Of a stretch of 64,000 nt of DNA, positions 1 through 64,000 are shown piece after piece (positions within the stretch are counted from its first letter, which is position 1; every line of letters begins with the position of its first letter). Both the position numbers and the translations under genes were made by a program. Location: contig CACOJM010000006.1 in the NCBI GenBank assembly GCA_902627565.1, positions 1-64,000 of the forward strand. The letters run 5' to 3'. The notes under the pieces were generated by a model, which saw only the letters and a program-made list of their open reading frames with translations, was not told where the DNA came from and searched no databases. The DNA comes from an uncultured Pelagibacteraceae bacterium. Its GTDB lineage: Bacteria > Pseudomonadota > Alphaproteobacteria > Pelagibacterales > Pelagibacteraceae.

Positions 1-2
1 AA

Positions 3-1274
3 CATTTAGATTTCTTAAAAAAAAACTTAGAAGATCAAAATATATATTCGTCAAAGTTTTCTGAGATTTTTAATAAAATGGATATATTTCAAACTGAAGA
101 TGAGGAGGAAAATAAAGAAGAAAATCAGGAAAATGAGCAAAATAATTCGTCAAATGAAGATCAAGATAGTGATGATGAAGATAAAAGAGATCAAAATCAA
201 GAAGAAGAAACAGAAGCTAGTTTAGACTCTGATTATGATTTAGACGAATATAAATTAGACGAACAATTGATTGATACTGATTCTGACAAAGAAAATAATC
301 AACAAGTTATTAAAAAAAAGAATTTGAATGAATTTAATTTAGATTATAAACTTTATACATCTAAATTTGATGAAATCATAAAAGCCGAAAATTTAGAAAA
401 CTTTGAAGACGCTATCAAATTAAGAAAAACACTTGATCAACAACTTGTTGGTTTTCAAGATATAATTACAAAACTTGCTAATAAATTGCAGAGACAATTA
501 CTAGCAAAACAAAATCGTGCTTGGGAATTTGATTTAGAAGAGGGTTTATTGGATAGCTCAAAGCTACCGCGGATAATAATGGATCCTTACAATTCACTAT
601 CCTTTAAAAAAGAAAAAGATTTAGAATTTAAAGACACAATTGTAACTTTGTTAATTGATAATTCAGGTTCAATGAGGGGAAGACCCATAACAATTGCAGC
701 CATATGTGCCGATATTCTATCAAGAACTTTAGAGCGTTGTTCTGTCAAAGTTGAAATTTTAGGTTTTACAACAAAAAATTGGAAAGGAGGTCAGAGTAGA
801 GAGTTTTGGAATAAAAATGGAAAACCAAAAACACCAGGCAGATTAAATGATTTAAGACATATAATTTATAAAAGTGCTGATACACATTGGAGGCAGGCTA
901 AAAATAATATTGGTTTAATGCTTAAAGAAGGATTGTTAAAAGAAAATATAGATGGAGAAGCAATATCTTGGTCTTTTAGTAGATTAAAAAAAAGAAAAGA
1001 GGAAAGGAAAATTTTAATGGTAATTTCAGATGGAGCTCCAGTTGATGACTCAACTTTATCTGTAAACTCGGGAGATTTTTTAGAAAAACATTTGAAAAAA
1101 ACTGTAAAATTTATAGAGGATAAAAGTGACATTGAAATTTTAGCTATTGGAATTGGGCACGATGTTTCAAGATATTATAAACGTGCAATAAAAATTACAG
1201 ATGTTAATGAACTTGGAGATGTAATGATTTCCCAGTTAAGCTCAATGTTTGATAGAAAAAGTAAATTACATTAG
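3..1274 (+). CDS. cobT: CobT-like cobaltochelatase subunit, 5' end outside window
   Basis: This is the C-terminal part of a CobT-family protein, the VWA-domain partner of the AAA+ protein CobS. The frame is open from the first full codon at base 3, and the residues before the track's Met read smoothly into it (...[11 protein letters not shown]), so the real start lies upstream of the window and the ATG at 78 is internal. A long Asp/Glu/Asn/Gln-rich acidic stretch is followed by a VWA domain with a MIDAS motif ([13 protein letters not shown]) and the later SDGAP segment, as in CobT. Classical CobT inserts cobalt into hydrogenobyrinate diamide. No other B12 genes are seen here, so the chelatase role is uncertain. 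The 3' end overlaps regB tail-to-tail by 4 bp. Confidence 0.88.
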
Positions 1275-2551
1275 ATATTAAATAAATCTCTATTTTTCCA
1301 TTTAATTATAACTTCTGCACCGCCCCTTGTCTTTGAATTCCAGCAATTCACAGATGCAAAATTTTTTTCTAATAATGTTTTACCAATAAAAAGCCCTAAA
1401 CCTAATCCAATTTTTTCTTTATTGGTTGTTTTGATTGATTTTAAGTATGGCTCTCCTATTTTTGATAAAATATCACCTGGATAACCATCACCATCATCTT
1501 CTATTATTACCTCTGTATTTTCGTTATCTGATTTTAAAGTAATATAAATTTTTTTTTTACAAAATTTATTCGCATTACCAATGAAATTTCTTAGACCATA
1601 AATAATTTCAATCGACTTTGTTATTTTTTTTGAATTTGAGTCTTGATTTGTATTTAGTATAAAATCATTATCACTTGTTTCTTTGAAAGAAGAAATTATA
1701 TCTTTTAAATAAGTACGCATATCAATATCTTCATCGATAAAACTATCTTCTTCACTCGGATTTAAAGATAACTTCTTTAAAATCTCGTCACATCTTTCAA
1801 CTTGACTAGATAAAAGCTTTATGTCTTGATACACATCTTTTTGATCTTTCAGCTGTTTAGTAAGTTCTTGAGTAATAATTTTTATAGTTGATAGAGGTGT
1901 TCCTAAAGAATGCGCTGCGGCTGCGGCTTGGCCACCTAATGATAACATTTCATGTTCTTTTGCCATTATCTCTTCCATTTTATTTAATGCCTCCTTTCTC
2001 AATCTTGATTCAATACCAAAAATAATTGCAAAGTAATTAAGAAATATTAAAGCAATTATAAGAGCTACCGGTATTGAAAAGTAATAATATGGGCTAATAT
2101 GAAAATGGTCATTTAAAGGACTTGGTAGATCTGTTGAATAAAATGTAAGTATAACTATAGCAATTAAAGTAAACAACACTAATAATAAGTTTGTTCTTAA
2201 TCCCAAATTTGATGAAGCAAAAACACTTGGAATCAATAAAAATATTGAAAATGGATTGCTAACTCCCCCTGTTAAATAAATTAAAATTCCAAGTTGAATG
2301 ATATCTATAATTAGAAAAATTAGTGCTGATCTATCAGATAATTGAGTTTTTTTGTATAAAAAGATTAAAAAAAAATTGCTTATTATTCCAATGAAAATAA
2401 CGGCATTACAAATTAAAAAATTAAAATCAAATTTAAAATAAAAATATACTAAATTTACTGAAAATAGTTGACCTATAATTCCTATCCATCTTAAATTTAT
2501 ATATGTTGACTTTTTTAAAGAATAAAATTTTGAAGTCTCGAAAAACTCCAT
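1271..2551 (-). CDS. regB: RegB/PrrB-type redox sensor histidine kinase
   Basis: Membrane sensor kinase of the RegB/PrrB/ActS family, which senses quinone-pool and redox state and phosphorylates RegA. About six hydrophobic helices fill residues 20-180. The ubiquinone-binding heptapeptide GGVSNPF is at about 95-101. The H-box [14 protein letters not shown] has His214, and the redox-active Cys is kept in QVERCDEIL (Cys254). The C-terminal HATPase region includes DDGDGYPGD and [10 protein letters not shown]. It starts 2 nt after gyrB on the same strand, so the two are probably co-transcribed. No regA or senC gene is adjacent, unlike the classical cluster. The family call is strong; the signal sensed in this organism is inferred. 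Confidence 0.9.
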
Positions 2552-2553
2552 TA

Positions 2554-4663
<2,110 letters not shown>

Positions 4664-4723
4664 CTTATAATAAATTTATTAGTTAAAAATCGTTAAATTT
4701 AGCTGAAATTATTGGTCTTTTAA

Positions 4724-4813
4724 TGGCGGAGAGAATGGGATTCGAACCCATGATAGAGTTTCCTCTATACACGCTTTCCAAGCGTGCGCCTTAAACCACT
4801 CGGCCACCTCTCC
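4724..4813 (-). tRNA. tRNA-Ser(GGA)
   Basis: Read on the minus strand the sequence begins GGAGAGGTGGCCGAGTGG and ends TTCGAATCCCATTCTCTCC-G-CCA. The anticodon stem-loop CTTGGAAAG gives anticodon GGA. The long variable arm (TATAGAGGAAACTCTA) identifies a class II serine tRNA. The acceptor stem pairs over 7 bp with one G-T wobble, and CCA is encoded. Total length is 90 nt. It sits upstream of gyrB on the same strand and next to a surface-glycan island. Confidence 0.97.
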
Positions 4814-4836
4814 ATTTAAAATTATCTTATAATCCA

Positions 4837-4853
4837 TTGTTTATTGTAAACAA
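4837..4853. promoter_or_regulatory. Palindrome upstream of glycan island
   Basis: TTGTTTA-TTG-TAAACAA is a perfect 7-bp inverted repeat around a 3-nt centre, located 24 bp before the first glycan gene and 23 bp upstream of tRNA-Ser. It could be an operator for either direction. The repeat is short and A/T-rich, so chance is possible. Confidence 0.3.
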
Positions 4854-4877
4854 AATTTAATATATTAATAATCATTT

Positions 4878-5306
4878 ATGTATTTGATTTCACATAGAGG
4901 TAATCTCAACGGGATTGATAAAGATGATGAGAATAATCCTGATTATATAAATCAAGCTATTTCTCGTGGATATGATGTCGAGGTAGATGTTAGGTACGAA
5001 AGTGGTCAATTTTTTTTAGGACATGATTTTAATCAATTTCAAGTCAAGGAGGATTTTTTGTTAAATAATAAATTATGGTGTCACGCAAAGACAAATGAGG
5101 CCTTAATAGCACTAGATAGAATTAAAGCACATTATTTTTGGCACCAGGAAGACGATTACACAATAACTAGCAAAGGTTTTTTTTGGACTTATCCTGGAAA
5201 AAAATTATTACAAAAAAGTATTTGTGTTTTACCAGAAAGAGCAAATTATGATAAAATTGATTGTTTGGGAATTTGCTCAGATTTTATCGAAAGATATAAT
5301 AAATAA
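4878..5306 (+). CDS. Short GDPD-like (PI-PLC-like TIM barrel) protein
   Basis: A 142-residue protein resembling the N-terminal part of glycerophosphodiester phosphodiesterase-like barrels: it opens LISHRGNLNG, has NNPDYINQAISRGYDVEVDVR with the acidic pair after a strand, and then GHDFNQF. Full GDPD enzymes are about 240-300 residues, so this is a short member or a half-barrel. Catalysis is not assured; the His of SHRGN, the Glu and Asp of VEVDVR and the His of GHD are present. It overlaps the next gene by one base (TAATG), indicating translational coupling with the sugar nucleotidyltransferase fusion. A role in surface-polymer assembly is inferred from context only. Confidence 0.65.
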   Translation: MYLISHRGNLNGIDKDDENNPDYINQAISRGYDVEVDVRYESGQFFLGHDFNQFQVKEDFLLNNKLWCHAKTNEALIALDRIKAHYFWHQEDDYTITSKGFFWTYPGKKLLQKSICVLPERANYDKIDCLGICSDFIERYNK

Positions 5307-6670
5307 TGATTAAAGCGATAATTTTTGATTTAGATGGTGTATTAGTTGATACAAAACAAATTCATTTTGAAGCTTTAAATGCTGCATTAAGAAAATACAA
5401 ATTTCAAAAAATTTCAATTGATGATCACATAAAAATTTTCGATGGTTTACCTACAAATGAAAAACTAAAAATACTTCAAAAGAAAAAAAATCTCCCAAAA
5501 AAATATTTCTTAAAAATAAATAAATACAAACAAAAAGTAACAGCTGAAATATTAAAAAAAAATATCAAAAAAAATGATAAAATTATTCATATGATGAAAA
5601 ATTTGCATGGAAAATATAAAATTGCGGTTGCTACCAATGCGGTTAATTCAACTTTAAAAATTTGTTTGAATAAACTTGGAATTTCAAAATATGTAGATTT
5701 TAAACTATCAAATGAAGATATAGTGAATCCAAAACCAAATCCTGAGATCTACTTAAGAATATTCATTAAGTTTGGAATATATCCATCTGAAGCTCTAATA
5801 GTCGAAGATTCGCATTATGGTAGAGAGGCTGCTATTTCCTCGGGCGCAAAACTTTTACCAATAAAAAAAATTGACGAATTAGATTTGAAAAAAATTAAGC
5901 TTAATCTAATATCAAAAAAAATAACAGATAAAAAAAATGTATCTTGGGAAGATAATAAAATGAATGTCCTAATACCTATGGCTGGTGCTGGCAAGAGATT
6001 CTTTGATGCTGGTTATGTTTTTCCCAAACCTCTAATTGAAGTTGATAATAAACCAATGATACAATGGGTGATTGAAAGTTTAAATTTACAAGCTAATTAT
6101 ATATTTATAATTCAAAAAGAACATCAAGAAAAATATAATATTAAAAGTGTTTTAAAAATTCTACAACCAGAATGCAAAATAATTGAACTCGATCATTTGA
6201 CTGAAGGTGCAGCTTGTACAACCTTACTAGCAAAAAAATATATCAATAATTCTGATCCTTTAATAATTGCAAACTCAGATCAATACATAAATTGGAATAG
6301 CTCAAAAGCTCTTTATGATTTCAACTCAAAAAATCTCGACGGTGCAATTTTAACTTTTGAGGCTATCCATCCAAAATGGTCATATGCAAAATGTAATGAG
6401 GAAGGTTTTGTCACAGAAGTTGCTGAAAAAAAAGTAATTTCAAAAAATGCGACTGTTGGTGTCTATTATTGGAAACATGGTTCAGACTACGTAAAATCTG
6501 CAGAGGAAATGATCGAGAAAAATATAAGGGTAAACAACGAATTTTATGTTTGTCCGGTTTATAACGAGTTTTTGGCAAAAAATAAAAAAGTAAAAATTCA
6601 TAATGTTGATAAAATGTGGGGATTGGGTACACCAGAGGATCTTGATAATTTTATTCGAAGCATTAAATGA
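5306..6670 (+). CDS. HAD phosphatase / sugar nucleotidyltransferase fusion
   Basis: Two enzymes in one chain. Residues 1 to about 195 form a HAD-IA phosphatase or phosphoglucomutase-like domain: motif I DLDGVLVDT (8-16), the motif II region ATNAVNS, Lys in NPKPNPEIY, and motif IV VEDSHYGREAAISSGA. A short linker leads at about 219 to a nucleotidyltransferase domain beginning MNVLIPMAGAGKRF, with FPKPLIEVDNKPMIQWV and a metal-site ANSDQYI. Such proteins make NDP-sugars; the HAD half may trim or isomerise the sugar phosphate. It overlaps its upstream neighbour by 1 nt and the downstream WavE-like gene by 4 nt. The fused architecture is clear; the sugar is unknown. Confidence 0.85.
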   Translation: MIKAIIFDLDGVLVDTKQIHFEALNAALRKYKFQKISIDDHIKIFDGLPTNEKLKILQKKKNLPKKYFLKINKYKQKVTAEILKKNIKKNDKIIHMMKNLHGKYKIAVATNAVNSTLKICLNKLGISKYVDFKLSNEDIVNPKPNPEIYLRIFIKFGIYPSEALIVEDSHYGREAAISSGAKLLPIKKIDELDLKKIKLNLISKKITDKKNVSWEDNKMNVLIPMAGAGKRFFDAGYVFPKPLIEVDNKPMIQWVIESLNLQANYIFIIQKEHQEKYNIKSVLKILQPECKIIELDHLTEGAACTTLLAKKYINNSDPLIIANSDQYINWNSSKALYDFNSKNLDGAILTFEAIHPKWSYAKCNEEGFVTEVAEKKVISKNATVGVYYWKHGSDYVKSAEEMIEKNIRVNNEFYVCPVYNEFLAKNKKVKIHNVDKMWGLGTPEDLDNFIRSIK

Positions 6671-7845
6671 GTTTTAAAAATTTATTAAAAAAAAAATTAG
6701 GTAATCATTATTATAAAATAAGATCTAAATATATTTTAACTAAAATATTTGGAAAATATTATCTCAATACAAGATCAATTATAAAAGAGTTTACTAGCAA
6801 ATTTTCTTTTATTAAAAGAAATCTTAATAAAAAAATAGAATATCAAAGTATAATTAATAAAGAATCAGGATTTATTGTAGACTGTACTAAAGATAACTAT
6901 TTTAGCTACCATTTACGACCAAAAAATTCTAAAGATTTTAATTTAGAAAGTACTTGTACAATTAACGAGAAGATTGCAATTATAATACAGGGTCCAATTC
7001 AGGAAAGATTCGCTTTTCTAAAAAACACATTAAAAATTTATAAAAAGATATTTAAAAATTCTATAATAATCATCTCAACTTGGGAAAATGAAAATAAAGG
7101 TTTATTAAGTAGCCTAGAAGATCAAAATATATTTATAATTTTTAACAAAGAACCGGAAAAATCTCATAATAATATAAATCATCAAATACTCTCAACAAAT
7201 ACAGCATTGAAATTTGCAATTGAAAAAGGTGCAAAATATTCACTAAAAACACGCGCAGACGTAAGAATTTACAAAAATAACTTAGAAACTTATTTAATCT
7301 CACTAATAAAAACTTTTCCTATAAAACAAAACAATCTAATAAGTTCCAGAATAATTGTTCCGAGCTTAAATACTTTTAAATTTAGAATTTACTCATTGAG
7401 TGACATAGTTATGTTTGGTGAAAGTAAAGATCTAATAGAATATTTCAAACTTGAATTTTTTAGAGAAGGTCTTAAAAAATTTAATTTGGATGAAAAAAAT
7501 TTCTTAAAAAATGGCACTCCTGTAGTTGCTGAAATTTTTTTATGCTCCAGATTTATTAATTCATTAGAAAGTAAAATCGATTGGGATTTGTATAATTGGT
7601 GGCAAAGTCTAAAAAATTATTTTTGTATAATTGACAATTCTTCATTAGATTTATTTTGGCATAAATATAATTGGGAATACGAATATAGATATTTAAGAAC
7701 ATATGCTGATAAATTCGCAAGGGCTATAGATTTTCAAGATTGGTTATCACTATACCAAGGATATGAAAATAATTGGCAACTTGCATCAAATGAACATGAA
7801 AAATATAATGAGTTATTGAAACTTACAAATATTTTTAAAGATTAA
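6667..7845 (+). CDS. WavE-like LPS/capsule synthesis protein
   Basis: A 392-residue protein resembling the WavE lipopolysaccharide-synthesis family. The signature region is IAIIIQGPIQERFAFLKNTL followed by NSIIIISTWENE, then ALKFAIEKGAKYSLKTRADVRIY, which looks like a nucleotide-sugar-binding GT-A fold. The first 100 residues are Lys/Asn-rich and unassigned. The start ATG overlaps the stop of the HAD/nucleotidyltransferase fusion (ATGA), so the two are co-translated. The 3' end overlaps the convergent FkbM-family gene by 4 bp. A glycosyltransferase role is inferred from family resemblance; donor and acceptor are unknown. Confidence 0.7.
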   Translation: MSFKNLLKKKLGNHYYKIRSKYILTKIFGKYYLNTRSIIKEFTSKFSFIKRNLNKKIEYQSIINKESGFIVDCTKDNYFSYHLRPKNSKDFNLESTCTINEKIAIIIQGPIQERFAFLKNTLKIYKKIFKNSIIIISTWENENKGLLSSLEDQNIFIIFNKEPEKSHNNINHQILSTNTALKFAIEKGAKYSLKTRADVRIYKNNLETYLISLIKTFPIKQNNLISSRIIVPSLNTFKFRIYSLSDIVMFGESKDLIEYFKLEFFREGLKKFNLDEKNFLKNGTPVVAEIFLCSRFINSLESKIDWDLYNWWQSLKNYFCIIDNSSLDLFWHKYNWEYEYRYLRTYADKFARAIDFQDWLSLYQGYENNWQLASNEHEKYNELLKLTNIFKD

Positions 7846-8543
7846 ATTTTTATAAAGTCAGAAATTTGGTTAGCAAACTTTTTAAACATAAAAAAATTAG
7901 TTACACCAATCTTATTAATGAAGATATAATCATTATTTTTTAGTATCTTGTAAACTTCATTATTATAATAATCCTCAGGGAATAAATCATTATTTTCTAT
8001 TGTCACCAAAGTAGGAGTAAACTTTTTAAAATCTATGCCTTTAATTACATCTAATTCACTCCCTTCAACATCAATATTTAAATATTCGAATGAACTAATA
8101 TTATATTTAATTAAAACAGAATTTAATTTTAAACACTCTATCTTTTTTTTTTGTTGGTTATCATGTTTTTGAATTAAAGAATTTTGTTGGTTAATAGGTG
8201 AATTTTCATAATAATATGTTTCCCCATCAAAATTTGATATGGCTAAATTCAAATTTATATCTTTTTTTCTCACAATTTTAAAAAGATCAATTGATGTTTT
8301 GCTTATATCAATATTTATCCCATGCCAGTTTTTTTCATACAGCTTCGCAGTTAGTGAGCCTTTGAAAGGATGATAACATCCAACATCAACATAAAATCCT
8401 TTATTTACATTTTTAAATAATCTATTAATAAAAACATCCTCTGCAAATTCACCAAAATGAACTGAGGGTTTTTTATTTCTATAAATTTTTAATATCTTAT
8501 AAAAAAAGTAAAATAATTTATTTTTAAGTAATTTATTTTTCAC
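7842..8543 (-). CDS. FkbM-family methyltransferase
   Basis: SAM-dependent methyltransferase of the FkbM family, usually O-methylating sugars or polyketides. Motif I is [16 protein letters not shown], the acidic end of strand 2 is GINIDIS, and the later [17 protein letters not shown] is the classic FkbM segment. It begins with GTG: the GTG at 8543 overlaps the lepA stop as GTGA, so translation is coupled to lepA at the tail of the long translation-gene unit. It faces the WavE-like gene, with which it probably shares a role in surface-glycan decoration. The target is unknown. Confidence 0.85.
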
Positions 8544-10348
8544 TTCTCTTTACTTATTTTAAGAACCCCAATAAATGCTTCTTGAGGAATCTCTACCCTT
8601 CCAAACTGTTTTGATCTTGCTTTACCTTTTTTTTGTTTTTCCAAAAGTTTTCTTTTTCTATCAGTTGCACCACCACCATGAATTTTAGTTAAAACATCTT
8701 TCTTAAAACCTTTAATTGTTTCTCTAGCAATAATTTTGCCACCTATGGCTGCTTGAATAGGTATCATAAAGTTATGCCTTGGAATTAAATCCTTCAATTT
8801 TTCACAAACTTCTCTACCAGTTTTTTGGGCAAAATCTTTATGTATCATCATTGCTAATGCATCAACAGGTTCACTGTTAACTAAAATACCTAATTTGACT
8901 AAATCTCCTTCTCTATGTTCAATTATTTCATAATCAAAGCTCGCATATCCACTTGTCATTGATTTTATTCTATCATTAAAATCAAAAACAACCTCATTAA
9001 GTGGTAATTCATAAGAAATAACTGCTCTGTTACCTGAATAGCTTAAATTGGTTTGAATACCTCTCTTATCCTGACATAATTTAATAATTGATCCCAAATA
9101 ATTATCTGGTGTTATTATTGTAGCTTTTATCCAAGGCTCTTCAATAGATCTAATAAGTGTTGGATCTGGCAAGCTTGATGGATTTTGTAAATCTTTTATA
9201 TCTCCGTTGTTTAATTTTACTTTATAGACAACCCCTGGTGTAGTCGTTAATAAATTAACGTCAAATTCCCGCTCCAATCTTTCTGTAATAATTTCGAGAT
9301 GTAATAGCCCTAAAAAACCGCATCTAAAACCTAAACCGAGAGCAGATGAAGATTCTGCTTCATAAGAAAAGCTTGCATCATTAAGTTGTAATTTTGCTAA
9401 TCCATCTTTCAATTTTTGATATTCAGAACTATCTACTGGAAATAGGCCACAAAAAACAACAGGTTTACTTGGTTTAAAACCAGGTAAAGCCTCAACTTTT
9501 GGTTTTGTTGCATCACAAATTGTGTCCCCAACTTTAGTATCTGACAAAACTTTTATTCCTGTTGTTATAAATCCAATTTCTCCAGAATTAAGTTCATTTA
9601 CATCTTTTGGTTTGGGTGTAAACAAGCCAACTTTTTCAACAACATAATCTTGATTAGTTGAGAGCATTTTTATTTTCATATTTTTTGTTATTTTACCATT
9701 TATAACTCTGACTAATATTACAACCCCAAGATAAGTGTCGTACCAGCTATCTACTAGCAAACATTTTAAATCTTGATTCAAATTACCTTTAGGTCCAGGT
9801 AATTGATTAACAATTTGCTCCAATATATCATCTATACCTTCCCCAGTTTTTCCTGAACAAGGAATAGCATTTTCGGTATCAATGCCAATAACATCTTCGA
9901 TTTGTTTTTTTGTTCTATCTAAATCTGATGCTGGTAAATCAACTTTATTTAAAACAGGTATAATTTCATGATTTATATCTAGAGCCTGATAAACATTAGC
10001 CAATGTTTGAGCTTCAACTCCCTGAGTACTATCTACAATAAGAATAGAACCCTCACATGCATAAAGAGATCTGCTAACTTCATAACTAAAATCAACATGT
10101 CCAGGTGTATCTATTATATTTAAGATATACTCTTTACCATTTTTAGATTTATAATTTAGTTTTACAGTTTGAGCTTTGATAGTAATTCCTCTTTCTCGTT
10201 CAATATCCATTGAGTCTAGGACTTGCGCTTTCATCTCTCTTTCACTTAATCCTCCACATCTATGAATTATTCTATCAGCAATTGTTGATTTGCCATGATC
10301 AATATGAGCAATAATTGCAAAATTTCTAATATGATTAATCGTGCTCAT
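8540..10348 (-). CDS. lepA: Elongation factor 4 (LepA)
   Basis: Ribosome-associated GTPase EF4/LepA, which acts on stalled or mistranslocated ribosomes. The length of 602 is typical. G1 is [13 protein letters not shown], the switch region has RGITIKAQ, G3 is DTPGHVDF, and G4 is NKVDLP. The LepA-specific C-terminal domain ends with [27 protein letters not shown]. It follows pheT by 5 nt and its stop overlaps the GTG of the FkbM methyltransferase gene, placing it late in the thrS-infC-rplT-pheST unit. Confidence 0.97.
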
Positions 10349-10353
10349 TTTTC

Positions 10354-12762
10354 TTAAGAACGGATCTTGGCACCAGTTTTATTTTCAACAGTTTTGATAA
10401 TCAAATTATTTATTTTTTCTAAATCATTATCATTTAAAGTTTTTTCTGAAGATTGAATTGTCACACTTATAGCTATTGATTTTTGATTTTCAGGAATGTT
10501 ATCTCCTTCGTATACATCAAAAACTTTAATATTTGAAATTAAATTTTTATCAATATTTGATATTACACTTACTAAATCTTGCACACTTATTTTTTTATCA
10601 ACAATAAATGCAAAATCTCTTTCAGATTTTTGAAAGTCGGATACTGAATATTTTGTTTTTTGGTCTTTAAAAGGTTTTTTTGGTAATTTTAAATTATCTA
10701 GAAATATTTCGAATCCCACCAAAGACTCTGTTTTAATATCTAGCGTTTTGATAATATTTGGATGAATTTCGCCAAAATAAGCAGCTACTTTATCTTTTCC
10801 CTTATTTAGAAATAATCTTCCTGATTTTCCTGGATGATAATAACTAGGGCTTTTATCATCAACATAAAATTTTAATGAATCATAACCAGCTTCTACTAAA
10901 GTTTGTATAACATCTCTTTTGATATCAAAAACATCTATATTTCTCTCTTTTTCAATCCATGAAAGTCTAGATTTTTTCCCAGCCGACAAACCACAAACAA
11001 CTGTATTCTGTTCTCCAGGTTGTGAACCATAAAATATTGGTCCTATTTCAAATATTGATAAATCTTTAATTCCTCTATCTAAGTTTTTACTCATGTACAT
11101 CACTAAATTTGAAAAAATAGAATTTCTTAATACTCCCAATTCAGAGCTAATTGGATTTACAATTTTTATTTCTTTATTGTCCTCTTTAAAGTGATCGTTA
11201 TATTTTGAATCTGTAAAAGACCAAGTGATAGCCTCGAAATACCCTTTAGATGCTACTGCCCTTTGAATAAAGTGAAATAACTTTTGAGTTGGATTTAAAG
11301 TATTCTTTGATCTTTCTTTAATAGGATTTTCTGTTTTAATTTTTTCATAGCCACTAATTCTTACAAGTTCCTCAACTATATCAATTTCTTGAACAATATC
11401 TGGTCTCCAAGTTGGCACTGATAATTTAAACAATTTATTCTCTTTTTTTAATTTAAAACCAAGTTTTTCTAAAATGCTTATCATTTCCTTGGTTGGAATT
11501 TTAAAACCAGTAATTTTTTCAAACGTTTTAGGTTCAAATTTTATTACTTTATTTTTATAAGACTCAATCTTTTGAATGTCTATTTTACTAATTTCACCAC
11601 CACAAATTTCCTTAATTAAAAGAGCTGCTTTATTTAATCCATCTTCATTAGATAACTGATCAATACCTCTTTCAAATCTAAATTTAGCATCTGTATCGAT
11701 ATTCAATTTTTTAGCAGTTTTTCTAATTGATCTTGGATCAAAATAAGCAGATTCTAATAAAATATTTTTTGTATCTAACTCTGTACCTGATCTTGTTCCT
11801 CCAATAATTCCTCCAAGGCCTAGGACACCTTCACTATCACTTATTACACACATTCCATCATCTAGTTTATAATTTTTATTATCTAGAGCAGTAAATTCTT
11901 CTCCTGATTTTGAATTTCTAACAACTATTCCCTTCACAATTTTGTCGGCATCATATGCGTGCAAAGGACGATTAATATCAATCATGACATAATTAGTAAT
12001 ATCTACAATTGCAGATATTGGTTTTTGGCCTATAGAAATTAATTTATCTTTCAACCACTGAGGACTTTCTGTATTTTTAACGTTAGTTATCAAACAGCTA
12101 CCAAAAGATAAACAGCCTTGATTTTTTTCTTTTGTTATTTTTACTTTTAAGGTCTGTTTTTTATTAGATTTTATTTTTTTATCTTTTTCTGGTTTTAAAT
12201 TTCCAAAACCTGCAGCTGATAAATCTCTCGCAATCCCTCGAACACCAAGACAGTCTGGTCTATTTGGTGTAATTGATAAATCAATAAGATTGGAACTTAA
12301 TTTAGAAAAATAACTTTTTCCAATATTTTTTGCATATTTGGATAACGACAGTTCAATAATCCCCTCACTTTCATCTGATAAATTCAATTCAAATTCGGAA
12401 CAGAGCATTCCATAAGATGTAACATCTCTTATTTTAGCAACAACAAGTTTAGTTTTGTTTTTTGGGATTATCGCACCTGGTGGAGCATATATAGTAAGAA
12501 GGCCCTCTCTTGCATTTGCGGCCCCACAAACAACTTTTTTAATTTCTTTATTACCAACATCAACATCACAAACTTTAAGTCTATCTGCATTAGGATGTTT
12601 TTCTGTTTTTACAATTTTTGCTACCTTAAATAAATCTAATCCCTCAGATAAGTTTTCAATACTCTCAACCTCAAGACCTATGTCTGTTAGTTTCTCTAGA
12701 AGTTTATCCTCTTTAGCACTTATTTTTAAATGATCTTTTAACCAATCATATGTAATCTTCAT
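10354..12762 (-). CDS. pheT: Phenylalanyl-tRNA synthetase beta subunit
   Basis: Large subunit of the (alpha-beta)2 PheRS; it binds tRNA and edits mischarged Tyr-tRNA. The N-terminal tRNA-binding OB domain (about 39-150) has [19 protein letters not shown]. The B3/B4 editing domain includes [20 protein letters not shown], the B5 domain sits in the middle, and the C-terminal ferredoxin-fold anticodon domain has [17 protein letters not shown]. At 802 residues it is full length. Its ATG overlaps the pheS stop by 4 nt, coupling the two subunits. Confidence 0.97.
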
Positions 12763-13826
12763 CTGCTTAAACCTCTGTAATTTGAAGGAACATCAAGTGG
12801 GTCAAAACCAAAATGATTTAGCCATCTGTAGTCACAATCAAAAAAGGCTCTTAAATCATTAATGCCGTATTTAAGCATTGCTAATCGATCTATACCTATA
12901 CCAAAGGCATACCCTTGATATTTTGAGGGATCTACTTTGACATTTCTTAAGACATTAGGATGCACCATCCCACAGCCTAAAATTTCAAGCCACTTATCTC
13001 CTTCTCCAATAATTATTTTGCCATCTTTTATTTCATAACCAATATCTACTTCAGCTGATGGTTCTGTGAATGGAAAATGACTAGGTCTAAATCTCATTTT
13101 AATTTTTTCTACTTCAAAAAATTCTTTAATGAAATAATTCAAGCAGCCTTTCAAATGCCCCATATTAATATTTGTGTCAATATGCAAACCTTCTACTTGA
13201 TGAAACATTGGTGCGTGTGTTTGATCACTATCAGATCTATAAGTTCTCCCGGGTGCAATGATCTTAAACGGAGGTTTGTCTTTTAGCATAGTTCTGATTT
13301 GAACTGGTGAAGTATGAGTTCGTAACAAAAACTCTTTGTTTTCGTCCAAGTAAAATGTGTCATGCATATCTCTTGCTGGATGATTGTCAGGTGTGTTTAA
13401 AGCAGTAAAGTTGTTATATTCATTTTCAACATCAGGGCCTTCCTCAACACTAAATCCTATTTCAGAGAAAATAGATGAAATTTCATCAATGGTTTGTGAT
13501 ACTGGATGCACTTTTCCTCTAACGAATGGTCTTTCAGGTAAAGTTATATCAACTTTTTCCTTTTCTAATTTTTCGTTTATTTTTTTTCCTTCAATCTCTT
13601 TGATTTTAAAATTTATCAAGTTCTGAAGTTCGTCTTTAGTTTGATTTAAATCTGATGCGAATTTTTTTCTGTCAGTCTCTGGAATGGATCCTATTGTTTT
13701 AAATTTTAATGAAATTAAACCATTTTTGCCAAAGAGTTCGGTTTTGATTTCATTTATTTGATCAATGCTTAAATCATTTTCGAGCTTTGATGTATACTGG
13801 TCTCTAATATTTTTTATCTCTGACAT
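12759..13826 (-). CDS. pheS: Phenylalanyl-tRNA synthetase alpha subunit
   Basis: Catalytic class II subunit of PheRS. The N-terminal coiled-coil region (1 to about 90) binds tRNA. Motif 2 and active-site segments are [23 protein letters not shown] and FTEPSAEVD, and motif 3 is [13 protein letters not shown]. Total length 355 is normal. It overlaps pheT by 4 nt; the 43-nt gap after rplT carries a short inverted repeat (ATTTC-cttaa-GAAAT) and a GGAAA-type ribosome site. Confidence 0.97.
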
Positions 13827-13869
13827 ATTAGTAGATTATTTCCTTAAGAAATAAAAACAATAGCGAAGA

Positions 13870-14226
13870 TTAATTTAAAGCTGATTGAGCTTTTTGGACT
13901 ATAGTTTTAAAGGCTTCAGGGCTATCGTACGCTATCTCAGCTAGAATTTTTCTATCTATTTTGATACCACATTTATTCAATCCATTTATAAATTTAGAAT
14001 AAGTCATGCCCTCTGCTCTAACCCCAGCATTAATTCTTTGTATCCACAACGATTTAAAATCTCTTTTTCTGTTTCTACGATCTCGATAAGCATATTGCAT
14101 AGCTTTTTCCATTGCCTGTTTAGCAACTCTTATGGTATTTTTTCTTCTTCCCCACTGTCCTTTAACAGCTTTTAAGACTTTTTTATGTTTAGCTCTGCTT
14201 GTTACACCTCTCTTTACTCTTGCCAT
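13870..14226 (-). CDS. rplT: 50S ribosomal protein L20
   Basis: Ribosomal protein bL20, an early-assembly 23S rRNA-binding protein. The basic N-terminus [18 protein letters not shown] and the [20 protein letters not shown] segment are diagnostic, and 118 residues is the usual length. It follows rpmI by 1 nt within the infC-rpmI-rplT unit, where L20 commonly feeds back on its own translation; I cannot identify the L20-binding leader structure here. Confidence 0.98.
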
Positions 14227-14227
14227 A

Positions 14228-14434
14228 TTAACCTCTTAAGCTGTAAGGCATGTATGACTTAACAATTTTTCCATCTTGTTTAGACATAGTTGTTGTGCCT
14301 CTTAATTTTCTTATTTGTGAATTAGTTCTTTTTATCATGCCGTGTCTTTTGCCAGCCTGAGCCATGATAACTTTTCCTCTTGCTGAAATCTTAAATCTTT
14401 TTTTCGCTGAGCTTTTTGTTTTAAGTTTAGGCAT
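14228..14434 (-). CDS. rpmI: 50S ribosomal protein L35
   Basis: Ribosomal protein bL35, 68 residues, starting [14 protein letters not shown] and continuing with [11 protein letters not shown]. It lies between infC and rplT as in most bacteria. The 53 nt upstream (14435-14487) is the only sizeable spacer inside this unit and could hold a translational-control element; no clear hairpin stands out by eye. Confidence 0.98.
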
Positions 14435-14487
14435 AATTGAGCGACCTTATACATAGAAAGAATTAAATTTACAACCTATATTAAAGC

Positions 14488-15033
14488 CTATAAAGGCTGA
14501 ATTACCATGATCATTTGCTTTCCATCAAACTTTGGTTGTAATTCTATCTTGCCAATATCCTTCATATCTTCTTTAATTTTAGCCATTAACTCATTGCCAA
14601 GATGTGAATGTTGAAGCTCACGACCTTTAAATCTTATTGTAAATTTTACCTTATCACCTTTTGCAATAAATTTTTTTGCATTTTTAACTTTAAATTCATA
14701 ATCATGAGTTTCTGTAACAGGTCTCATTTTAATTTCTTTTAAAGCAATTATTTTTTGTTTTTTTCTGGCAAGATTTGCTTTTTTTTGAGCATCATATTTA
14801 TATTTACCCATATCCATAATTTTACATACAGGCGGTTTTGCATTTGGAGCTATCTCTATTAAATCTAGTCCCTCATTTTTAGCCATTGTGATTGCCTCGT
14901 TAGTATTTATAATACCTAAATTGTTTCCATCACTACCAATCACCTGAACTTCTGGTGAAGAAATCCTATTGTTAGATCTTGGTCCACGATCTTTTGTTCT
15001 TTTTTGAAAATAATTTTGTTTAAAATCTGCCAC
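14488..15033 (-). CDS. infC: Translation initiation factor IF-3
   Basis: IF-3 binds the 30S subunit and enforces start-codon and initiator-tRNA selection. The 181-residue chain contains the N-domain (NNRISSPEVQVIGSDG..LGII, EGLDLIEIAPNAKPPVCKIMDMGKYKY) and the C-domain (IKMRPVTETHDYEFKVKNA..., FKGRELQHSHLG). The initiation codon is GTG (minus strand of 15031-15033), directly abutting the thrS stop. A non-ATG start is common in infC and fits IF-3 autoregulation, although AUU rather than GUG is the E. coli version. Confidence 0.97.
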   Translation of the reverse strand: MADFKQNYFQKRTKDRGPRSNNRISSPEVQVIGSDGNNLGIINTNEAITMAKNEGLDLIEIAPNAKPPVCKIMDMGKYKYDAQKKANLARKKQKIIALKEIKMRPVTETHDYEFKVKNAKKFIAKGDKVKFTIRFKGRELQHSHLGNELMAKIKEDMKDIGKIELQPKFDGKQMIMVIQPL

Positions 15034-16953
15034 TTAATTTGATGAAGCTTTATTTAAAGCAGAAAATGTTTTTATAAATAGATCTAGTTTCATATTTTCT
15101 TGTTTATTAGAATCCAACCTTCTAATAGTTACACTGTTAGTGTCAACTTCTTTTTTACCACAAATCAGCAAAATTGGTATTTTTGCTAACGAATGTTCTC
15201 TAATTTTATAATTTAAATTATGATTTTTTAAATCAACAATTGAACTGATGCCAGCCTCTTTAATCTTTTCTGAAACTTTCTTAGAGTAGTTCTCAAAATC
15301 TTCTGAAATTGGTATAACGACAGTTTGTAATGGGGAGATCCAGAAAGGAAATTTACCTGCGTAGTTTTCAATTAATATTCCTATAAATCTTTCAAGAGAT
15401 CCAAACAATGCTCTATGTAGCATAACAGGAACTTTTTTTGTTCCATCTTTATCTACGTATGAGGCATCTAATCTTCCTGGTAAATTTAAGTCAACCTGTA
15501 CAGTTCCACATTGCCAATCTCTACCTATGGCATCTCTCAAAACAAATTCTATTTTTGGACCATAAAAAGCACCCTCACCTTTGTTAATACTGTACTTTAA
15601 TTTTGATGCTTTAACTGCTTCTAGCAATGATGCTTCAGCTTTATCCCAAACTTTATCCTCACCAACTCGCACCTCCGGTCTGTCAGCATATTTAAGAACA
15701 ACATCTTTAAAACCTAAATCTTTATAGATATCTAAAATTAAATTTGTAACATTCAAACATTCACTAGTAATTTGATCCTCAGAGCAGAAAATATGTGCAT
15801 CATCTTGCGTGAATGCTCTAACTCTTAAAAGTCCATGAAGAGCTCCAGACGGTTCATAGCGGTGAACTTTGCCAAATTCAGTTATTCTTAGCGGTAAATC
15901 TCTATAACTTTTTAACCCTTGGTTAAAAACTTGTATATGACCTGGACAATTCATTGGTTTAATCGCAAAAACTTTTTCATCTGGAGTTTCAGATGTGTAC
16001 ATATTTGCTCCATATTTCTCCCAATGACCTGATTTTTCCCACAACAATCTATCCAATACCTCCGGAGTATTAACCTCCCGATATCCTGCTGCATCTTGAC
16101 GTGCTCTCATATAATTTATAAGTTTTTGAAATAAAGCCCATCCTTTTTCATGCCAAAAAACAGAACCAGGACTTTCTTCTCTGAAATGAAATAAATCCAT
16201 TTCTCTACCAAGTTTTCTGTGGTCTCTTTTTTCCGCTTCTTCAATTCTCCTCAGATAATCATCTAGATCTTTTTGAGACGCCCAACCAGTTCCATAAATT
16301 CTTTGTAGCATTTCATTTTTTGAATCCCCCCTCCAATAAGCTCCAGCAACTTTTGTCAATTTAAAAGCTTTTCCAATTTTACCGGAAGATAATAAATGTG
16401 GACCCCTACATAAATCATACCAGGTATTACCATGATGATAAATAGTTAGCTCTTCATTTTTGGGTATACTCTCAATTATTTGAGCTTTATATTTTTCTCC
16501 AATCTTTTTGAAATGACTAATTGCTTTTTCTCTTTCCCAAACTTCTCTTTTTGTCTTTACATCTTTGTCTATTATTTCTGACATTCTTTTCTCTATTTTT
16601 TTTAGATCATCCTCAGTGAATGGTTCTTTTCTAGCAAAATCATAGTAAAAGCCATTTTCAATTACTGGTCCAATAGTCACTTGAGTGCCAGGATATAATT
16701 CTTGCACAGCCATTGCCATAATATGAGCAGCATCATGCCTAATAACCTCTAATCCCTCAGGATCTTTTGCGGTAAAAATTTTTACTAAACAATCTCTATC
16801 TATTGAAAAATATAAATCTTTTAACACTCCATCAACACTCATTATTAAAGCTTGCTTTGAAAGAGATTTGCTGATTTTACTAGCAATTTCTATTCCAGTA
16901 ACTTCTTTTGAGAATTTAAGACTATTTCCGTCTGGTAATGTAATTTTTGGCAT
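15034..16953 (-). CDS. thrS: Threonyl-tRNA synthetase
   Basis: Class II synthetase charging tRNA-Thr. Domains in order: TGS (1 to about 60), the editing/SAD domain with [17 protein letters not shown] and the [15 protein letters not shown] metal-like motif, and a catalytic core with [34 protein letters not shown] and [11 protein letters not shown]. The C-terminal anticodon-binding domain contains QTVVIPIS. Length 639 is standard. There are no spacer bases between the glycosyltransferase stop and this ATG, nor between its stop and the GTG of infC, so it is embedded in a polycistronic message. Confidence 0.98.
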
Positions 16954-18108
16954 TTAGTTTAGTAATCTTTTATACTCTGAATAAGTAGAAAAACACATTT
17001 TTTCAACATTAAATTTTTTAATTATATTTTTTCTGCCCTCAATCCCTATAGTTTTTAGTAAACTTTCGTCCATAGTTAAAGCCCTAATAATTTTTTTACT
17101 TAGTGATTTTGCATCTCCAGACTGAAATAATAATCCAGTCTTTTCATCGATGATTGTTTCATTTGAACCTCCTATGTTGCTTGCAATAATCAACTTTTGC
17201 ATCGATTGGGCCTCCACAGAAACTCGTCCGAATGCCTCTGGTTCTATGGATGCAGAAATAACAATATTAGAGATTTTATAAGCTAAAGCCATATCACCAC
17301 AGTGATCTATAAACTTTATTTGCTTAGAAATACCGTATTGTTCACATAGTCTGATTAATTTTTTTTTATATGCGTCTCTACCTTGATCACTACCTAAAAT
17401 TATTCCATAAAAAGCCTCGTAGCCAAGTTCAATATTTACTAAATTAACTGCGTTAATGAATAACTCTTGCCCTTTCCAAGAAGTAAGTCTTCCTGGCATT
17501 AAAATAATTTTTTTGTTTTCAAAAATCTCCCATTTTTTCATAAGTTTTCTCTCATCAGATTCAATTGTTGTACTTGAGTCGAAATAATCAACGTTAATAC
17601 CTCTAAAGATCACTAAAAATTTTTTTTTGATATCAATCAGCGATGCATAATTTTCTTTAATGTGTGAAAATATAAAATTAGAGCCAGCTATTATTAAATC
17701 AGACCTAACCATAACAGAATTATAAAATTTTTTAATTTTACCACTAAAATTATAAACACCATGAAATGTTGTAACAAATTTTCTGCCAGTCAATTTAGAC
17801 GCAATTAGACAAGACCAAGCTGGAGCACGACTACGTGCATGAATAATTGAGATATTATAAAATAAAATAATCCCTGCTAGTAGTATTGAATTAATTAAAA
17901 TCAATAATGGATTTTTGCTATGCACTGGCAATCGAATTAATTTTACTTTTTTTTTATCTATGAATTTTGTTAATTCTCCTCCACTTGTTACAATAAATGA
18001 CTCACAATTATTCTCAGGTAAATAATGTGCAATGTCATAGCAACCTGTTTCGGCTCCGCCATAACCTAATCTTGGAATAACTTGTAAAACTTTAAAATTA
18101 GATGACAT
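16954..18108 (-). CDS. GT4-family glycosyltransferase
   Basis: GT-B retaining glycosyltransferase of the GT4 family. The N-terminus VLQVIPRLGYGGAETGCYDIA is typical of the acceptor-binding half. In the donor half, IILMPGRLTSWKGQELFI is followed by IVISASIEPEAFGRVSVEAQ with the E-x7-E region and IIASNIGGSNETI. It probably adds a hexose to LPS or capsule. It is the first gene of the minus-strand unit that runs directly into thrS, and its start lies 42 bp from the divergent hydrolase gene. Donor and acceptor cannot be told from sequence. Confidence 0.88.
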   Translation of the reverse strand: MSSNFKVLQVIPRLGYGGAETGCYDIAHYLPENNCESFIVTSGGELTKFIDKKKVKLIRLPVHSKNPLLILINSILLAGIILFYNISIIHARSRAPAWSCLIASKLTGRKFVTTFHGVYNFSGKIKKFYNSVMVRSDLIIAGSNFIFSHIKENYASLIDIKKKFLVIFRGINVDYFDSSTTIESDERKLMKKWEIFENKKIILMPGRLTSWKGQELFINAVNLVNIELGYEAFYGIILGSDQGRDAYKKKLIRLCEQYGISKQIKFIDHCGDMALAYKISNIVISASIEPEAFGRVSVEAQSMQKLIIASNIGGSNETIIDEKTGLLFQSGDAKSLSKKIIRALTMDESLLKTIGIEGRKNIIKKFNVEKMCFSTYSEYKRLLN

Positions 18109-18150
18109 TTGATATGATTATATAATAATCAATAAAACTTATAAACTTTT

Positions 18151-18897
18151 ATGAGAAATTTTAAGTACTTTAGAATAACAAAAAACAAAAAAATTAGATA
18201 TTTAAAGATTTTTAAAAGGAAAGGTACTTATATCGTTTTTTTACATGGATTTATGTCTGATCTAGAGGGTAAGAAACCTAAAGCCTTTCTAAATTTTTCA
18301 AGAAAATACAAATTAGGTTTTTTAGCGCTTGAATATTCTGGGCATGGTAAATCTTCAGGAAAATTTATTGACGGAAATATTTCAAAATGGTCTAGAGAGA
18401 CATCATTCCTGATTAAGAAAATTGTAAAGAAAAATAATATAATTCTTATTGGTTCTAGTATGGGTGCTTGGATTGCCCTTAATCAAATTTTAAAGTTTAA
18501 ACAACAAATTAAGGGATTCATGGGTATAGGTTCTGCTCCAGAGTTTTTAGAAAATCTAATGTGGAAAAAATTTTCAAATAAAATGAAAAAAGAAATTAAA
18601 AAAAATGGAATAATAAATTTAAAACATGGAGAATATGAATATCCAATTACATATCAGCTAATAAAAGATGGAAAAAATAATAAAGTTTTAAACAAAAAAG
18701 TGTATCACGATTTAAAAGTTGTTATGATACATGGAAGTAAAGATACTTCAGTACCAGTAATTTATTCAAGGAAAGTATTAAAAATTTTTAAGACTTATAA
18801 GAAAAAATTAGTTATTATTAAAAATGGTGATCATAGTCTTTCCTCTCCAAAATGGTTAAGATTTTTAAAAAGAGAACTTAATTTAGTTATTAACTAA
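18151..18897 (+). CDS. Alpha/beta-hydrolase fold esterase
   Basis: Serine hydrolase of the alpha/beta fold. IVFLHGFMSD provides the HG oxyanion motif, the nucleophile elbow is LIGSSMGAWIA (GxSxG), VMIHGSKDTSVP carries the likely acid Asp, and KNGDHSLSS carries the catalytic His. The gene reads divergently from the GT4 gene and ends convergently over the last 8 bp of gltB. The short chain (248 aa) with no lid insertion resembles ABHD10-type or peptidase-like hydrolases. Substrate unknown; an acyl-thioesterase or carboxylesterase is plausible. Confidence 0.8.
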   Translation: MRNFKYFRITKNKKIRYLKIFKRKGTYIVFLHGFMSDLEGKKPKAFLNFSRKYKLGFLALEYSGHGKSSGKFIDGNISKWSRETSFLIKKIVKKNNIILIGSSMGAWIALNQILKFKQQIKGFMGIGSAPEFLENLMWKKFSNKMKKEIKKNGIINLKHGEYEYPITYQLIKDGKNNKVLNKKVYHDLKVVMIHGSKDTSVPVIYSRKVLKIFKTYKKKLVIIKNGDHSLSSPKWLRFLKRELNLVIN

Positions 18898-21800
18898 CTT
18901 CTTTTATTTTTGGATTTAATGTGAGTGGTTGATCAAGTTTGTTAATCATTTCTTTTGGACAAACCTGAATAAAATTTTTTATTTCTTCCTCGAAGTTATT
19001 TATGATCTTTTTTGATAATTCTGAATTTGTTTCATTTAAATGTTCTAAAACTAATGTTTTTAAGTATTTCTTCCAATAGTCAGTTTCAACATCTTGCCAA
19101 ACAACAGAATCTGAATTTACTTTTTTTTCAAATTCTTTAGATATGTCATATATAAATGCCATTCCTCCTGTCATACCAGCTGCAAAATTATCTCCGACTG
19201 CTCCAAGTATTACGGCTGTTCCTCCTGTCATATACTCACAACCATTAGAATCACATCCTTCAACAACTGTTATTGCACCAGAATTTCTAACTGCAAATCT
19301 ATCACCAGCTTGACCTGCTGCAAAAAGTTTACCAGATGTGGCTCCATAAAGAACTGTGTTTCCGATAATTGTATTTTCATTAGATATCAAATTACTTTCA
19401 TCTGATAGTTTAATTACAATTGTTGCTCCTGATAATCCTTTGCCGACATAATCATTTGCGTCACCTTTTAAATTTAATTTTAGTCCCTTTGCTGAAAAAG
19501 CTCCAAAAGATTGTCCTGCAGAACCTTTAAAATTTAAGGTAAGAAAATTTTCATCTAATTTTTCATAACCGTATTTTTTATAAAGGTGATGAGAAATTCT
19601 TGTACCAACAGCTCTATTAGTGTTTTTAATAAAAAATTCTTTTTTAATTTTTTCAGAATTATCTAATGATTTTTCTATCTCAGGCCAAATTTCTTGGTCT
19701 AACGTCTTTGGTACTTCGTTTATCTTTTGAGACTCGCAGTACCTTTTGTTGTTACCTGGGTCCGCCTGAACAAATAAAGGATTTAAATCTAAATCATCTA
19801 AATTTGGTGAAGCTTTATTTACCTGCATTAATAGGTCTGTTCTTCCAATAATATCATTCAATGATTTAAAACCCAACTCAGATAAAATTTCTCTAACTTC
19901 AGAGGCGATAAAAGTAAATAAATTTACCACCTTGTCTGGTGTACCATTAAATTTTTCTCTTAATTTTTCATCTTGTGTGCATACACCAACTGGGCATGTA
20001 TTTGAGTGACATTGTCTTACCATAATACATCCCATAGCAACTAATGCAGTTGTAGCAACCCCATATTCTTCAGCTCCCATCATAGCAGCGATAACAACGT
20101 CCCTACCAGTTTTGATACCACCATCTGTCCTTAAAGTAACTTTATGTCTTAAATTATTTAAAGTTAGAACTTGATTTGCTTCTGTTAAACCCATTTCCCA
20201 AGGTATACCTACATACTTAACACTCGTTTGAGGAGTAGCTCCAGTTCCACCATTATGCCCCGAAATTAAAATTATGTCTGCCTTTGCTTTTGCTACTCCT
20301 GCAGCAATCGTTCCTACACCTGATGAGGCAACCAATTTAACTCCAATTCTAGCTTTTGGATTTATTTGTTTTAAGTCATAAATTAATTGAGCCAGATCCT
20401 CGATTGAATAAATATCATGATGTGGTGGAGGAGATATCAAGGTAACTCCAGGTGTTGAATGTCTTAATCGAGCTATTTCGTTTGTAACCTTAAAACCAGG
20501 CAATTGTCCACCTTCACCAGGTTTAGCTCCTTGAGCGATCTTAATCTCTATTTCATTGCAGTTATTTAAATAATTTACTGTTACTCCAAATCTTGCTGAA
20601 GCAATTTGTTTTACTCTAGAATTTGCACTATCTCCATCATCCATAACTTTAAATCTTTTTTCATCCTCACCACCTTCACCGCTACAAGATGCTCCTTTGA
20701 TCCTATTCATACCTATAGCTAGAGTCTCATGAGCTTCCTTAGATAATGCTCCGTGAGACATACTTCCACTTCCAAATCTCTTTAAAATTTTTTCTACAGG
20801 TTCAACTTCTGATAATTTAATTGGAGGGCCTAATTTCTTTTTTCTAAAATTTACTAAATCTCTAAGATTTATTGGTGGCAAATTATATATGCCTTCTGCA
20901 TATTTCTTATACGCATCATAGGAGTTAGAGCCAACTGCACTTTGTAATAAATGTATAAGTTTACCCTGATATTGGTGAGTTTCACCATTTTTTCTGTATC
21001 TATAAATACCACCAATTGGTAACACAGTTTCAGTACTTTCAAATGCTTCTTTATGAATTTCTCTTATTTTTTTTTCAATGCCAGTCAAACCAATTCCTGA
21101 TATTTTTGAAGTCACTCCAGGAAAATAGTCATCAACAATAGTTCGGCTAAGACCGACAGTTTCAAAATTACATCCACCCCTATAAGAACTTAAAACTGAA
21201 ATTCCCATTTTAGACATTATTTTTAAAAGTCCAGCATTAACTGATTTAATATATCTTTGAACACATTCATCAAAACTGAATTGACCAAAAAGTTTTTTTG
21301 AATATCTTTGATACAAGCTATCAAAAGCTAAATATGGATTAACCGTAGTGGCGCCAACACCTAATAATGTAGCAAATGAATGCGTATCTAAAGCTTCACC
21401 AGATTGAACATTTATAGAAACATAACCTCTCAATTTTTTTTCAATCAAAAAAGTATTTATAGCACCCACACACAATAACATAGGCATTGGTAGTTTTTGT
21501 GACGAAAGTTCTTTATCACTTAGAACAAGCTGCGTTATACCTTGTCTTACAGCGATTTCAGCCTCTTTTTGAATTCTTTTAATTGCAACAGCTAAATTTT
21601 CTTCTTGTGTAAATGTGCAATCTATATTTATTGAATTTTTACCGAAAAAATTAATAAATTTATTAAATTGGGAATTAGATAAAATTGGACTGTTTAGAAC
21701 ATAAATATTTTCTTTTGTTAAAGTATCAAAATCTAAAATATTTCCTAAATTTCCAAATCTTGTTTTTAAACTCATTACTTTATTCTCTCTTAAAGAATCT

Positions 21801-23395
21801 ATAGGGGGGTTTGTAACTTGACTAAAATTTTGTCTAAAAAAATGATATAATGGTCTATATCTGTCAGATAAGACAGCCAAAGGTGTATCATCTCCCATCG
21901 AACCTGTTGCTTCTTTTGCGTCCTCAGCCATGGGATGTAAAATAAGCTCTAGATCCTCCAAACTTATTCCAAAAGTATATTGTCTTCTTCTTAAATTCTC
22001 TCCCTCAAAATTATTTTTTTCATTAGAAATTTGTAATTTGTCATCTAAATCAATAATTTGAGAGTTAAAATGTTTAAACTCTTTTGCTAGATAATCTTTT
22101 ATTTGATTATTTGAAAAAATCTTACCTTTTTCAATTCTTACACCTATAATTTCACCTGGGCCTAATCTGCCTTTAGATAAAATCTTTTTTTCATTTAATT
22201 CTATCATTCCCGTTTCCGATCCTGCAAAAAGCATTTTATCTTTGGTAATTGCATATCTAAGAGGTCTCAGTCCATTTCTGTCATTTGCTGCAATGACCCA
22301 CTCATTATCTGTTGCTGCAATAGCAGCAGGGCCATCCCAAGGTTCCATAGTACTATTTAAAAAATTGAATAATTGTTGATGATTTTTTGGAAGTGTCTTA
22401 TTTTTTTTTGACCAAGCATCTGGCACTAACATTAATTTTGCTAATGGCGCTGGTTGACCTGATTTATTTAATAGCTCAAAAACATTATCCAATGCTGCAG
22501 AGTCCGAAACTCCTTTTTGAATAACAGGTTTTAAATTCTCTATATCATCAAAAAGCGGGCTGCTCATTTCTTGTTCATGAACTCTCATCCAATTTTTATT
22601 ACCTTTGTAAGTATTAATTTCCCCATTATGAGCTATTGCTCTAAATGGTTGAGCCAAACTCCAGCTTGGAGCTGTATTAGTTGAAAACCTTTGATGAAAT
22701 ATTGCGTATCGTGAAATAAATCTCTTATCTCTTAAATCTAAATAAAAGTCTGATATGGCCTCTGCTAAATATAGTCCCTTATAAATAATTGATTTAGAAC
22801 TAATAGAACAGATATAAAAGTTATTTAATGACAGCTCGAATGCTTTATTTTCAATTTTTTTTCTTGTTTCGTAAATTTTTCTCTCTAAATTTTTGTCTAT
22901 TAAATTTGTATCATTTGATTTAAACAATACTTGAATTATTTCTGGCATAGTGTGAAATGCTTTTTCACCTAAAACTTTGGGATTTACAGGAACTTGTCTC
23001 CAGCCAAAAATACTAAAATCATTTTTTGTTAATTCACTTTCTACAATGGTTTTACAACTTTCTTGGGCGGAATAGTCATTTCTTGGTAGAAAAATCATAC
23101 CAACACATATTTCTGAATTATCATAGTCATGCCCTGTTACTTCAATTTTTTCTATGAAAAAGTCTTTTGGAATTTCAACATGTATGCCTGCGCCATCACC
23201 TGTTTTTCCATCAGCGTCAACAGCTCCTCTATGCCATACAGCTTTTAAAGCTTCAATACCATACTCAACAATATCTCTTGATTTTTTTCCCTCAGTTGAG
23301 GCAATTACACCAACACCACACGCGTCATGTTCCATATCTTTCGAATAGACATGATTTTCAGTTAAAAGTTTTATATTTTTTTTATAATTATTCAT
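18890..23395 (-). CDS. gltB: Glutamate synthase (NADPH) large subunit
   Basis: Large subunit of GOGAT, which transfers the amide of glutamine to 2-oxoglutarate. The class II glutaminase domain has its N-terminal nucleophile Cys in HDACGVGVIA at residue 26, implying removal of a 25-residue propeptide. The central and FMN-binding domains follow (KPGEGGQLPGFKV, GHNGGTGATPQTSVK, LRTDGGIKTGRDV), then the 3Fe-4S motif CIMVRQCHSNTCPVGVC. The C-terminal glutamate-synthase beta helix carries repeated G-x-x-G turns. At 1501 residues it is complete. The start overlaps the gltD stop by one base (TAATG). Confidence 0.97.
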   Translation of the reverse strand: MNNYKKNIKLLTENHVYSKDMEHDACGVGVIASTEGKKSRDIVEYGIEALKAVWHRGAVDADGKTGDGAGIHVEIPKDFFIEKIEVTGHDYDNSEICVGMIFLPRNDYSAQESCKTIVESELTKNDFSIFGWRQVPVNPKVLGEKAFHTMPEIIQVLFKSNDTNLIDKNLERKIYETRKKIENKAFELSLNNFYICSISSKSIIYKGLYLAEAISDFYLDLRDKRFISRYAIFHQRFSTNTAPSWSLAQPFRAIAHNGEINTYKGNKNWMRVHEQEMSSPLFDDIENLKPVIQKGVSDSAALDNVFELLNKSGQPAPLAKLMLVPDAWSKKNKTLPKNHQQLFNFLNSTMEPWDGPAAIAATDNEWVIAANDRNGLRPLRYAITKDKMLFAGSETGMIELNEKKILSKGRLGPGEIIGVRIEKGKIFSNNQIKDYLAKEFKHFNSQIIDLDDKLQISNEKNNFEGENLRRRQYTFGISLEDLELILHPMAEDAKEATGSMGDDTPLAVLSDRYRPLYHFFRQNFSQVTNPPIDSLRENKVMSLKTRFGNLGNILDFDTLTKENIYVLNSPILSNSQFNKFINFFGKNSINIDCTFTQEENLAVAIKRIQKEAEIAVRQGITQLVLSDKELSSQKLPMPMLLCVGAINTFLIEKKLRGYVSINVQSGEALDTHSFATLLGVGATTVNPYLAFDSLYQRYSKKLFGQFSFDECVQRYIKSVNAGLLKIMSKMGISVLSSYRGGCNFETVGLSRTIVDDYFPGVTSKISGIGLTGIEKKIREIHKEAFESTETVLPIGGIYRYRKNGETHQYQGKLIHLLQSAVGSNSYDAYKKYAEGIYNLPPINLRDLVNFRKKKLGPPIKLSEVEPVEKILKRFGSGSMSHGALSKEAHETLAIGMNRIKGASCSGEGGEDEKRFKVMDDGDSANSRVKQIASARFGVTVNYLNNCNEIEIKIAQGAKPGEGGQLPGFKVTNEIARLRHSTPGVTLISPPPHHDIYSIEDLAQLIYDLKQINPKARIGVKLVASSGVGTIAAGVAKAKADIILISGHNGGTGATPQTSVKYVGIPWEMGLTEANQVLTLNNLRHKVTLRTDGGIKTGRDVVIAAMMGAEEYGVATTALVAMGCIMVRQCHSNTCPVGVCTQDEKLREKFNGTPDKVVNLFTFIASEVREILSELGFKSLNDIIGRTDLLMQVNKASPNLDDLDLNPLFVQADPGNNKRYCESQKINEVPKTLDQEIWPEIEKSLDNSEKIKKEFFIKNTNRAVGTRISHHLYKKYGYEKLDENFLTLNFKGSAGQSFGAFSAKGLKLNLKGDANDYVGKGLSGATIVIKLSDESNLISNENTIIGNTVLYGATSGKLFAAGQAGDRFAVRNSGAITVVEGCDSNGCEYMTGGTAVILGAVGDNFAAGMTGGMAFIYDISKEFEKKVNSDSVVWQDVETDYWKKYLKTLVLEHLNETNSELSKKIINNFEEEIKNFIQVCPKEMINKLDQPLTLNPKIKEVS

Positions 23396-24834
23396 TAAGC
23401 TACTTTTGTTTTTTTTATTTCATTACTCTCAAGATAAGTCTTCATCGCTGCAGCGGCATCCCTACCATCTTTTATAGCCCACACAACAAGTGACGCACCT
23501 CTAACTATATCTCCAGCTGCAAATACACCTTTCAGGTTTGTCTCCATTGTATCAAAATTCGTTTTCAAAGTTCCCCATTTTGTTACTTGCAATTCTTTTG
23601 AGTCAAACAAATATGGTAAATCTTCAGGATCAAATCCAAGAGCCTTAATGACCATATCAGCTTTAATTTCAAACTCAGAACCATCTTTTACTTGAGGACT
23701 TCGTCTACCTGTTTCATCAGGTTCACCTAATTGTATTTGATCAACAATTAACTTTTCTATTTTATTTTTACCTTTAAATTCTTTGGGACTTGATAACCAT
23801 ACAAATTCAACACCTTCCTCTTCTGCGTTCGCAACTTCTCTTGCAGAACCTGGCATATTTTCTTTATCTCTTCTATATAAGCATTTTACTGAATTAGCTT
23901 TTTGTCTTACTGAAGTCCTAACACAATCCATGGCAGTATCACCGCCACCAATGACAACAACATCCTTTCCTTCAGCATTTAAAATTCCTTTATCGAATAA
24001 TTCAACTTTATCTCCTAATCCTTTTTTATTTGAAGCAGTCAAAAATTCCATTGCCGGGAAAATATTTTCTAGATCATTTCCTGGTAAATTAATTTCTCTT
24101 GGTTTATACACTCCAGTTGCAATCAAAATTGCATCATGTTTTTTCCTTAATTGCTCTAACGTAGCATCTTTACCAACTTCAAAATTTTGAATAAATTCTA
24201 TACCACCATCTTTGAGTAATTTTGTTCTTCTTTCAACAACATGTTTTTCTAATTTAAAATTTGGAATACCATAAATTAATAAGCCACCTGCTCGATCATA
24301 ACGATCGTAAACAGTAATCTTATATCCATTCTTTCTAAGTTGTTCAGCAGCTGCCAAACCTGCGGGTCCTGCTCCAATAATACCAACACTTTGTTCTTTC
24401 TCATATTTTACTTCAATTGGCTTAACCCACCCCTGTTCCCAAGCATTGTCCGTTATATATTTTTCCATCGATCCAATAGTCACTGTTCCATGACCTGACT
24501 GCTCTATGACACAATTACCTTCACACAGACGATCTTGAGGACATATTCTTCCACAAACTTCTGGCATGTTATTTGTGCTTTGAGATAATTCATAAGCTTC
24601 TTTTAATCTTCCTTCGGCTGTTAACTTTAACCAATCAGGGATATTGTTGCTTAAAGGGCAATGTACTTGACAAAATGGAACTCCGCATTGAGAACATCTA
24701 CTTGACTGTTCTTGTGCTTTTTGTTTTATAAAGTCGTCATAAATTTCATTAAAATCCTTTTTTCTGTTATCAACACCTCTTTTAGGTGGAGTCTGTTGAC
24801 CTATTTCTACAAATTTTAACATTTTATCAGTCAT
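23395..24834 (-). CDS. gltD: Glutamate synthase small subunit
   Basis: NADPH-oxidising FAD subunit that feeds electrons to GltB. The N-terminal Cys clusters CSQCGVPFCQVHCPL and CGRICPQDRLCEGNC ligate 4Fe-4S centres. The FAD-binding GIIGAGPAGLAAAEQLRKNG and NADPH-binding VVVIGGGDTAMDCVRTSVR Rossmann motifs follow, and the C-terminus has GVFAAGDIVRGASLVVWAI. It is 479 residues and is the promoter-proximal gene of gltD-gltB. A 7-7-7 palindrome lies 56 bp upstream and could be its operator. Confidence 0.96.
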   Translation of the reverse strand: MTDKMLKFVEIGQQTPPKRGVDNRKKDFNEIYDDFIKQKAQEQSSRCSQCGVPFCQVHCPLSNNIPDWLKLTAEGRLKEAYELSQSTNNMPEVCGRICPQDRLCEGNCVIEQSGHGTVTIGSMEKYITDNAWEQGWVKPIEVKYEKEQSVGIIGAGPAGLAAAEQLRKNGYKITVYDRYDRAGGLLIYGIPNFKLEKHVVERRTKLLKDGGIEFIQNFEVGKDATLEQLRKKHDAILIATGVYKPREINLPGNDLENIFPAMEFLTASNKKGLGDKVELFDKGILNAEGKDVVVIGGGDTAMDCVRTSVRQKANSVKCLYRRDKENMPGSAREVANAEEEGVEFVWLSSPKEFKGKNKIEKLIVDQIQLGEPDETGRRSPQVKDGSEFEIKADMVIKALGFDPEDLPYLFDSKELQVTKWGTLKTNFDTMETNLKGVFAAGDIVRGASLVVWAIKDGRDAAAAMKTYLESNEIKKTKVA

Positions 24835-24889
24835 TTTTTTTTAGAATCATGGAAAAATATACATTGTTTTTTATAGTAAAAGAATTATT

Positions 24890-24910
24890 TAGGTCAATAT
24901 ATATGACCTA
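24890..24910. promoter_or_regulatory. Palindromic candidate operator upstream of gltD
   Basis: TAGGTCA-atatata-TGACCTA is a perfect 7-bp inverted repeat with a 7-nt A/T spacer, giving half-sites about 1.4 helical turns apart as for a dimeric helix-turn-helix regulator. It lies between the divergent gltD and uppP genes, 56 bp from gltD and 107 bp from uppP, so gltD is the likelier target. The GGTCA arms are GC-rich for this DNA. The regulator is unknown. Confidence 0.5.
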
Positions 24911-25016
24911 TATTTATTAAAAATTAGCTTAAAACAAAGAAATTTTAATTTTTGCATAGCTATTATGTTTAAATCGAATTGTTTTAAAAGAATATTTTTT
25001 AAGTTACGACACTTAT

Positions 25017-25784
25017 ATGTTCAAAGATTTTATAGAAATCCTTATTCTTTCAGCCATTCAAGGAGTATCTGAATTTTTACCAATAAGTTCATCAGCACAT
25101 TTAATTATAGTCTCAAACTTATATGATCTTAAAGCGAGTTCATTGTTAATAGATATAAGTTTACATTTAGGTTCCTTACTAGCAATAATATTTTTTTTTA
25201 GAAAAGATTTATTTAACCTAAAGCATAATAAAAAATTTCTAAAACTTATTATAATCGGCTCAATACCACTTATCATTTTTGGGTATATTTTATATTCAAC
25301 TGAATTAATTCATCTTTTAAGAGATATTAAAATTATAGCTTGGGCAACATTATTTTTTGGTATTATTTTATACTTTGCTGATCAAAGAAAGTTTGATCGC
25401 AATATTACAACCAACCTAAATGTACAATCAATAATTTTTATTGGAATATTTCAGGTGCTTGCGTTAATTCCAGGAGTTAGTAGAGCAGGTATAACCTTGA
25501 CAGCAGCAAGATTATTAAAATTTAACAGAGTTGATTCTGGAAAAATTTCTTTTTTACTATCTATTCCTGCTTTAGCCGGAGCAAGTTTTCTAGGATTAAA
25601 AGATATACCGAATACCTCACTTGAAATAAATATATTAGTAATAATTGCAATAATTTTATCTTTCTTATTTTCTTATTTTACTGCTAAATTTTTTTTAAAT
25701 TTTCTTCATAAATTCTCTTTAAATATTTTTGTAATTTATAGATTAATTATAGCTTTAATTTTATTGATGATAATTTATTTTTGA
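25017..25784 (+). CDS. uppP: Undecaprenyl-diphosphate phosphatase
   Basis: Integral membrane phosphatase (BacA/UppP) that recycles undecaprenyl diphosphate for peptidoglycan and LPS carriers. The two family motifs are present: IQGVSEFLPISSSAHLIIV with the catalytic Glu near the N-terminus, and PGVSRAGITLTAARLL with the active-site Arg. About eight hydrophobic helices fill 255 residues. It is divergent from gltD across a 182-bp gap, and its 3' end overlaps the convergent DMT transporter gene by 10 bp. Confidence 0.96.
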   Translation: MFKDFIEILILSAIQGVSEFLPISSSAHLIIVSNLYDLKASSLLIDISLHLGSLLAIIFFFRKDLFNLKHNKKFLKLIIIGSIPLIIFGYILYSTELIHLLRDIKIIAWATLFFGIILYFADQRKFDRNITTNLNVQSIIFIGIFQVLALIPGVSRAGITLTAARLLKFNRVDSGKISFLLSIPALAGASFLGLKDIPNTSLEINILVIIAIILSFLFSYFTAKFFLNFLHKFSLNIFVIYRLIIALILLMIIYF

Positions 25785-26671
25785 GATGATGTTTTTATCA
25801 AAGGTAATAATTGGGATAGCAAAACACCACACAATATAAAAAAACAACCTAATAAGTTGTTAATTCCTAATATTTGATTTAACAAAAACCATGCAGCCAC
25901 GGTTGCAAAAACACCCTCAAGTGAAAAAATTATAGCTGCGGGAGCTGGTGTTATATTTTTTTGAGCATAAATTTGTAAAACAAAAGCAAATCCGCCCGAA
26001 AGAATTCCTGCATATAAAATTGAATCTATTTCATTTAAAATATTCTCAATTATAAATTCTTCATAAATTATTCCTATCACAAAAGAGAATATAGCTACCA
26101 ATAAAGTTTGGATTGCACCTAAAGTCAAAGGTAAATCATATTTAGTTACTATTATTCCAGTGAAAATGATATGTGTACTCCAAAATAAAGCTCCTAATAC
26201 AACTAGAGTGTCCCCAAATCTAATTGTTGCATCGTAAAAATTTGTAAGAAGATATCCACCAATTAGACACAGAACAACAGAGGGCCATACGCTCCAATGT
26301 ATTGATTTTTTTTTAAATATAAAAATAATTATTGGTACCATCGGAACATAGAAAATTGTAAAAAATGCTGCATTAGCTACATCTGTATAAAGAAGAGCTA
26401 CCTGTTGTAGTGCAGAGCCTAAAAAAAGTGATAAACCAATTAGAAAAGAGAGAATAACAAATGTTTTTAAATCTATTTTGAACTCTGACTTAAATTTTTG
26501 TACTTCAAATAACAGAGCTAAAGGAACGATTGCTAAAAATCCAACAAAAAATCTTACAGCATTAAAGGTGAATGGACCTATATCATCCATACCTGTATCT
26601 TGTGCAATAAAGGTGGTTCCCCAAATAAATGTGCACAACAGTGCACTAAATAATGAAATGGTTTTTGACAT
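25775..26671 (-). CDS. DMT/EamA-family transporter
   Basis: Ten-helix permease of the drug/metabolite transporter superfamily made of two EamA repeats (1 to about 140 and 150-298). It begins SLFSALLCTFIWGTTFIAQD, with the usual WGT motif in helix 1, and the second repeat contains SLEGVFATVAAWFLLNQ with a Glu in the helix 8-9 region. DMT proteins export amino acids or metabolites, or import them; substrate unknown here. It starts 5 nt downstream of the aceF stop on the same strand, so it may be read through from aceE-aceF. Confidence 0.88.
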   Translation of the reverse strand: MSKTISLFSALLCTFIWGTTFIAQDTGMDDIGPFTFNAVRFFVGFLAIVPLALLFEVQKFKSEFKIDLKTFVILSFLIGLSLFLGSALQQVALLYTDVANAAFFTIFYVPMVPIIIFIFKKKSIHWSVWPSVVLCLIGGYLLTNFYDATIRFGDTLVVLGALFWSTHIIFTGIIVTKYDLPLTLGAIQTLLVAIFSFVIGIIYEEFIIENILNEIDSILYAGILSGGFAFVLQIYAQKNITPAPAAIIFSLEGVFATVAAWFLLNQILGINNLLGCFFILCGVLLSQLLPLIKTSSQK

Positions 26672-26676
26672 AGTTC

Positions 26677-27936
26677 TTAGACTGCTAATTTATATGCAAA
26701 ATTTTTACCTAGGTTTTCTTTTAAATCATTGTTAAACCTAGCTGCCTCTGCTCCATCAATAATTCTATGATCATAAGATAATGATAAAGGTAACATTATT
26801 CTTGTCATGAATTTACCATTTAGAAAAACTTGTTTTTTTTCAGATTTACCAATTCCTAAAATCGCGACTTCTGGATAATTTATAATAGGCGTAAAAAAAG
26901 ATCCACCGATTCCACCTAAACTTGTTATTGTCATTGATCCACCAAACAATTCTTTTTTATCAATTTTAAGATTTTTACATTGATCACTTAATTTTTTTAG
27001 CTCAGAACTTATTATGTTTATATTTTTATTTTCTGCATTTCTAAGTTTTGGTACCATTAAACCGTGCGGTGTATCTACAGCTATTCCAATATGATAATAT
27101 TTTTTGACAGTCATTTTTCCCTCTTCTATTTCATCAATTGAACTATTGAAATTTGGAAATTTCTTTAATGATGCTGTCAAAGCCTTAACAATAAATGCCA
27201 AAGGTGTGATTTTTTTCCTTTCACCAGTATACATATCAGTTAGTGATTTCCTAAAATCTTCAAGCTCTGTGATATCTGCCTCATCATGGTTTGTGACATG
27301 AGGAATATTGGTCCATGAGTTCATGAGATATTTAGATGATAATTTTTTAACTCTTGGTATATCTTTAATTTCAATTTCTCCAAATTCAGAATGAGAATAT
27401 TCCTGTTTTATCTTTTCATTATTTTTAATTGAATTACTTAATGATTCATTTGATTTTGTTGCCACAAACAATTTAACATCACTCTCAATAACTCTACCTT
27501 TTCGCTCACTACCAGTAATCTGATTAATATCCACCCCAAGTTCTCTCGCAAATTTTCGAACTTTAGGACTTGCTGATGATATATTTGCTACAACACTCTG
27601 GTTAATTATATTTTGTTGATTATCTGGTTTTGTAACCTTAATTTCTCTTGATTCTTTTTTAATTATTGGTTTTTCTAGTGTCTTTTCTACTTGTTGTGAC
27701 GCGCTCTCTAAGATTAATATTAAATCACCTTCAGAAACTTTATCTCCTACTTTTACTTTTAAAGTTTTAATTTTGCCATCAAAATTAGAGGGAATTTCGA
27801 CACTAGATTTATCGCTCTCAATTGTTATTAAAGGATCATCTTTTTTCAATTTTTGACCTTCTGAAACTAAAACTTCTATCACTTCAACATCTTTAAAATC
27901 TCCAATATTAGGTACTTTTATTTTCGTTTCAGACAT
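26677..27936 (-). CDS. aceF: Pyruvate dehydrogenase E2 (dihydrolipoamide acetyltransferase)
   Basis: E2 core of the pyruvate dehydrogenase complex, which moves acetyl groups to CoA. One lipoyl domain (1 to about 77, ITIESDKSSVEIPS with the lipoylated Lys) is followed by a flexible linker, the E1/E3-binding domain (SASPKVRKFARELGVDINQI...GRVIESDV) and the catalytic domain with LSYDHRIIDGAEAARF carrying the active-site His. E. coli E2 has three lipoyl domains; this one has only one, and another is fused to AceE next door. The start overlaps the aceE stop by one base. No lpd gene lies in the window. Confidence 0.95.
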   Translation of the reverse strand: MSETKIKVPNIGDFKDVEVIEVLVSEGQKLKKDDPLITIESDKSSVEIPSNFDGKIKTLKVKVGDKVSEGDLILILESASQQVEKTLEKPIIKKESREIKVTKPDNQQNIINQSVVANISSASPKVRKFARELGVDINQITGSERKGRVIESDVKLFVATKSNESLSNSIKNNEKIKQEYSHSEFGEIEIKDIPRVKKLSSKYLMNSWTNIPHVTNHDEADITELEDFRKSLTDMYTGERKKITPLAFIVKALTASLKKFPNFNSSIDEIEEGKMTVKKYYHIGIAVDTPHGLMVPKLRNAENKNINIISSELKKLSDQCKNLKIDKKELFGGSMTITSLGGIGGSFFTPIINYPEVAILGIGKSEKKQVFLNGKFMTRIMLPLSLSYDHRIIDGAEAARFNNDLKENLGKNFAYKLAV

Positions 27937-30900
27937 TATAATTTTGTAGGCATTGGTTTATCTGGGTCAATATTATATTTTTTAATAGCCTCCCTCACAT
28001 GTTTAGATGCTATAAGTTGTTCTTTAGCAAGTACACTTAATCCATAAGTTACTACATGCTCTTTATCAACTTCAAAAAAATTCCTTAAATTTTTTCTTGT
28101 ATCACTTCTTCCGAATCCATCTGTACCAAGTGAATAAAAACTTTTATCTATATAGGGTCTAATTTGATCTGAATTCATTCTCATGTAATCAGAAGCAGCT
28201 AAAATAGGTCCTTCTGTTTTGTTCAAACATTTTTCTACATAAGATTTTTTCGGTTCTTTGTCTGGATTTAGGAGATTATATCTCTCAACCTCTAAGCCAT
28301 CTCTTCTCAATTCATTAAAGCTTGTTACACTCCAAATTTCACTGTCTATTTGATATTCTTTTTGAAGAATTTCAGCACCTGCTATCATTTCTCTTAAAAT
28401 TGTTCCTGATCCCAAAAATTGAATTTTAGTTTTTTTGAACTTACTAAATTCTTTTATTTTATACATTCCTTTTAAAATTCCTTCCTCACAAGATTTATCC
28501 TTTGGCATTTCTGGATGTGGGTAATTTTCATTCATAGTTGTAATGTAGTAAAAAATATTCTCTTTTTTTTCATGCATCCTTTTTAATCCATCTCTAAAAA
28601 TTACAGCAAGTTCGTAGTGAAAAGTTGGATCATATGATACACAATTAGGAATTGTTGATGCGATAAGATGACTATGACCATCTTGGTGTTGTAAGCCTTC
28701 TCCTGCTAAAGTCGTTCTTCCGGCAGTGGCACCAATTAAAAATCCTCTCGACTGACTGTCTGCACCTGCCCATGCTAAATCTCCAATCCTTTGAAATCCA
28801 AACATTGAGTAAAAAAGATAAATAGGTATCATCTCAATATCATGGTTTGTATATGAGGTTCCTGCTGCAATCCAAGAAGACATTGCTCCAGCCTCTGTTA
28901 TTCCCTCTTCTAAAACTTGTCCACTTTTTTCCTCTCTATATGAACTTAATTGCGCAGAGTCTTCAGGTTCATATTTTTGTCCTTCATAAGCATATATTCC
29001 AACTTTTTGAAAAAAACCTTCCATACCAAACGTCCTAGCTTCATCCGGAATAATAGGTACCAATCTAGATGCAACATTTTTGTCCCTTAAAAGATTTGTT
29101 AACATCCTTACCAAAGCCATAGTGGTAGACATTTCTTTTTTCCCTGTTGAAACTTTCATATTGTCAAAAATATCTTTTGGAGGAACCTTAATTGGTTTTG
29201 CATAAGTTGTTCTCTCTGGAATGAAACCCCCCAATTGAAGTCTTCTTTCTTTAATATATTTTATTTCAGGTGAATTTTGATCAGGTTTATAATATTCAAC
29301 ATTTCTAACTTGATCATCTGTCAAAGGTACATCAAATCTGTCTCTATAGTACATTAAATCATCAACATCTAATTTCTTAGTTTGATGTGTGGTATTCACA
29401 CTTTCTCCGCTTTTTCCCATTCCATAACCTTTTATAGTCTTAGCAATTACAACAGTTGGACTTCCAATATTTTTGGCTGCCTTGTCGTATGCAGCAAAAA
29501 CTTTATGAGGATCATGACCACCTCTATTTAATCTCCAAATATCTTTGTCTGAAAGGCTAGAAACTAATTCTTTAGTTTCTGGATATTTTCCAAAAAATTT
29601 TTCTCTAACATAGGCTCCATCTCTTGCTTTCATCGCTTGATATTCGCCATCTACTGTTTCATTCATTGTTTTCACTAAATGACCTGTCTTATCATTTGCT
29701 AACAACTGATCCCAATAAGAACCCCATATTACTTTTATAACATTCCAGCCTGCTCCTCTAAAAATTCCTTCTAATTCTTGAATAATTTTTCCATTACCTC
29801 GAACAGGTCCATCTAGTCTTTGGAGATTGCAATTTACAACAAATATTAAATTATCTAATTTTTCCCTAGCAGCTAAACCTATTGCACCCAATGATTCTGG
29901 TTCATCCATTTCTCCATCACCTAAAAATGCCCATACTTTACGACCTTCGTCTTTTATCAAGCCTCTGTTTATTAGATACTTCATGTATCTAGCTTGATAA
30001 ATTGCCAACATTGGACCTAGCCCCATCGAAACAGTTGGAAACTGCCAAAATTTTGGCATTAACCAAGGATGTGGATATGATGACAAACCACCAGGATTGA
30101 CTTCTTGTCTGAAGCTATCCAATTGTTTTTCATTCAATCTACCTTCAAGAAATGCTCTTGCATACATACCTGGAGCACTGTGGCCTTGAAAATAAACTAA
30201 ATCACCCCCAAATTTATTATTCTTAGCTCTCCAAAAGTGGTTCATGCCAACATCGTAAAGAGTTGCTGCTGATGCAAATGTTCCAATATGACCACCTAGC
30301 TCAGGAAATTTTTTATTAGCTCTCACGACCATTGCTGCAGCATTCCATCTAATTAATGATCTTATTCTTCTCTCTATATTTTGATCACCATTAGATTTCC
30401 TCTCTTCACTTACTGGGATCGTATTAATGTATGGTGTATTTTGTGTATAAGGTATGTTAGCTCCTTCCATGTATGCTTTGTTGATCAATTCTTTAATCAG
30501 ATAGTGAGCTCTTTGATTTCCATCTTTTTTAATGACATCGGATAGAGAGTCTAACCACTCGCTTGTTTCTAACGGATCTATATCTCCTTCATTTACAACC
30601 TGAATTATTTTTGCTTTTTCTTTTTTAATATTTTGTATTGATACTTTTTTTTCTTCATTTATTTTTAAGGAATTTTCAGCTTCTTGAATTAAATTTTCAG
30701 TAATTCTTGGTACATCATCTGAAGATGAAATTTTTTGATTAGAACTTAATATATTTAGTATTAAATCTCCTTTCGAAACTTTATCTCCAACTTTTACTTT
30801 AATAGACTCTATTTTGCCTGAAAAAATTGATGGAATTTCGACACTTGATTTGTCACTCTCTATAGTAACAACTGGGTCGTCTTTTTTAATTTCTTGCCCC

Positions 30901-30974
30901 TCTTCAACAAGTAATTCAATTACCTCAACATTTTCAAAATCACCTATGTCAGGAACTAATAATTTTTCAGTCAT
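27936..30974 (-). CDS. aceE: Pyruvate dehydrogenase E1 (homodimeric) with N-terminal lipoyl domain
   Basis: Thiamine-diphosphate E1 of the homodimeric AceE type. Residues 1 to about 77 form a complete lipoyl domain (LVPDIGDFENVEVIEL, IESDKSSVEIPS with Lys at about 42) that is nearly a copy of the AceF one. A Lys/Glu-rich linker to about 150 follows, then the E1 core: DPLETSEWLDSL, NTIPV, HIGTFASAATLYDVGMNHFW, the ThDP motif GDGEMDEPES...NCNLQ, and ERTTLAGEGLQHQDGHSH-like segments. Total is 1012 residues against about 887 in E. coli; the added length is the lipoyl domain plus linker. It heads the aceE-aceF operon. Confidence 0.96.
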   Translation of the reverse strand: MTEKLLVPDIGDFENVEVIELLVEEGQEIKKDDPVVTIESDKSSVEIPSIFSGKIESIKVKVGDKVSKGDLILNILSSNQKISSSDDVPRITENLIQEAENSLKINEEKKVSIQNIKKEKAKIIQVVNEGDIDPLETSEWLDSLSDVIKKDGNQRAHYLIKELINKAYMEGANIPYTQNTPYINTIPVSEERKSNGDQNIERRIRSLIRWNAAAMVVRANKKFPELGGHIGTFASAATLYDVGMNHFWRAKNNKFGGDLVYFQGHSAPGMYARAFLEGRLNEKQLDSFRQEVNPGGLSSYPHPWLMPKFWQFPTVSMGLGPMLAIYQARYMKYLINRGLIKDEGRKVWAFLGDGEMDEPESLGAIGLAAREKLDNLIFVVNCNLQRLDGPVRGNGKIIQELEGIFRGAGWNVIKVIWGSYWDQLLANDKTGHLVKTMNETVDGEYQAMKARDGAYVREKFFGKYPETKELVSSLSDKDIWRLNRGGHDPHKVFAAYDKAAKNIGSPTVVIAKTIKGYGMGKSGESVNTTHQTKKLDVDDLMYYRDRFDVPLTDDQVRNVEYYKPDQNSPEIKYIKERRLQLGGFIPERTTYAKPIKVPPKDIFDNMKVSTGKKEMSTTMALVRMLTNLLRDKNVASRLVPIIPDEARTFGMEGFFQKVGIYAYEGQKYEPEDSAQLSSYREEKSGQVLEEGITEAGAMSSWIAAGTSYTNHDIEMIPIYLFYSMFGFQRIGDLAWAGADSQSRGFLIGATAGRTTLAGEGLQHQDGHSHLIASTIPNCVSYDPTFHYELAVIFRDGLKRMHEKKENIFYYITTMNENYPHPEMPKDKSCEEGILKGMYKIKEFSKFKKTKIQFLGSGTILREMIAGAEILQKEYQIDSEIWSVTSFNELRRDGLEVERYNLLNPDKEPKKSYVEKCLNKTEGPILAASDYMRMNSDQIRPYIDKSFYSLGTDGFGRSDTRKNLRNFFEVDKEHVVTYGLSVLAKEQLIASKHVREAIKKYNIDPDKPMPTKL

Positions 30975-31071
30975 TTTTTTTATGTCTTATACATCATAAA
31001 AATATAGTTAATTGCAAATCTTAACACATTCTGTTCAATTTTTTGACACTCTTTGTGTATATGCTTCAAAA

Positions 31072-31188
31072 ATGATTAAAAAGTTATTAAAAATACTTAT
31101 TCAACCAAAAGTTAGCACTTATATAGATGCAAAAATATGGATTCAGAAAATTTTATTAGAGGAGAAATATGGAAAAATTAATTCTTAA
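31072..31188 (+). CDS. Possible small ORF, 38 aa
   Basis: Read by hand, not in the track. It begins MIKKLLKILIQPKVSTYID, is Lys/Ile/Leu-rich and ends YGKINS. It fills the otherwise empty gap between divergent aceE and the convergent thiolase gene, and overlaps the end of the latter by 11 bp. No convincing ribosome site is seen, and no family is recognised. It may be a genuine small protein or chance reading of AT-rich DNA. Confidence 0.3.
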   Translation: MIKKLLKILIQPKVSTYIDAKIWIQKILLEEKYGKINS

Positions 31189-32359
31189 TTCTCTCAACAC
31201 ATAAAGCTATGCCCATACCACCACCTATACAGAGTGTTGCACAACCTTTATCTTTTTTTTGTTTATTCATTTCATGAATGAGTGTTACGAGTATTCTTGC
31301 TCCAGAAGCACCAATAGGATGACCAAGAGCTATGGCTCCACCATTAACGTTAACTTTTCTTTGATCAATACCTAATTCACGAATCACTGCAATACTTTGA
31401 GCTGCAAAAGCCTCATTAATTTCAAATAAATCAATTTCATCTAAACTCCAATTTGCTTTTTTAATAGCTTTGCGAACTGCATCTATAGGTCCTAAGCCCA
31501 TCAAAGAAGGGTCTACTCCAACCGATGCCCATGATACTATTTTGGCTAATGGATCAATTGATCTTTTTTCTGCTTCATCTAAAGTTGTTAATAGCAATGC
31601 TGCAGCACCATCATTTATTCCAGATGAATTTCCAGGTGTGACAGTTCCATTTTCTTTAAAAACTGTTTTTAATTTTTTTAAATCAGCCATTTCTAAAGCT
31701 ACTCTTGGATGCTCATCCTGAGCTAAACAAATACCATCATGATTTACTTTAATTATTTCATCATTAAATTTATTATTATTAATAGCTACTTCAGTTTTTT
31801 TTTGAGAAATTAATGCAAATTCATCTTGTTCTTGCCTTGATATATCAAATTTTTTAGCAACATTTTCTGCAGTCACTCCCATATGATATTTATTAAATGC
31901 ATCTATTAATCCATCATTAACCATTGTATCAAGTAATTCATCTTCTGAGATTTTTTTTTTATCTCTGTAAAAAATTGAATGGGGAGCTAAAGACATATTT
32001 TCTTGACCTCCTGAAATTATATTTGTTGCTTCTCCTAACCTTATTGATTGGTAACCTAATATCACTGCTCTCAAACCAGACCCACAAACTTGATTGATTA
32101 TATAAGCAGGCTTTGTAAATGGTATACCAGCATTAAATGAAGCTTGTCGTGCTGGGTTTTGTCCTGCGCCTGCGGTTAATACTTGGCCCATAATTACTTC
32201 ATCGATCTCCTCTTTGCTTAATTTAGACTTTTTTAAAACTTCTTTTATAACAATAGTTCCAAGTTGATCAGATCTAATTTCTTTTAATGTTCCTTTATAA
32301 GCACCTATTGGTGTTCTAATTGCACTTGCAATAACTACTTCTTTCGATTTATTAGTCAT
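31178..32359 (-). CDS. Acetyl-CoA acetyltransferase (thiolase)
   Basis: Type II thiolase condensing two acetyl-CoA, or cleaving acetoacetyl-CoA. The acyl-accepting Cys is in INQVCGSGLRAVILGYQ, the His in NGGAIALGHPIGASGARI, and the second catalytic Cys in CATLCIGGGMG. The track start at 32392 adds 11 residues (MYFNDKINLKF) foreign to thiolases, so I use the ATG at 32359 (MTNKSKEVVIASAIRTPIG), giving 393 residues, the family length. It could be phaA/atoB-like; no PHB genes are adjacent. Confidence 0.93.
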   Translation of the reverse strand: MTNKSKEVVIASAIRTPIGAYKGTLKEIRSDQLGTIVIKEVLKKSKLSKEEIDEVIMGQVLTAGAGQNPARQASFNAGIPFTKPAYIINQVCGSGLRAVILGYQSIRLGEATNIISGGQENMSLAPHSIFYRDKKKISEDELLDTMVNDGLIDAFNKYHMGVTAENVAKKFDISRQEQDEFALISQKKTEVAINNNKFNDEIIKVNHDGICLAQDEHPRVALEMADLKKLKTVFKENGTVTPGNSSGINDGAAALLLTTLDEAEKRSIDPLAKIVSWASVGVDPSLMGLGPIDAVRKAIKKANWSLDEIDLFEINEAFAAQSIAVIRELGIDQRKVNVNGGAIALGHPIGASGARILVTLIHEMNKQKKDKGCATLCIGGGMGIALCVERIKN

Positions 32360-32433
32360 AAATTTTAAATTTATCTTATCGTTAAAATACACTAAAAATT
32401 AATATACAATAGTTAAATAAAAAAACTAATAAT

Positions 32434-32510
32434 GCGCCTGTAGCTCAATTGGATAGAGCGCTTGGCTACGGACCAGGAGGTTCTGGGTTCGACTCCTAGC
32501 AGGCGCACCA
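32434..32510 (+). tRNA. tRNA-Arg(ACG)
   Basis: A 77-nt cloverleaf: acceptor GCGCCTG pairs with CAGGCGC, then A and an encoded CCA. The D arm is GCTC..GAGC. The anticodon stem CTTGG/CCAGG holds loop CTACGGA, so the anticodon is ACG (read as ICG after deamination), decoding CGU/CGC/CGA. The T arm GGTTCGACTCC is canonical. It stands alone between the thiolase gene and a small membrane ORF. Confidence 0.97.
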
Positions 32511-32525
32511 TAATAAAGTTTTAAT

Positions 32526-32624
32526 ATGTTTAAATGGTTAATTAATATATCACTTCAAATGTCAGTAATATATTTCTTTATTATAATCTTTATTATTCTA
32601 ATATTTTTAACTCTGATATTATAA
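32526..32624 (+). CDS. Possible single-span membrane peptide, 32 aa
   Basis: Not in the ORF track. It begins MFKWLINISLQMSVIYFF and continues with an unbroken Ile/Phe/Leu stretch to its stop, so nearly the whole chain is one transmembrane helix with a short basic N-terminus. It ends 6 nt before the thioesterase start, which would suit an operon. AT-rich DNA readily encodes such hydrophobic runs, so coding status is uncertain. Confidence 0.35.
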   Translation: MFKWLINISLQMSVIYFFIIIFIILIFLTLIL

Positions 32625-32630
32625 AAAATT

Positions 32631-33056
32631 ATGTCAAAAAAATTTGAGCAAATTAGTTTAAAATCTGGTTTTATGAAACATAATGGTGGTGTTTTATTTA
32701 GAAGTATATCTGACACAGAATATGAATTTAAATCAACTATTGAAAAAAACCACTTAAACGCTGCAGGTATTACTCACGGAGGATATTTATCAGCTTTGAT
32801 AGATGCTGGAGCAGGTACAGCTGCTCATAGATCAGCAGAAAATGCTCCCTGTGTTACTATTTCATTAGATCTAAAATTTATTGGAATATCCAAAGTAGGG
32901 GATGAAATTATCGGTCATGTAAAAATTTTAAAAAAAACTAAAACTTTAGTATTTTTATTTTGTGAGTTGATATGTAACAATAAAATAATTACGTCAGCAT
33001 CGGGTGTCTGGAAAATATTAAAAGTTAAACCTTCAGATTTAGGTCCTGGTGGTTAA
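32631..33056 (+). CDS. PaaI/hot-dog thioesterase
   Basis: Acyl-CoA thioesterase of the PaaI-like 4HBT hot-dog family, 141 residues. The typical block is NAAGITHGGYLSALIDAGAGTAA, where the HGG loop and following Asp are the usual catalytic region. The chain continues with TISLDLKFIGISKVGDEI and the closing strand SASGVWKIL. It probably hydrolyses short or aromatic acyl-CoAs; the exact substrate is not evident. It sits between tRNA-Arg and the SUV3-like helicase. Confidence 0.85.
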   Translation: MSKKFEQISLKSGFMKHNGGVLFRSISDTEYEFKSTIEKNHLNAAGITHGGYLSALIDAGAGTAAHRSAENAPCVTISLDLKFIGISKVGDEIIGHVKILKKTKTLVFLFCELICNNKIITSASGVWKILKVKPSDLGPGG

Positions 33057-33094
33057 ATTTATTATTTGTGGTAAACTAACTAAATAATTTAAAA

Positions 33095-33169
33095 ATGAGA
33101 ACTTTTTACCTTACGATTCGGTCATGTTTTAGTCTATGTTTGTTCTTAAACCATAACTATATCTGGTAG
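33095..33169 (+). other. Tiny ORF or leader element before the helicase gene
   Basis: The 142-bp gap before the helicase holds a 24-codon ATG frame (MRTFYLTIRSCFSLC... ending NYIW). Its composition is less A/T-biased than the surrounding spacers (CGG, TGT and CTG triplets), which suggests selection either on a small peptide or on an RNA leader. I find only short complementary segments (AACC/GGTT, ACCA/TGGT), so no firm structure can be drawn. Confidence 0.25.
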
Positions 33170-33198
33170 GTTATAAATAATACATACCAAAGATTGAA

Positions 33199-35679
33199 AT
33201 GACTAAAAAAAAAATAACTGCAGTTCTTGGTCCCACCAATACAGGTAAAACTCATCTTGCAATTGAGACAATGTTATCTTTCGACAGTGGGATGATAGGC
33301 TTCCCATTAAGATTATTAGCTCGAGAAGTCTATGACAAAGTAGTCCTTAAAACTAGTTTAAATAAAGTTGCACTTATTACTGGCGAGGAAAAAATCATTC
33401 CTACAGATGCCAAATATTTTCTTTGCACAGTAGAGTCTATGCCAATTGATAAAGAATTAGATTTTGTAGCAATAGATGAAATACAAATGTGTTCTGACCA
33501 TGAAAGAGGACATATTTTTACTGATAGATTATTGAATTTAAGAGGAAATAGATTAACAATGTTAATGGGTTCTAATACTATTAAAAATATCATTTCAAAA
33601 TTAGATGATGATGTAGAATTTATTAATAGAGAAAGACTATCTAAATTATCTTATTCAGGTCATAAAAAAATATCAAGAATAGTTAGAAAAACAGCAATAA
33701 TTGCATTTTCAGCAGAAGAAGTTTACGCGATAGCAGAATTAATTCGAAGACAAAAAGGCGGTGCAGCAATTGTAATGGGATCTTTAAGTCCAAAAACAAG
33801 AAATGCCCAAGTTGAATTATATCAATCTGGAGATGTTGATTTTCTTGTAGCTACAGACGCGATCGGTATGGGTATTAATATGGACTTAGATCATGTTTAT
33901 TTTTCAAATCTAAAAAAATTTGATGGAAAAAAATTAAGACGATTAAATTTATCAGAAATTGGACAAATTGCCGGAAGAGCAGGACGATACTTGAATGATG
34001 GCAGTTTTGGTATTACAGGACAATGTAAAGAAATAAATGCCGAAGAAGTTGATTCACTCGAAAATCATAAATTTGAGGAGATACAATCATTATTTTGGAG
34101 GAACTCAAATCTTAACTTTACTAATTCCTCAGCGCTAATAAGATCTTTAGATGAAAAACCTTATAAAAATTGGCTTAGAAAAATTAGTGAATGTGAGGAT
34201 GAAAAAGCACTTAAATTTTTTTTGAAAGACAAAAATTTTGAAAATACAGAATTAAATGAGGAAAAATTATTACTTTTATGGGAATGTTGTCAAATACCTG
34301 ATTTTGTAAAAAAAACATATGGAAATCATTATGAAGTTATTAGCAACGTCTTTAATTTTTTAAATAGTAAAAAAGGCAAAATTACAGATGATTTTATGCG
34401 TCTTCAGTTAATGAAATTAGATAAATTAGAGGGAAATGTAGATTCTTTATCAAATAGAATTGCAAATGTAAGAACTTGGTCATATGTTTCAAATAAAAAT
34501 AATTGGACAGAAAACCAAAATTACTGGATTGAAAAAACAAAATTATTAGAAGATAAACTTTCAGATAGACTTCATGAAGAACTTACTAAAACATTTATTG
34601 ATAAAAGAGCAAGTGTACTTGCCAGAGGTTTAAAACAAGACATGGAATTCGATACAAAAATTTTGGAAAATAATGACGTAATGATAGACAATCAATTTAT
34701 AGGTAAAATAAATGGTCTAAAATTAGAATTAGATTTAAAAAAGGGGGCTCTCGAAACAGATATTAAATCCTTAAAGAAAGCTGCTAGGCAAACTGTTGGG
34801 CCAGAGTTAGAAAAGAGAATTCAAATGATAATTGATACTAGTTTAATTGAATTAAGTAATGATTTTAAAATTTATTGGAATAAATCTGTTATTGGTAAAT
34901 TAACATCTGGTAAAGACTATTTAAATCCTAATATTGAATTAATTGTAGATGATATTTTAGAACATAATCAAAAACAGAAATTAATAAGTTTTATGGAAAA
35001 ATGGCTAAAAAATAAAATTGATACAGTTCTAAAAAGTCTAGTTGATTTGAAAAATATCAAGGAAAGAAATTCATCAGTCAAAGCTTTAGCTTTTCAACTA
35101 TATGAGAATAACGGTGTGCTTAAAAGAGAACAGGTTAAAGAATATTTAAAAAATCTTGCACAAAATGAGAGAAAAATTCTAAGAGATCTTGGAGTAAAAT
35201 TTGGCAGATATCATATTTTTCTATACAAGTTAATTAAGCCTGAGGCCGTTTCTTTGAGAACATTACTTTGGAAAAATTATCATCAAAAATATTTTGACCT
35301 AAAACCACCTACATTTGGATTAAATTTTATAGAAGATAAGAATGTAAAAAATAAAAATTTCATGCTTCTTTGTGGATTTGAAAAGTTTAATAATTATTTT
35401 GTAAGAATTGATATTTTAGAGAGACTATTTATTCAAATAATCAACTCTAACATAGATGGAAAAAAAGAAATAAAATTAACGCCAGAAATGTTAAATTTAT
35501 TAGGTTGTAACAAAGAAAATTTTAAAAAACTTATAAAAAATATGGGATACAAAATACTAGAGAAAAATAATGAAGTCTTTTTTAAATATATGCCTGATAA
35601 AAAACTTAAGAAAATTATTATTAAAAAAAATAAAAAAGAAAACCCTTTTGTTATTTTAAAAAATCTTAATCTAAACTAA
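33199..35679 (+). CDS. SUV3-like superfamily II RNA helicase
   Basis: An 826-residue SF2 helicase resembling mitochondrial SUV3 and its alphaproteobacterial counterparts. Walker A is GPTNTGKTHLAIE (11-23), motif II is AIDEIQMCSDHERGH (Asp93-Glu-Ile-Gln, the DEIQ form seen in SUV3), domain 2 has FLVATDAIGMGINMDLDHVYF, and motif VI is EIGQIAGRAGRY. The long Lys-rich C-terminal half includes a segment with ERKILRDLGVKFGRYHIFLYKLIKPEA, shared with SUV3-like proteins. It heads a tight plus-strand run with terB-like, fdxA and carD genes. RNA turnover or ribosome-linked roles are likely but not shown. Confidence 0.88.
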   Translation: MTKKKITAVLGPTNTGKTHLAIETMLSFDSGMIGFPLRLLAREVYDKVVLKTSLNKVALITGEEKIIPTDAKYFLCTVESMPIDKELDFVAIDEIQMCSDHERGHIFTDRLLNLRGNRLTMLMGSNTIKNIISKLDDDVEFINRERLSKLSYSGHKKISRIVRKTAIIAFSAEEVYAIAELIRRQKGGAAIVMGSLSPKTRNAQVELYQSGDVDFLVATDAIGMGINMDLDHVYFSNLKKFDGKKLRRLNLSEIGQIAGRAGRYLNDGSFGITGQCKEINAEEVDSLENHKFEEIQSLFWRNSNLNFTNSSALIRSLDEKPYKNWLRKISECEDEKALKFFLKDKNFENTELNEEKLLLLWECCQIPDFVKKTYGNHYEVISNVFNFLNSKKGKITDDFMRLQLMKLDKLEGNVDSLSNRIANVRTWSYVSNKNNWTENQNYWIEKTKLLEDKLSDRLHEELTKTFIDKRASVLARGLKQDMEFDTKILENNDVMIDNQFIGKINGLKLELDLKKGALETDIKSLKKAARQTVGPELEKRIQMIIDTSLIELSNDFKIYWNKSVIGKLTSGKDYLNPNIELIVDDILEHNQKQKLISFMEKWLKNKIDTVLKSLVDLKNIKERNSSVKALAFQLYENNGVLKREQVKEYLKNLAQNERKILRDLGVKFGRYHIFLYKLIKPEAVSLRTLLWKNYHQKYFDLKPPTFGLNFIEDKNVKNKNFMLLCGFEKFNNYFVRIDILERLFIQIINSNIDGKKEIKLTPEMLNLLGCNKENFKKLIKNMGYKILEKNNEVFFKYMPDKKLKKIIIKKNKKENPFVILKNLNLN

Positions 35680-35684
35680 AAAAA

Positions 35685-36086
35685 ATGTTTTTTAAAAAAA
35701 ATGATAATAACGATTTAATTGATGTTTGTGCACTTTTAATACATGCTGCCAAAATTGATGAGAATTATTCAGAAAAAGAGGAGAAAATCATAAAGCAAAC
35801 ACTCCAATTAATCGGTGCAAAAAAAGAAAAACTTGAAGAAATAATTAAAAATGCAAAAAGAATTGAAAATGACTCAAATCAAATTCTTTACTTTACTAAA
35901 AAAGTAAAAGATATGAATAATGAAAATAAAATTCAAATTATTGAGGCATTATGGAAAATTATTTATTCAAATAATGAGGCTGATATATATGAAACAAACT
36001 TGATGAGAAGACTTGCTGGACTATTGTATATTGACAATAAAATAATGGGAGATATTAAAGAAAAAATTCGTAAGGAAAACTCATAA
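35685..36086 (+). CDS. TerB-like domain protein
   Basis: A 133-residue all-helical protein resembling the TerB (tellurite-resistance/DjlA N-terminal) domain: [35 protein letters not shown] is followed by [32 protein letters not shown], two matching helical blocks with conserved Asp/Glu between helices. It begins 5 nt after the helicase and ends over the first base of the ferredoxin gene (TAATG), so it is co-transcribed. TerB domains may bind metal or membranes; no tellurite function is implied by this context. Confidence 0.8.
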
Positions 36087-36412
36087 TGACCTATATAGTT
36101 AATGACAAATGTATCAAATGCAAACACACAACCTGTGTTGACGTTTGCCCTGTCGATTGTTTTTATGAGGGAAAAAATATGCTTGTAATTAAACCGGATG
36201 AGTGTATAGATTGTGGCGTTTGCGAACCAGAGTGCCCTGTTGATGCTATCAAACCTGATACAGAGCCTGGTAGTGAAAATTGGTTAGAACTTAATAAAAA
36301 ATATTCTGAAATCTGGCCAAATATAACAGAAAAAAAAGATCCACCATCGGATCATGAAAAATATAAAGATGAGCAAAATAAGTTTGAAAAATATTTTAAA
36401 GAAAACCTTTAA
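36086..36412 (+). CDS. fdxA: FdxA-type 7Fe ferredoxin
   Basis: Ferredoxin with one 3Fe-4S and one 4Fe-4S cluster. The N-terminal cysteines [18 protein letters not shown] and the second [16 protein letters not shown] match alphaproteobacterial FdxA (ferredoxin II) of about 110 residues. The C-terminal half ([17 protein letters not shown]) is the family's usual tail. It overlaps the TerB-like gene by 1 nt and carD by about 44-59 nt. It passes electrons at low potential; its partner is not visible. Confidence 0.93.
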
Positions 36413-37241
36413 AAAAAAATCAAAAAAACAGATTAAAAAAATAACCAAAAAAAAAATAATAAATAAAAAATCAGAAGTTTTAAAAAAAGTAAAAAAAGCT
36501 AAGAAAACCAAAGTCAAAAAAAAATCTCTTAAAAAGAATCAAAAAGTCGAAAAAATAAGTGTTGATCAAAAAGGAGAGAATTTAAGAATTTCAAAAAGTA
36601 ATGAATTAAAGCCTGAAATAAAAAAAGTTAAAAAACAAGAAACTGCAAAAAGAGAATATAAAATTAAAGATTATATAGTTTACCCTAAACATGGGGTTGG
36701 ACAAATCTCTGAATTTAAAAAAATTAATATAGGCGGAATTGATGTGGAAACTTACATCATTAAATTCGAAAAAGACAAAGCAAACGGAATGGTACCTGTA
36801 AACAAACAACTACATTTACGCCCTTTAGCTACAATTAACCAAGTTAATAAGTGTATTTCTATTTTAAAAAGTAAACCTAAAATTAAAAGATCAATGTGGA
36901 GTAGACGAGCTCAAGAATATGAAGCTAAAATCTCATCTGGAAAAATTTATGAATTAGCGGAAGTTGTTAGAGATTTAAATAAAGGAGATGATCTAATGGT
37001 TGACCAATCTTATAGTGAGAGACAACTTTTTGAAAAAGCATATGAAAGAATTTTATCTGAATTTAAAATTATACTAGATCTATCTTTAGAGGATACGCAA
37101 AAAAAATTAGACAAAGCCTTAAAAAGAAATTTAGAGGGTCAAAACAAAACTCAAACTCCAATTACAAAAAACCCAACATCCGAGCTGCCGGATGAGGAAC
37201 CTATTTCCGAAAACGATACTGAAGAGCCTTTAGGAGACTAA
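36354..37241 (+). CDS. carD: CarD/CdnL-type transcription regulator with Lys-rich N-terminal tail
   Basis: RNA-polymerase-binding regulator of the CarD_CdnL_TRCF family. Residues 101 to about 165 form the RNAP-interacting domain ([38 protein letters not shown]), and the helical DNA-contact domain follows ([35 protein letters not shown]). Unusually, about 100 residues of almost pure Lys-rich sequence precede it, and the first 15-20 codons overlap the end of fdxA in another frame. The ATG at 36369 (MSKISLKN) is an alternative start. The acidic C-terminus ends [16 protein letters not shown] terminator hairpin follows immediately. Confidence 0.9.
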
Positions 37242-37243
37242 AA

Positions 37244-37285
37244 AAAAACGCCTCTCACACAGAAAGCGTTATGAGAAGCGTTTTT
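37244..37285. terminator. Bidirectional rho-independent terminator
   Basis: Arms 37244-37257 and 37272-37285 pair around a 14-nt loop. As minus-strand RNA, AAAAACGCUUCUCA pairs fully with UGAGAGGCGUUUUU including one U-G, followed by further U residues; as plus-strand RNA there is one C-A mismatch and then a run of five U. It starts 2 nt after the carD stop and 19 nt past the end of the convergent basic-peptide gene, so it closes both. Confidence 0.85.
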
Positions 37286-37304
37286 AATAAAGAATACTAA
37301 GCTA

Positions 37305-37382
37305 CTATCTTCTTCTTCTTTTTTTAGCTTTTTTCTTAGCTTTTTTCTTAGCCTTCTTTGCTTTTTTTCTTCTTTTAGCCAT
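37305..37382 (-). CDS. Tiny Lys/Arg/Ala-rich basic peptide, 25 aa
   Basis: Too short for the ORF track. The minus strand reads ATG GCT AAA AGA AGA ... AGA TAG, a 25-residue peptide starting MAKRRKKAKKAKKKAKKK and ending KKRRRR, with only Ala besides Lys and Arg after the Met. Support for a real gene: AAGGGAG eight nt before the ATG (rare strength for this genome), a TTGACA element and perfect palindrome upstream, and its own strong terminator 19 nt past the stop. Size and charge recall tiny ribosomal peptides (eL41, bTHX) and histone-H1-like tails; an RNA- or DNA-binding role is inferred only. A short noncoding RNA is the alternative. Confidence 0.7.
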   Translation of the reverse strand: MAKRRKKAKKAKKKAKKKAKKRRRR

Positions 37383-37403
37383 CTTTAGCTCCCTTTAAGT
37401 TAA

Positions 37404-37422
37404 ACGAATCAAATTGATTCGT
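37404..37422. promoter_or_regulatory. Perfect palindrome in the basic-peptide leader
   Basis: ACGAATCAA-A-TTGATTCGT is a 19-bp perfect inverted repeat with 9-bp arms and a single central base, 21 bp upstream of the basic-peptide ATG and downstream of its candidate promoter. A one-base centre suits a dimeric DNA-binding protein better than an RNA hairpin. The regulator is unknown, and no second copy was noticed in this window. Confidence 0.55.
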
Positions 37423-37432
37423 GATTACCTTA

Positions 37433-37461
37433 TTTTTATTTTTTTATACACGTTATGTCAA
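37433..37461 (-). promoter_or_regulatory. Candidate promoter of the basic-peptide gene
   Basis: The minus strand has consensus TTGACA, then 17 nt, then TAAAAA, lying just upstream of the palindrome and about 51 nt before the ATG. The -35 is perfect and the -10 is poor, so the exact -10 is uncertain. The rest of the gap to 37579 is A/T-rich with nothing else recognised. Confidence 0.4.
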
Positions 37462-37579
37462 TTCTTAAATTAAATTAAAAATTTTTTAAAAAATAAAAAA
37501 AAAAATTGATTTTAATTAATTTAGATACATTTAAAAAAGTTAATGTTTATGCGCATTATAATCGAATATCTTAATTAAA

Positions 37580-39280
37580 TTAATAAAGTTTTTCTAAATC
37601 TTGTTTATATTTTTCTAAAATTTTTTTTCTTTTTAATTTTAATGTCGGTGTTAACATTCCATTTTCTATCGTAAATTCTTCTTTAATTAATATAAATTTT
37701 TTAACTTTTTCTATTAAAGATAAACTTTTATTCAAATTTTCTAAATAAAACTCAATTTCTTTTTTATTTTCTTCACTTTCACTTACAATTAAGGCAACTA
37801 AATAAGTTTTTTTATCTCCAAAAACGAAACTTTGTTTTATTTTTTCATTTAAACATAATAGATTTTCAATCTTTGATGGGGAAATATTATCACCACCTAG
37901 ATTAACGATAATTTCTTTTTTTCTATCAGTTATTTTTAAATTTCCATCTTTTGTGATTTCTCCTATATCTCCAGTATGTAACCAGCCATCCTTTATAATT
38001 TTCTCTGTTTCGTTTTTCATATTCCAATAACCAAGCATAACATTTTCTCCTTTGACTAAGATTTCTCCATCTTCTGCTATCTTTACTTCGTTTGTTTTAA
38101 AAGGCGGTCCGACTGTATCAATCTTGATTTTTCCAGGAATATTACAACTCACAACAGGAGAAGCTTCGGTCAGACCATATCCTTGTAAAGTTGGTAATCC
38201 TATAGAGTTTAAAAATTCTCCAATTTTTTGGTCTAAGGCACCTCCTCCAGATACGAAAGCTTTCAGCTTGCCACCAAACTGTTTTCTAATTTTTCCTCTT
38301 ACTAGTTTTTCACAAAAAAAATCAATAAATTTTTCTTTCAAATTAAGATTTCCATTATTTAGTTTTTTAATTCCTAATAAAATAGTAGATGATATCATTT
38401 TTTTCTTAAAACCTGTTTGTTTTGAAAAATTCAAACTAATTTTGCTATATAAATTTTGATAAAATCTAGGTACAGCAGTCATTATTGTAGGTTTTGCAAC
38501 AGACATATTAGATAATAATTTATCTAAGCTTTCAGCATAATAAATTTTTGCTCCAAGTGAAATTTGAACAAACTGAACTGCATGTTCATATGAATGAGAT
38601 AATGGCAACCAAGTTAAAAAAACAGGATCGCAATTTCTCACTAATGAAATTAAAATTTCTTGAGCTCCCTCACAATTTGACAAAATACCTCCATGACTAA
38701 GCATTACTCCCTTAGGGTTACCAGTTGTTCCAGAGGTATAAATTATACAAGCGAGGTCTTTCCTACCGATTTCTTTGTTAAATTTTGAGAGAGTATCTAA
38801 GTTAACCTTTTTAGAATATTCATTAAAAATACTTTCTATACTTTCAATTTTATTGCTTATATTTTCTATTGATAAAATCTTTACTCCATCTGAAATAAAT
38901 TTTTCTATCTTTTTTAATTGGATATTATTTGAAACAATACATATTTTTGGCTTACAATCATTCATGATGTATTCATAATCTTTTTCTGAATAAGTTGTAA
39001 ATAATGGAACTGTTACCCCACCAGCATTCATTATGGCTATATCACAAATAAGCCATTCTGGTCTATTTTCGGATAATAATATGCACCTGTCTCCTTTTAA
39101 TAAATTTGTTTTTAAGTAATCTGTTAAAATCTCAATATTTAATTTAACTTGTTCCCAAGTCAAAAAATCTTTTTTACTATCTTTTAACCATTTTAGAAAT
39201 GGCTTGTTTGAGGCAGAATTTATTTCTCTATACTTTGTGAAAAAAAGTTCAACTAGACTATTTATCTTATCAAATTTCAT
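37580..39280 (-). CDS. Long-chain acyl-CoA synthetase (AMP-forming)
   Basis: Adenylate-forming ligase activating fatty acids to acyl-CoA. The P-loop-like motif is CIIYTSGTTGNPKGVMLSH, the linker motif region is LQGYGLTEASPVVS, the ribose-binding Asp is in GWLHTGDIGEI, and the hinge is KITDRKKEIIVNLGG, followed by the eukaryote-type FAA1 C-terminal arrangement (ISPSKIENLL). At 566 residues it is close to FadD15/FAA1-like enzymes. It lies alone between tRNA-Leu and the basic-peptide gene, on the same strand as both. Confidence 0.9.
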   Translation of the reverse strand: MKFDKINSLVELFFTKYREINSASNKPFLKWLKDSKKDFLTWEQVKLNIEILTDYLKTNLLKGDRCILLSENRPEWLICDIAIMNAGGVTVPLFTTYSEKDYEYIMNDCKPKICIVSNNIQLKKIEKFISDGVKILSIENISNKIESIESIFNEYSKKVNLDTLSKFNKEIGRKDLACIIYTSGTTGNPKGVMLSHGGILSNCEGAQEILISLVRNCDPVFLTWLPLSHSYEHAVQFVQISLGAKIYYAESLDKLLSNMSVAKPTIMTAVPRFYQNLYSKISLNFSKQTGFKKKMISSTILLGIKKLNNGNLNLKEKFIDFFCEKLVRGKIRKQFGGKLKAFVSGGGALDQKIGEFLNSIGLPTLQGYGLTEASPVVSCNIPGKIKIDTVGPPFKTNEVKIAEDGEILVKGENVMLGYWNMKNETEKIIKDGWLHTGDIGEITKDGNLKITDRKKEIIVNLGGDNISPSKIENLLCLNEKIKQSFVFGDKKTYLVALIVSESEENKKEIEFYLENLNKSLSLIEKVKKFILIKEEFTIENGMLTPTLKLKRKKILEKYKQDLEKLY

Positions 39281-39284
39281 AATT

Positions 39285-39369
39285 TGGTGGGCGAAGAGAG
39301 AATCGAACTCTCACTTCTTGCGAAACACGATTTTGAGTCGTGCGCGTCTACCAGTTCCGCCATTCGCCC
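39285..39369 (-). tRNA. tRNA-Leu(CAA)
   Basis: On the minus strand the molecule starts GGGCGAATGGCGGAACTGG and ends TTCGCCC-A-CCA, 85 nt with encoded CCA. The anticodon arm CACGA-CTCAAAA-TCGTG gives anticodon CAA, decoding UUG. The extended variable arm and TTCGATT T-loop fit a class II leucine tRNA. It ends 4 nt before the acyl-CoA synthetase start, so its 3' end may be released by processing from a joint transcript. Confidence 0.97.
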
Positions 39370-39427
39370 TTAATTGTTTAAAATTTATTAAATAGTATAA
39401 GAACTAAAATTATATTAAAACCATAAA

Positions 39428-40033
39428 ATGTTTAAAAGTCTTTACAAAAAGTGTTTAGATTTAGCAGGTCATAAAAGCTCTAAATACTACTTAGCAATTG
39501 TTTCATTTACTGAAAGTTCATTTTTTCCTATTCCTCCGGATATTATGGTTATTCCAATGGTAATATCTAAAAAAAAGGATTTCATAAAAATTTTTCTCAT
39601 AACTACAATTTTTTCAGTGCTTGGAGGTATACTTGGTTATTTAATAGGAACATTTTTTTTTGAATTTGGAACACAAATTATGAATTTTTATGGTTATGAT
39701 GATAAATTATCTAATATTAAAAATACCTTGATAAATAGTGATGGATTTTACGCTTGGCTTGGAATACTTTTTTTAGCAGGTTTTACTCCCCTTCCTTACA
39801 AGGTTTTTACTATAGCAAGTGGTCTAATAAGTTTTAACTTTTTAATCTTTACTCTAATAAGCCTAATTTCAAGAGGATTAAGATTTTTTTTAGTTTCGTA
39901 CCTATCTTATAAATTTGGTGACTCATTTTCTAAATTTATGGATAACCACGGATCTAAATGGTTTACAATAATTGGAATATTGATTGTTATAATAAGTATA
40001 GTAATTTATGTAATTTTGAAAACTCATGCTTAA
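39428..40033 (+). CDS. YqaA/DedA-like VTT-domain membrane protein
   Basis: A 201-residue membrane protein of the SNARE-associated/VTT (DedA-like, YqaA) group. Signature segments are VSFTESSFFPIPPDIMVIPMV (the ExxxxPIPxE-like re-entrant loop) and LAGFTPLPYKVFTIASGLISFNFLIF, with a conserved Arg in SLISRGLRFFLVSYL. DedA proteins move phospholipids or undecaprenyl phosphate and support proton-motive force. It overlaps dsbB by 8 nt, suggesting a unit with dsbB and coq7. Confidence 0.88.
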   Translation: MFKSLYKKCLDLAGHKSSKYYLAIVSFTESSFFPIPPDIMVIPMVISKKKDFIKIFLITTIFSVLGGILGYLIGTFFFEFGTQIMNFYGYDDKLSNIKNTLINSDGFYAWLGILFLAGFTPLPYKVFTIASGLISFNFLIFTLISLISRGLRFFLVSYLSYKFGDSFSKFMDNHGSKWFTIIGILIVIISIVIYVILKTHA

Positions 40034-40511
40034 TTTCAAAGATGAAAACTATCTAAAAATAATTTTTTTATTCAGTGTCATTGCATTAATTTCTGCATAT
40101 TTCATAGAGCATATCCTCGGACACCAGCCATGTAATTTGTGTTTAATAGAGAGAATCCCATATGGGATAGGTATAATATTAATATTGATAATATTTATGT
40201 TTAAAAAAGATGAAAAATTCCTTATTCTACTACTAATTCTTACGTTTACCTTTTCTTTTATAATTTCATTTTATCATTTCGGAATTGAACAAGGTTTTTT
40301 TCAAGAATCATCTGTTTGTGCTGCTAAAGGATTTACTGAGAATATGTCAAAAGATGATTTGCTTGAAAAATTAAACCAAAAAATTATTAGCTGCAAGGAT
40401 GTGACATTTAGGATTTTTGGATTGTCGCTGACAAGTATTAATATTGTAATAAGTTTAATATTTATTATAAATCTCATAAAAATTTTTACTAAATATGAAA
40501 AAAACAAATAG
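40026..40511 (+). CDS. dsbB: Disulfide bond formation protein DsbB
   Basis: Four-helix inner-membrane oxidase that reoxidises DsbA and passes electrons to ubiquinone. The first periplasmic pair is PCNLCLIERIPYGIG (CxxC and the quinone-binding Arg), and the second pair lies in SVCAAKGFTENM...KIISCKDVTF. Length 161 is usual. The gene overlaps its upstream VTT neighbour by 8 nt and coq7 by 17 nt, a compact membrane/quinone cluster. Confidence 0.92.
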   Translation: MLNFKDENYLKIIFLFSVIALISAYFIEHILGHQPCNLCLIERIPYGIGIILILIIFMFKKDEKFLILLLILTFTFSFIISFYHFGIEQGFFQESSVCAAKGFTENMSKDDLLEKLNQKIISCKDVTFRIFGLSLTSINIVISLIFIINLIKIFTKYEKNK

Positions 40512-41025
40512 AAAAGTAGAAGAATTTATTAGAGTTGATCATGCCGGAGAGAGGGGTGCTGTGAAAATTTATGAAGGTCAACTATTAGCTTTAAATACAA
40601 TTGTAAAAAATGATGATTTAAAAAAAACAATCGAAGATATGAAAGAACATGAAATAGAACATTGTCAGTTTTTTGAAAATGAAATCAAAAAAAGAAATAT
40701 TAAACCAACAAAATTATTGCCTCTATGGGATTTATTGGGTGTCAGTTTAGGATTTGGTTCAACTTTATTAGGGAAAAAAGCTGCAATGTTATGTACAGCA
40801 TCAGTTGAGGAAGTAATAGATAAACATTATTTAGATCAAATCAACCAATTAGGTCCGGAAGAAAAAGAATTAAAAAAAAAAATTACTAAATTCAGACAAG
40901 ATGAGCTAGATCATAAAGATATAGCTTACGAAGAGGGTGCTTCAAAAAAAGGACTATATTCAATTATGGATAAAATAATTAAAACTGGTTCAAGAATTGC
41001 TATAAATATTTCAGAAAAATATTAA
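40495..41025 (+). CDS. coq7: Demethoxyubiquinone hydroxylase
   Basis: Di-iron monooxygenase (Coq7/UbiF-equivalent) catalysing a late hydroxylation of ubiquinone. Iron ligands come from the ferritin-like helices: VDHAGERGAVKIYEGQ, DMKEHEIEHCQFFE (ExxH), TASVEEVIDKHYLDQ and FRQDELDHKDIAYEEGA (ExxH). At 176 residues it is full length. It overlaps dsbB by 17 nt and faces the HNH gene with a 1-nt gap. UbiE and UbiB lie about 10 kb further along. Confidence 0.95.
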   Translation: MKKTNRKVEEFIRVDHAGERGAVKIYEGQLLALNTIVKNDDLKKTIEDMKEHEIEHCQFFENEIKKRNIKPTKLLPLWDLLGVSLGFGSTLLGKKAAMLCTASVEEVIDKHYLDQINQLGPEEKELKKKITKFRQDELDHKDIAYEEGASKKGLYSIMDKIIKTGSRIAINISEKY

Positions 41026-41026
41026 C

Positions 41027-41596
41027 TTAAGCTTCTAGTTCTACATCCCAGTACAAATAATCCATCCAGCTTTTATGTAAATAATTTGGTGGGAAATTCT
41101 TACCATTGCGATGTAAGTCTTCTGTTGATGGTTGATAAGGATATTGATTTAGCCTCATACCAGAAGACTTTAATAATTTACCACCTTTTTTTACATTACA
41201 AGCAGAGCAAGCCGTAACAACATTGTCCCAGTGAGTTTCACCTCCTTTTGACCTTGGTAACAAATGATCAAAGGTTAATTCATCACTACTTCCACAATAT
41301 TGACAAGAAAATTTATCCCTCAAAAAAACATTAAATCTTGTAAAACTTGGTTTAGATTGTGGTACGATATAATCTTTTAAAGCTATAACGCTTGGTAATT
41401 GCATTGTAAATGATGGGCTTCTAACCACTCTCTCATAGTTACTTACGATAACAACCCTATCTAAAAAAACTGATTTTACAGTGTCCTGCCAAGACCATAA
41501 TGACAATGGATAATAGCTCAAAGGTCTATAATCTGCATTTAAAACTAATGCTGGGCATTTTTCTAAAGATATATCTTGTTCGACAAAGTTATTCAT
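41027..41596 (-). CDS. HNH endonuclease family protein
   Basis: A 189-residue HNH protein. CQYCGSSDELTFDHLLPRSKGGETHWDNVVTACSACN contains the paired CxxC zinc knuckle and the HNH core (D-H, then N, then a final Cys pair). The N-terminal half begins CPALVLNADYRPLSYYPLSLWSW, the standard opening of the conserved bacterial HNH proteins found in many alphaproteobacteria outside mobile elements. No methylase or phage gene is nearby, so a housekeeping role is more likely than restriction. Confidence 0.88.
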   Translation of the reverse strand: MNNFVEQDISLEKCPALVLNADYRPLSYYPLSLWSWQDTVKSVFLDRVVIVSNYERVVRSPSFTMQLPSVIALKDYIVPQSKPSFTRFNVFLRDKFSCQYCGSSDELTFDHLLPRSKGGETHWDNVVTACSACNVKKGGKLLKSSGMRLNQYPYQPSTEDLHRNGKNFPPNYLHKSWMDYLYWDVELEA

Positions 41597-41641
41597 AAAT
41601 AAATTTTAACTCAAATAAAAAATTATTTCAATGTTTAGAAA

Positions 41642-42295
41642 TTACAAAAATTTTTTTTGAATGTAATTTAAAGCTATACTTGAAGCCTCAATTGGAATAT
41701 GATGTCCACAATTTTTAATCAAATATGTTTCAATATTAACACTATTTCTTATTAAAAAATCTTTGGCCTCTAATAGATAGTTTGATGATACAACTTCATC
41801 TGTATCTCCATGAATCAATAATATATCTGTCGAATTTTTTTTTCTCAACTTTAAGTCTTCTTGGTAAATAATTTTGCCAGAAAAACCAACTATACAATTG
41901 AATTTTTCTTTTGATGTTAAACCTAAGTTAATCGACATCATACAACCCTGGCTAAAACCTGATAAACATATTCTCTCATTTTTTAAGTTGTATTCTTTTT
42001 TAACCTCCTCAATAAACTGGTTTAATTTTATTTCGGCCTTTTTTGATTCTTCAAGAATATATTGGGTATCATCTTTTGTTAAATCAAACCATTGAAAGCC
42101 TGTGGGATTTATTGAACATTTTTCATGACCATTTGGGCATAAAAAAATAGTATTTGGTAAAAATCTTTTCCAATTTAACGTTAACATACTTATATCATTT
42201 CCATCACCTCCATATCCATGAAGTAAAATAATCGCGTTTTTTATATCAATGTTATTTTCTGGCTTTATTACTTTTGTATCTAGACAAAATGTCAT
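41642..42295 (-). CDS. Phospholipase/carboxylesterase family hydrolase
   Basis: Alpha/beta hydrolase of the phospholipase/carboxylesterase (YpfH/EstB-like) family. It has IILLHGYGGDGNDI, the nucleophile elbow CLSGFSQGCMMSI (GxSxG), LLIHGDTDEVV with the acid Asp, and NCGHHIP with the catalytic His. Length 217 is typical. It is divergent from the HIG1 gene across 49 bp. The substrate is unknown; small acyl esters or thioesters are plausible. Confidence 0.88.
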   Translation of the reverse strand: MTFCLDTKVIKPENNIDIKNAIILLHGYGGDGNDISMLTLNWKRFLPNTIFLCPNGHEKCSINPTGFQWFDLTKDDTQYILEESKKAEIKLNQFIEEVKKEYNLKNERICLSGFSQGCMMSINLGLTSKEKFNCIVGFSGKIIYQEDLKLRKKNSTDILLIHGDTDEVVSSNYLLEAKDFLIRNSVNIETYLIKNCGHHIPIEASSIALNYIQKKFL

Positions 42296-42344
42296 AGTCT
42301 CTTATTTATGTTTTTTTATTTCAAAAACACCCTACAATATAAAT

Positions 42345-42548
42345 ATGATTTCTGGAATATTTCTTAAATTTTTATCTTTATTTTTGCTATTAGCAGTAGG
42401 TGTTGTTCTAATTCTAGGTATTGGAACTTTATTTAAAGGTGGAGCAGACAGTAAAAAATATTCAAATAAGTTAATGCAACTAAGGGTTCTTCTTCAGTTT
42501 GTTGCAGTTTTAGTTTTAGTTGGTTTTGCCTATTTTTTTAAAAACTAG
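42345..42548 (+). CDS. HIG1-domain twin-TM protein
   Basis: The track begins at 42249, but the ATG at 42345 (MISGIFLKFLSLFLLLAVG) gives a 67-residue protein with exactly two membrane helices, the form of the HIG1 (hypoxia-induced) family: GTLFKGGADSKKYSNKLMQLRVLLQFVAV carries the conserved N-x-L-M-x-x-R-V motif. HIG1 proteins associate with cytochrome oxidase and respiratory supercomplexes. The upstream 32 residues of the track ORF overlap the divergent hydrolase and are not expected. Confidence 0.85.
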   Translation: MISGIFLKFLSLFLLLAVGVVLILGIGTLFKGGADSKKYSNKLMQLRVLLQFVAVLVLVGFAYFFKN

Positions 42549-43054
42549 TTATAAAAACTTAACCATTGAATAAATTTTTTATTCTCGAAATCAATTGATC
42601 CTAATATTCTGGCAAATTCTTTACCATCCTTATTAATTAAAATAGATGTTGGTATACCTCGTAGAGATAATTTTTTTGCTAAAGTTTTTGGATTATCATA
42701 ATAAAAATCAAGATTTTTTATATTTAAGTCATCAAAAAACTTTTGAGATTTTTCAATCGAGTCATTTCCAACATTAATAGGAAATATTTTAAGATTATTT
42801 AAATTTTCAACTATTTGAAGTTTGTCTAATGAAGGCATTTCTTCTTTACAGGGTGCACACCAAGTTGCCCAGAAATTTAATAAAATTAATTCTCCTTTAA
42901 AATCTTTTAAATTTAATTCATTTTTTTTTCGATCTAAAAACACTAAATCATCATATTTTTTTAAATCCTTATGAATTGATATATTTTTAATGTCTGGTAC
43001 TTCATTTGCAAAAGTATTAGAAATTAGAAAGATAAATATTATTAAAAATCTCAT
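42545..43054 (-). CDS. TlpA/ResA-like periplasmic thiol-disulfide reductase
   Basis: Exported thioredoxin-fold protein. A signal peptide (MRFLIIFIFLISNTFANE) is followed by the TlpA/ResA domain with LILLNFWATWCAPCKEEMPSL; WCAPC is the redox motif. The cis-Pro region is LRGIPTSILINKDG. Such proteins keep cytochrome c or copper-site cysteines reduced. It is 169 residues, ends over the last 4 bp of the HIG1 gene, and starts divergently 24 bp from argH. Confidence 0.9.
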   Translation of the reverse strand: MRFLIIFIFLISNTFANEVPDIKNISIHKDLKKYDDLVFLDRKKNELNLKDFKGELILLNFWATWCAPCKEEMPSLDKLQIVENLNNLKIFPINVGNDSIEKSQKFFDDLNIKNLDFYYDNPKTLAKKLSLRGIPTSILINKDGKEFARILGSIDFENKKFIQWLSFYN

Positions 43055-43078
43055 GTTATAAAGATATAATTAATTACC

Positions 43079-44470
43079 ATGACAAAAAATAAAAACAACC
43101 GTGCAATATGGAATACTAGAATCAAAAAAAAGACTTCTAGTATTTTCTTAAGAATTGGTAATTCAATAGATATTGATAAAAAACTATATAAAGAAGATAT
43201 CCTTGGTTCTATTGCTCATGTTGAGATGTTATTCAAACAAAAAATAATCTCATTTCAAGTCAAGAATAAAATTATTTATGGCCTAAGAAAGATTGAAAAA
43301 GAAATTTCAAACAACAAATTTGAATTTAGTAAGGAATATGAAGATATCCATATGAATATTGAAAAAAGGCTTTTTAAAATAATTGGGGAAGAAGCAGGAT
43401 ACTTACATACTGCAAGATCAAGGAATGACCAAGTAATTACAGATTTTAAATTATGGATTAAAACTGCAACGAAAGAGATTGATAATAGCTTAAATAAAAT
43501 CATTAAAACAATTCTTAAAATAGCAGAAAAAAATATTGAGACTATTATGCCTGGATTCACTCATTTAAAAAATGCTCAGGCAGTTTCACTTGGTCATTAT
43601 TTCATGGCATACGTAGAAATGTTTATAAGAGATAAAAAAAGATTTATTAATAATATGGAAAGTTTAAACGAGAACCCTCTGGGTGTTTCTGCTTTGACCG
43701 GTACCTCATTCAATATAGACAGAAATTACACAACAAAAAAACTTGGTTTCAAAAACCCAACTAATAATTCTATAGATACTGTTTCTGATAGAGATTTTGT
43801 TTTAGATTATTTATACAGTTGCTCTGTTTGTTCAATGCATATCTCTAAAATTACAGAAGAATTAATAATTTGGTATTCAGATGGCTTTGGTCTAATAAAA
43901 TTAAATGATAAAGTTCTTACCGGTTCCTCAATTATGCCTCAAAAAAAAAATCCAGATTTATTAGAATATCTGAGAGGTAAAACAGGATCCGTTTATGGAA
44001 ATTTATTTTCAATGCTTACAATTTTAAAAGGTTTACCATTATCTTACTTTAAAGATCTTCAGGACGATAAAGAAATAGTTTTTAATACACATGAAACTCT
44101 TAATAATAATCTTAAAATTTTAGATGAAGTTCTTAACAACATTATACCTAACAAAAAAAAGATGTTGGATTTAGCTAATGAGGGATTTATAACGGCTACT
44201 GACCTAGCAGATTACCTAGTTACGAATCATTCAATGTCTTTTAGAGATTCATACCAAAAGACAGCGGCAATAGTTAATTATGCTGAAAAAAAGAAAAAAA
44301 AACTTCAAGATCTTACCTTAGAAGAATTAAAAAAAATTGTACCCAAATTAACTAAAGATGTTTTACAAGTATTTAATCTTAAATACTCTATAAATTCAAA
44401 AAAATCCTATGGAGGAACATCTTTTGATAATATCAAAAAAATGATATTGAAATATAAAAAACAATTATGA
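43079..44470 (+). CDS. argH: Argininosuccinate lyase
   Basis: Last step of arginine synthesis, splitting argininosuccinate to arginine and fumarate. The family signature GSSIMPQKKNPDLLE holds the catalytic Ser loop. Other conserved blocks are HTARSRNDQVITDF and FTHLKNAQAVSLGHY. Length 463 is normal. The TGA stop overlaps the ATG of the small lipoprotein gene (ATGA), which in turn overlaps lysA, making an argH-lipoprotein-lysA operon. Confidence 0.97.
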   Translation: MTKNKNNRAIWNTRIKKKTSSIFLRIGNSIDIDKKLYKEDILGSIAHVEMLFKQKIISFQVKNKIIYGLRKIEKEISNNKFEFSKEYEDIHMNIEKRLFKIIGEEAGYLHTARSRNDQVITDFKLWIKTATKEIDNSLNKIIKTILKIAEKNIETIMPGFTHLKNAQAVSLGHYFMAYVEMFIRDKKRFINNMESLNENPLGVSALTGTSFNIDRNYTTKKLGFKNPTNNSIDTVSDRDFVLDYLYSCSVCSMHISKITEELIIWYSDGFGLIKLNDKVLTGSSIMPQKKNPDLLEYLRGKTGSVYGNLFSMLTILKGLPLSYFKDLQDDKEIVFNTHETLNNNLKILDEVLNNIIPNKKKMLDLANEGFITATDLADYLVTNHSMSFRDSYQKTAAIVNYAEKKKKKLQDLTLEELKKIVPKLTKDVLQVFNLKYSINSKKSYGGTSFDNIKKMILKYKKQL

Positions 44471-44595
44471 TAAAAAAAATAATTTTTATACTTTTTTTAC
44501 TTACATCGATCACCATGTGTGGAAAAAAAAGTGATCCTGAGTACAAAGGTAAAAAACCTGAATCTTTTAACACCAAAATATTTGTGGTGTTATGA
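44467..44595 (+). CDS. Small lipoprotein (LptM/YifL-like), 42 aa
   Basis: Missing from the ORF track. Its ATG overlaps the argH stop and its TGA overlaps the lysA start, both as ATGA. It begins MIKKIIFILFLLTSITMCG, a lipoprotein signal peptide with Cys18, and the mature part is short, Lys-rich and unstructured (KKSDPEYKGKKPESF). A tiny lipoprotein between argH and lysA, or near dapF, is the usual genomic position of LptM/YifL, which assists LPS-transport assembly. The lipobox (ITMC) is imperfect, so lipidation is likely rather than certain. Confidence 0.78.
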   Translation: MIKKIIFILFLLTSITMCGKKSDPEYKGKKPESFNTKIFVVL

Positions 44596-45806
44596 TATAT
44601 AAAAAAAAAGATTTTTTTATTGAAAAAGTAAAAGCAAGTAAATTAGCTAAGATTTATTCTACACCGCTTTACTGTTATTCTTATCAAAAATTGAGTGAAA
44701 ACATCAATTATTTTAAAAAAATGTTTAAATCAATAGATCCCCTTATTTGTTTTTCTGTAAAATCAAATCCCAATAAAATATTGTTAAGTGAAATTCGTAA
44801 ACTTGGTCTAGGAGCAGACGTAGTTTCAATTGGTGAACTGATGAGATCTTTAAAAGCTGGAATAAAGCCAAATAAAATTGTTTTCTCAGGCGTAGGTAAA
44901 ACTTCAAAAGAAATAAGTTATGCAATTCAAAAAAAAATATTATTAATTAATGCAGAGTCTAAAAGTGAAGTTTTAGAGATAGAAAAGTTAGCTAAAGCTA
45001 AAAAAAGAAAAGTAGATATTGGTCTCAGACTTAATCCAAATACTGATGCAAAAACATTAAGTCAAATTTCTACTGGAAAAAAAGAGAATAAATTTGGTGT
45101 TTCTGAAAAAACCTTTTTAAACTTAATAGATTATATTAAAAAATCAAACTTTATAAATTTAAAATGTCTAAGTGTACATATAGGAAGTCAAATCTTAAAT
45201 AATAAGCCGTATGAAAAAATGCTTAAAGTTCTTGAAAAAATAATAGATAAATCTGAATATAATTTTGAATATATAGATTTAGGTGGAGGTATGGGTATTG
45301 ACTATGAAAACAAAAATAAAAATCTTGATTTAAAAAAATATAGTTTTCATATAAATAATTTTTTAAAAAGATATAAAACTAAAATTATTTTTGAGCCTGG
45401 AAGATCAATAGTTGGAAATACAGGATTATTAATTTCTCAAATTATTTATATTAAAGAAGGAGATAATAAAAATTTCATCATATTGGATGCAGCAATGAAT
45501 GACTTCATGAGACCAGCTTTATATAATGCTAAACATCGTATTATTCCTTTGATAAAAACAAACACTAGATCAAAAAAAGCATACGAATTTGTTGGACCAA
45601 TTTGTGAAAGTACAGACAAATTTTTGACTAAAAAAAAATTTCAAAAATTAAAAGAAAAAGATTTTATTGCAATTTGTGATGTAGGAGCTTACGGAATGGC
45701 ACTAAGTTCAAATTATAATTTACGTCCAAAAGCAACTGAATTATTAATTAAAAATTCAAAAATACAAATTATTTACAAAAGACAAAGTCTCAAAGACTTA
45801 ATATAA
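44592..45806 (+). CDS. lysA: Diaminopimelate decarboxylase
   Basis: PLP enzyme of lysine synthesis converting meso-DAP to lysine. The PLP Lys is in ICFSVKSNPNKILL, the glycine loop is IDLGGGMGIDY, substrate and PLP contacts include FEPGRSIVGNTG, and GPICESTDKF carries the active-site Cys. Length 404 is usual. Its ATG overlaps the lipoprotein stop, so it depends on translation from argH through the small gene. Confidence 0.96.
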   Translation: MIYKKKDFFIEKVKASKLAKIYSTPLYCYSYQKLSENINYFKKMFKSIDPLICFSVKSNPNKILLSEIRKLGLGADVVSIGELMRSLKAGIKPNKIVFSGVGKTSKEISYAIQKKILLINAESKSEVLEIEKLAKAKKRKVDIGLRLNPNTDAKTLSQISTGKKENKFGVSEKTFLNLIDYIKKSNFINLKCLSVHIGSQILNNKPYEKMLKVLEKIIDKSEYNFEYIDLGGGMGIDYENKNKNLDLKKYSFHINNFLKRYKTKIIFEPGRSIVGNTGLLISQIIYIKEGDNKNFIILDAAMNDFMRPALYNAKHRIIPLIKTNTRSKKAYEFVGPICESTDKFLTKKKFQKLKEKDFIAICDVGAYGMALSSNYNLRPKATELLIKNSKIQIIYKRQSLKDLI

Positions 45807-45817
45807 TTTTTATTAGA

Positions 45818-46519
45818 ATGATAAGGAATATCCTTTTTACATTTTTTTTCTTTTTAGGGATTATATGTATTTCAATAATATTTCTTCCGAGTCTTTTATT
45901 ACCACAAAAAATTGTTCTATTTGGAGGAAAATTAATGGGTCACTGGTCTACCATATGTTTGAGATTGTTTCTTTCAGTAAAAATAGAAATAAAAGGAAGG
46001 GAAAATATTTTAAAAAGTAAAAAATTTTTTATTGCTGCTTCTCATCAATCAATGTTTGAAACATTTTTTCTTCAAACAATTTATAATTCTCCTGTTTTTA
46101 TTCTTAAAAAAGAATTACTTCTAATACCAGTTTTTGGGTGGTATTTAAAAAAAATTGGCTCAATTGCGATTAATAGAGACAAAGTCACAAAAGAAAATAT
46201 TGGTTTCTTTGATGATATTTCAAATGTAGTTAAAAATTCAAGTAGACCTTTAATAATTTTTCCCCAAGCCACTAGAGTTTTACCTACAGAAAGAATTCCA
46301 TTTAAAAAAGGTGTTGGAAGGATTTATGATGAACTTAAAATACATTGTCAACCAATAGCAATTAACTCTGGTTATGTTTGGCCAAAAAAAGGACGTAAAA
46401 TTCCAAATAAAAAAATTATTGTGTCCATTTTAAAGCCGATTGATCCAGGTTTGACTAAAGAAAATTTTCTTTTGACTTTAGAAAATGAAATTTATTCAGA
46501 ACTTAATCTAATTAATTAG
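45818..46519 (+). CDS. plsC: 1-acyl-sn-glycerol-3-phosphate acyltransferase
   Basis: PlsC-type acyltransferase making phosphatidate. An N-terminal hydrophobic anchor (about 1-45) precedes the catalytic block AASHQSMFETFFLQ, where the usual HX4D appears as HX4E, and the later glycerol-phosphate-binding block IIFPQATRVLPTER, where the common FPEGTR reads FPQATR. The Glu variant is familiar in alphaproteobacterial relatives, so activity is probable. It begins 11 nt after lysA and converges on dnaN with a 4-bp overlap. Confidence 0.88.
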   Translation: MIRNILFTFFFFLGIICISIIFLPSLLLPQKIVLFGGKLMGHWSTICLRLFLSVKIEIKGRENILKSKKFFIAASHQSMFETFFLQTIYNSPVFILKKELLLIPVFGWYLKKIGSIAINRDKVTKENIGFFDDISNVVKNSSRPLIIFPQATRVLPTERIPFKKGVGRIYDELKIHCQPIAINSGYVWPKKGRKIPNKKIIVSILKPIDPGLTKENFLLTLENEIYSELNLIN

Positions 46520-47628
46520 CCTTTCATTGGCATAACAACAAATATGCTATCAAAATCGCCGGGATCTTTTATTAATGCTGGCGATCCAGTATCATCTAAA
46601 AATAATTCAATTTTTTCACCATCCAATTGTGAAGCTACATCGATCAAATACCTTGAATTAAAACTAATTTCCAAATCATGTTCAAAATTTACAGCTAGTG
46701 TTTCTTTACCATCTCCACTGTTGGCATTATTTACAGATAGATTCAAATTATCTTTGCTTAAATTGAATTTTACACCATCCTTTTTATCTAGAGACACTGA
46801 TGCAACTCGGTCGACAGAATTTAAAAAAGATTTTAAATTAATTTCAAGTTTCTTTTGATTATTTTTTGGTATTACTTGAATATAATTTGGAAACTTACCA
46901 TCTATCAATTTAGAGATTAAAATACTGTTACTCAATTCAAATTTAATTTTAGATTTCATATTTGAAATTTTAACTTCACCATCATAATTATCCAGTAAAG
47001 CACATAGTTGAAAAATAGTTTTTTTTGGTAATATTATTGGTTCAAATTTAATTTTTTTATCCAACCTAATTTTAGAAATTGACATTCTATGACTGTCAGT
47101 AGCAACAGCTGTTAAATAATTTTTCTCCTCAACTTCAGTCTGATGAAAATAAATTCCACTTAAATAATGTCTCGTTTCGTCATTAGAAATTGAAAATTTA
47201 CATTTATTCAATAATTTTAGTAATTGTTTTGATTTCAATGAAAATTCATCTTGATTAAAATTTTCATCGGTAAAAGGAAATTCTGAGTGATCAATACAAT
47301 TCAAATTAAAAATAGATTTTTCAGATTCTAAATGTAATTTATTTTTATCATTTAATGTTAGATTAATTTTTTTTCCTGAAGAAAGTTTTCTTACAATATC
47401 ATAAATTGTTGATGACGTTGTTGTTGTTTTTCCTTCTTCTAAAATTTCTACGTTTTTTAATTGATGTATAAATATCAAGTCTAAATCTGTTGCAGTTAAA
47501 GTTAAACTAGATTTTGAAGCATTAATCAAAATATTTGATAAAACTGGAAGCGTGCTTCTTTTTTCTATAACACCTTGACAATAGTTTAATGCTTGTTGAA
47601 GATCTTGTTGGTTTACGCTAAATTTCAT
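46516..47628 (-). CDS. dnaN: DNA polymerase III beta sliding clamp
   Basis: Processivity clamp, 370 residues, made of three similar domains. It opens MKFSVNQQDLQQALNYCQGVIEKRSTLPVLSNILI and ends FVVMPMKG, matching the typical V-x-P-M-R/K ending. It overlaps the end of dnaA by 11 nt, the ancestral dnaA-dnaN pair. recF does not follow; instead the convergent plsC gene does. Confidence 0.97.
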   Translation of the reverse strand: MKFSVNQQDLQQALNYCQGVIEKRSTLPVLSNILINASKSSLTLTATDLDLIFIHQLKNVEILEEGKTTTTSSTIYDIVRKLSSGKKINLTLNDKNKLHLESEKSIFNLNCIDHSEFPFTDENFNQDEFSLKSKQLLKLLNKCKFSISNDETRHYLSGIYFHQTEVEEKNYLTAVATDSHRMSISKIRLDKKIKFEPIILPKKTIFQLCALLDNYDGEVKISNMKSKIKFELSNSILISKLIDGKFPNYIQVIPKNNQKKLEINLKSFLNSVDRVASVSLDKKDGVKFNLSKDNLNLSVNNANSGDGKETLAVNFEHDLEISFNSRYLIDVASQLDGEKIELFLDDTGSPALIKDPGDFDSIFVVMPMKG

Positions 47629-49021
47629 CTTCCTTATTATATAATATTTGATTTTTTAATTTATTAATATTATCAACCATTTCCAGATCATTTTCTTTTA
47701 ATTTTTCAATTGTTTTTACTGAATGAATTATAGTTGTATGATCACGGTTCGAAAATTCACGCCCTATCTCAGGTAAAGATTTTGACGTTAAAATTTTTGT
47801 TAAATAAATTGCAGTTTGTCTTGGTCTTACTAAATATCTTGATCTTCTAGATGAGAGCATCTCATTTTTACTAATTTTAAAAAACTTGCATACTAAAGTT
47901 TGAATTAAATCAATTGTAACTTTATTTTCAGATAAGTTTAATAAATCCTTCAACACAACTTTGGTTTCAGCCAAATTTGGCATTTTTTTATAAATTCTTG
48001 AAAAGGATACCAATCTATTAAGAGCTCCAACTAATTCTCTTATACTAGTTGAAATTTCAGCACTAATAAAATCCATAATTTCTTTTGAAATATTGATTTG
48101 ATCTGGATACAGTTTATTTATTTCATTTATTTTGTTTTCAACAATTTTTTTTCTAAGTTCTAAATCTGGCTTTTGAATATCAACCACTAGACCACCAGAA
48201 AATCGTGACTTAATTCTTTCCTGGATTCTTGATAGTTTGTTTGGTGCCCTATCTGCTGTTACAACAATTTTTGATCCTTTATCAAGTAAAGCATTAAATG
48301 TATGGAAGAATTCTTCTTGCATAGCCTCTTTACCATTCATAAATTGAATATCATCTATCAATAAAATGTCTGTGTTTCTAAAATATTCTTTAAATTTAAC
48401 CATATCATTTGATTTTATTGCTTTTACAAACTGATACATGAACCTTTCTGCAGAGATAAACATTATTTTATAATCATTTTTTAACTCAAAACCGATTGAA
48501 TTTAGAAGATGTGTTTTTCCCATACCAACACCGCCGTAAATATAAAGTGGATTATACTGTGCAACATTCTCTGAAACTTTTAATGATGCTTCGTATGCCA
48601 ATCTATTACTTGAACTAATTATAAAATTTTCAAATCTTTTGTTTGGATCTACGCGATTGTACTGAAGGTAAGAGTCTTTTATAAATGATATATTTTCTTT
48701 AATATCTACTTTATCATAAGCGTTTTTTTGTACACTCTGTTCAATAATCTTAAATTCTATTCTTATCAAATCTTTTTTATGACTTTTTAAAATTTGCAAA
48801 ATTTGATCTAAATATCTTGATGTAATCCAGTCACGAATAAATCTCGTAGGAACGGACAATAGAACATAATTATTGAATTCCTCAATAAAATTCATTTTCT
48901 TTAGCCAGCTTTCGTAAATTTCAGAGCCTAATTTATTTTTCATTTCTGATTGTAATAATGTCCAATCTAAGTTTTCAGATTTTAATTTTATGGTGTCTTT
49001 GTTAATAATTGTATTTTTCAT
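47618..49021 (-). CDS. dnaA: Chromosomal replication initiator DnaA
   Basis: AAA+ initiator that melts oriC. Domain I (about 20-95) is followed by a short linker. Domain III carries Walker A GGVGMGKTHLLNS, Walker B ILLIDDIQFMNGKE and the sensor region. The C-terminal domain IV has the DnaA-box-recognition signature EFSNRDHTTIIHSVKTIEKL. Length 467 is normal. It is transcribed toward dnaN; upstream is the 281-bp spacer before rpsT. Confidence 0.97.
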   Translation of the reverse strand: MKNTIINKDTIKLKSENLDWTLLQSEMKNKLGSEIYESWLKKMNFIEEFNNYVLLSVPTRFIRDWITSRYLDQILQILKSHKKDLIRIEFKIIEQSVQKNAYDKVDIKENISFIKDSYLQYNRVDPNKRFENFIISSSNRLAYEASLKVSENVAQYNPLYIYGGVGMGKTHLLNSIGFELKNDYKIMFISAERFMYQFVKAIKSNDMVKFKEYFRNTDILLIDDIQFMNGKEAMQEEFFHTFNALLDKGSKIVVTADRAPNKLSRIQERIKSRFSGGLVVDIQKPDLELRKKIVENKINEINKLYPDQINISKEIMDFISAEISTSIRELVGALNRLVSFSRIYKKMPNLAETKVVLKDLLNLSENKVTIDLIQTLVCKFFKISKNEMLSSRRSRYLVRPRQTAIYLTKILTSKSLPEIGREFSNRDHTTIIHSVKTIEKLKENDLEMVDNINKLKNQILYNKEDEI

Positions 49022-49302
49022 ATACTTTGGAGAAGTTTTGAGTTAGAGCTATAATTAAAATTATTGCAACAAATAATTTTAATTAATAAAAAAAAAATAA
49101 AATCTAGGATTGTGCAATCACATGTAGCATTAAAAAAAAATTATAAATATTTTTTAGTTTTATAATGAATAAATAAAATTTATAATTGAAAACATAAGAT
49201 GCAAATATTTACCATGTCTAAATATTGTACTCTTAAATTCTTAAAACACAGATTTTGTAGATCCTGGAGTTGTATGCTTTCAACAACCTGAAGTGTAAAT
49301 TT
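49022..49302. other. dnaA-rpsT intergenic region
   Basis: 281 bp of strongly A/T-rich DNA upstream of dnaA and downstream of rpsT. It contains poly-A runs, a GATTG-tg-CAATC inverted repeat (49108-49119) and GTTGT...ACAAC arms near 49270-49286. I find no good TTATCCACA-type DnaA box, so I do not call an origin. The dnaA promoter presumably lies here, but no pair of elements is convincing. Confidence 0.4.
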
Positions 49303-49563
49303 TTAAAGTGCTGCTATTTTTCTTGTAATTCGAGAAATGTTCCTTGAAGCATTCTGTCTCTTTATAATTCCGGTTTTTGCTATCTTCATAAGCTCTGAAT
49401 TCAACTTGGGTAAGAACTTGAGTGCTTCAGCTTTTTTTTTCTTTTCAACTAAAAGACTCATTTTTTTAAGAGCATTTTTATATCTACTTTTTCTTGCTCT
49501 ATTAACTGTTGTTTGTCTTGATATTCTTCTTATTCTTTTGATTGCTGATTTAGTATTAGCCAT
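49303..49563 (-). CDS. rpsT: 30S ribosomal protein S20
   Basis: Primary 16S rRNA-binding protein bS20, 86 residues, with MANTKSAIKRIRRISRQTTVNRARKSRYKNALKKM typical of the family and the C-terminal QNASRNISRITRKI. It lies between mutM and dnaA, a common alphaproteobacterial neighbourhood, and has a good promoter directly upstream. Confidence 0.97.
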   Translation of the reverse strand: MANTKSAIKRIRRISRQTTVNRARKSRYKNALKKMSLLVEKKKKAEALKFLPKLNSELMKIAKTGIIKRQNASRNISRITRKIAAL

Positions 49564-49573
49564 ATTCGCTGGG

Positions 49574-49602
49574 TATATAACTTGTGAATTTCAGTCGGTC
49601 AA
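49574..49602 (-). promoter_or_regulatory. rpsT promoter
   Basis: The minus strand has TTGACC, a 17-nt spacer and TATATA, ending 10 nt before the rpsT ATG. This is the best sigma-70-like pair noticed in the window. The short leader suggests either near-leaderless translation or a start site very close to the ATG. It lets rpsT be transcribed independently of mutM. Confidence 0.6.
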
Positions 49603-49614
49603 TCAAATAATTAA

Positions 49615-50478
49615 TTAATTTTGACATAAATTGCAAAAGAAAGAAGATCTATTTGAAATTACTTTTTTTAAGATAATCCCTTTACAATTTTGCCTTTTAC
49701 ATCTTAATCCATATCTATCATATACCCTAAAATCTTTTTGAAAATTACCTTTTTTTCCTGATGTATTTTTAAAATCTCTTATAGTTGAACCACCCTTTTT
49801 GATTGCATTCATCAATACTCTTCTAGAATTTAAGATAATTTTCTTTAAATCTTTTTTATTTATTAAATATGCTTTTTTATTTGGATTTATTTTACAAAAA
49901 AATAAAATTTCACTCGCATAAATATTTCCTATTCCTGAAACAAAATTTTGATCTAATAAAAAATTTTTTATATTTTTTTTCTTTTTTTCTAAAAAAGAGG
50001 AAACGTAATTCAAATTAAATTGTGATTGAAAAGGTTCCGGTCCAAAATGAGCTAATCTCTTTTTCAAAAAATTTGAATTGTTTAATATTTGAAAAAAACC
50101 AAATCTTCTTGGATCATTATAAACCACTTTGATATCGTCAAAAATTATTTCAACATGATTATGTTTTTTAGGTAAAGAAGGAGAATTGTAAAAACTTGAA
50201 TTTGAAAAAAGATTTTTTTTCTTTTTAGAGATTATATGTATTGTACCCGACATACCAAGATGAAAAAGACAGAATTTTCCGCTAGATAAATGTAAAATTA
50301 TAAATTTAGAGAATCTATCTACCTTAATTATTTTTTGATTTTTCATCGTAGAAGTAAAATTTAGTGGAATTTTTATTCTTAAATTCCTATTTCTAACAAT
50401 TATTTTTTTGACCTTTTTTTGTTTAATTTTTTTATCTAATGACTGTCTGACAATTTCTACTTCTGGTAATTCTGGCAT
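49615..50478 (-). CDS. mutM: Formamidopyrimidine-DNA glycosylase
   Basis: Base-excision repair enzyme removing 8-oxoguanine and Fapy lesions. The N-terminus MPELPEVEIVRQSL supplies the catalytic Pro/Glu after Met removal. The H2TH region includes FVSGIGNIYASEILFFCKINP, and the C-terminal zinc finger is YGLRCKRQNCKGIILKKVI with the second pair in FFCNLCQN. It is 287 residues. It is divergent from ubiE across only 20 bp, so promoters must overlap coding or be very compact. Confidence 0.96.
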   Translation of the reverse strand: MPELPEVEIVRQSLDKKIKQKKVKKIIVRNRNLRIKIPLNFTSTMKNQKIIKVDRFSKFIILHLSSGKFCLFHLGMSGTIHIISKKKKNLFSNSSFYNSPSLPKKHNHVEIIFDDIKVVYNDPRRFGFFQILNNSNFLKKRLAHFGPEPFQSQFNLNYVSSFLEKKKKNIKNFLLDQNFVSGIGNIYASEILFFCKINPNKKAYLINKKDLKKIILNSRRVLMNAIKKGGSTIRDFKNTSGKKGNFQKDFRVYDRYGLRCKRQNCKGIILKKVISNRSSFFCNLCQN

Positions 50479-50498
50479 TTATATATATAATTTATTTT

Positions 50499-51203
50499 AT
50501 GCAACAATATCTTCAAAATAAAAAGGGTCTTGTACAAAATGTATTTAATAAAGTATACGACCAATATGACTTAATGAATGATATTATATCATTGGGGGTT
50601 CATCGAAAATGGAAAAAAAATCTTATTAATATGATGAATCCTTCCATCAACCAAAATTTGATTGATGTTGCCTGTGGTACTGGCGATATTGCTAAAATTT
50701 TTTTAGATAATGTTAATCAAAATGCAGAAATTATTTGTATTGATCCCAATTTAGGTATGGTTAAAAAAGGTAAAGAAAAGTTAAGAGACTTTAAAAGTAT
50801 AAAATGGCTTATATCCTCAGCTGAAACTTTGCCTGTTGATGATAATAAATTTGATTTTTATACTATCAGTTTTGGTTTACGAAATACTAAGGATCTTAAT
50901 AAAACTTTAAAAGAAGCTTATAGAGTATTAAAACCTGGTGGTCGATTTTTATGTTTAGAGTTTTCAAAGATACAAAACGCTAACTTAAATTTAATTTATA
51001 AAAATTATTCAAAATTTATCCCTATAATTGGAAAGATTATAGTTGGAGACAAAAAACCCTATGAATATTTAATTAAAAGTATAGAAGATTTTGTTAATCA
51101 AGAAGAATTGATAGATCTAATGAAAGAAAATAATTTTAAAGAATGCAAATATAGAAATTTGTCTGGTGGAATAGTCTCTATTCACAGCGGTTGGAAAATT
51201 TAA
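50499..51203 (+). CDS. ubiE: Ubiquinone C-methyltransferase
   Basis: SAM-dependent C-methylation step of ubiquinone (and menaquinone, if present). Family motifs are VYDQYDLMNDIISLGVHRKWKK, LIDVACGTGDIAKIF (SAM motif I), YTISFGLRNTKDLNKTLKEAYRVLKPGGRF, and a C-terminus GGIVSIHSGWKI. It is 234 residues. The stop overlaps the ubiB start by one base (TAATG), so ubiE-ubiB-coaBC-dut and the ThiF-like gene form one plus-strand unit. Confidence 0.97.
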   Translation: MQQYLQNKKGLVQNVFNKVYDQYDLMNDIISLGVHRKWKKNLINMMNPSINQNLIDVACGTGDIAKIFLDNVNQNAEIICIDPNLGMVKKGKEKLRDFKSIKWLISSAETLPVDDNKFDFYTISFGLRNTKDLNKTLKEAYRVLKPGGRFLCLEFSKIQNANLNLIYKNYSKFIPIIGKIIVGDKKPYEYLIKSIEDFVNQEELIDLMKENNFKECKYRNLSGGIVSIHSGWKI

Positions 51204-52771
51204 TGATTAAAAAATTAATTACATTATTCAAACTTGGAAGAAAGGTAGCAAAATCTGATATTTTAAATATTACCTCAAAATTTCAAGAGCCTCCTTTTGC
51301 AGTAAAGATATTATTCAAAATTTTATCATTTTCTTTTTCGCCAAAAAAACCTACTAATTTTAATAAAGATGAGGGTGAAAGATTATCTAATTCACTTGAA
51401 TCAATGGGAACAACATTTATAAAGCTTGGCCAATTTTTAGCTACAAGACCAGATATTATTGGAGATGAACTTTCAAAAAAACTGGAGACTCTACAAGATA
51501 AATTACCTCCTTTTACATCTAATAAAGCAAAAGAAATAATTAAGAATGATTTGGGAATCGATAGTTACAATTCCATAATTAATTTAAGTGAACCTGTAGC
51601 AGCAGCCTCCATAGCTCAGGTACACAAGGCGCAAATTAACGACAATGGAACAATTAAAGATGTGGCCATAAAAATTTTACGTCCAGATATTAAGAAAATA
51701 TTTAATGAAGAAATAGACGCAATAATGCTTTTTGCCTTCTTAATAGAATCTTTCGTAAAAAAAACAAAAAGACTTAAACTAGTTGAGGTAGTTTTTTTAT
51801 TGAAAGAAATTACTAATCTTGAAATGGATCTAAGATTTGAAGCTGCAGCAGCAAATGAATATGCTGAAAATACCAAAAATGATGTTGGATTTAGAGTTCC
51901 TCAGATCTATTGGAATTTTACAAGTGAAAATGTCATGACTTTAGATTGGGTAGAAGGTATTTCAATAAGAGAAACTGATGAACTTAAAAATAAGAACTTT
52001 AATACTGAAAAAATTGCAGAGGATATAATTCAAAATTTTTTAAGACACGCTGTAAGAGATGGTTTTTTTCATGCAGATATGCATCAAGGAAATATATTTA
52101 TTGACAATAACGGACACATTGTTCCTATAGATTTTGGAATAATGGGTAGACTTGATAAGATGAGTAAAAGATTTTTAGCTGAAATATTATTTGGATTTAT
52201 TCAAAGAGATTATCGTAAAGTTGCTGAAGTACATTTAATTGCAGGTTTAGTTCCTAAAGACGTACCTATTGACGATCTAGCACAGGCCTTGAGATCTATA
52301 GGTGAACCAATATTTGGACAGACAGTAAAAGATATTTCTGGTGGCAAATTATTAAAACAATTATTTAATGTAACTGAGAAATTTAATATGCAAACTCAAC
52401 CACAGCTGTTAATGTTACAAAAAACAATGGTTGTAGTTGAAGGTGTCGCAAGAAAACTTAACCCCAATACAAATATATGGACTACATCAAAACCTGTTCT
52501 TGAAAATTGGCTTAAAGAAACAAAAAACCCAATGACTACAATAAATGAGACTATACAAAGTACCTCAGAAGTAATTAAAAGATTACCAGAATTTCCAGAA
52601 ATAATGGATAAAGCTAACCAAGCATTAACTTATTTAGCTAGTGGTCAAATACCTCAAAATTCAAATTCTTATAACGCTTTAAATACAAAAAAAATAGAGA
52701 TGGTTGCATTTAGAAATCAATCTATTATTGGATTATTAGTCCTTGTAATTTTCGGACTATTGGTATTTTAA
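51203..52771 (+). CDS. ubiB: UbiB/ABC1 atypical kinase-like protein
   Basis: Membrane-associated atypical kinase/ATPase that supports ubiquinone synthesis. The KxGQ region is TTFIKLGQFLATRPDIIG, the Ala-rich loop SEPVAAASIAQVHKAQI replaces the glycine loop, and the catalytic segment is FFHADMHQGNIFIDNNGHIVPIDFGIMG. Two C-terminal hydrophobic spans include QSIIGLLVLVIFGLLVF. The track start at 51191 overlaps ubiE more than needed; ATG 51203 (MIKKLITLFKLGR, 522 aa) fits the TAATG junction better. Confidence 0.95.
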   Translation: MIKKLITLFKLGRKVAKSDILNITSKFQEPPFAVKILFKILSFSFSPKKPTNFNKDEGERLSNSLESMGTTFIKLGQFLATRPDIIGDELSKKLETLQDKLPPFTSNKAKEIIKNDLGIDSYNSIINLSEPVAAASIAQVHKAQINDNGTIKDVAIKILRPDIKKIFNEEIDAIMLFAFLIESFVKKTKRLKLVEVVFLLKEITNLEMDLRFEAAAANEYAENTKNDVGFRVPQIYWNFTSENVMTLDWVEGISIRETDELKNKNFNTEKIAEDIIQNFLRHAVRDGFFHADMHQGNIFIDNNGHIVPIDFGIMGRLDKMSKRFLAEILFGFIQRDYRKVAEVHLIAGLVPKDVPIDDLAQALRSIGEPIFGQTVKDISGGKLLKQLFNVTEKFNMQTQPQLLMLQKTMVVVEGVARKLNPNTNIWTTSKPVLENWLKETKNPMTTINETIQSTSEVIKRLPEFPEIMDKANQALTYLASGQIPQNSNSYNALNTKKIEMVAFRNQSIIGLLVLVIFGLLVF

Positions 52772-52779
52772 TTCACGGG

Positions 52780-53979
52780 ATGAGTCATTTAACTAATAAA
52801 AAAATTTTATTAATAATTTGTGGTGGCATAGCTGCCTACAAAAGTCTTGAAATAATAAGGATTTTAAAAAAAAATGGTGCAAGTATTAAAACAATTCTTA
52901 CGAAAAGTGGTGCTGAATTTGTAACACCCCTTTCGATTACTTCACTATCTCAATCAAAAGTTTATCAAGATCTTTTTAGTCTAGAAAATGAAACAGAGAT
53001 GGATCATATAAGTCTTTCACGTTGGGCAGATCTTATTTTAATTGTGCCAGCTACAGCAAATATAATATCTAAGCTCGCAAATGGTAATACTGATGACTTG
53101 GCATCCACTGTGGTTCTTGCATCAAATAAAAAAATTTTTATCGCACCTGCAATGAATGTAAGAATGTGGAATCATCCATCTACTAAAGAAAATATAAATA
53201 AACTAAAAACATATAACTATAAATTAATTGGGCCTGAAATTGGAGAAATGGCATGCGGTGAATACGGTGAAGGAAAAATGTCAGAACCAGTTACACTAAT
53301 CAATGAGCTAGAAATTTATTTTAAAAACTTAAAAAAAAATAATAAGTTAAAAGCAATTGTGACTGCAGGACCTACTCGTGAATATATTGATCCAGTAAGG
53401 TTTATTACTAATAAATCAAGTGGTAAACAGGGGTATGAAATTGCAAAATCGTTATCAAAAAAAGGTTTCGATACAACTTTAATCTCTGGTCCAACCAATT
53501 TAGAAATTGATGATGATATAAATTTAATCAAAATTGAAACTGCAGAAGAAATGTTTCAATCAACACTTAATAGTTTACCTGCTGATGTTGCAGTATTTTC
53601 AGCAGCTGTAAGTGATTATAAAGCAAAAGAAGCTTATAGTATAAAAATCAAGAAAAAAGATAAATTTAATTTAGAATTAGAAAAAAATGTAGATATTCTA
53701 AATTATGTATCTAATCACAATTCTCTAAGACCTCAGCTTGTGGTTGGTTTTGCTGCAGAAACTAATGATTTAGAAAATTTTGCAAAAAGAAAACTTATTG
53801 AAAAAAATTGTGATTGGATAGTTGCAAATAATATATCAAATAAAAAAATTGGGTTTGACTCAGATTTTAATGAGGTCTCAATTTTTTATAAAAATAAAAA
53901 AATTGATAAACTTCAATACAAACCCAAGTCTGAGATTTCAGATGAAATAGTAGAAAAAATTATTAATCATTTAAACTAA
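52780..53979 (+). CDS. coaBC: Bifunctional CoaBC (Dfp)
   Basis: Two steps of coenzyme A synthesis. The N-terminal CoaC decarboxylase (1 to about 180) has LLIICGGIAAYKSLEIIR, PATANIISKLANG and APAMNVRMW. The C-terminal CoaB ligase (about 188-399) has AIVTAGPTREYIDPVRFITNKSSGKQGYE and AAVSDYKAKE. At 399 residues it is full length. It sits 8 nt after ubiB and overlaps dut by one base. Confidence 0.96.
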   Translation: MSHLTNKKILLIICGGIAAYKSLEIIRILKKNGASIKTILTKSGAEFVTPLSITSLSQSKVYQDLFSLENETEMDHISLSRWADLILIVPATANIISKLANGNTDDLASTVVLASNKKIFIAPAMNVRMWNHPSTKENINKLKTYNYKLIGPEIGEMACGEYGEGKMSEPVTLINELEIYFKNLKKNNKLKAIVTAGPTREYIDPVRFITNKSSGKQGYEIAKSLSKKGFDTTLISGPTNLEIDDDINLIKIETAEEMFQSTLNSLPADVAVFSAAVSDYKAKEAYSIKIKKKDKFNLELEKNVDILNYVSNHNSLRPQLVVGFAAETNDLENFAKRKLIEKNCDWIVANNISNKKIGFDSDFNEVSIFYKNKKIDKLQYKPKSEISDEIVEKIINHLN

Positions 53980-54416
53980 TGGTTAAAGTTTTAATCAAGA
54001 AGCTAAATCCCTCTGTTCAATTACCCTCATATAAAACAAACGGAGCATCAGGTATGGATTTAATGGCTTATGTCCAAAAACCCATAAATCTAAAACCTGG
54101 CAAATCCTGTATAGTTCCAACAGGGTTATCAATTGCATTTCCGCAAAAATATGAAATTCAGATTAGACCAAGATCTGGATTAGCAGCAAAAGACAATATA
54201 AGTGTTTTAAATACTCCTGGTACGATTGATAGTGACTATAGAGGAGAACTTAAAATTATCCTATTTAATCACGGTAATAAAAATTTTATAATTAATAATA
54301 ATGATAGAGTTGCACAAATGATTTTAGCCCCAATAATTAAAATGGAATTAGAAGAAACAAATGATCTTCCAGAGACAATTAGAGGTGATGGGGGTTTTGG
54401 TTCAACTGGTAAATGA
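53979..54416 (+). CDS. dut: dUTP diphosphatase
   Basis: Trimeric dUTPase, 145 residues, hydrolysing dUTP to dUMP. The five motifs are visible: GASGMDLMAY, RPRSGLAAK, NTPGTIDSDYRGELK, DRVAQMIL and the C-terminal RGDGGFGSTG that closes over substrate. The coaBC-dut pairing is widespread. It overlaps the next gene by 4 nt (ATGA). Confidence 0.97.
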   Translation: MVKVLIKKLNPSVQLPSYKTNGASGMDLMAYVQKPINLKPGKSCIVPTGLSIAFPQKYEIQIRPRSGLAAKDNISVLNTPGTIDSDYRGELKIILFNHGNKNFIINNNDRVAQMILAPIIKMELEETNDLPETIRGDGGFGSTGK

Positions 54417-55150
54417 AAAACGGTTTAAATAAATCTCAAATCGAAAGATTTTCAAGACAATTAATCCTAAAAAATATAGGTGCTAAGGGTCAAAAAAAAA
54501 TTTTATCCTCTAAGATTTTAATAGTCGGTATTGGTGGATTAGGTTGTCCTGCTGCAGAAAATCTAGTAAGAGCCGGTATTGGAACCATTGGCCTAATAGA
54601 CAATGATATTGTTAACCTTTCAAATATTCATAGACAAAGCTTATTTAATTCCAAAGATATAAAAAAGCCAAAAGTTAATGTTGCAGCAAAAAAACTAAAA
54701 AATATTAATCCACTAACAAAAATTAAAATTTATCAATCAAGACTTAATAAAAAAAATATTGATAATATAATTAAAAATTATGATCTTATTATTGATGGTT
54801 CTGATAATTTTGACACTAAGTTTTTAATTAATGATTACTGTATGAAGTACAAAAAAAAATTAGTCACTGGTGCTATAAGCAAATTTGATGGTCATATATT
54901 TACATTTGATTTTAAAGATAAAAAGACAGCTTCTTTGAAGAATTTTTATCAAGAAAAGGAAATTTCAGATGATATTTTAAATTGTGAATTCGAGGGAGTT
55001 ATTGGAACAACAGCATCAATAGTTGGTACTACACAAGCAAATGAAGCTTTAAAAATGATAATGGAAATTGGCCAAAATTTAAAAAATCAAATATTAATTA
55101 TAGATTTGTTAAATCTAAATTTTAGAAAAATTAAATTTAAAAAAATATAA
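54413..55150 (+). CDS. MoeB/ThiF-family adenylyltransferase lacking Zn cysteines
   Basis: E1-like enzyme that adenylates the C-terminus of a ubiquitin-like sulfur carrier (MoaD or ThiS). The ATP loop is ILIVGIGGLGCPAAENLVRAGIG, with DNDIVNLSNIHRQ (Asp, Asn, Arg, Gln contacts), KPKVNVAAKKL, and DGSDNFDTKFL with the catalytic Asp. The CxxC zinc pairs normal for MoeB/ThiF are absent: the usual first site reads KKTASLKNFYQ and the C-terminus has no cysteines. It is 245 residues. Whether it serves molybdopterin or thiamine is not decidable here. Confidence 0.85.
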   Translation: MKNGLNKSQIERFSRQLILKNIGAKGQKKILSSKILIVGIGGLGCPAAENLVRAGIGTIGLIDNDIVNLSNIHRQSLFNSKDIKKPKVNVAAKKLKNINPLTKIKIYQSRLNKKNIDNIIKNYDLIIDGSDNFDTKFLINDYCMKYKKKLVTGAISKFDGHIFTFDFKDKKTASLKNFYQEKEISDDILNCEFEGVIGTTASIVGTTQANEALKMIMEIGQNLKNQILIIDLLNLNFRKIKFKKI

Positions 55151-55165
55151 GATAAAAATCAAATA

Positions 55166-55609
55166 ATGAAAAAATTTTATACTCTGATATTTATTTATTT
55201 TTTTTTCCCACTGAATGTTGTCTCAGAAGAGACTTTTTTATCATTAAAAAAAGATAAAGTTAATGTAAGATATGGACCAAGTTTCGAGTCACCAGTAAAA
55301 TATATATATAAAAAAATCAATTTACCAATTAAACAAATTGATGAGAAAGAAAATTGGAGAAGAATAATTGATGTAAAAAATAATAGTGGATGGATTCACT
55401 TGTCACAATTAAAAAAAGTGAACTCTATAATTCCCCTTGAAGATAAGATATTGTTTAATAAACCTTCTAAATTTTCGAGACCATTAGCTAGGATAAAAAA
55501 AGGAAGAGTTTTAGTTGTACAAAAATGTGATGAAATTTGGTGTAAGATACAATCTAAAAACTTTAAAGGATGGATAAAAAATAATAATGTGTGGGGACCT
55601 ACAAATTAA
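55166..55609 (+). CDS. Exported SH3-domain protein
   Basis: A 147-residue protein with a signal peptide (MKKFYTLIFIYFFFPLNVVS) followed by two bacterial SH3 (SH3b/DUF1058-type) modules: LKKDKVNVRYGPSFESPVKYIYKK...GWIHLSQL and then KIKKGRVLVV-like sequence (ARIKKGRVLVVQKCDEIWCKI...GWIKNNNVWG). The VNVRYGPS turn and closing GWI-x-x-x-x-W strand are typical. Likely a periplasmic cell-wall or protein-binding role. It follows the ThiF-like gene by 15 nt and ends the plus-strand run. Confidence 0.88.
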   Translation: MKKFYTLIFIYFFFPLNVVSEETFLSLKKDKVNVRYGPSFESPVKYIYKKINLPIKQIDEKENWRRIIDVKNNSGWIHLSQLKKVNSIIPLEDKILFNKPSKFSRPLARIKKGRVLVVQKCDEIWCKIQSKNFKGWIKNNNVWGPTN

Positions 55610-55673
55610 AAAAAAAATTTTGAAAAAAGAGTAGAATAAATTAATTATTTAAACTTTTACTTTAAGTGAATAA

Positions 55674-55913
55674 CTATGTTTTAGATCTACTTGCCCACCA
55701 TTTATCTAATATAAAATACCAGATAGAATTTGCTATAGGTTCAACAATAGCATCTGTTAATGCCACAGCAAAAGATACATCAGCGACAAGCATTAAAACT
55801 GTTATCGCAATTGCAAAATGTCCGATTGTATAGATTACAGTACGTAACAATGAACCTTTGTTATTTTGATAAATGTTTTGAGTTGCTCGAAATATGCCGT
55901 TTGTAATTTCCAT
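55674..55913 (-). CDS. DUF2061 membrane protein
   Basis: A 79-residue protein with two membrane helices resembling the DUF2061 family: RTVIYTIGHFAIAITVLML then FAVALTDAIVEPIANSIWYFILDKWW. Its ATG overlaps the stop of the upstream 2OG-hydroxylase-like gene by one base (TAATG), so it is co-translated in the katG-hydroxylase-DUF2061 unit. No function is known. Confidence 0.78.
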   Translation of the reverse strand: MEITNGIFRATQNIYQNNKGSLLRTVIYTIGHFAIAITVLMLVADVSFAVALTDAIVEPIANSIWYFILDKWWASRSKT

Positions 55914-56509
55914 TATTTTTTAAAGGGGCTTTCTAGTACGCAAGCAACTAAATGAACTCTTGCTTGCTCACCACCATTGAAAAAATTATGAAATTTTGTG
56001 TTGTTGGTTATCCACACCTTGCCATCAGCTGGAAGATGCTTTGCAACATTTTCTATAACCATTGAACAACCTTTATTTGTAATAATTGGTACATGAAGTC
56101 TGCATTCTGGATCCTTGTGCCAGCTTAATGTTGATCTAGGTTCTTTTAATAACAACCTTACTCTTCCCAATTTAAATTTTTTTTTTAATATTTCGTATAC
56201 TTCTTTAAAATATGTTTTTTCAAACTCAGGAATTAATTGAGTATATTTTGACTCATCTATATCTATATCTCTTGAAACTTCTTTCCCACTATCATCAGCA
56301 ATAGTCCAATATTTTCCTCTTATATTGTTTCCCTTAATAGAATTTTTATCATTTGGTATTTGATTAATTGGTATAGCACCAAAATGAGTAACTCCTGGAG
56401 AATTAAATCTTTTTTTTTCTAAAATTTTATTTAAATCTTTTTTTAATTTTGATATGTCAAAATTTAAATCAGGAACTTCATAGAAATCCTCAAAACTTAC
56501 TGTTGTCAT
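55913..56509 (-). CDS. Aspartyl/asparaginyl beta-hydroxylase-like protein
   Basis: A 198-residue cupin-fold protein of the Asp/Asn beta-hydroxylase family (Fe(II)/2-oxoglutarate oxygenases). The probable iron ligands are His and Asp in SWHKDPECRLHVPI (HxD), with the distal His in NNTKFHNFFNGGEQARVHLV, where the Arg would hold 2-oxoglutarate. It lies 17 nt downstream of katG on the same strand and overlaps the DUF2061 gene. Substrate unknown; protein, peptide or free amino acid are possible. The link with katG suggests an oxidative-stress or iron context. Confidence 0.82.
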   Translation of the reverse strand: MTTVSFEDFYEVPDLNFDISKLKKDLNKILEKKRFNSPGVTHFGAIPINQIPNDKNSIKGNNIRGKYWTIADDSGKEVSRDIDIDESKYTQLIPEFEKTYFKEVYEILKKKFKLGRVRLLLKEPRSTLSWHKDPECRLHVPIITNKGCSMVIENVAKHLPADGKVWITNNTKFHNFFNGGEQARVHLVACVLESPFKK

Positions 56510-56526
56510 ATGTGATCTTTTTTATA

Positions 56527-58764
56527 TTAGTTTAATTTTAAATCAAATCTGTCTGCATTCATTACTTTAACCCAAGCCGCAACGAAATCTTTAACAAATT
56601 TATCATGTGAGTCCGCACATGCATAAACTTCTGCTAAAGCTCTCAATTGTGAATTAGAGCCAAAAATTAAGTCAACTCGTGTGCCTTTCCATTTAGTTTT
56701 TTTTGTTTTTCTGTCAGTACCAATAAATTTTTGTTCAGATTTATCTATTTCTTTCCACGTCGTATTCATATCTAATAAATTTATAAAATAATCATTTGTA
56801 AGTGTTCCAGGCTTTTTTGTAAAAACACCAAATTTTGAATTATCAAAGTTAGTATCTAAAACACGCAAACCACCAACTAAAACGGTCATCTCAGGAGCTG
56901 TAAGACCCATTAATTGAGCTTTATCAATTAGTTTCTCTTCAGCAGAAACATTTGAAGTTCCTCCATTTAAATAATTTCTAAAACCATCTGCTTGTGGTTC
57001 CAGTAATCCAAACGAATGAATGTCCGTTTGATCTTGTCTAGCATCTCCTCTTCCAGCTGAAAAAGGAACATTAATTTTATAACCTGCTTTTTTAGCAGCT
57101 ATTTCTATTCCAACACCTCCAGCCAAGACAATGAGGTCAGCCATTGATACGCTTTTCTTTTTACCATCAAATTTTTTCTTAATTTTCTTCAATGAAGAAA
57201 TAACATTTGAGAGTTTTGTTGGGTTATTTACTTTCCAATTCTTTTGTGGCTCTAACAAAATTCTAGCTCCATTAGCACCACCTCTCTTATCAGAACCCCT
57301 AAAAGTTGAAGCAGAAGCCCATGCCGTAGAAACCATATCAGAAATTGATATTTTTGATTTTAGAATTTTAGATTTTAGTTCCTTAATGTCTTTAGTTTTT
57401 AATTTATACTTTGGTTTATCTATTGGGTCCTGCCAAATTAATTCTTCTTTTGGAACATCGCCTCCTAAGTAGCAAGCTTTAGGACCCATATCTCTATGTG
57501 TTAATTTAAACCAAGCTCTAGCGAATGCATCATGAAATTCCTTTGGATTTTTATGAAAATGTTTTGTAATAGGACCGTAACTTGGATCTACTTTTAATGA
57601 AATATCTGTAGTTTGCATCATTGGAGGATGAAGCACATTTTTATCATGTGCATCTGGAACCATTTTAATTTCTTGTCCATTTTTCTTTGGTGTCCATTGG
57701 TGAGCACCTGCTGGACTTTTTGTTAGTTCCCACTCATGCCCATACAAACAATCCAGATATCCCATATCCCATTTAATAGGATTTTGAGTCCAAGCACCTT
57801 CGATACCACTACTTATTGTATCAATCCCTTTGCCTGATTTATAACCACTATTCCATCCAGTTGCTTGATCTTGTATTTTCGAAGCTTCAGGATCTGGACC
57901 TTTGTGTGATTCAGGTGCAGCGCCATGTGATTTACCAAATGTGTGTCCACCAGCAACTAGTGCTGCTGTTTCATAATCATTCATAGCCATTCTTCCAAAT
58001 GTTTCTCTAATATCATGAGCAGCAAGTAATGGATCAGGGTTTGCATCAGGACCTTGTGGATTTACATAAATTAAACCCATATGTGAAGCTCCTAATGGCT
58101 GTTCTAAATCTCTTTTGCCACTATATCTTTTGACATCCAACATTTCCTTTTCTGATCCCCAATAAATATCATCCTCAGGCTCCCAAATATCTTCTCTACC
58201 AGCCCCAAAGCCAAATGTTTTAAATCCCATTGAGTCTAATGCAACATTTCCGACTAGTATAAATAAATCTGCCCAGGAAATTTTTTTTCCGTATTTTTGT
58301 TTAATTGGCCATAAGAGTAGTCTTGCTTTATCTAAGTTGACATTATCCGGCCAAGAATTTAATGGTGCAAATCGCTGATTTCCTGTTCCAGCTCCACCTC
58401 TACCATCGCCTGTTCTATAAGTTCCTGCTGCATGCCATGCAAGTCTAATAAATAAAGGACCATAATGTCCATAATCTGCAGGCCACCACTCTTGGGAATT
58501 TGTCATTAATTTTTTTAAATCATTTTTAAGGGCTTTAAAGTTAAGTTTTTTAAATTCTTTTGAATATTTAAATTTTTTATCCATAGGATTAGATAAACTA
58601 GAATGTTGACTTAGAATTTTAAGATTTAAGCTGTTTGGCCAAAAATCTTTATTTGTTTGGCCTTTGCCTGCAGAAAATTTTGCAGGTGTACCTGCTCCAG
58701 TAAAAGGACATTTACTTAATTCTTTAGCTTTGAATGATTTATCTTTAAAATTTTCAGTGCTCAT
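56527..58764 (-). CDS. katG: Catalase-peroxidase
   Basis: Heme enzyme with catalase and peroxidase activity. The N-terminal catalytic half has [20 protein letters not shown] (distal Arg, Trp, His), the cross-link Tyr in [20 protein letters not shown] and the proximal-His block [15 protein letters not shown]. The C-terminal pseudo-domain repeats the fold ([30 protein letters not shown]). At 745 residues it is complete. AAGGAG lies 6 nt before the ATG, and its promoter contains a Fur-family box. It heads a unit with the hydroxylase-like and DUF2061 genes. Confidence 0.97.
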
Positions 58765-58791
58765 AGATATCTCCTTAATTATGATTTTTGT

Positions 58792-58820
58792 ACTTTATAA
58801 TGATTCTAAAAAGGAGTCAA
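58792..58820 (-). promoter_or_regulatory. katG promoter
   Basis: The minus strand has TTGACT, a 17-nt spacer and TAAAGT, 27 nt before the katG ATG and ahead of a strong AAGGAG ribosome site. The Fur-family box covers the spacer and most of the -10, an arrangement suited to repression. Confidence 0.6.
58794..58810. promoter_or_regulatory. Fur-family (Irr/PerR-like) box at katG
   Basis: The plus strand reads TTTATAATGATTCTAAA. It differs at one base from the rhizobial Irr ICE palindrome (TTTAGAA-N3-TTCTAAA) and also fits a PerR-type 7-1-7 repeat (ATTATAA half on the minus strand). The same core, TTATAAT-N2-TTCTAAA, recurs in the irr/fabA spacer 461 bp away, and an Irr-like gene lies between the two. 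Confidence 0.65.
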
Positions 58821-58853
58821 TTGTATAAAAACGAACCTTAATTCAAAGAAAAA

Positions 58854-59252
58854 TTAATCCTCTAGCTTTACTAGAACTTCTACAGATTTAATTTTTTTTC
58901 CGCTAATTTTTTTTAAAATATTTATTGGACCTATGTCTGAATTATCTAAATCAATTAATTTTTCTTCCTTCAAATCATAAAAGTGATGATGATCTGAAAT
59001 GTTAGTATCGAAATATGTTTGACTGGAATTGATGGGAATTTGCTTTAAATACCCTTTTTTTTCAAAGGCATGTACAGTATTATAAACAGTAGCTAAAGAT
59101 ATTTTATTATTTGATTGTTTATTTATTTTCTTTACCAAATCGTTGATAGTAAAATGGAATGTTTTTTCGGTATCAAATAAAACTTCGCATATTTGTAGTC
59201 TTTGTTTTGTAGGTCTTAATCCAGAATTTCTTAGTTTTTTTAGGTATTTCAC
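58854..59252 (-). CDS. irr: Irr-like Fur-family transcriptional regulator
   Basis: A 132-residue Fur-superfamily repressor most like alphaproteobacterial Irr. It has SGLRPTKQRLQICEVLF, the recognition-helix region ISLATVYNTVHAFEKKGYLKQI, and TYFDTNISDHHHFYDLKEEKLIDL, with the HHH metal/heme-linked segment of Irr. Start is GTG at 59252. It is divergent from fabA, a conserved Irr-fabA-fabB-fabI arrangement in this class. Iron-, heme- or peroxide-responsive control of katG and of itself is inferred from shared boxes. PerR-type assignment is the alternative. Confidence 0.85.
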   Translation of the reverse strand: MKYLKKLRNSGLRPTKQRLQICEVLFDTEKTFHFTINDLVKKINKQSNNKISLATVYNTVHAFEKKGYLKQIPINSSQTYFDTNISDHHHFYDLKEEKLIDLDNSDIGPINILKKISGKKIKSVEVLVKLED

Positions 59253-59270
59253 AGTTAATTTTAGTTGTTA

Positions 59271-59287
59271 GTTATAATTGTTCTAAA
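59271..59287. promoter_or_regulatory. Fur-family box in the irr/fabA divergent promoter
   Basis: GTTATAATTGTTCTAAA shares TTATAAT-N2-TTCTAAA with the katG box. It overlaps the candidate -35 of fabA (TTGTTC) and, on the other strand, a TATAAC that could be the irr -10. This position suggests autoregulation of irr with possible effect on fabA-fabB-fabI. Confidence 0.55.
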
Positions 59288-59307
59288 CTAGTATTAAAGT
59301 ATATTAT
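59278..59307 (+). promoter_or_regulatory. Candidate fabA promoter
   Basis: TTGTTC and TATTAT are separated by 18 nt, ending 38 nt before the fabA ATG. Both hexamers are imperfect, but the pair is the best in the spacer, and its -35 lies inside the Fur-family box. Confidence 0.4.
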
Positions 59308-59345
59308 ATAAAGGTAAAATCAAGTAAATAAGGGTACTCAATTTT

Positions 59346-59846
59346 ATGAAAAAAAATTCATACTCATATAAAGAACTTATTGATTGTGGTAATGGCCATT
59401 TATTTGGGCCTGGTAACGCTAAATTACCTCTTCCACCAATGTTGATGTTTGATAGAATTACAGAAATTAATGAAAAAAATGGAGCTTTCAAAAAAGGTTC
59501 ATTAAAGGCTGAATTAGACGTTAAAAAAGAGCTTTGGTTTTTTGATTGCCATTTTAAAGAAGATCCTGTTATGCCTGGATGTTTGGGTTTAGACGCAATG
59601 TGGCAATTAGTTGGTTTTTATTTAGGTTGGATTGGAAATCCAGGAAAAGGAAGAGCTTTAGGTGTTGGAACTGTAAAATTTACAGGGGAAGTTTTAAGAG
59701 ATATTAAATTAGTCAGGTATGAAATTGATATGAAAAAAATTATGTCGCCAGGAGGTACAACAGTAGGTCTTGCTAATGGATTAGTTTTTGCAGATGACAA
59801 AAAAATATATTCGGCTGATAGTTTAAAAGTAGGATTGTTTAAATGA
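59346..59846 (+). CDS. fabA: 3-hydroxydecanoyl-ACP dehydratase/isomerase
   Basis: FabA introduces the cis double bond of unsaturated fatty acids in the dissociated FAS II pathway. The hot-dog fold contains [30 protein letters not shown] with the catalytic His and Asp. It is 166 residues, opening [27 protein letters not shown]. The stop overlaps the fabB ATG, making a fabA-fabB-fabI unit downstream of the divergent irr. Confidence 0.97.
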
Positions 59847-61057
59847 TGAGAAGAGTAGTAATTACGGGTTTAGGCATTGTTTCTTGTTTAGGTAACAATC
59901 AGGAAGAAGTTTATAAATCACTATTAAATTCAAAATCGGGAATTTCATTTTCTGAGGAATATAGAGAACACAATCTTAAAAGTCATGTTCATGGTAAACC
60001 TAATATAAAACTTGAAGATTATGTCGATAGAAAAACTATTAGATTTATGGGTTCAGGCTCAGCTTATAATTATATAGCTATGAAAGAAGCTATAACTGAC
60101 TCTGGACTTGAGGAAAGTGAAATTAGTAATGTTAAAACTGGAATAGTTATGGGTTCAGGTGGACCTTCTATTGAAAATGTAATATTAGCTGCTGACAAGA
60201 CTAGGGCTAAAACTCCTAAATTAATGGGACCTTTTATCGTTCCAAGAACAATGGCAAGTACCGCCTCAGCAACACTTGCGGTTCCATTTAAAATCAAGGG
60301 GACGAACTACACAATGAGTTCAGCTTGTGCCACTAGTGGTCATTGCATTGGAAATTCCATGGAATTAATTCAAATGGGTAAACAAGATATTGTATTCGCG
60401 GGAGGAAGTGAGGAAATTCACTGGGCAATGACTGCTATGTTTGATGCGATGACAGCACTATCATCAAAATATAATGATACACCAGAGACTGCTTCACGAG
60501 CGTATGATAAAACTAGAGATGGTTTTGTTATTGCTGGAGGTGGTGGAGTATTGGTACTTGAGGAATATGAACATGCTAAAGCCAGAGGTGCTAAAATATA
60601 CGCAGAACTTACTGGTTATGGAGCAACCTCAGATGGCTACGATATGGTAGCACCATCTGGTGAAGGAGCAGTAAGATGTATGAAAATGGCAATGGCTACT
60701 GCTAAAAATAAAATTGATTATATCAATACCCATGGAACTTCTACTCCTGTTGGTGATATTACTGAACTCAATGCTGTTAAAAATACTTTTGGAGAAAATA
60801 TTCCAAAAATTAGTTCAACAAAATCTTTATCTGGTCATCCTCTAGGGGCTGCATCAGTGCATGAAGCTATTTATTGTTTAATCATGATGAAAAATAATTT
60901 TATTGCTGGATCAGCAAATATAAATGAGATGGATGAAGAGGCTAAAAAATTCCCAGTTGTTACAAAAACAGAAACTAGTGCAACTTTAAATACGGTGATG
61001 TCTAATAGTTTTGGTTTCGGTGGAACTAACGCTGCTTTAATTTTTGAAAAGGTTTAA
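59843..61057 (+). CDS. fabB: 3-oxoacyl-ACP synthase I
   Basis: Condensing enzyme for elongation, including the unsaturated branch made by FabA. Catalytic triad: Cys in [14 protein letters not shown], His in [13 protein letters not shown] and His in [17 protein letters not shown]; the C-terminal [16 protein letters not shown] loop is intact. It is 404 residues. Two consecutive ATG codons open the frame; the first (59843) overlaps the fabA stop. Confidence 0.96.
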
Positions 61058-61060
61058 ATT

Positions 61061-61846
61061 ATGAGTTTGATGAAGGGTAAAAAAGGATTAATAATGGGTG
61101 TTGCCAATGAAAGATCTATCGCTTGGGGCATCTCCCAAAAACTTGCAGAAGCTGGGGCTGAACTTGCATTTACATATTTAGGTGATGCTTTAAAAAAAAG
61201 AGTTGTACCTTTAGCTGAAAAATTAAATTCGAAAGTAACATTCAGTTGTGATGTTGAAAAAAAAGAGGATATAATAAAATTATTTGAAGATATTAAATCA
61301 CAATGGAGTGAAATCGATTTTGTAGTTCATGCAATTGCTTTTTCAGATAAATCGGAATTATCAGGTGAATATTTAGATACAACTAGAGAAAACTTTCTAA
61401 GAAGTATGTTAATATCATGTTTTTCATTTACAGAAGTTGCAAAAGAAGCTTCAAAAGTAATGAAAGAAGGTGGAAGTTTAATTACCTTAAGCTATGAAGC
61501 AAACAAAGCTATTCCAAATTATAATGTAATGGGTGTATGTAAAGCTGCTTTAGAGTCTAGTGTTAAATATCTTGCAAGAGATCTAGGTGCTAGAGGCATG
61601 AGAGTAAATGCGATAAGTGCTGGGCCTATTAAAACATTAGCTGCTTCCGCTATTGGAGATGCAAAATTCTTATATAAATGGAATGAAGATCATTCTTTAT
61701 TAAAAAGAAACGTTGATATACATGATGTTGGAAATTCAGCATTATACCTACTTAGTGACCTTGCAAACGGTGTTACTGGTGAAATTCATTATGTAGATGC
61801 TGGATATAATAAAGTTGGTATGCCAGATCCTAAAAATATTAGTTAA
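61061..61846 (+). CDS. fabI: Enoyl-ACP reductase (NADH)
   Basis: Final reduction step of the fatty-acid elongation cycle. It opens GKKGLIMGVANERSIAWGISQKLAEAGAE, the NAD-binding loop of FabI. The SDR catalytic region is TLSYEANKAIPNYNVMGVCKAALESSVKYLARDLG with the Tyr and Lys, and RVNAISAGPIKTLAASAI follows. Length 261 is normal. It starts 3 nt after fabB, ending the lipid operon apart from a small ORF. Confidence 0.96.
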   Translation: MSLMKGKKGLIMGVANERSIAWGISQKLAEAGAELAFTYLGDALKKRVVPLAEKLNSKVTFSCDVEKKEDIIKLFEDIKSQWSEIDFVVHAIAFSDKSELSGEYLDTTRENFLRSMLISCFSFTEVAKEASKVMKEGGSLITLSYEANKAIPNYNVMGVCKAALESSVKYLARDLGARGMRVNAISAGPIKTLAASAIGDAKFLYKWNEDHSLLKRNVDIHDVGNSALYLLSDLANGVTGEIHYVDAGYNKVGMPDPKNIS

Positions 61847-61859
61847 TACGATTCAAAAT

Positions 61860-61979
61860 ATGGAAATATTTATTTTATTGGTTTGTTTAGTATTTGTAAT
61901 TTATTACCTTTTTAGACCCACCACCAAAAAAGAAAAAGACCAATTTAATGATAAAAACAATTGGCGAGGTGGATTTTAA
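61860..61979 (+). CDS. Small single-span membrane protein, 39 aa
   Basis: The track starts at 61797 inside fabI, but the ATG at 61860 gives a self-contained 39-residue protein: one N-terminal helix (MEIFILLVCLVFVIYYLF) and a charged tail (KKEKDQFNDKNNWRGGF). It is 13 nt after fabI and converges on pnp with a 2-nt gap. No family is recognised. The clean helix-plus-hydrophilic-tail layout favours a real gene. Confidence 0.5.
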   Translation: MEIFILLVCLVFVIYYLFRPTTKKEKDQFNDKNNWRGGF

Positions 61980-61981
61980 TT

Positions 61982-64000
61982 TTATTCAGCAGCTTGTTTC
62001 ATAGAAAGCTTAACTTTACCTCTATCAAAACCAATTACCTTAACTTTTACTTCATCACCTTCTTTGACAACATCGGTAACTTTCGCTACTCTTTTATCTG
62101 CAAGTTCTGAAATATGAACAAGTCCATCTTGTTTTCCTAGGAAATTAACAAATGCACCAAACTCCATTACTTTCATCACCTTACCTGAGTAAATTTTATT
62201 TAATTCAGCTTTTGCAGTAATGTCTTTAATCATTTGCATAGCGACGTTTCTAGCTTCTTCATCTGGAGCCGCAACTGTAACTTCTCCTTCGTCATTCACA
62301 TCGACTTTTGCACCTGATTTTTCAACAATTTCTCTAATTGTTGCTCCACCTTTTCCAATCACAGCTGCAATATCTTTTTTATCAACCTTTATTTTTTCCA
62401 TTTTCGGAGTGTGTTTTCCAACATCTGCTCTTGAAGCTGGTAATGCTTTATTCATTTCACCTAAAATATGAACTCTACCATCTTTAGCTTGTTTTAAAGC
62501 TTGTTCCATGATTTCAAATGTAATACCTGTAATTTTGATATCCATTTGAAGTGAAGTAATTCCATCTTTAGTTCCTGCAACTTTAAAATCCATGTCTCCT
62601 AAATGATCCTCATCACCTAGAATGTCTGACAAGACACTAAAATCATCACCCTCTTTAATTAATCCCATTGCTATACCTGCAACAGGCTCTTTAATTGGTA
62701 CTCCTGCATCCATTAATGCTAATGATGTTCCACAAACAGTAGCCATAGAGGAGGAACCATTGGATTCTGTAATTTCAGATACAACTCTAAAAGTGTACGG
62801 AAATGAATCTTTTGAAGGTAACGAAGAATGAATAGCTCTCCATGCTAATTTTCCATGACCTATCTCTCTTCTACCAGTCCCTATTCTGCCGGTTTCTCCA
62901 ACTGAAAAAGGTGGAAAATTATAGTGAAGCATAAATCTTTCTCTCTGTAATCCATCTAAGCTTTCTATTCGTTGTTCATCATCAGATGTGCCTAATGTAG
63001 CCGTCACAATTGCTTGTGTTTCTCCTCTGGTAAATAAAGCTGAACCATGGGTTCTTGGCAAGATACCAACTTCACATGATATTGGCCGTACATCTGATAA
63101 ACCTCTACCATCAATTCTACTCTTATTTTTAAGTATATCTGTTCTGACAATAGATTTCTCGAGATTTTTTAACTGACTATTTACGTCAAGATCAGTATAG
63201 TTTTCATTTTCCTCGTAAAGTTTTTTAGCTTTATCAGTTATTTCTGAAATTTGATTAGATCTATCTTGCTTATCTTTTGTTGCGAAAGCTTTTTTAAGAT
63301 CTTCAGTAAAAGTTTCCTCAAGCTTTTTTTTAACCTCAGATAGGTCTTTTTTTTCAACAGTCCACTCAGGTTTTCTGCATTCTTTTGCTAGTTCCTCTAT
63401 CATTTTAATTACTGGAACAAAACCTTCGTGACCAAATTTTACTGCATTTAACATTTCTTCCTCTGTTAAACCATTAGCTTCAGACTCCACCATAAGCACT
63501 GCTTCTTTTGTTCCTGCTACAACTAAATCTAAACTTGAATTTTCTAATTCTGATTTAGACGGATTTAAAACATATTTTCCATCAATAAATCCAACTCTTG
63601 AGGCACCTACAGGTCCCATAAATGGCATCCCAGAAATAGCTAATGCGGCTGATGAAGCTGTGATTGATAAAATATCAGCCTCATTTTCTTTATCGTAAGA
63701 AATAACAGTTGGTAATAGCTGTACCTCATTTTTAAATTCACCAGGAAACAAAGGTCTAATTGGTCTATCAATTAATCTTGAGATTAACGTTTCACTTTCT
63801 GTAGGTCTTGCCTCTCTCTTAAAGTATCCACCTGGAATTTTTCCAGCTGCATAGTATTTCTCCTGATAATTTACAGATAAAGGAAAATAATCCATATCTG
63901 GATTAACTTTTTTTGCTCCCACTACTGTTGCTAAAACAACTGTCTCTCCACATTTCGCAATTATTGCGCCATCTGCTTGTCTTGCTATTTTACCAGTTTC
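61982..64000 (-). CDS. pnp: Polynucleotide phosphorylase, 5' end outside window
   Basis: Phosphorolytic 3'-5' exoribonuclease of mRNA decay. The frame stays open to the window edge; the 26 codons beyond the track's GTG (63922) read [20 protein letters not shown]..., the family N-terminus, so the true start is past 64000. The first and second RNase PH domains ([46 protein letters not shown]), the KH domain ([25 protein letters not shown]) and the S1 domain ([28 protein letters not shown]) are all present. Confidence 0.97.

Follow-up and report, generated by a model that had tools for sequence, protein, structure and literature searches.

The closest described counterpart of the locus analysed here is found in Chlamydia, where the loop of the small RNA IhtA occludes the start codon of hctA, the gene for an H1-like DNA-compacting protein (PMC4355289). 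As in that system (PMC4355289, PMC3469542), our locus would join a stem-loop RNA, probably acting in trans, to the message for a small and highly basic, putatively H1-like protein, and the loop of the RNA is complementary to the start region of that mRNA. IhtA pairs over about 7 nt around the AUG and does not cover the Shine–Dalgarno (SD) sequence, whereas the loop found here matches 13 nt, from the SD to the AU of the AUG. HctA is also larger than the 25-residue microprotein. The likeness is functional, not genealogical, and no homology is claimed. The partner RNA itself is already catalogued as Rfam family RF01814, or ‘rhtB RNA’. Meyer et al. (2009, PMC2704228) described it as a conserved hairpin near rhtB that might serve as a terminator or regulator, and named no target; here it is given one. 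Our main reading, which we hold with a probability of about 0.76, is that the locus encodes a polycationic, histone-H1/protamine-like microprotein whose translation would be controlled in this genus by the trans-encoded antisense RNA RF01814.

The window (the whole stretch of DNA analysed, 64,000 nt from an uncultured Pelagibacteraceae bacterium) carries the microprotein gene on its minus strand. A first-pass annotation had described an ATG-to-TAG open reading frame (ORF), a ribosome site AAGGGAG (37395-37389), a TTGACA element (37461-37456) and a terminator hairpin, and each was found in place; it had noticed neither the conserved 5′-UTR hairpin nor the antisense partner, which another part of the genome encodes. 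The features are as follows.

36354..37241, plus strand: carD, the conserved convergent neighbour
About 37244..37285, minus strand: intrinsic terminator, common to carD in tail-to-tail arrangement
37305..37382, minus strand: coding sequence of the 25-residue K/R/A microprotein (ATG at 37382, TAG at 37305), with orthologues in relatives
37375..37393, minus strand: antisense target site GGGAGCUAAAGAUGGCUAA, of which 13 nt (37393-37381) are predicted to pair with the entire RF01814 apical loop
37389..37395, minus strand: SD sequence AAGGGAG, kept in genus units and in separately aligned carD-neighbour units
37405..37421, minus strand: 5′-UTR hairpin CGAATC..GATTCG, present in 167 of 168 genus units
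37432..37438, minus strand: weak −10 element, TAAAAA or AAAAAT, within an A-rich tract that hardly varies
37456..37461, minus strand: TTGACA, the −35 element, without variation across the genus sample
37580..39280, minus strand: gene for an acyl-CoA ligase, upstream in the same orientation, listed for context

Together, promoter, 5′-UTR hairpin, SD, 25 codons and terminator make up a self-contained gene. Its product, MAKRRKKAKKAKKKAKKKAKKRRRR, is encoded from 37382 to 37305 and holds only Lys, Arg and Ala after the initiator Met. The organization is not that of a leader peptide or attenuator: no regulated gene follows directly downstream on the same strand, and the terminator is succeeded by the convergent carD. 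As minus-strand RNA this terminator has a folding energy of −20.0 kcal/mol (z −5.7), and as plus-strand RNA one of −13.9 kcal/mol, in agreement with the earlier observation that the hairpin pairs completely only as minus-strand RNA. Taken on its own, the promoter match is at chance level in this AT-rich DNA (1 in the scan versus a mean of 1.3 in shuffles), with TAAAAA at a spacing of 17 nt or AAAAAT at 18 nt; it rises beyond chance because it is conserved in relatives. Read with the 17-nt spacing, the weak −10 has no T at −7 and may be of the CarD-dependent promoter type that has been proposed for Alphaproteobacteria (PMC8407463). No result places carD in the mechanism.

Comparison of carD-flanking loci from relatives establishes that the minus-strand gene is real, with orthologues family-wide. 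An ORF of the K/R/A type, opposite carD and reading towards it, is present in almost all of the relatives' loci fetched. Within the genus, the −35 element (TTGACAT), the A-rich −10 region, the CGAATC..GATTCG hairpin, the SD and the terminator are conserved, and the SD reads GGGAGCTAAAG or GGGAGCTAAAA in 168 of 168 distinct units, which had been picked by that motif. The 5′-UTR hairpin contains a G-U pair in the one remaining genus unit and in genera g9 and g10; these G-U pairs favour an RNA hairpin, and the palindrome is therefore not read as a DNA operator or as a GANTC methylation site. A search with a sequence model recovered the unit from 200 of the 297 genomes of the order, spread over five genera that all belong to one family. 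The four genera besides this one differ in leader and terminator sequence, yet the anatomy is unchanged and the reading frame is kept; a second family of the order has no comparable K/R-rich ORF beside carD. This family-wide conservation of frame, SD and terminator bears out the first-pass proposal that an expressed gene for a basic peptide lies hidden here, including the check in relatives suggested there, which found both frame and ribosome site conserved. The position opposite carD likewise proves to be conserved synteny.

The SD-start sequence GGGAGCUAAAGAUG has exactly one further occurrence in the genome, and a 14-mer, GGGAGCTAAAGATG, has one more copy in most genomes. The 13-mer GGGAGCTAAAGAT occurs at exactly two sites in this genome, one in the microprotein gene and the other in locus L149, which lies on a different contig from the target. 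The opposite strand at this second site is the loop of RF01814. Covariance-model scores were 79.4 (the copy of this genome), 82.1 and 77.8 bits against a gathering cut-off of 55. The RNA has a stem of 10 bp, followed by the inner helix AGCC/GGUU and an apical loop of 13 nt, AUCUUUAGCUCCC, and in this genome an extended −10 element, TGATATAAT, ends just before the stem. It is found in 173 of the 297 genomes of the order, or 106 of the 150 near-complete ones, and every one of them belongs to the same genus. Stem pairing is kept in 84 of 84 loci; 3 pairs are compensatory and 11 are wobbles, and these changes place the RNA on the rhtB strand, the only one that they fit. Read instead as a sense-strand decoy, the second site would turn all 11 T.G stem pairs of the 84 loci into A-C mismatches, and that reading is disfavoured also by the extended −10 on the rhtB strand.

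The loop AUCUUUAGCUCCC is the exact antisense of GGGAGCUAAAGAU, the 13 nt from the SD through the AU of the AUG, and the match extends over 19 nt in this genome. The calculated duplex energy is −36.0 kcal/mol; of 58 other ORF starts in the window, none does better than −16.6 kcal/mol. The complementarity is not only perfect but co-varying. Among 62 sampled pairs, the base before the AUG and its counterpart in the loop are G and C in 57 and A and U in 5, with no mismatches. As a check for bias, 399 genomes of the genus were searched separately for mRNA sites without the G and for loops without the C. The former search returned only A (15 genomes) and the latter only U (14 genomes), with 13 genomes in common. 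Ten of these 13 were new to the first sample and bring the total to 72 genome pairs: 57 G/C, 15 A/U and 0 mismatched. In these searches three genomes (G512, G066 and G464) had the variant on one side and the partner was not recovered; an extra mRNA-pattern match in G464 is the reverse strand of the RNA itself. In a codon tree of carD, the A-type sites belong to at least two lineages that stand apart from each other. The number of independent covariation events is small, two or more. Variation at codon 2 (GCU or CCU) finds no compensation in the RNA, with a C:C mismatch in 29 of the 62 pairs, which may be because that part of the RNA sits in the inner helix AGCC/GGUU. Overall, base pairing between the microprotein mRNA and RF01814 is strongly supported by this sequence evidence.

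The spacer between SD and AUG allows a comparison across genera. It takes 2 forms in the 168 units of the RF01814-bearing genus, which had been gathered through the SD motif while the last base of the spacer stayed open, versus about 8 forms in 12 genomes of genera without RF01814. A model search that did not require the SD motif agreed with this in those loci that were read. Presence of the RNA thus goes with a frozen spacer and its absence with a free one, and the freezing is confined to the RNA-bearing genus. The genera without RF01814 have the microprotein gene, and no second copy of their own SD-start site was found in them. Weak RF01814 matches in these genera are unrelated sequence that lacks the loop.

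These observations suggest how the pair may work. Both RNAs would be made together, and the 13-nt loop of RF01814 would pair with the SD, the spacer and the AU of the AUG on the mRNA, blocking 30S binding and repressing translation, so that the peptide would be made only when RF01814 RNA is scarce. The peptide would then bind DNA or RNA. Such binding, proposed in the first-pass annotation, is plausible from composition, and the microprotein is most likely a minimal histone-H1/protamine-like nucleic-acid binder. An antisense RNA dedicated to the start site points to conditional expression; the high expression proposed earlier is unproven. No match to Hfq (PF17209) was found in 31 genomes of the order, with Hfq-bearing controls positive, which is consistent with long, Hfq-free pairing. 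We would give even odds to the broader reading that this orphan RNA family is a dedicated switch for a protamine-like microprotein, an Hfq-independent control of nucleoid or RNA condensation within a minimal genome, added by one genus to an older gene of the whole family.

A tiny ORF with an antisense RNA across its start is also seen in type I toxin–antitoxin systems, and the locus could on this ground be read as a toxic basic peptide with RF01814 as its antitoxin, all the more since the chlamydial analogue HctA is lethal on expression in E. coli (PMC4355289). However, type I toxins are hydrophobic proteins of less than 60 residues that span membranes, and the microprotein is polycationic, with K/R/A, a little P, T and S, 15–24 Lys and Arg residues per peptide in the genus units, and no hydrophobic segment. 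Its gene is single-copy, fixed in synteny beside carD, near-universal in the genus and apparently inherited vertically; exact patterns for the gene and the RNA found neither in viral contigs. Further, gene and RNA are unlinked, and other genera hold the gene without the RNA. We therefore regard a toxin–antitoxin system as unlikely.

Control might instead run in the reverse direction, with the peptide mRNA opening the hairpin in the 5′-UTR of rhtB and its Lys and Arg codons sensing amino acids for this LysE-type exporter. In most loci the gene after RF01814 is indeed rhtB, the hairpin stands just upstream of the exporter start, and pairing could open the stem. But the hairpin and its loop are retained where rhtB has been lost or replaced: a proC-like ORF follows in five loci, and no ORF of more than 120 residues starts nearby in five (loci without rhtB: L158, L161, L172, L174 and L175 versus L164, L167, L169, L171 and L180). 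The loop, moreover, matches the SD and AUG and not an accessory site, and the peptide mixes Lys, Arg and Ala. We consider this direction quite improbable. The same retention without rhtB leads us to reject a role of the hairpin solely in cis for rhtB. RF01814 RNA probably acts in trans, as in the preferred reading of an antisense repressor of the microprotein. A U-run stands directly 3′ of the stem in only 22 of 73 loci, so that any placing of the RNA's 3′ end is tentative.

The nature of the peptide raises a further alternative. At about 25 residues and rich in Lys and Arg, it resembles the ribosomal microproteins eL41 and bTHX in size and charge, it has a strong SD, and it is present in all five genera of the family in which the unit was found. 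Yet Pfam, NCBIfam and PDB gave 0 matches, a weak test for low-complexity 25-mers, and the length varies from 21 to 35 residues among the 168 genus units and up to 49 (longest reading) in the other four genera, with nothing fixed besides K/R/A as residue types. The ribosome-associated role suggested in the first-pass annotation is weakened by these results, and there is little probability that the peptide is of the eL41 or bTHX kind. What the sequences do preserve is a coding frame of unusual composition: the genus units contain Lys, Arg, Ala, Pro, Thr and one Ser, and nothing else, and the distance from the ATG to an anchor in the 3′ UTR is in one phase in 137 of the 138 units in which the anchor was found and out of phase in 1. 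A fortuitous ORF within a non-coding RNA whose target site looks like an SD and start codon is a highly improbable reading of the conserved unit, for although DNA-level conservation is higher in the leader than in the 3′ half of the ORF, length changes are in frame (multiples of 3), only K/R/A-type codons are used, Lys and Ala codons change synonymously across the 168 units, and the frame persists in four other genera despite their different leaders.

SAR11 cells have few transcription factors. The pair described here offers a concrete, testable sRNA–mRNA interaction for SAR11 gene regulation, carried by almost every near-complete genome of the genus, and assigns a putative target to a 17-year-old orphan Rfam family. 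It also draws attention to a class of genes overlooked by standard methods, since many gene callers pass over ORFs this short, BLAST masks them for low complexity, and trypsin leaves only tiny fragments of their products. The ocean's most abundant bacteria hold an unnoticed gene for a tiny polycationic protein, and an sRNA probably switches it off.

Three other genes deserve mention. The carD product is Lys-rich, as the first-pass annotation had stated, but the stretch is a long N-terminal extension (36354-36650, plus strand) and not a tail, with the RID domain beginning at residue 102. In locus L149, a DUF2805 gene (1338..1634, plus strand) lies divergent from the RF01814 RNA. The same locus encodes a FecR-domain protein (7904..6633, minus strand) with a long C-terminal tail of KKKA/KKKP repeats that resembles the microprotein in composition.
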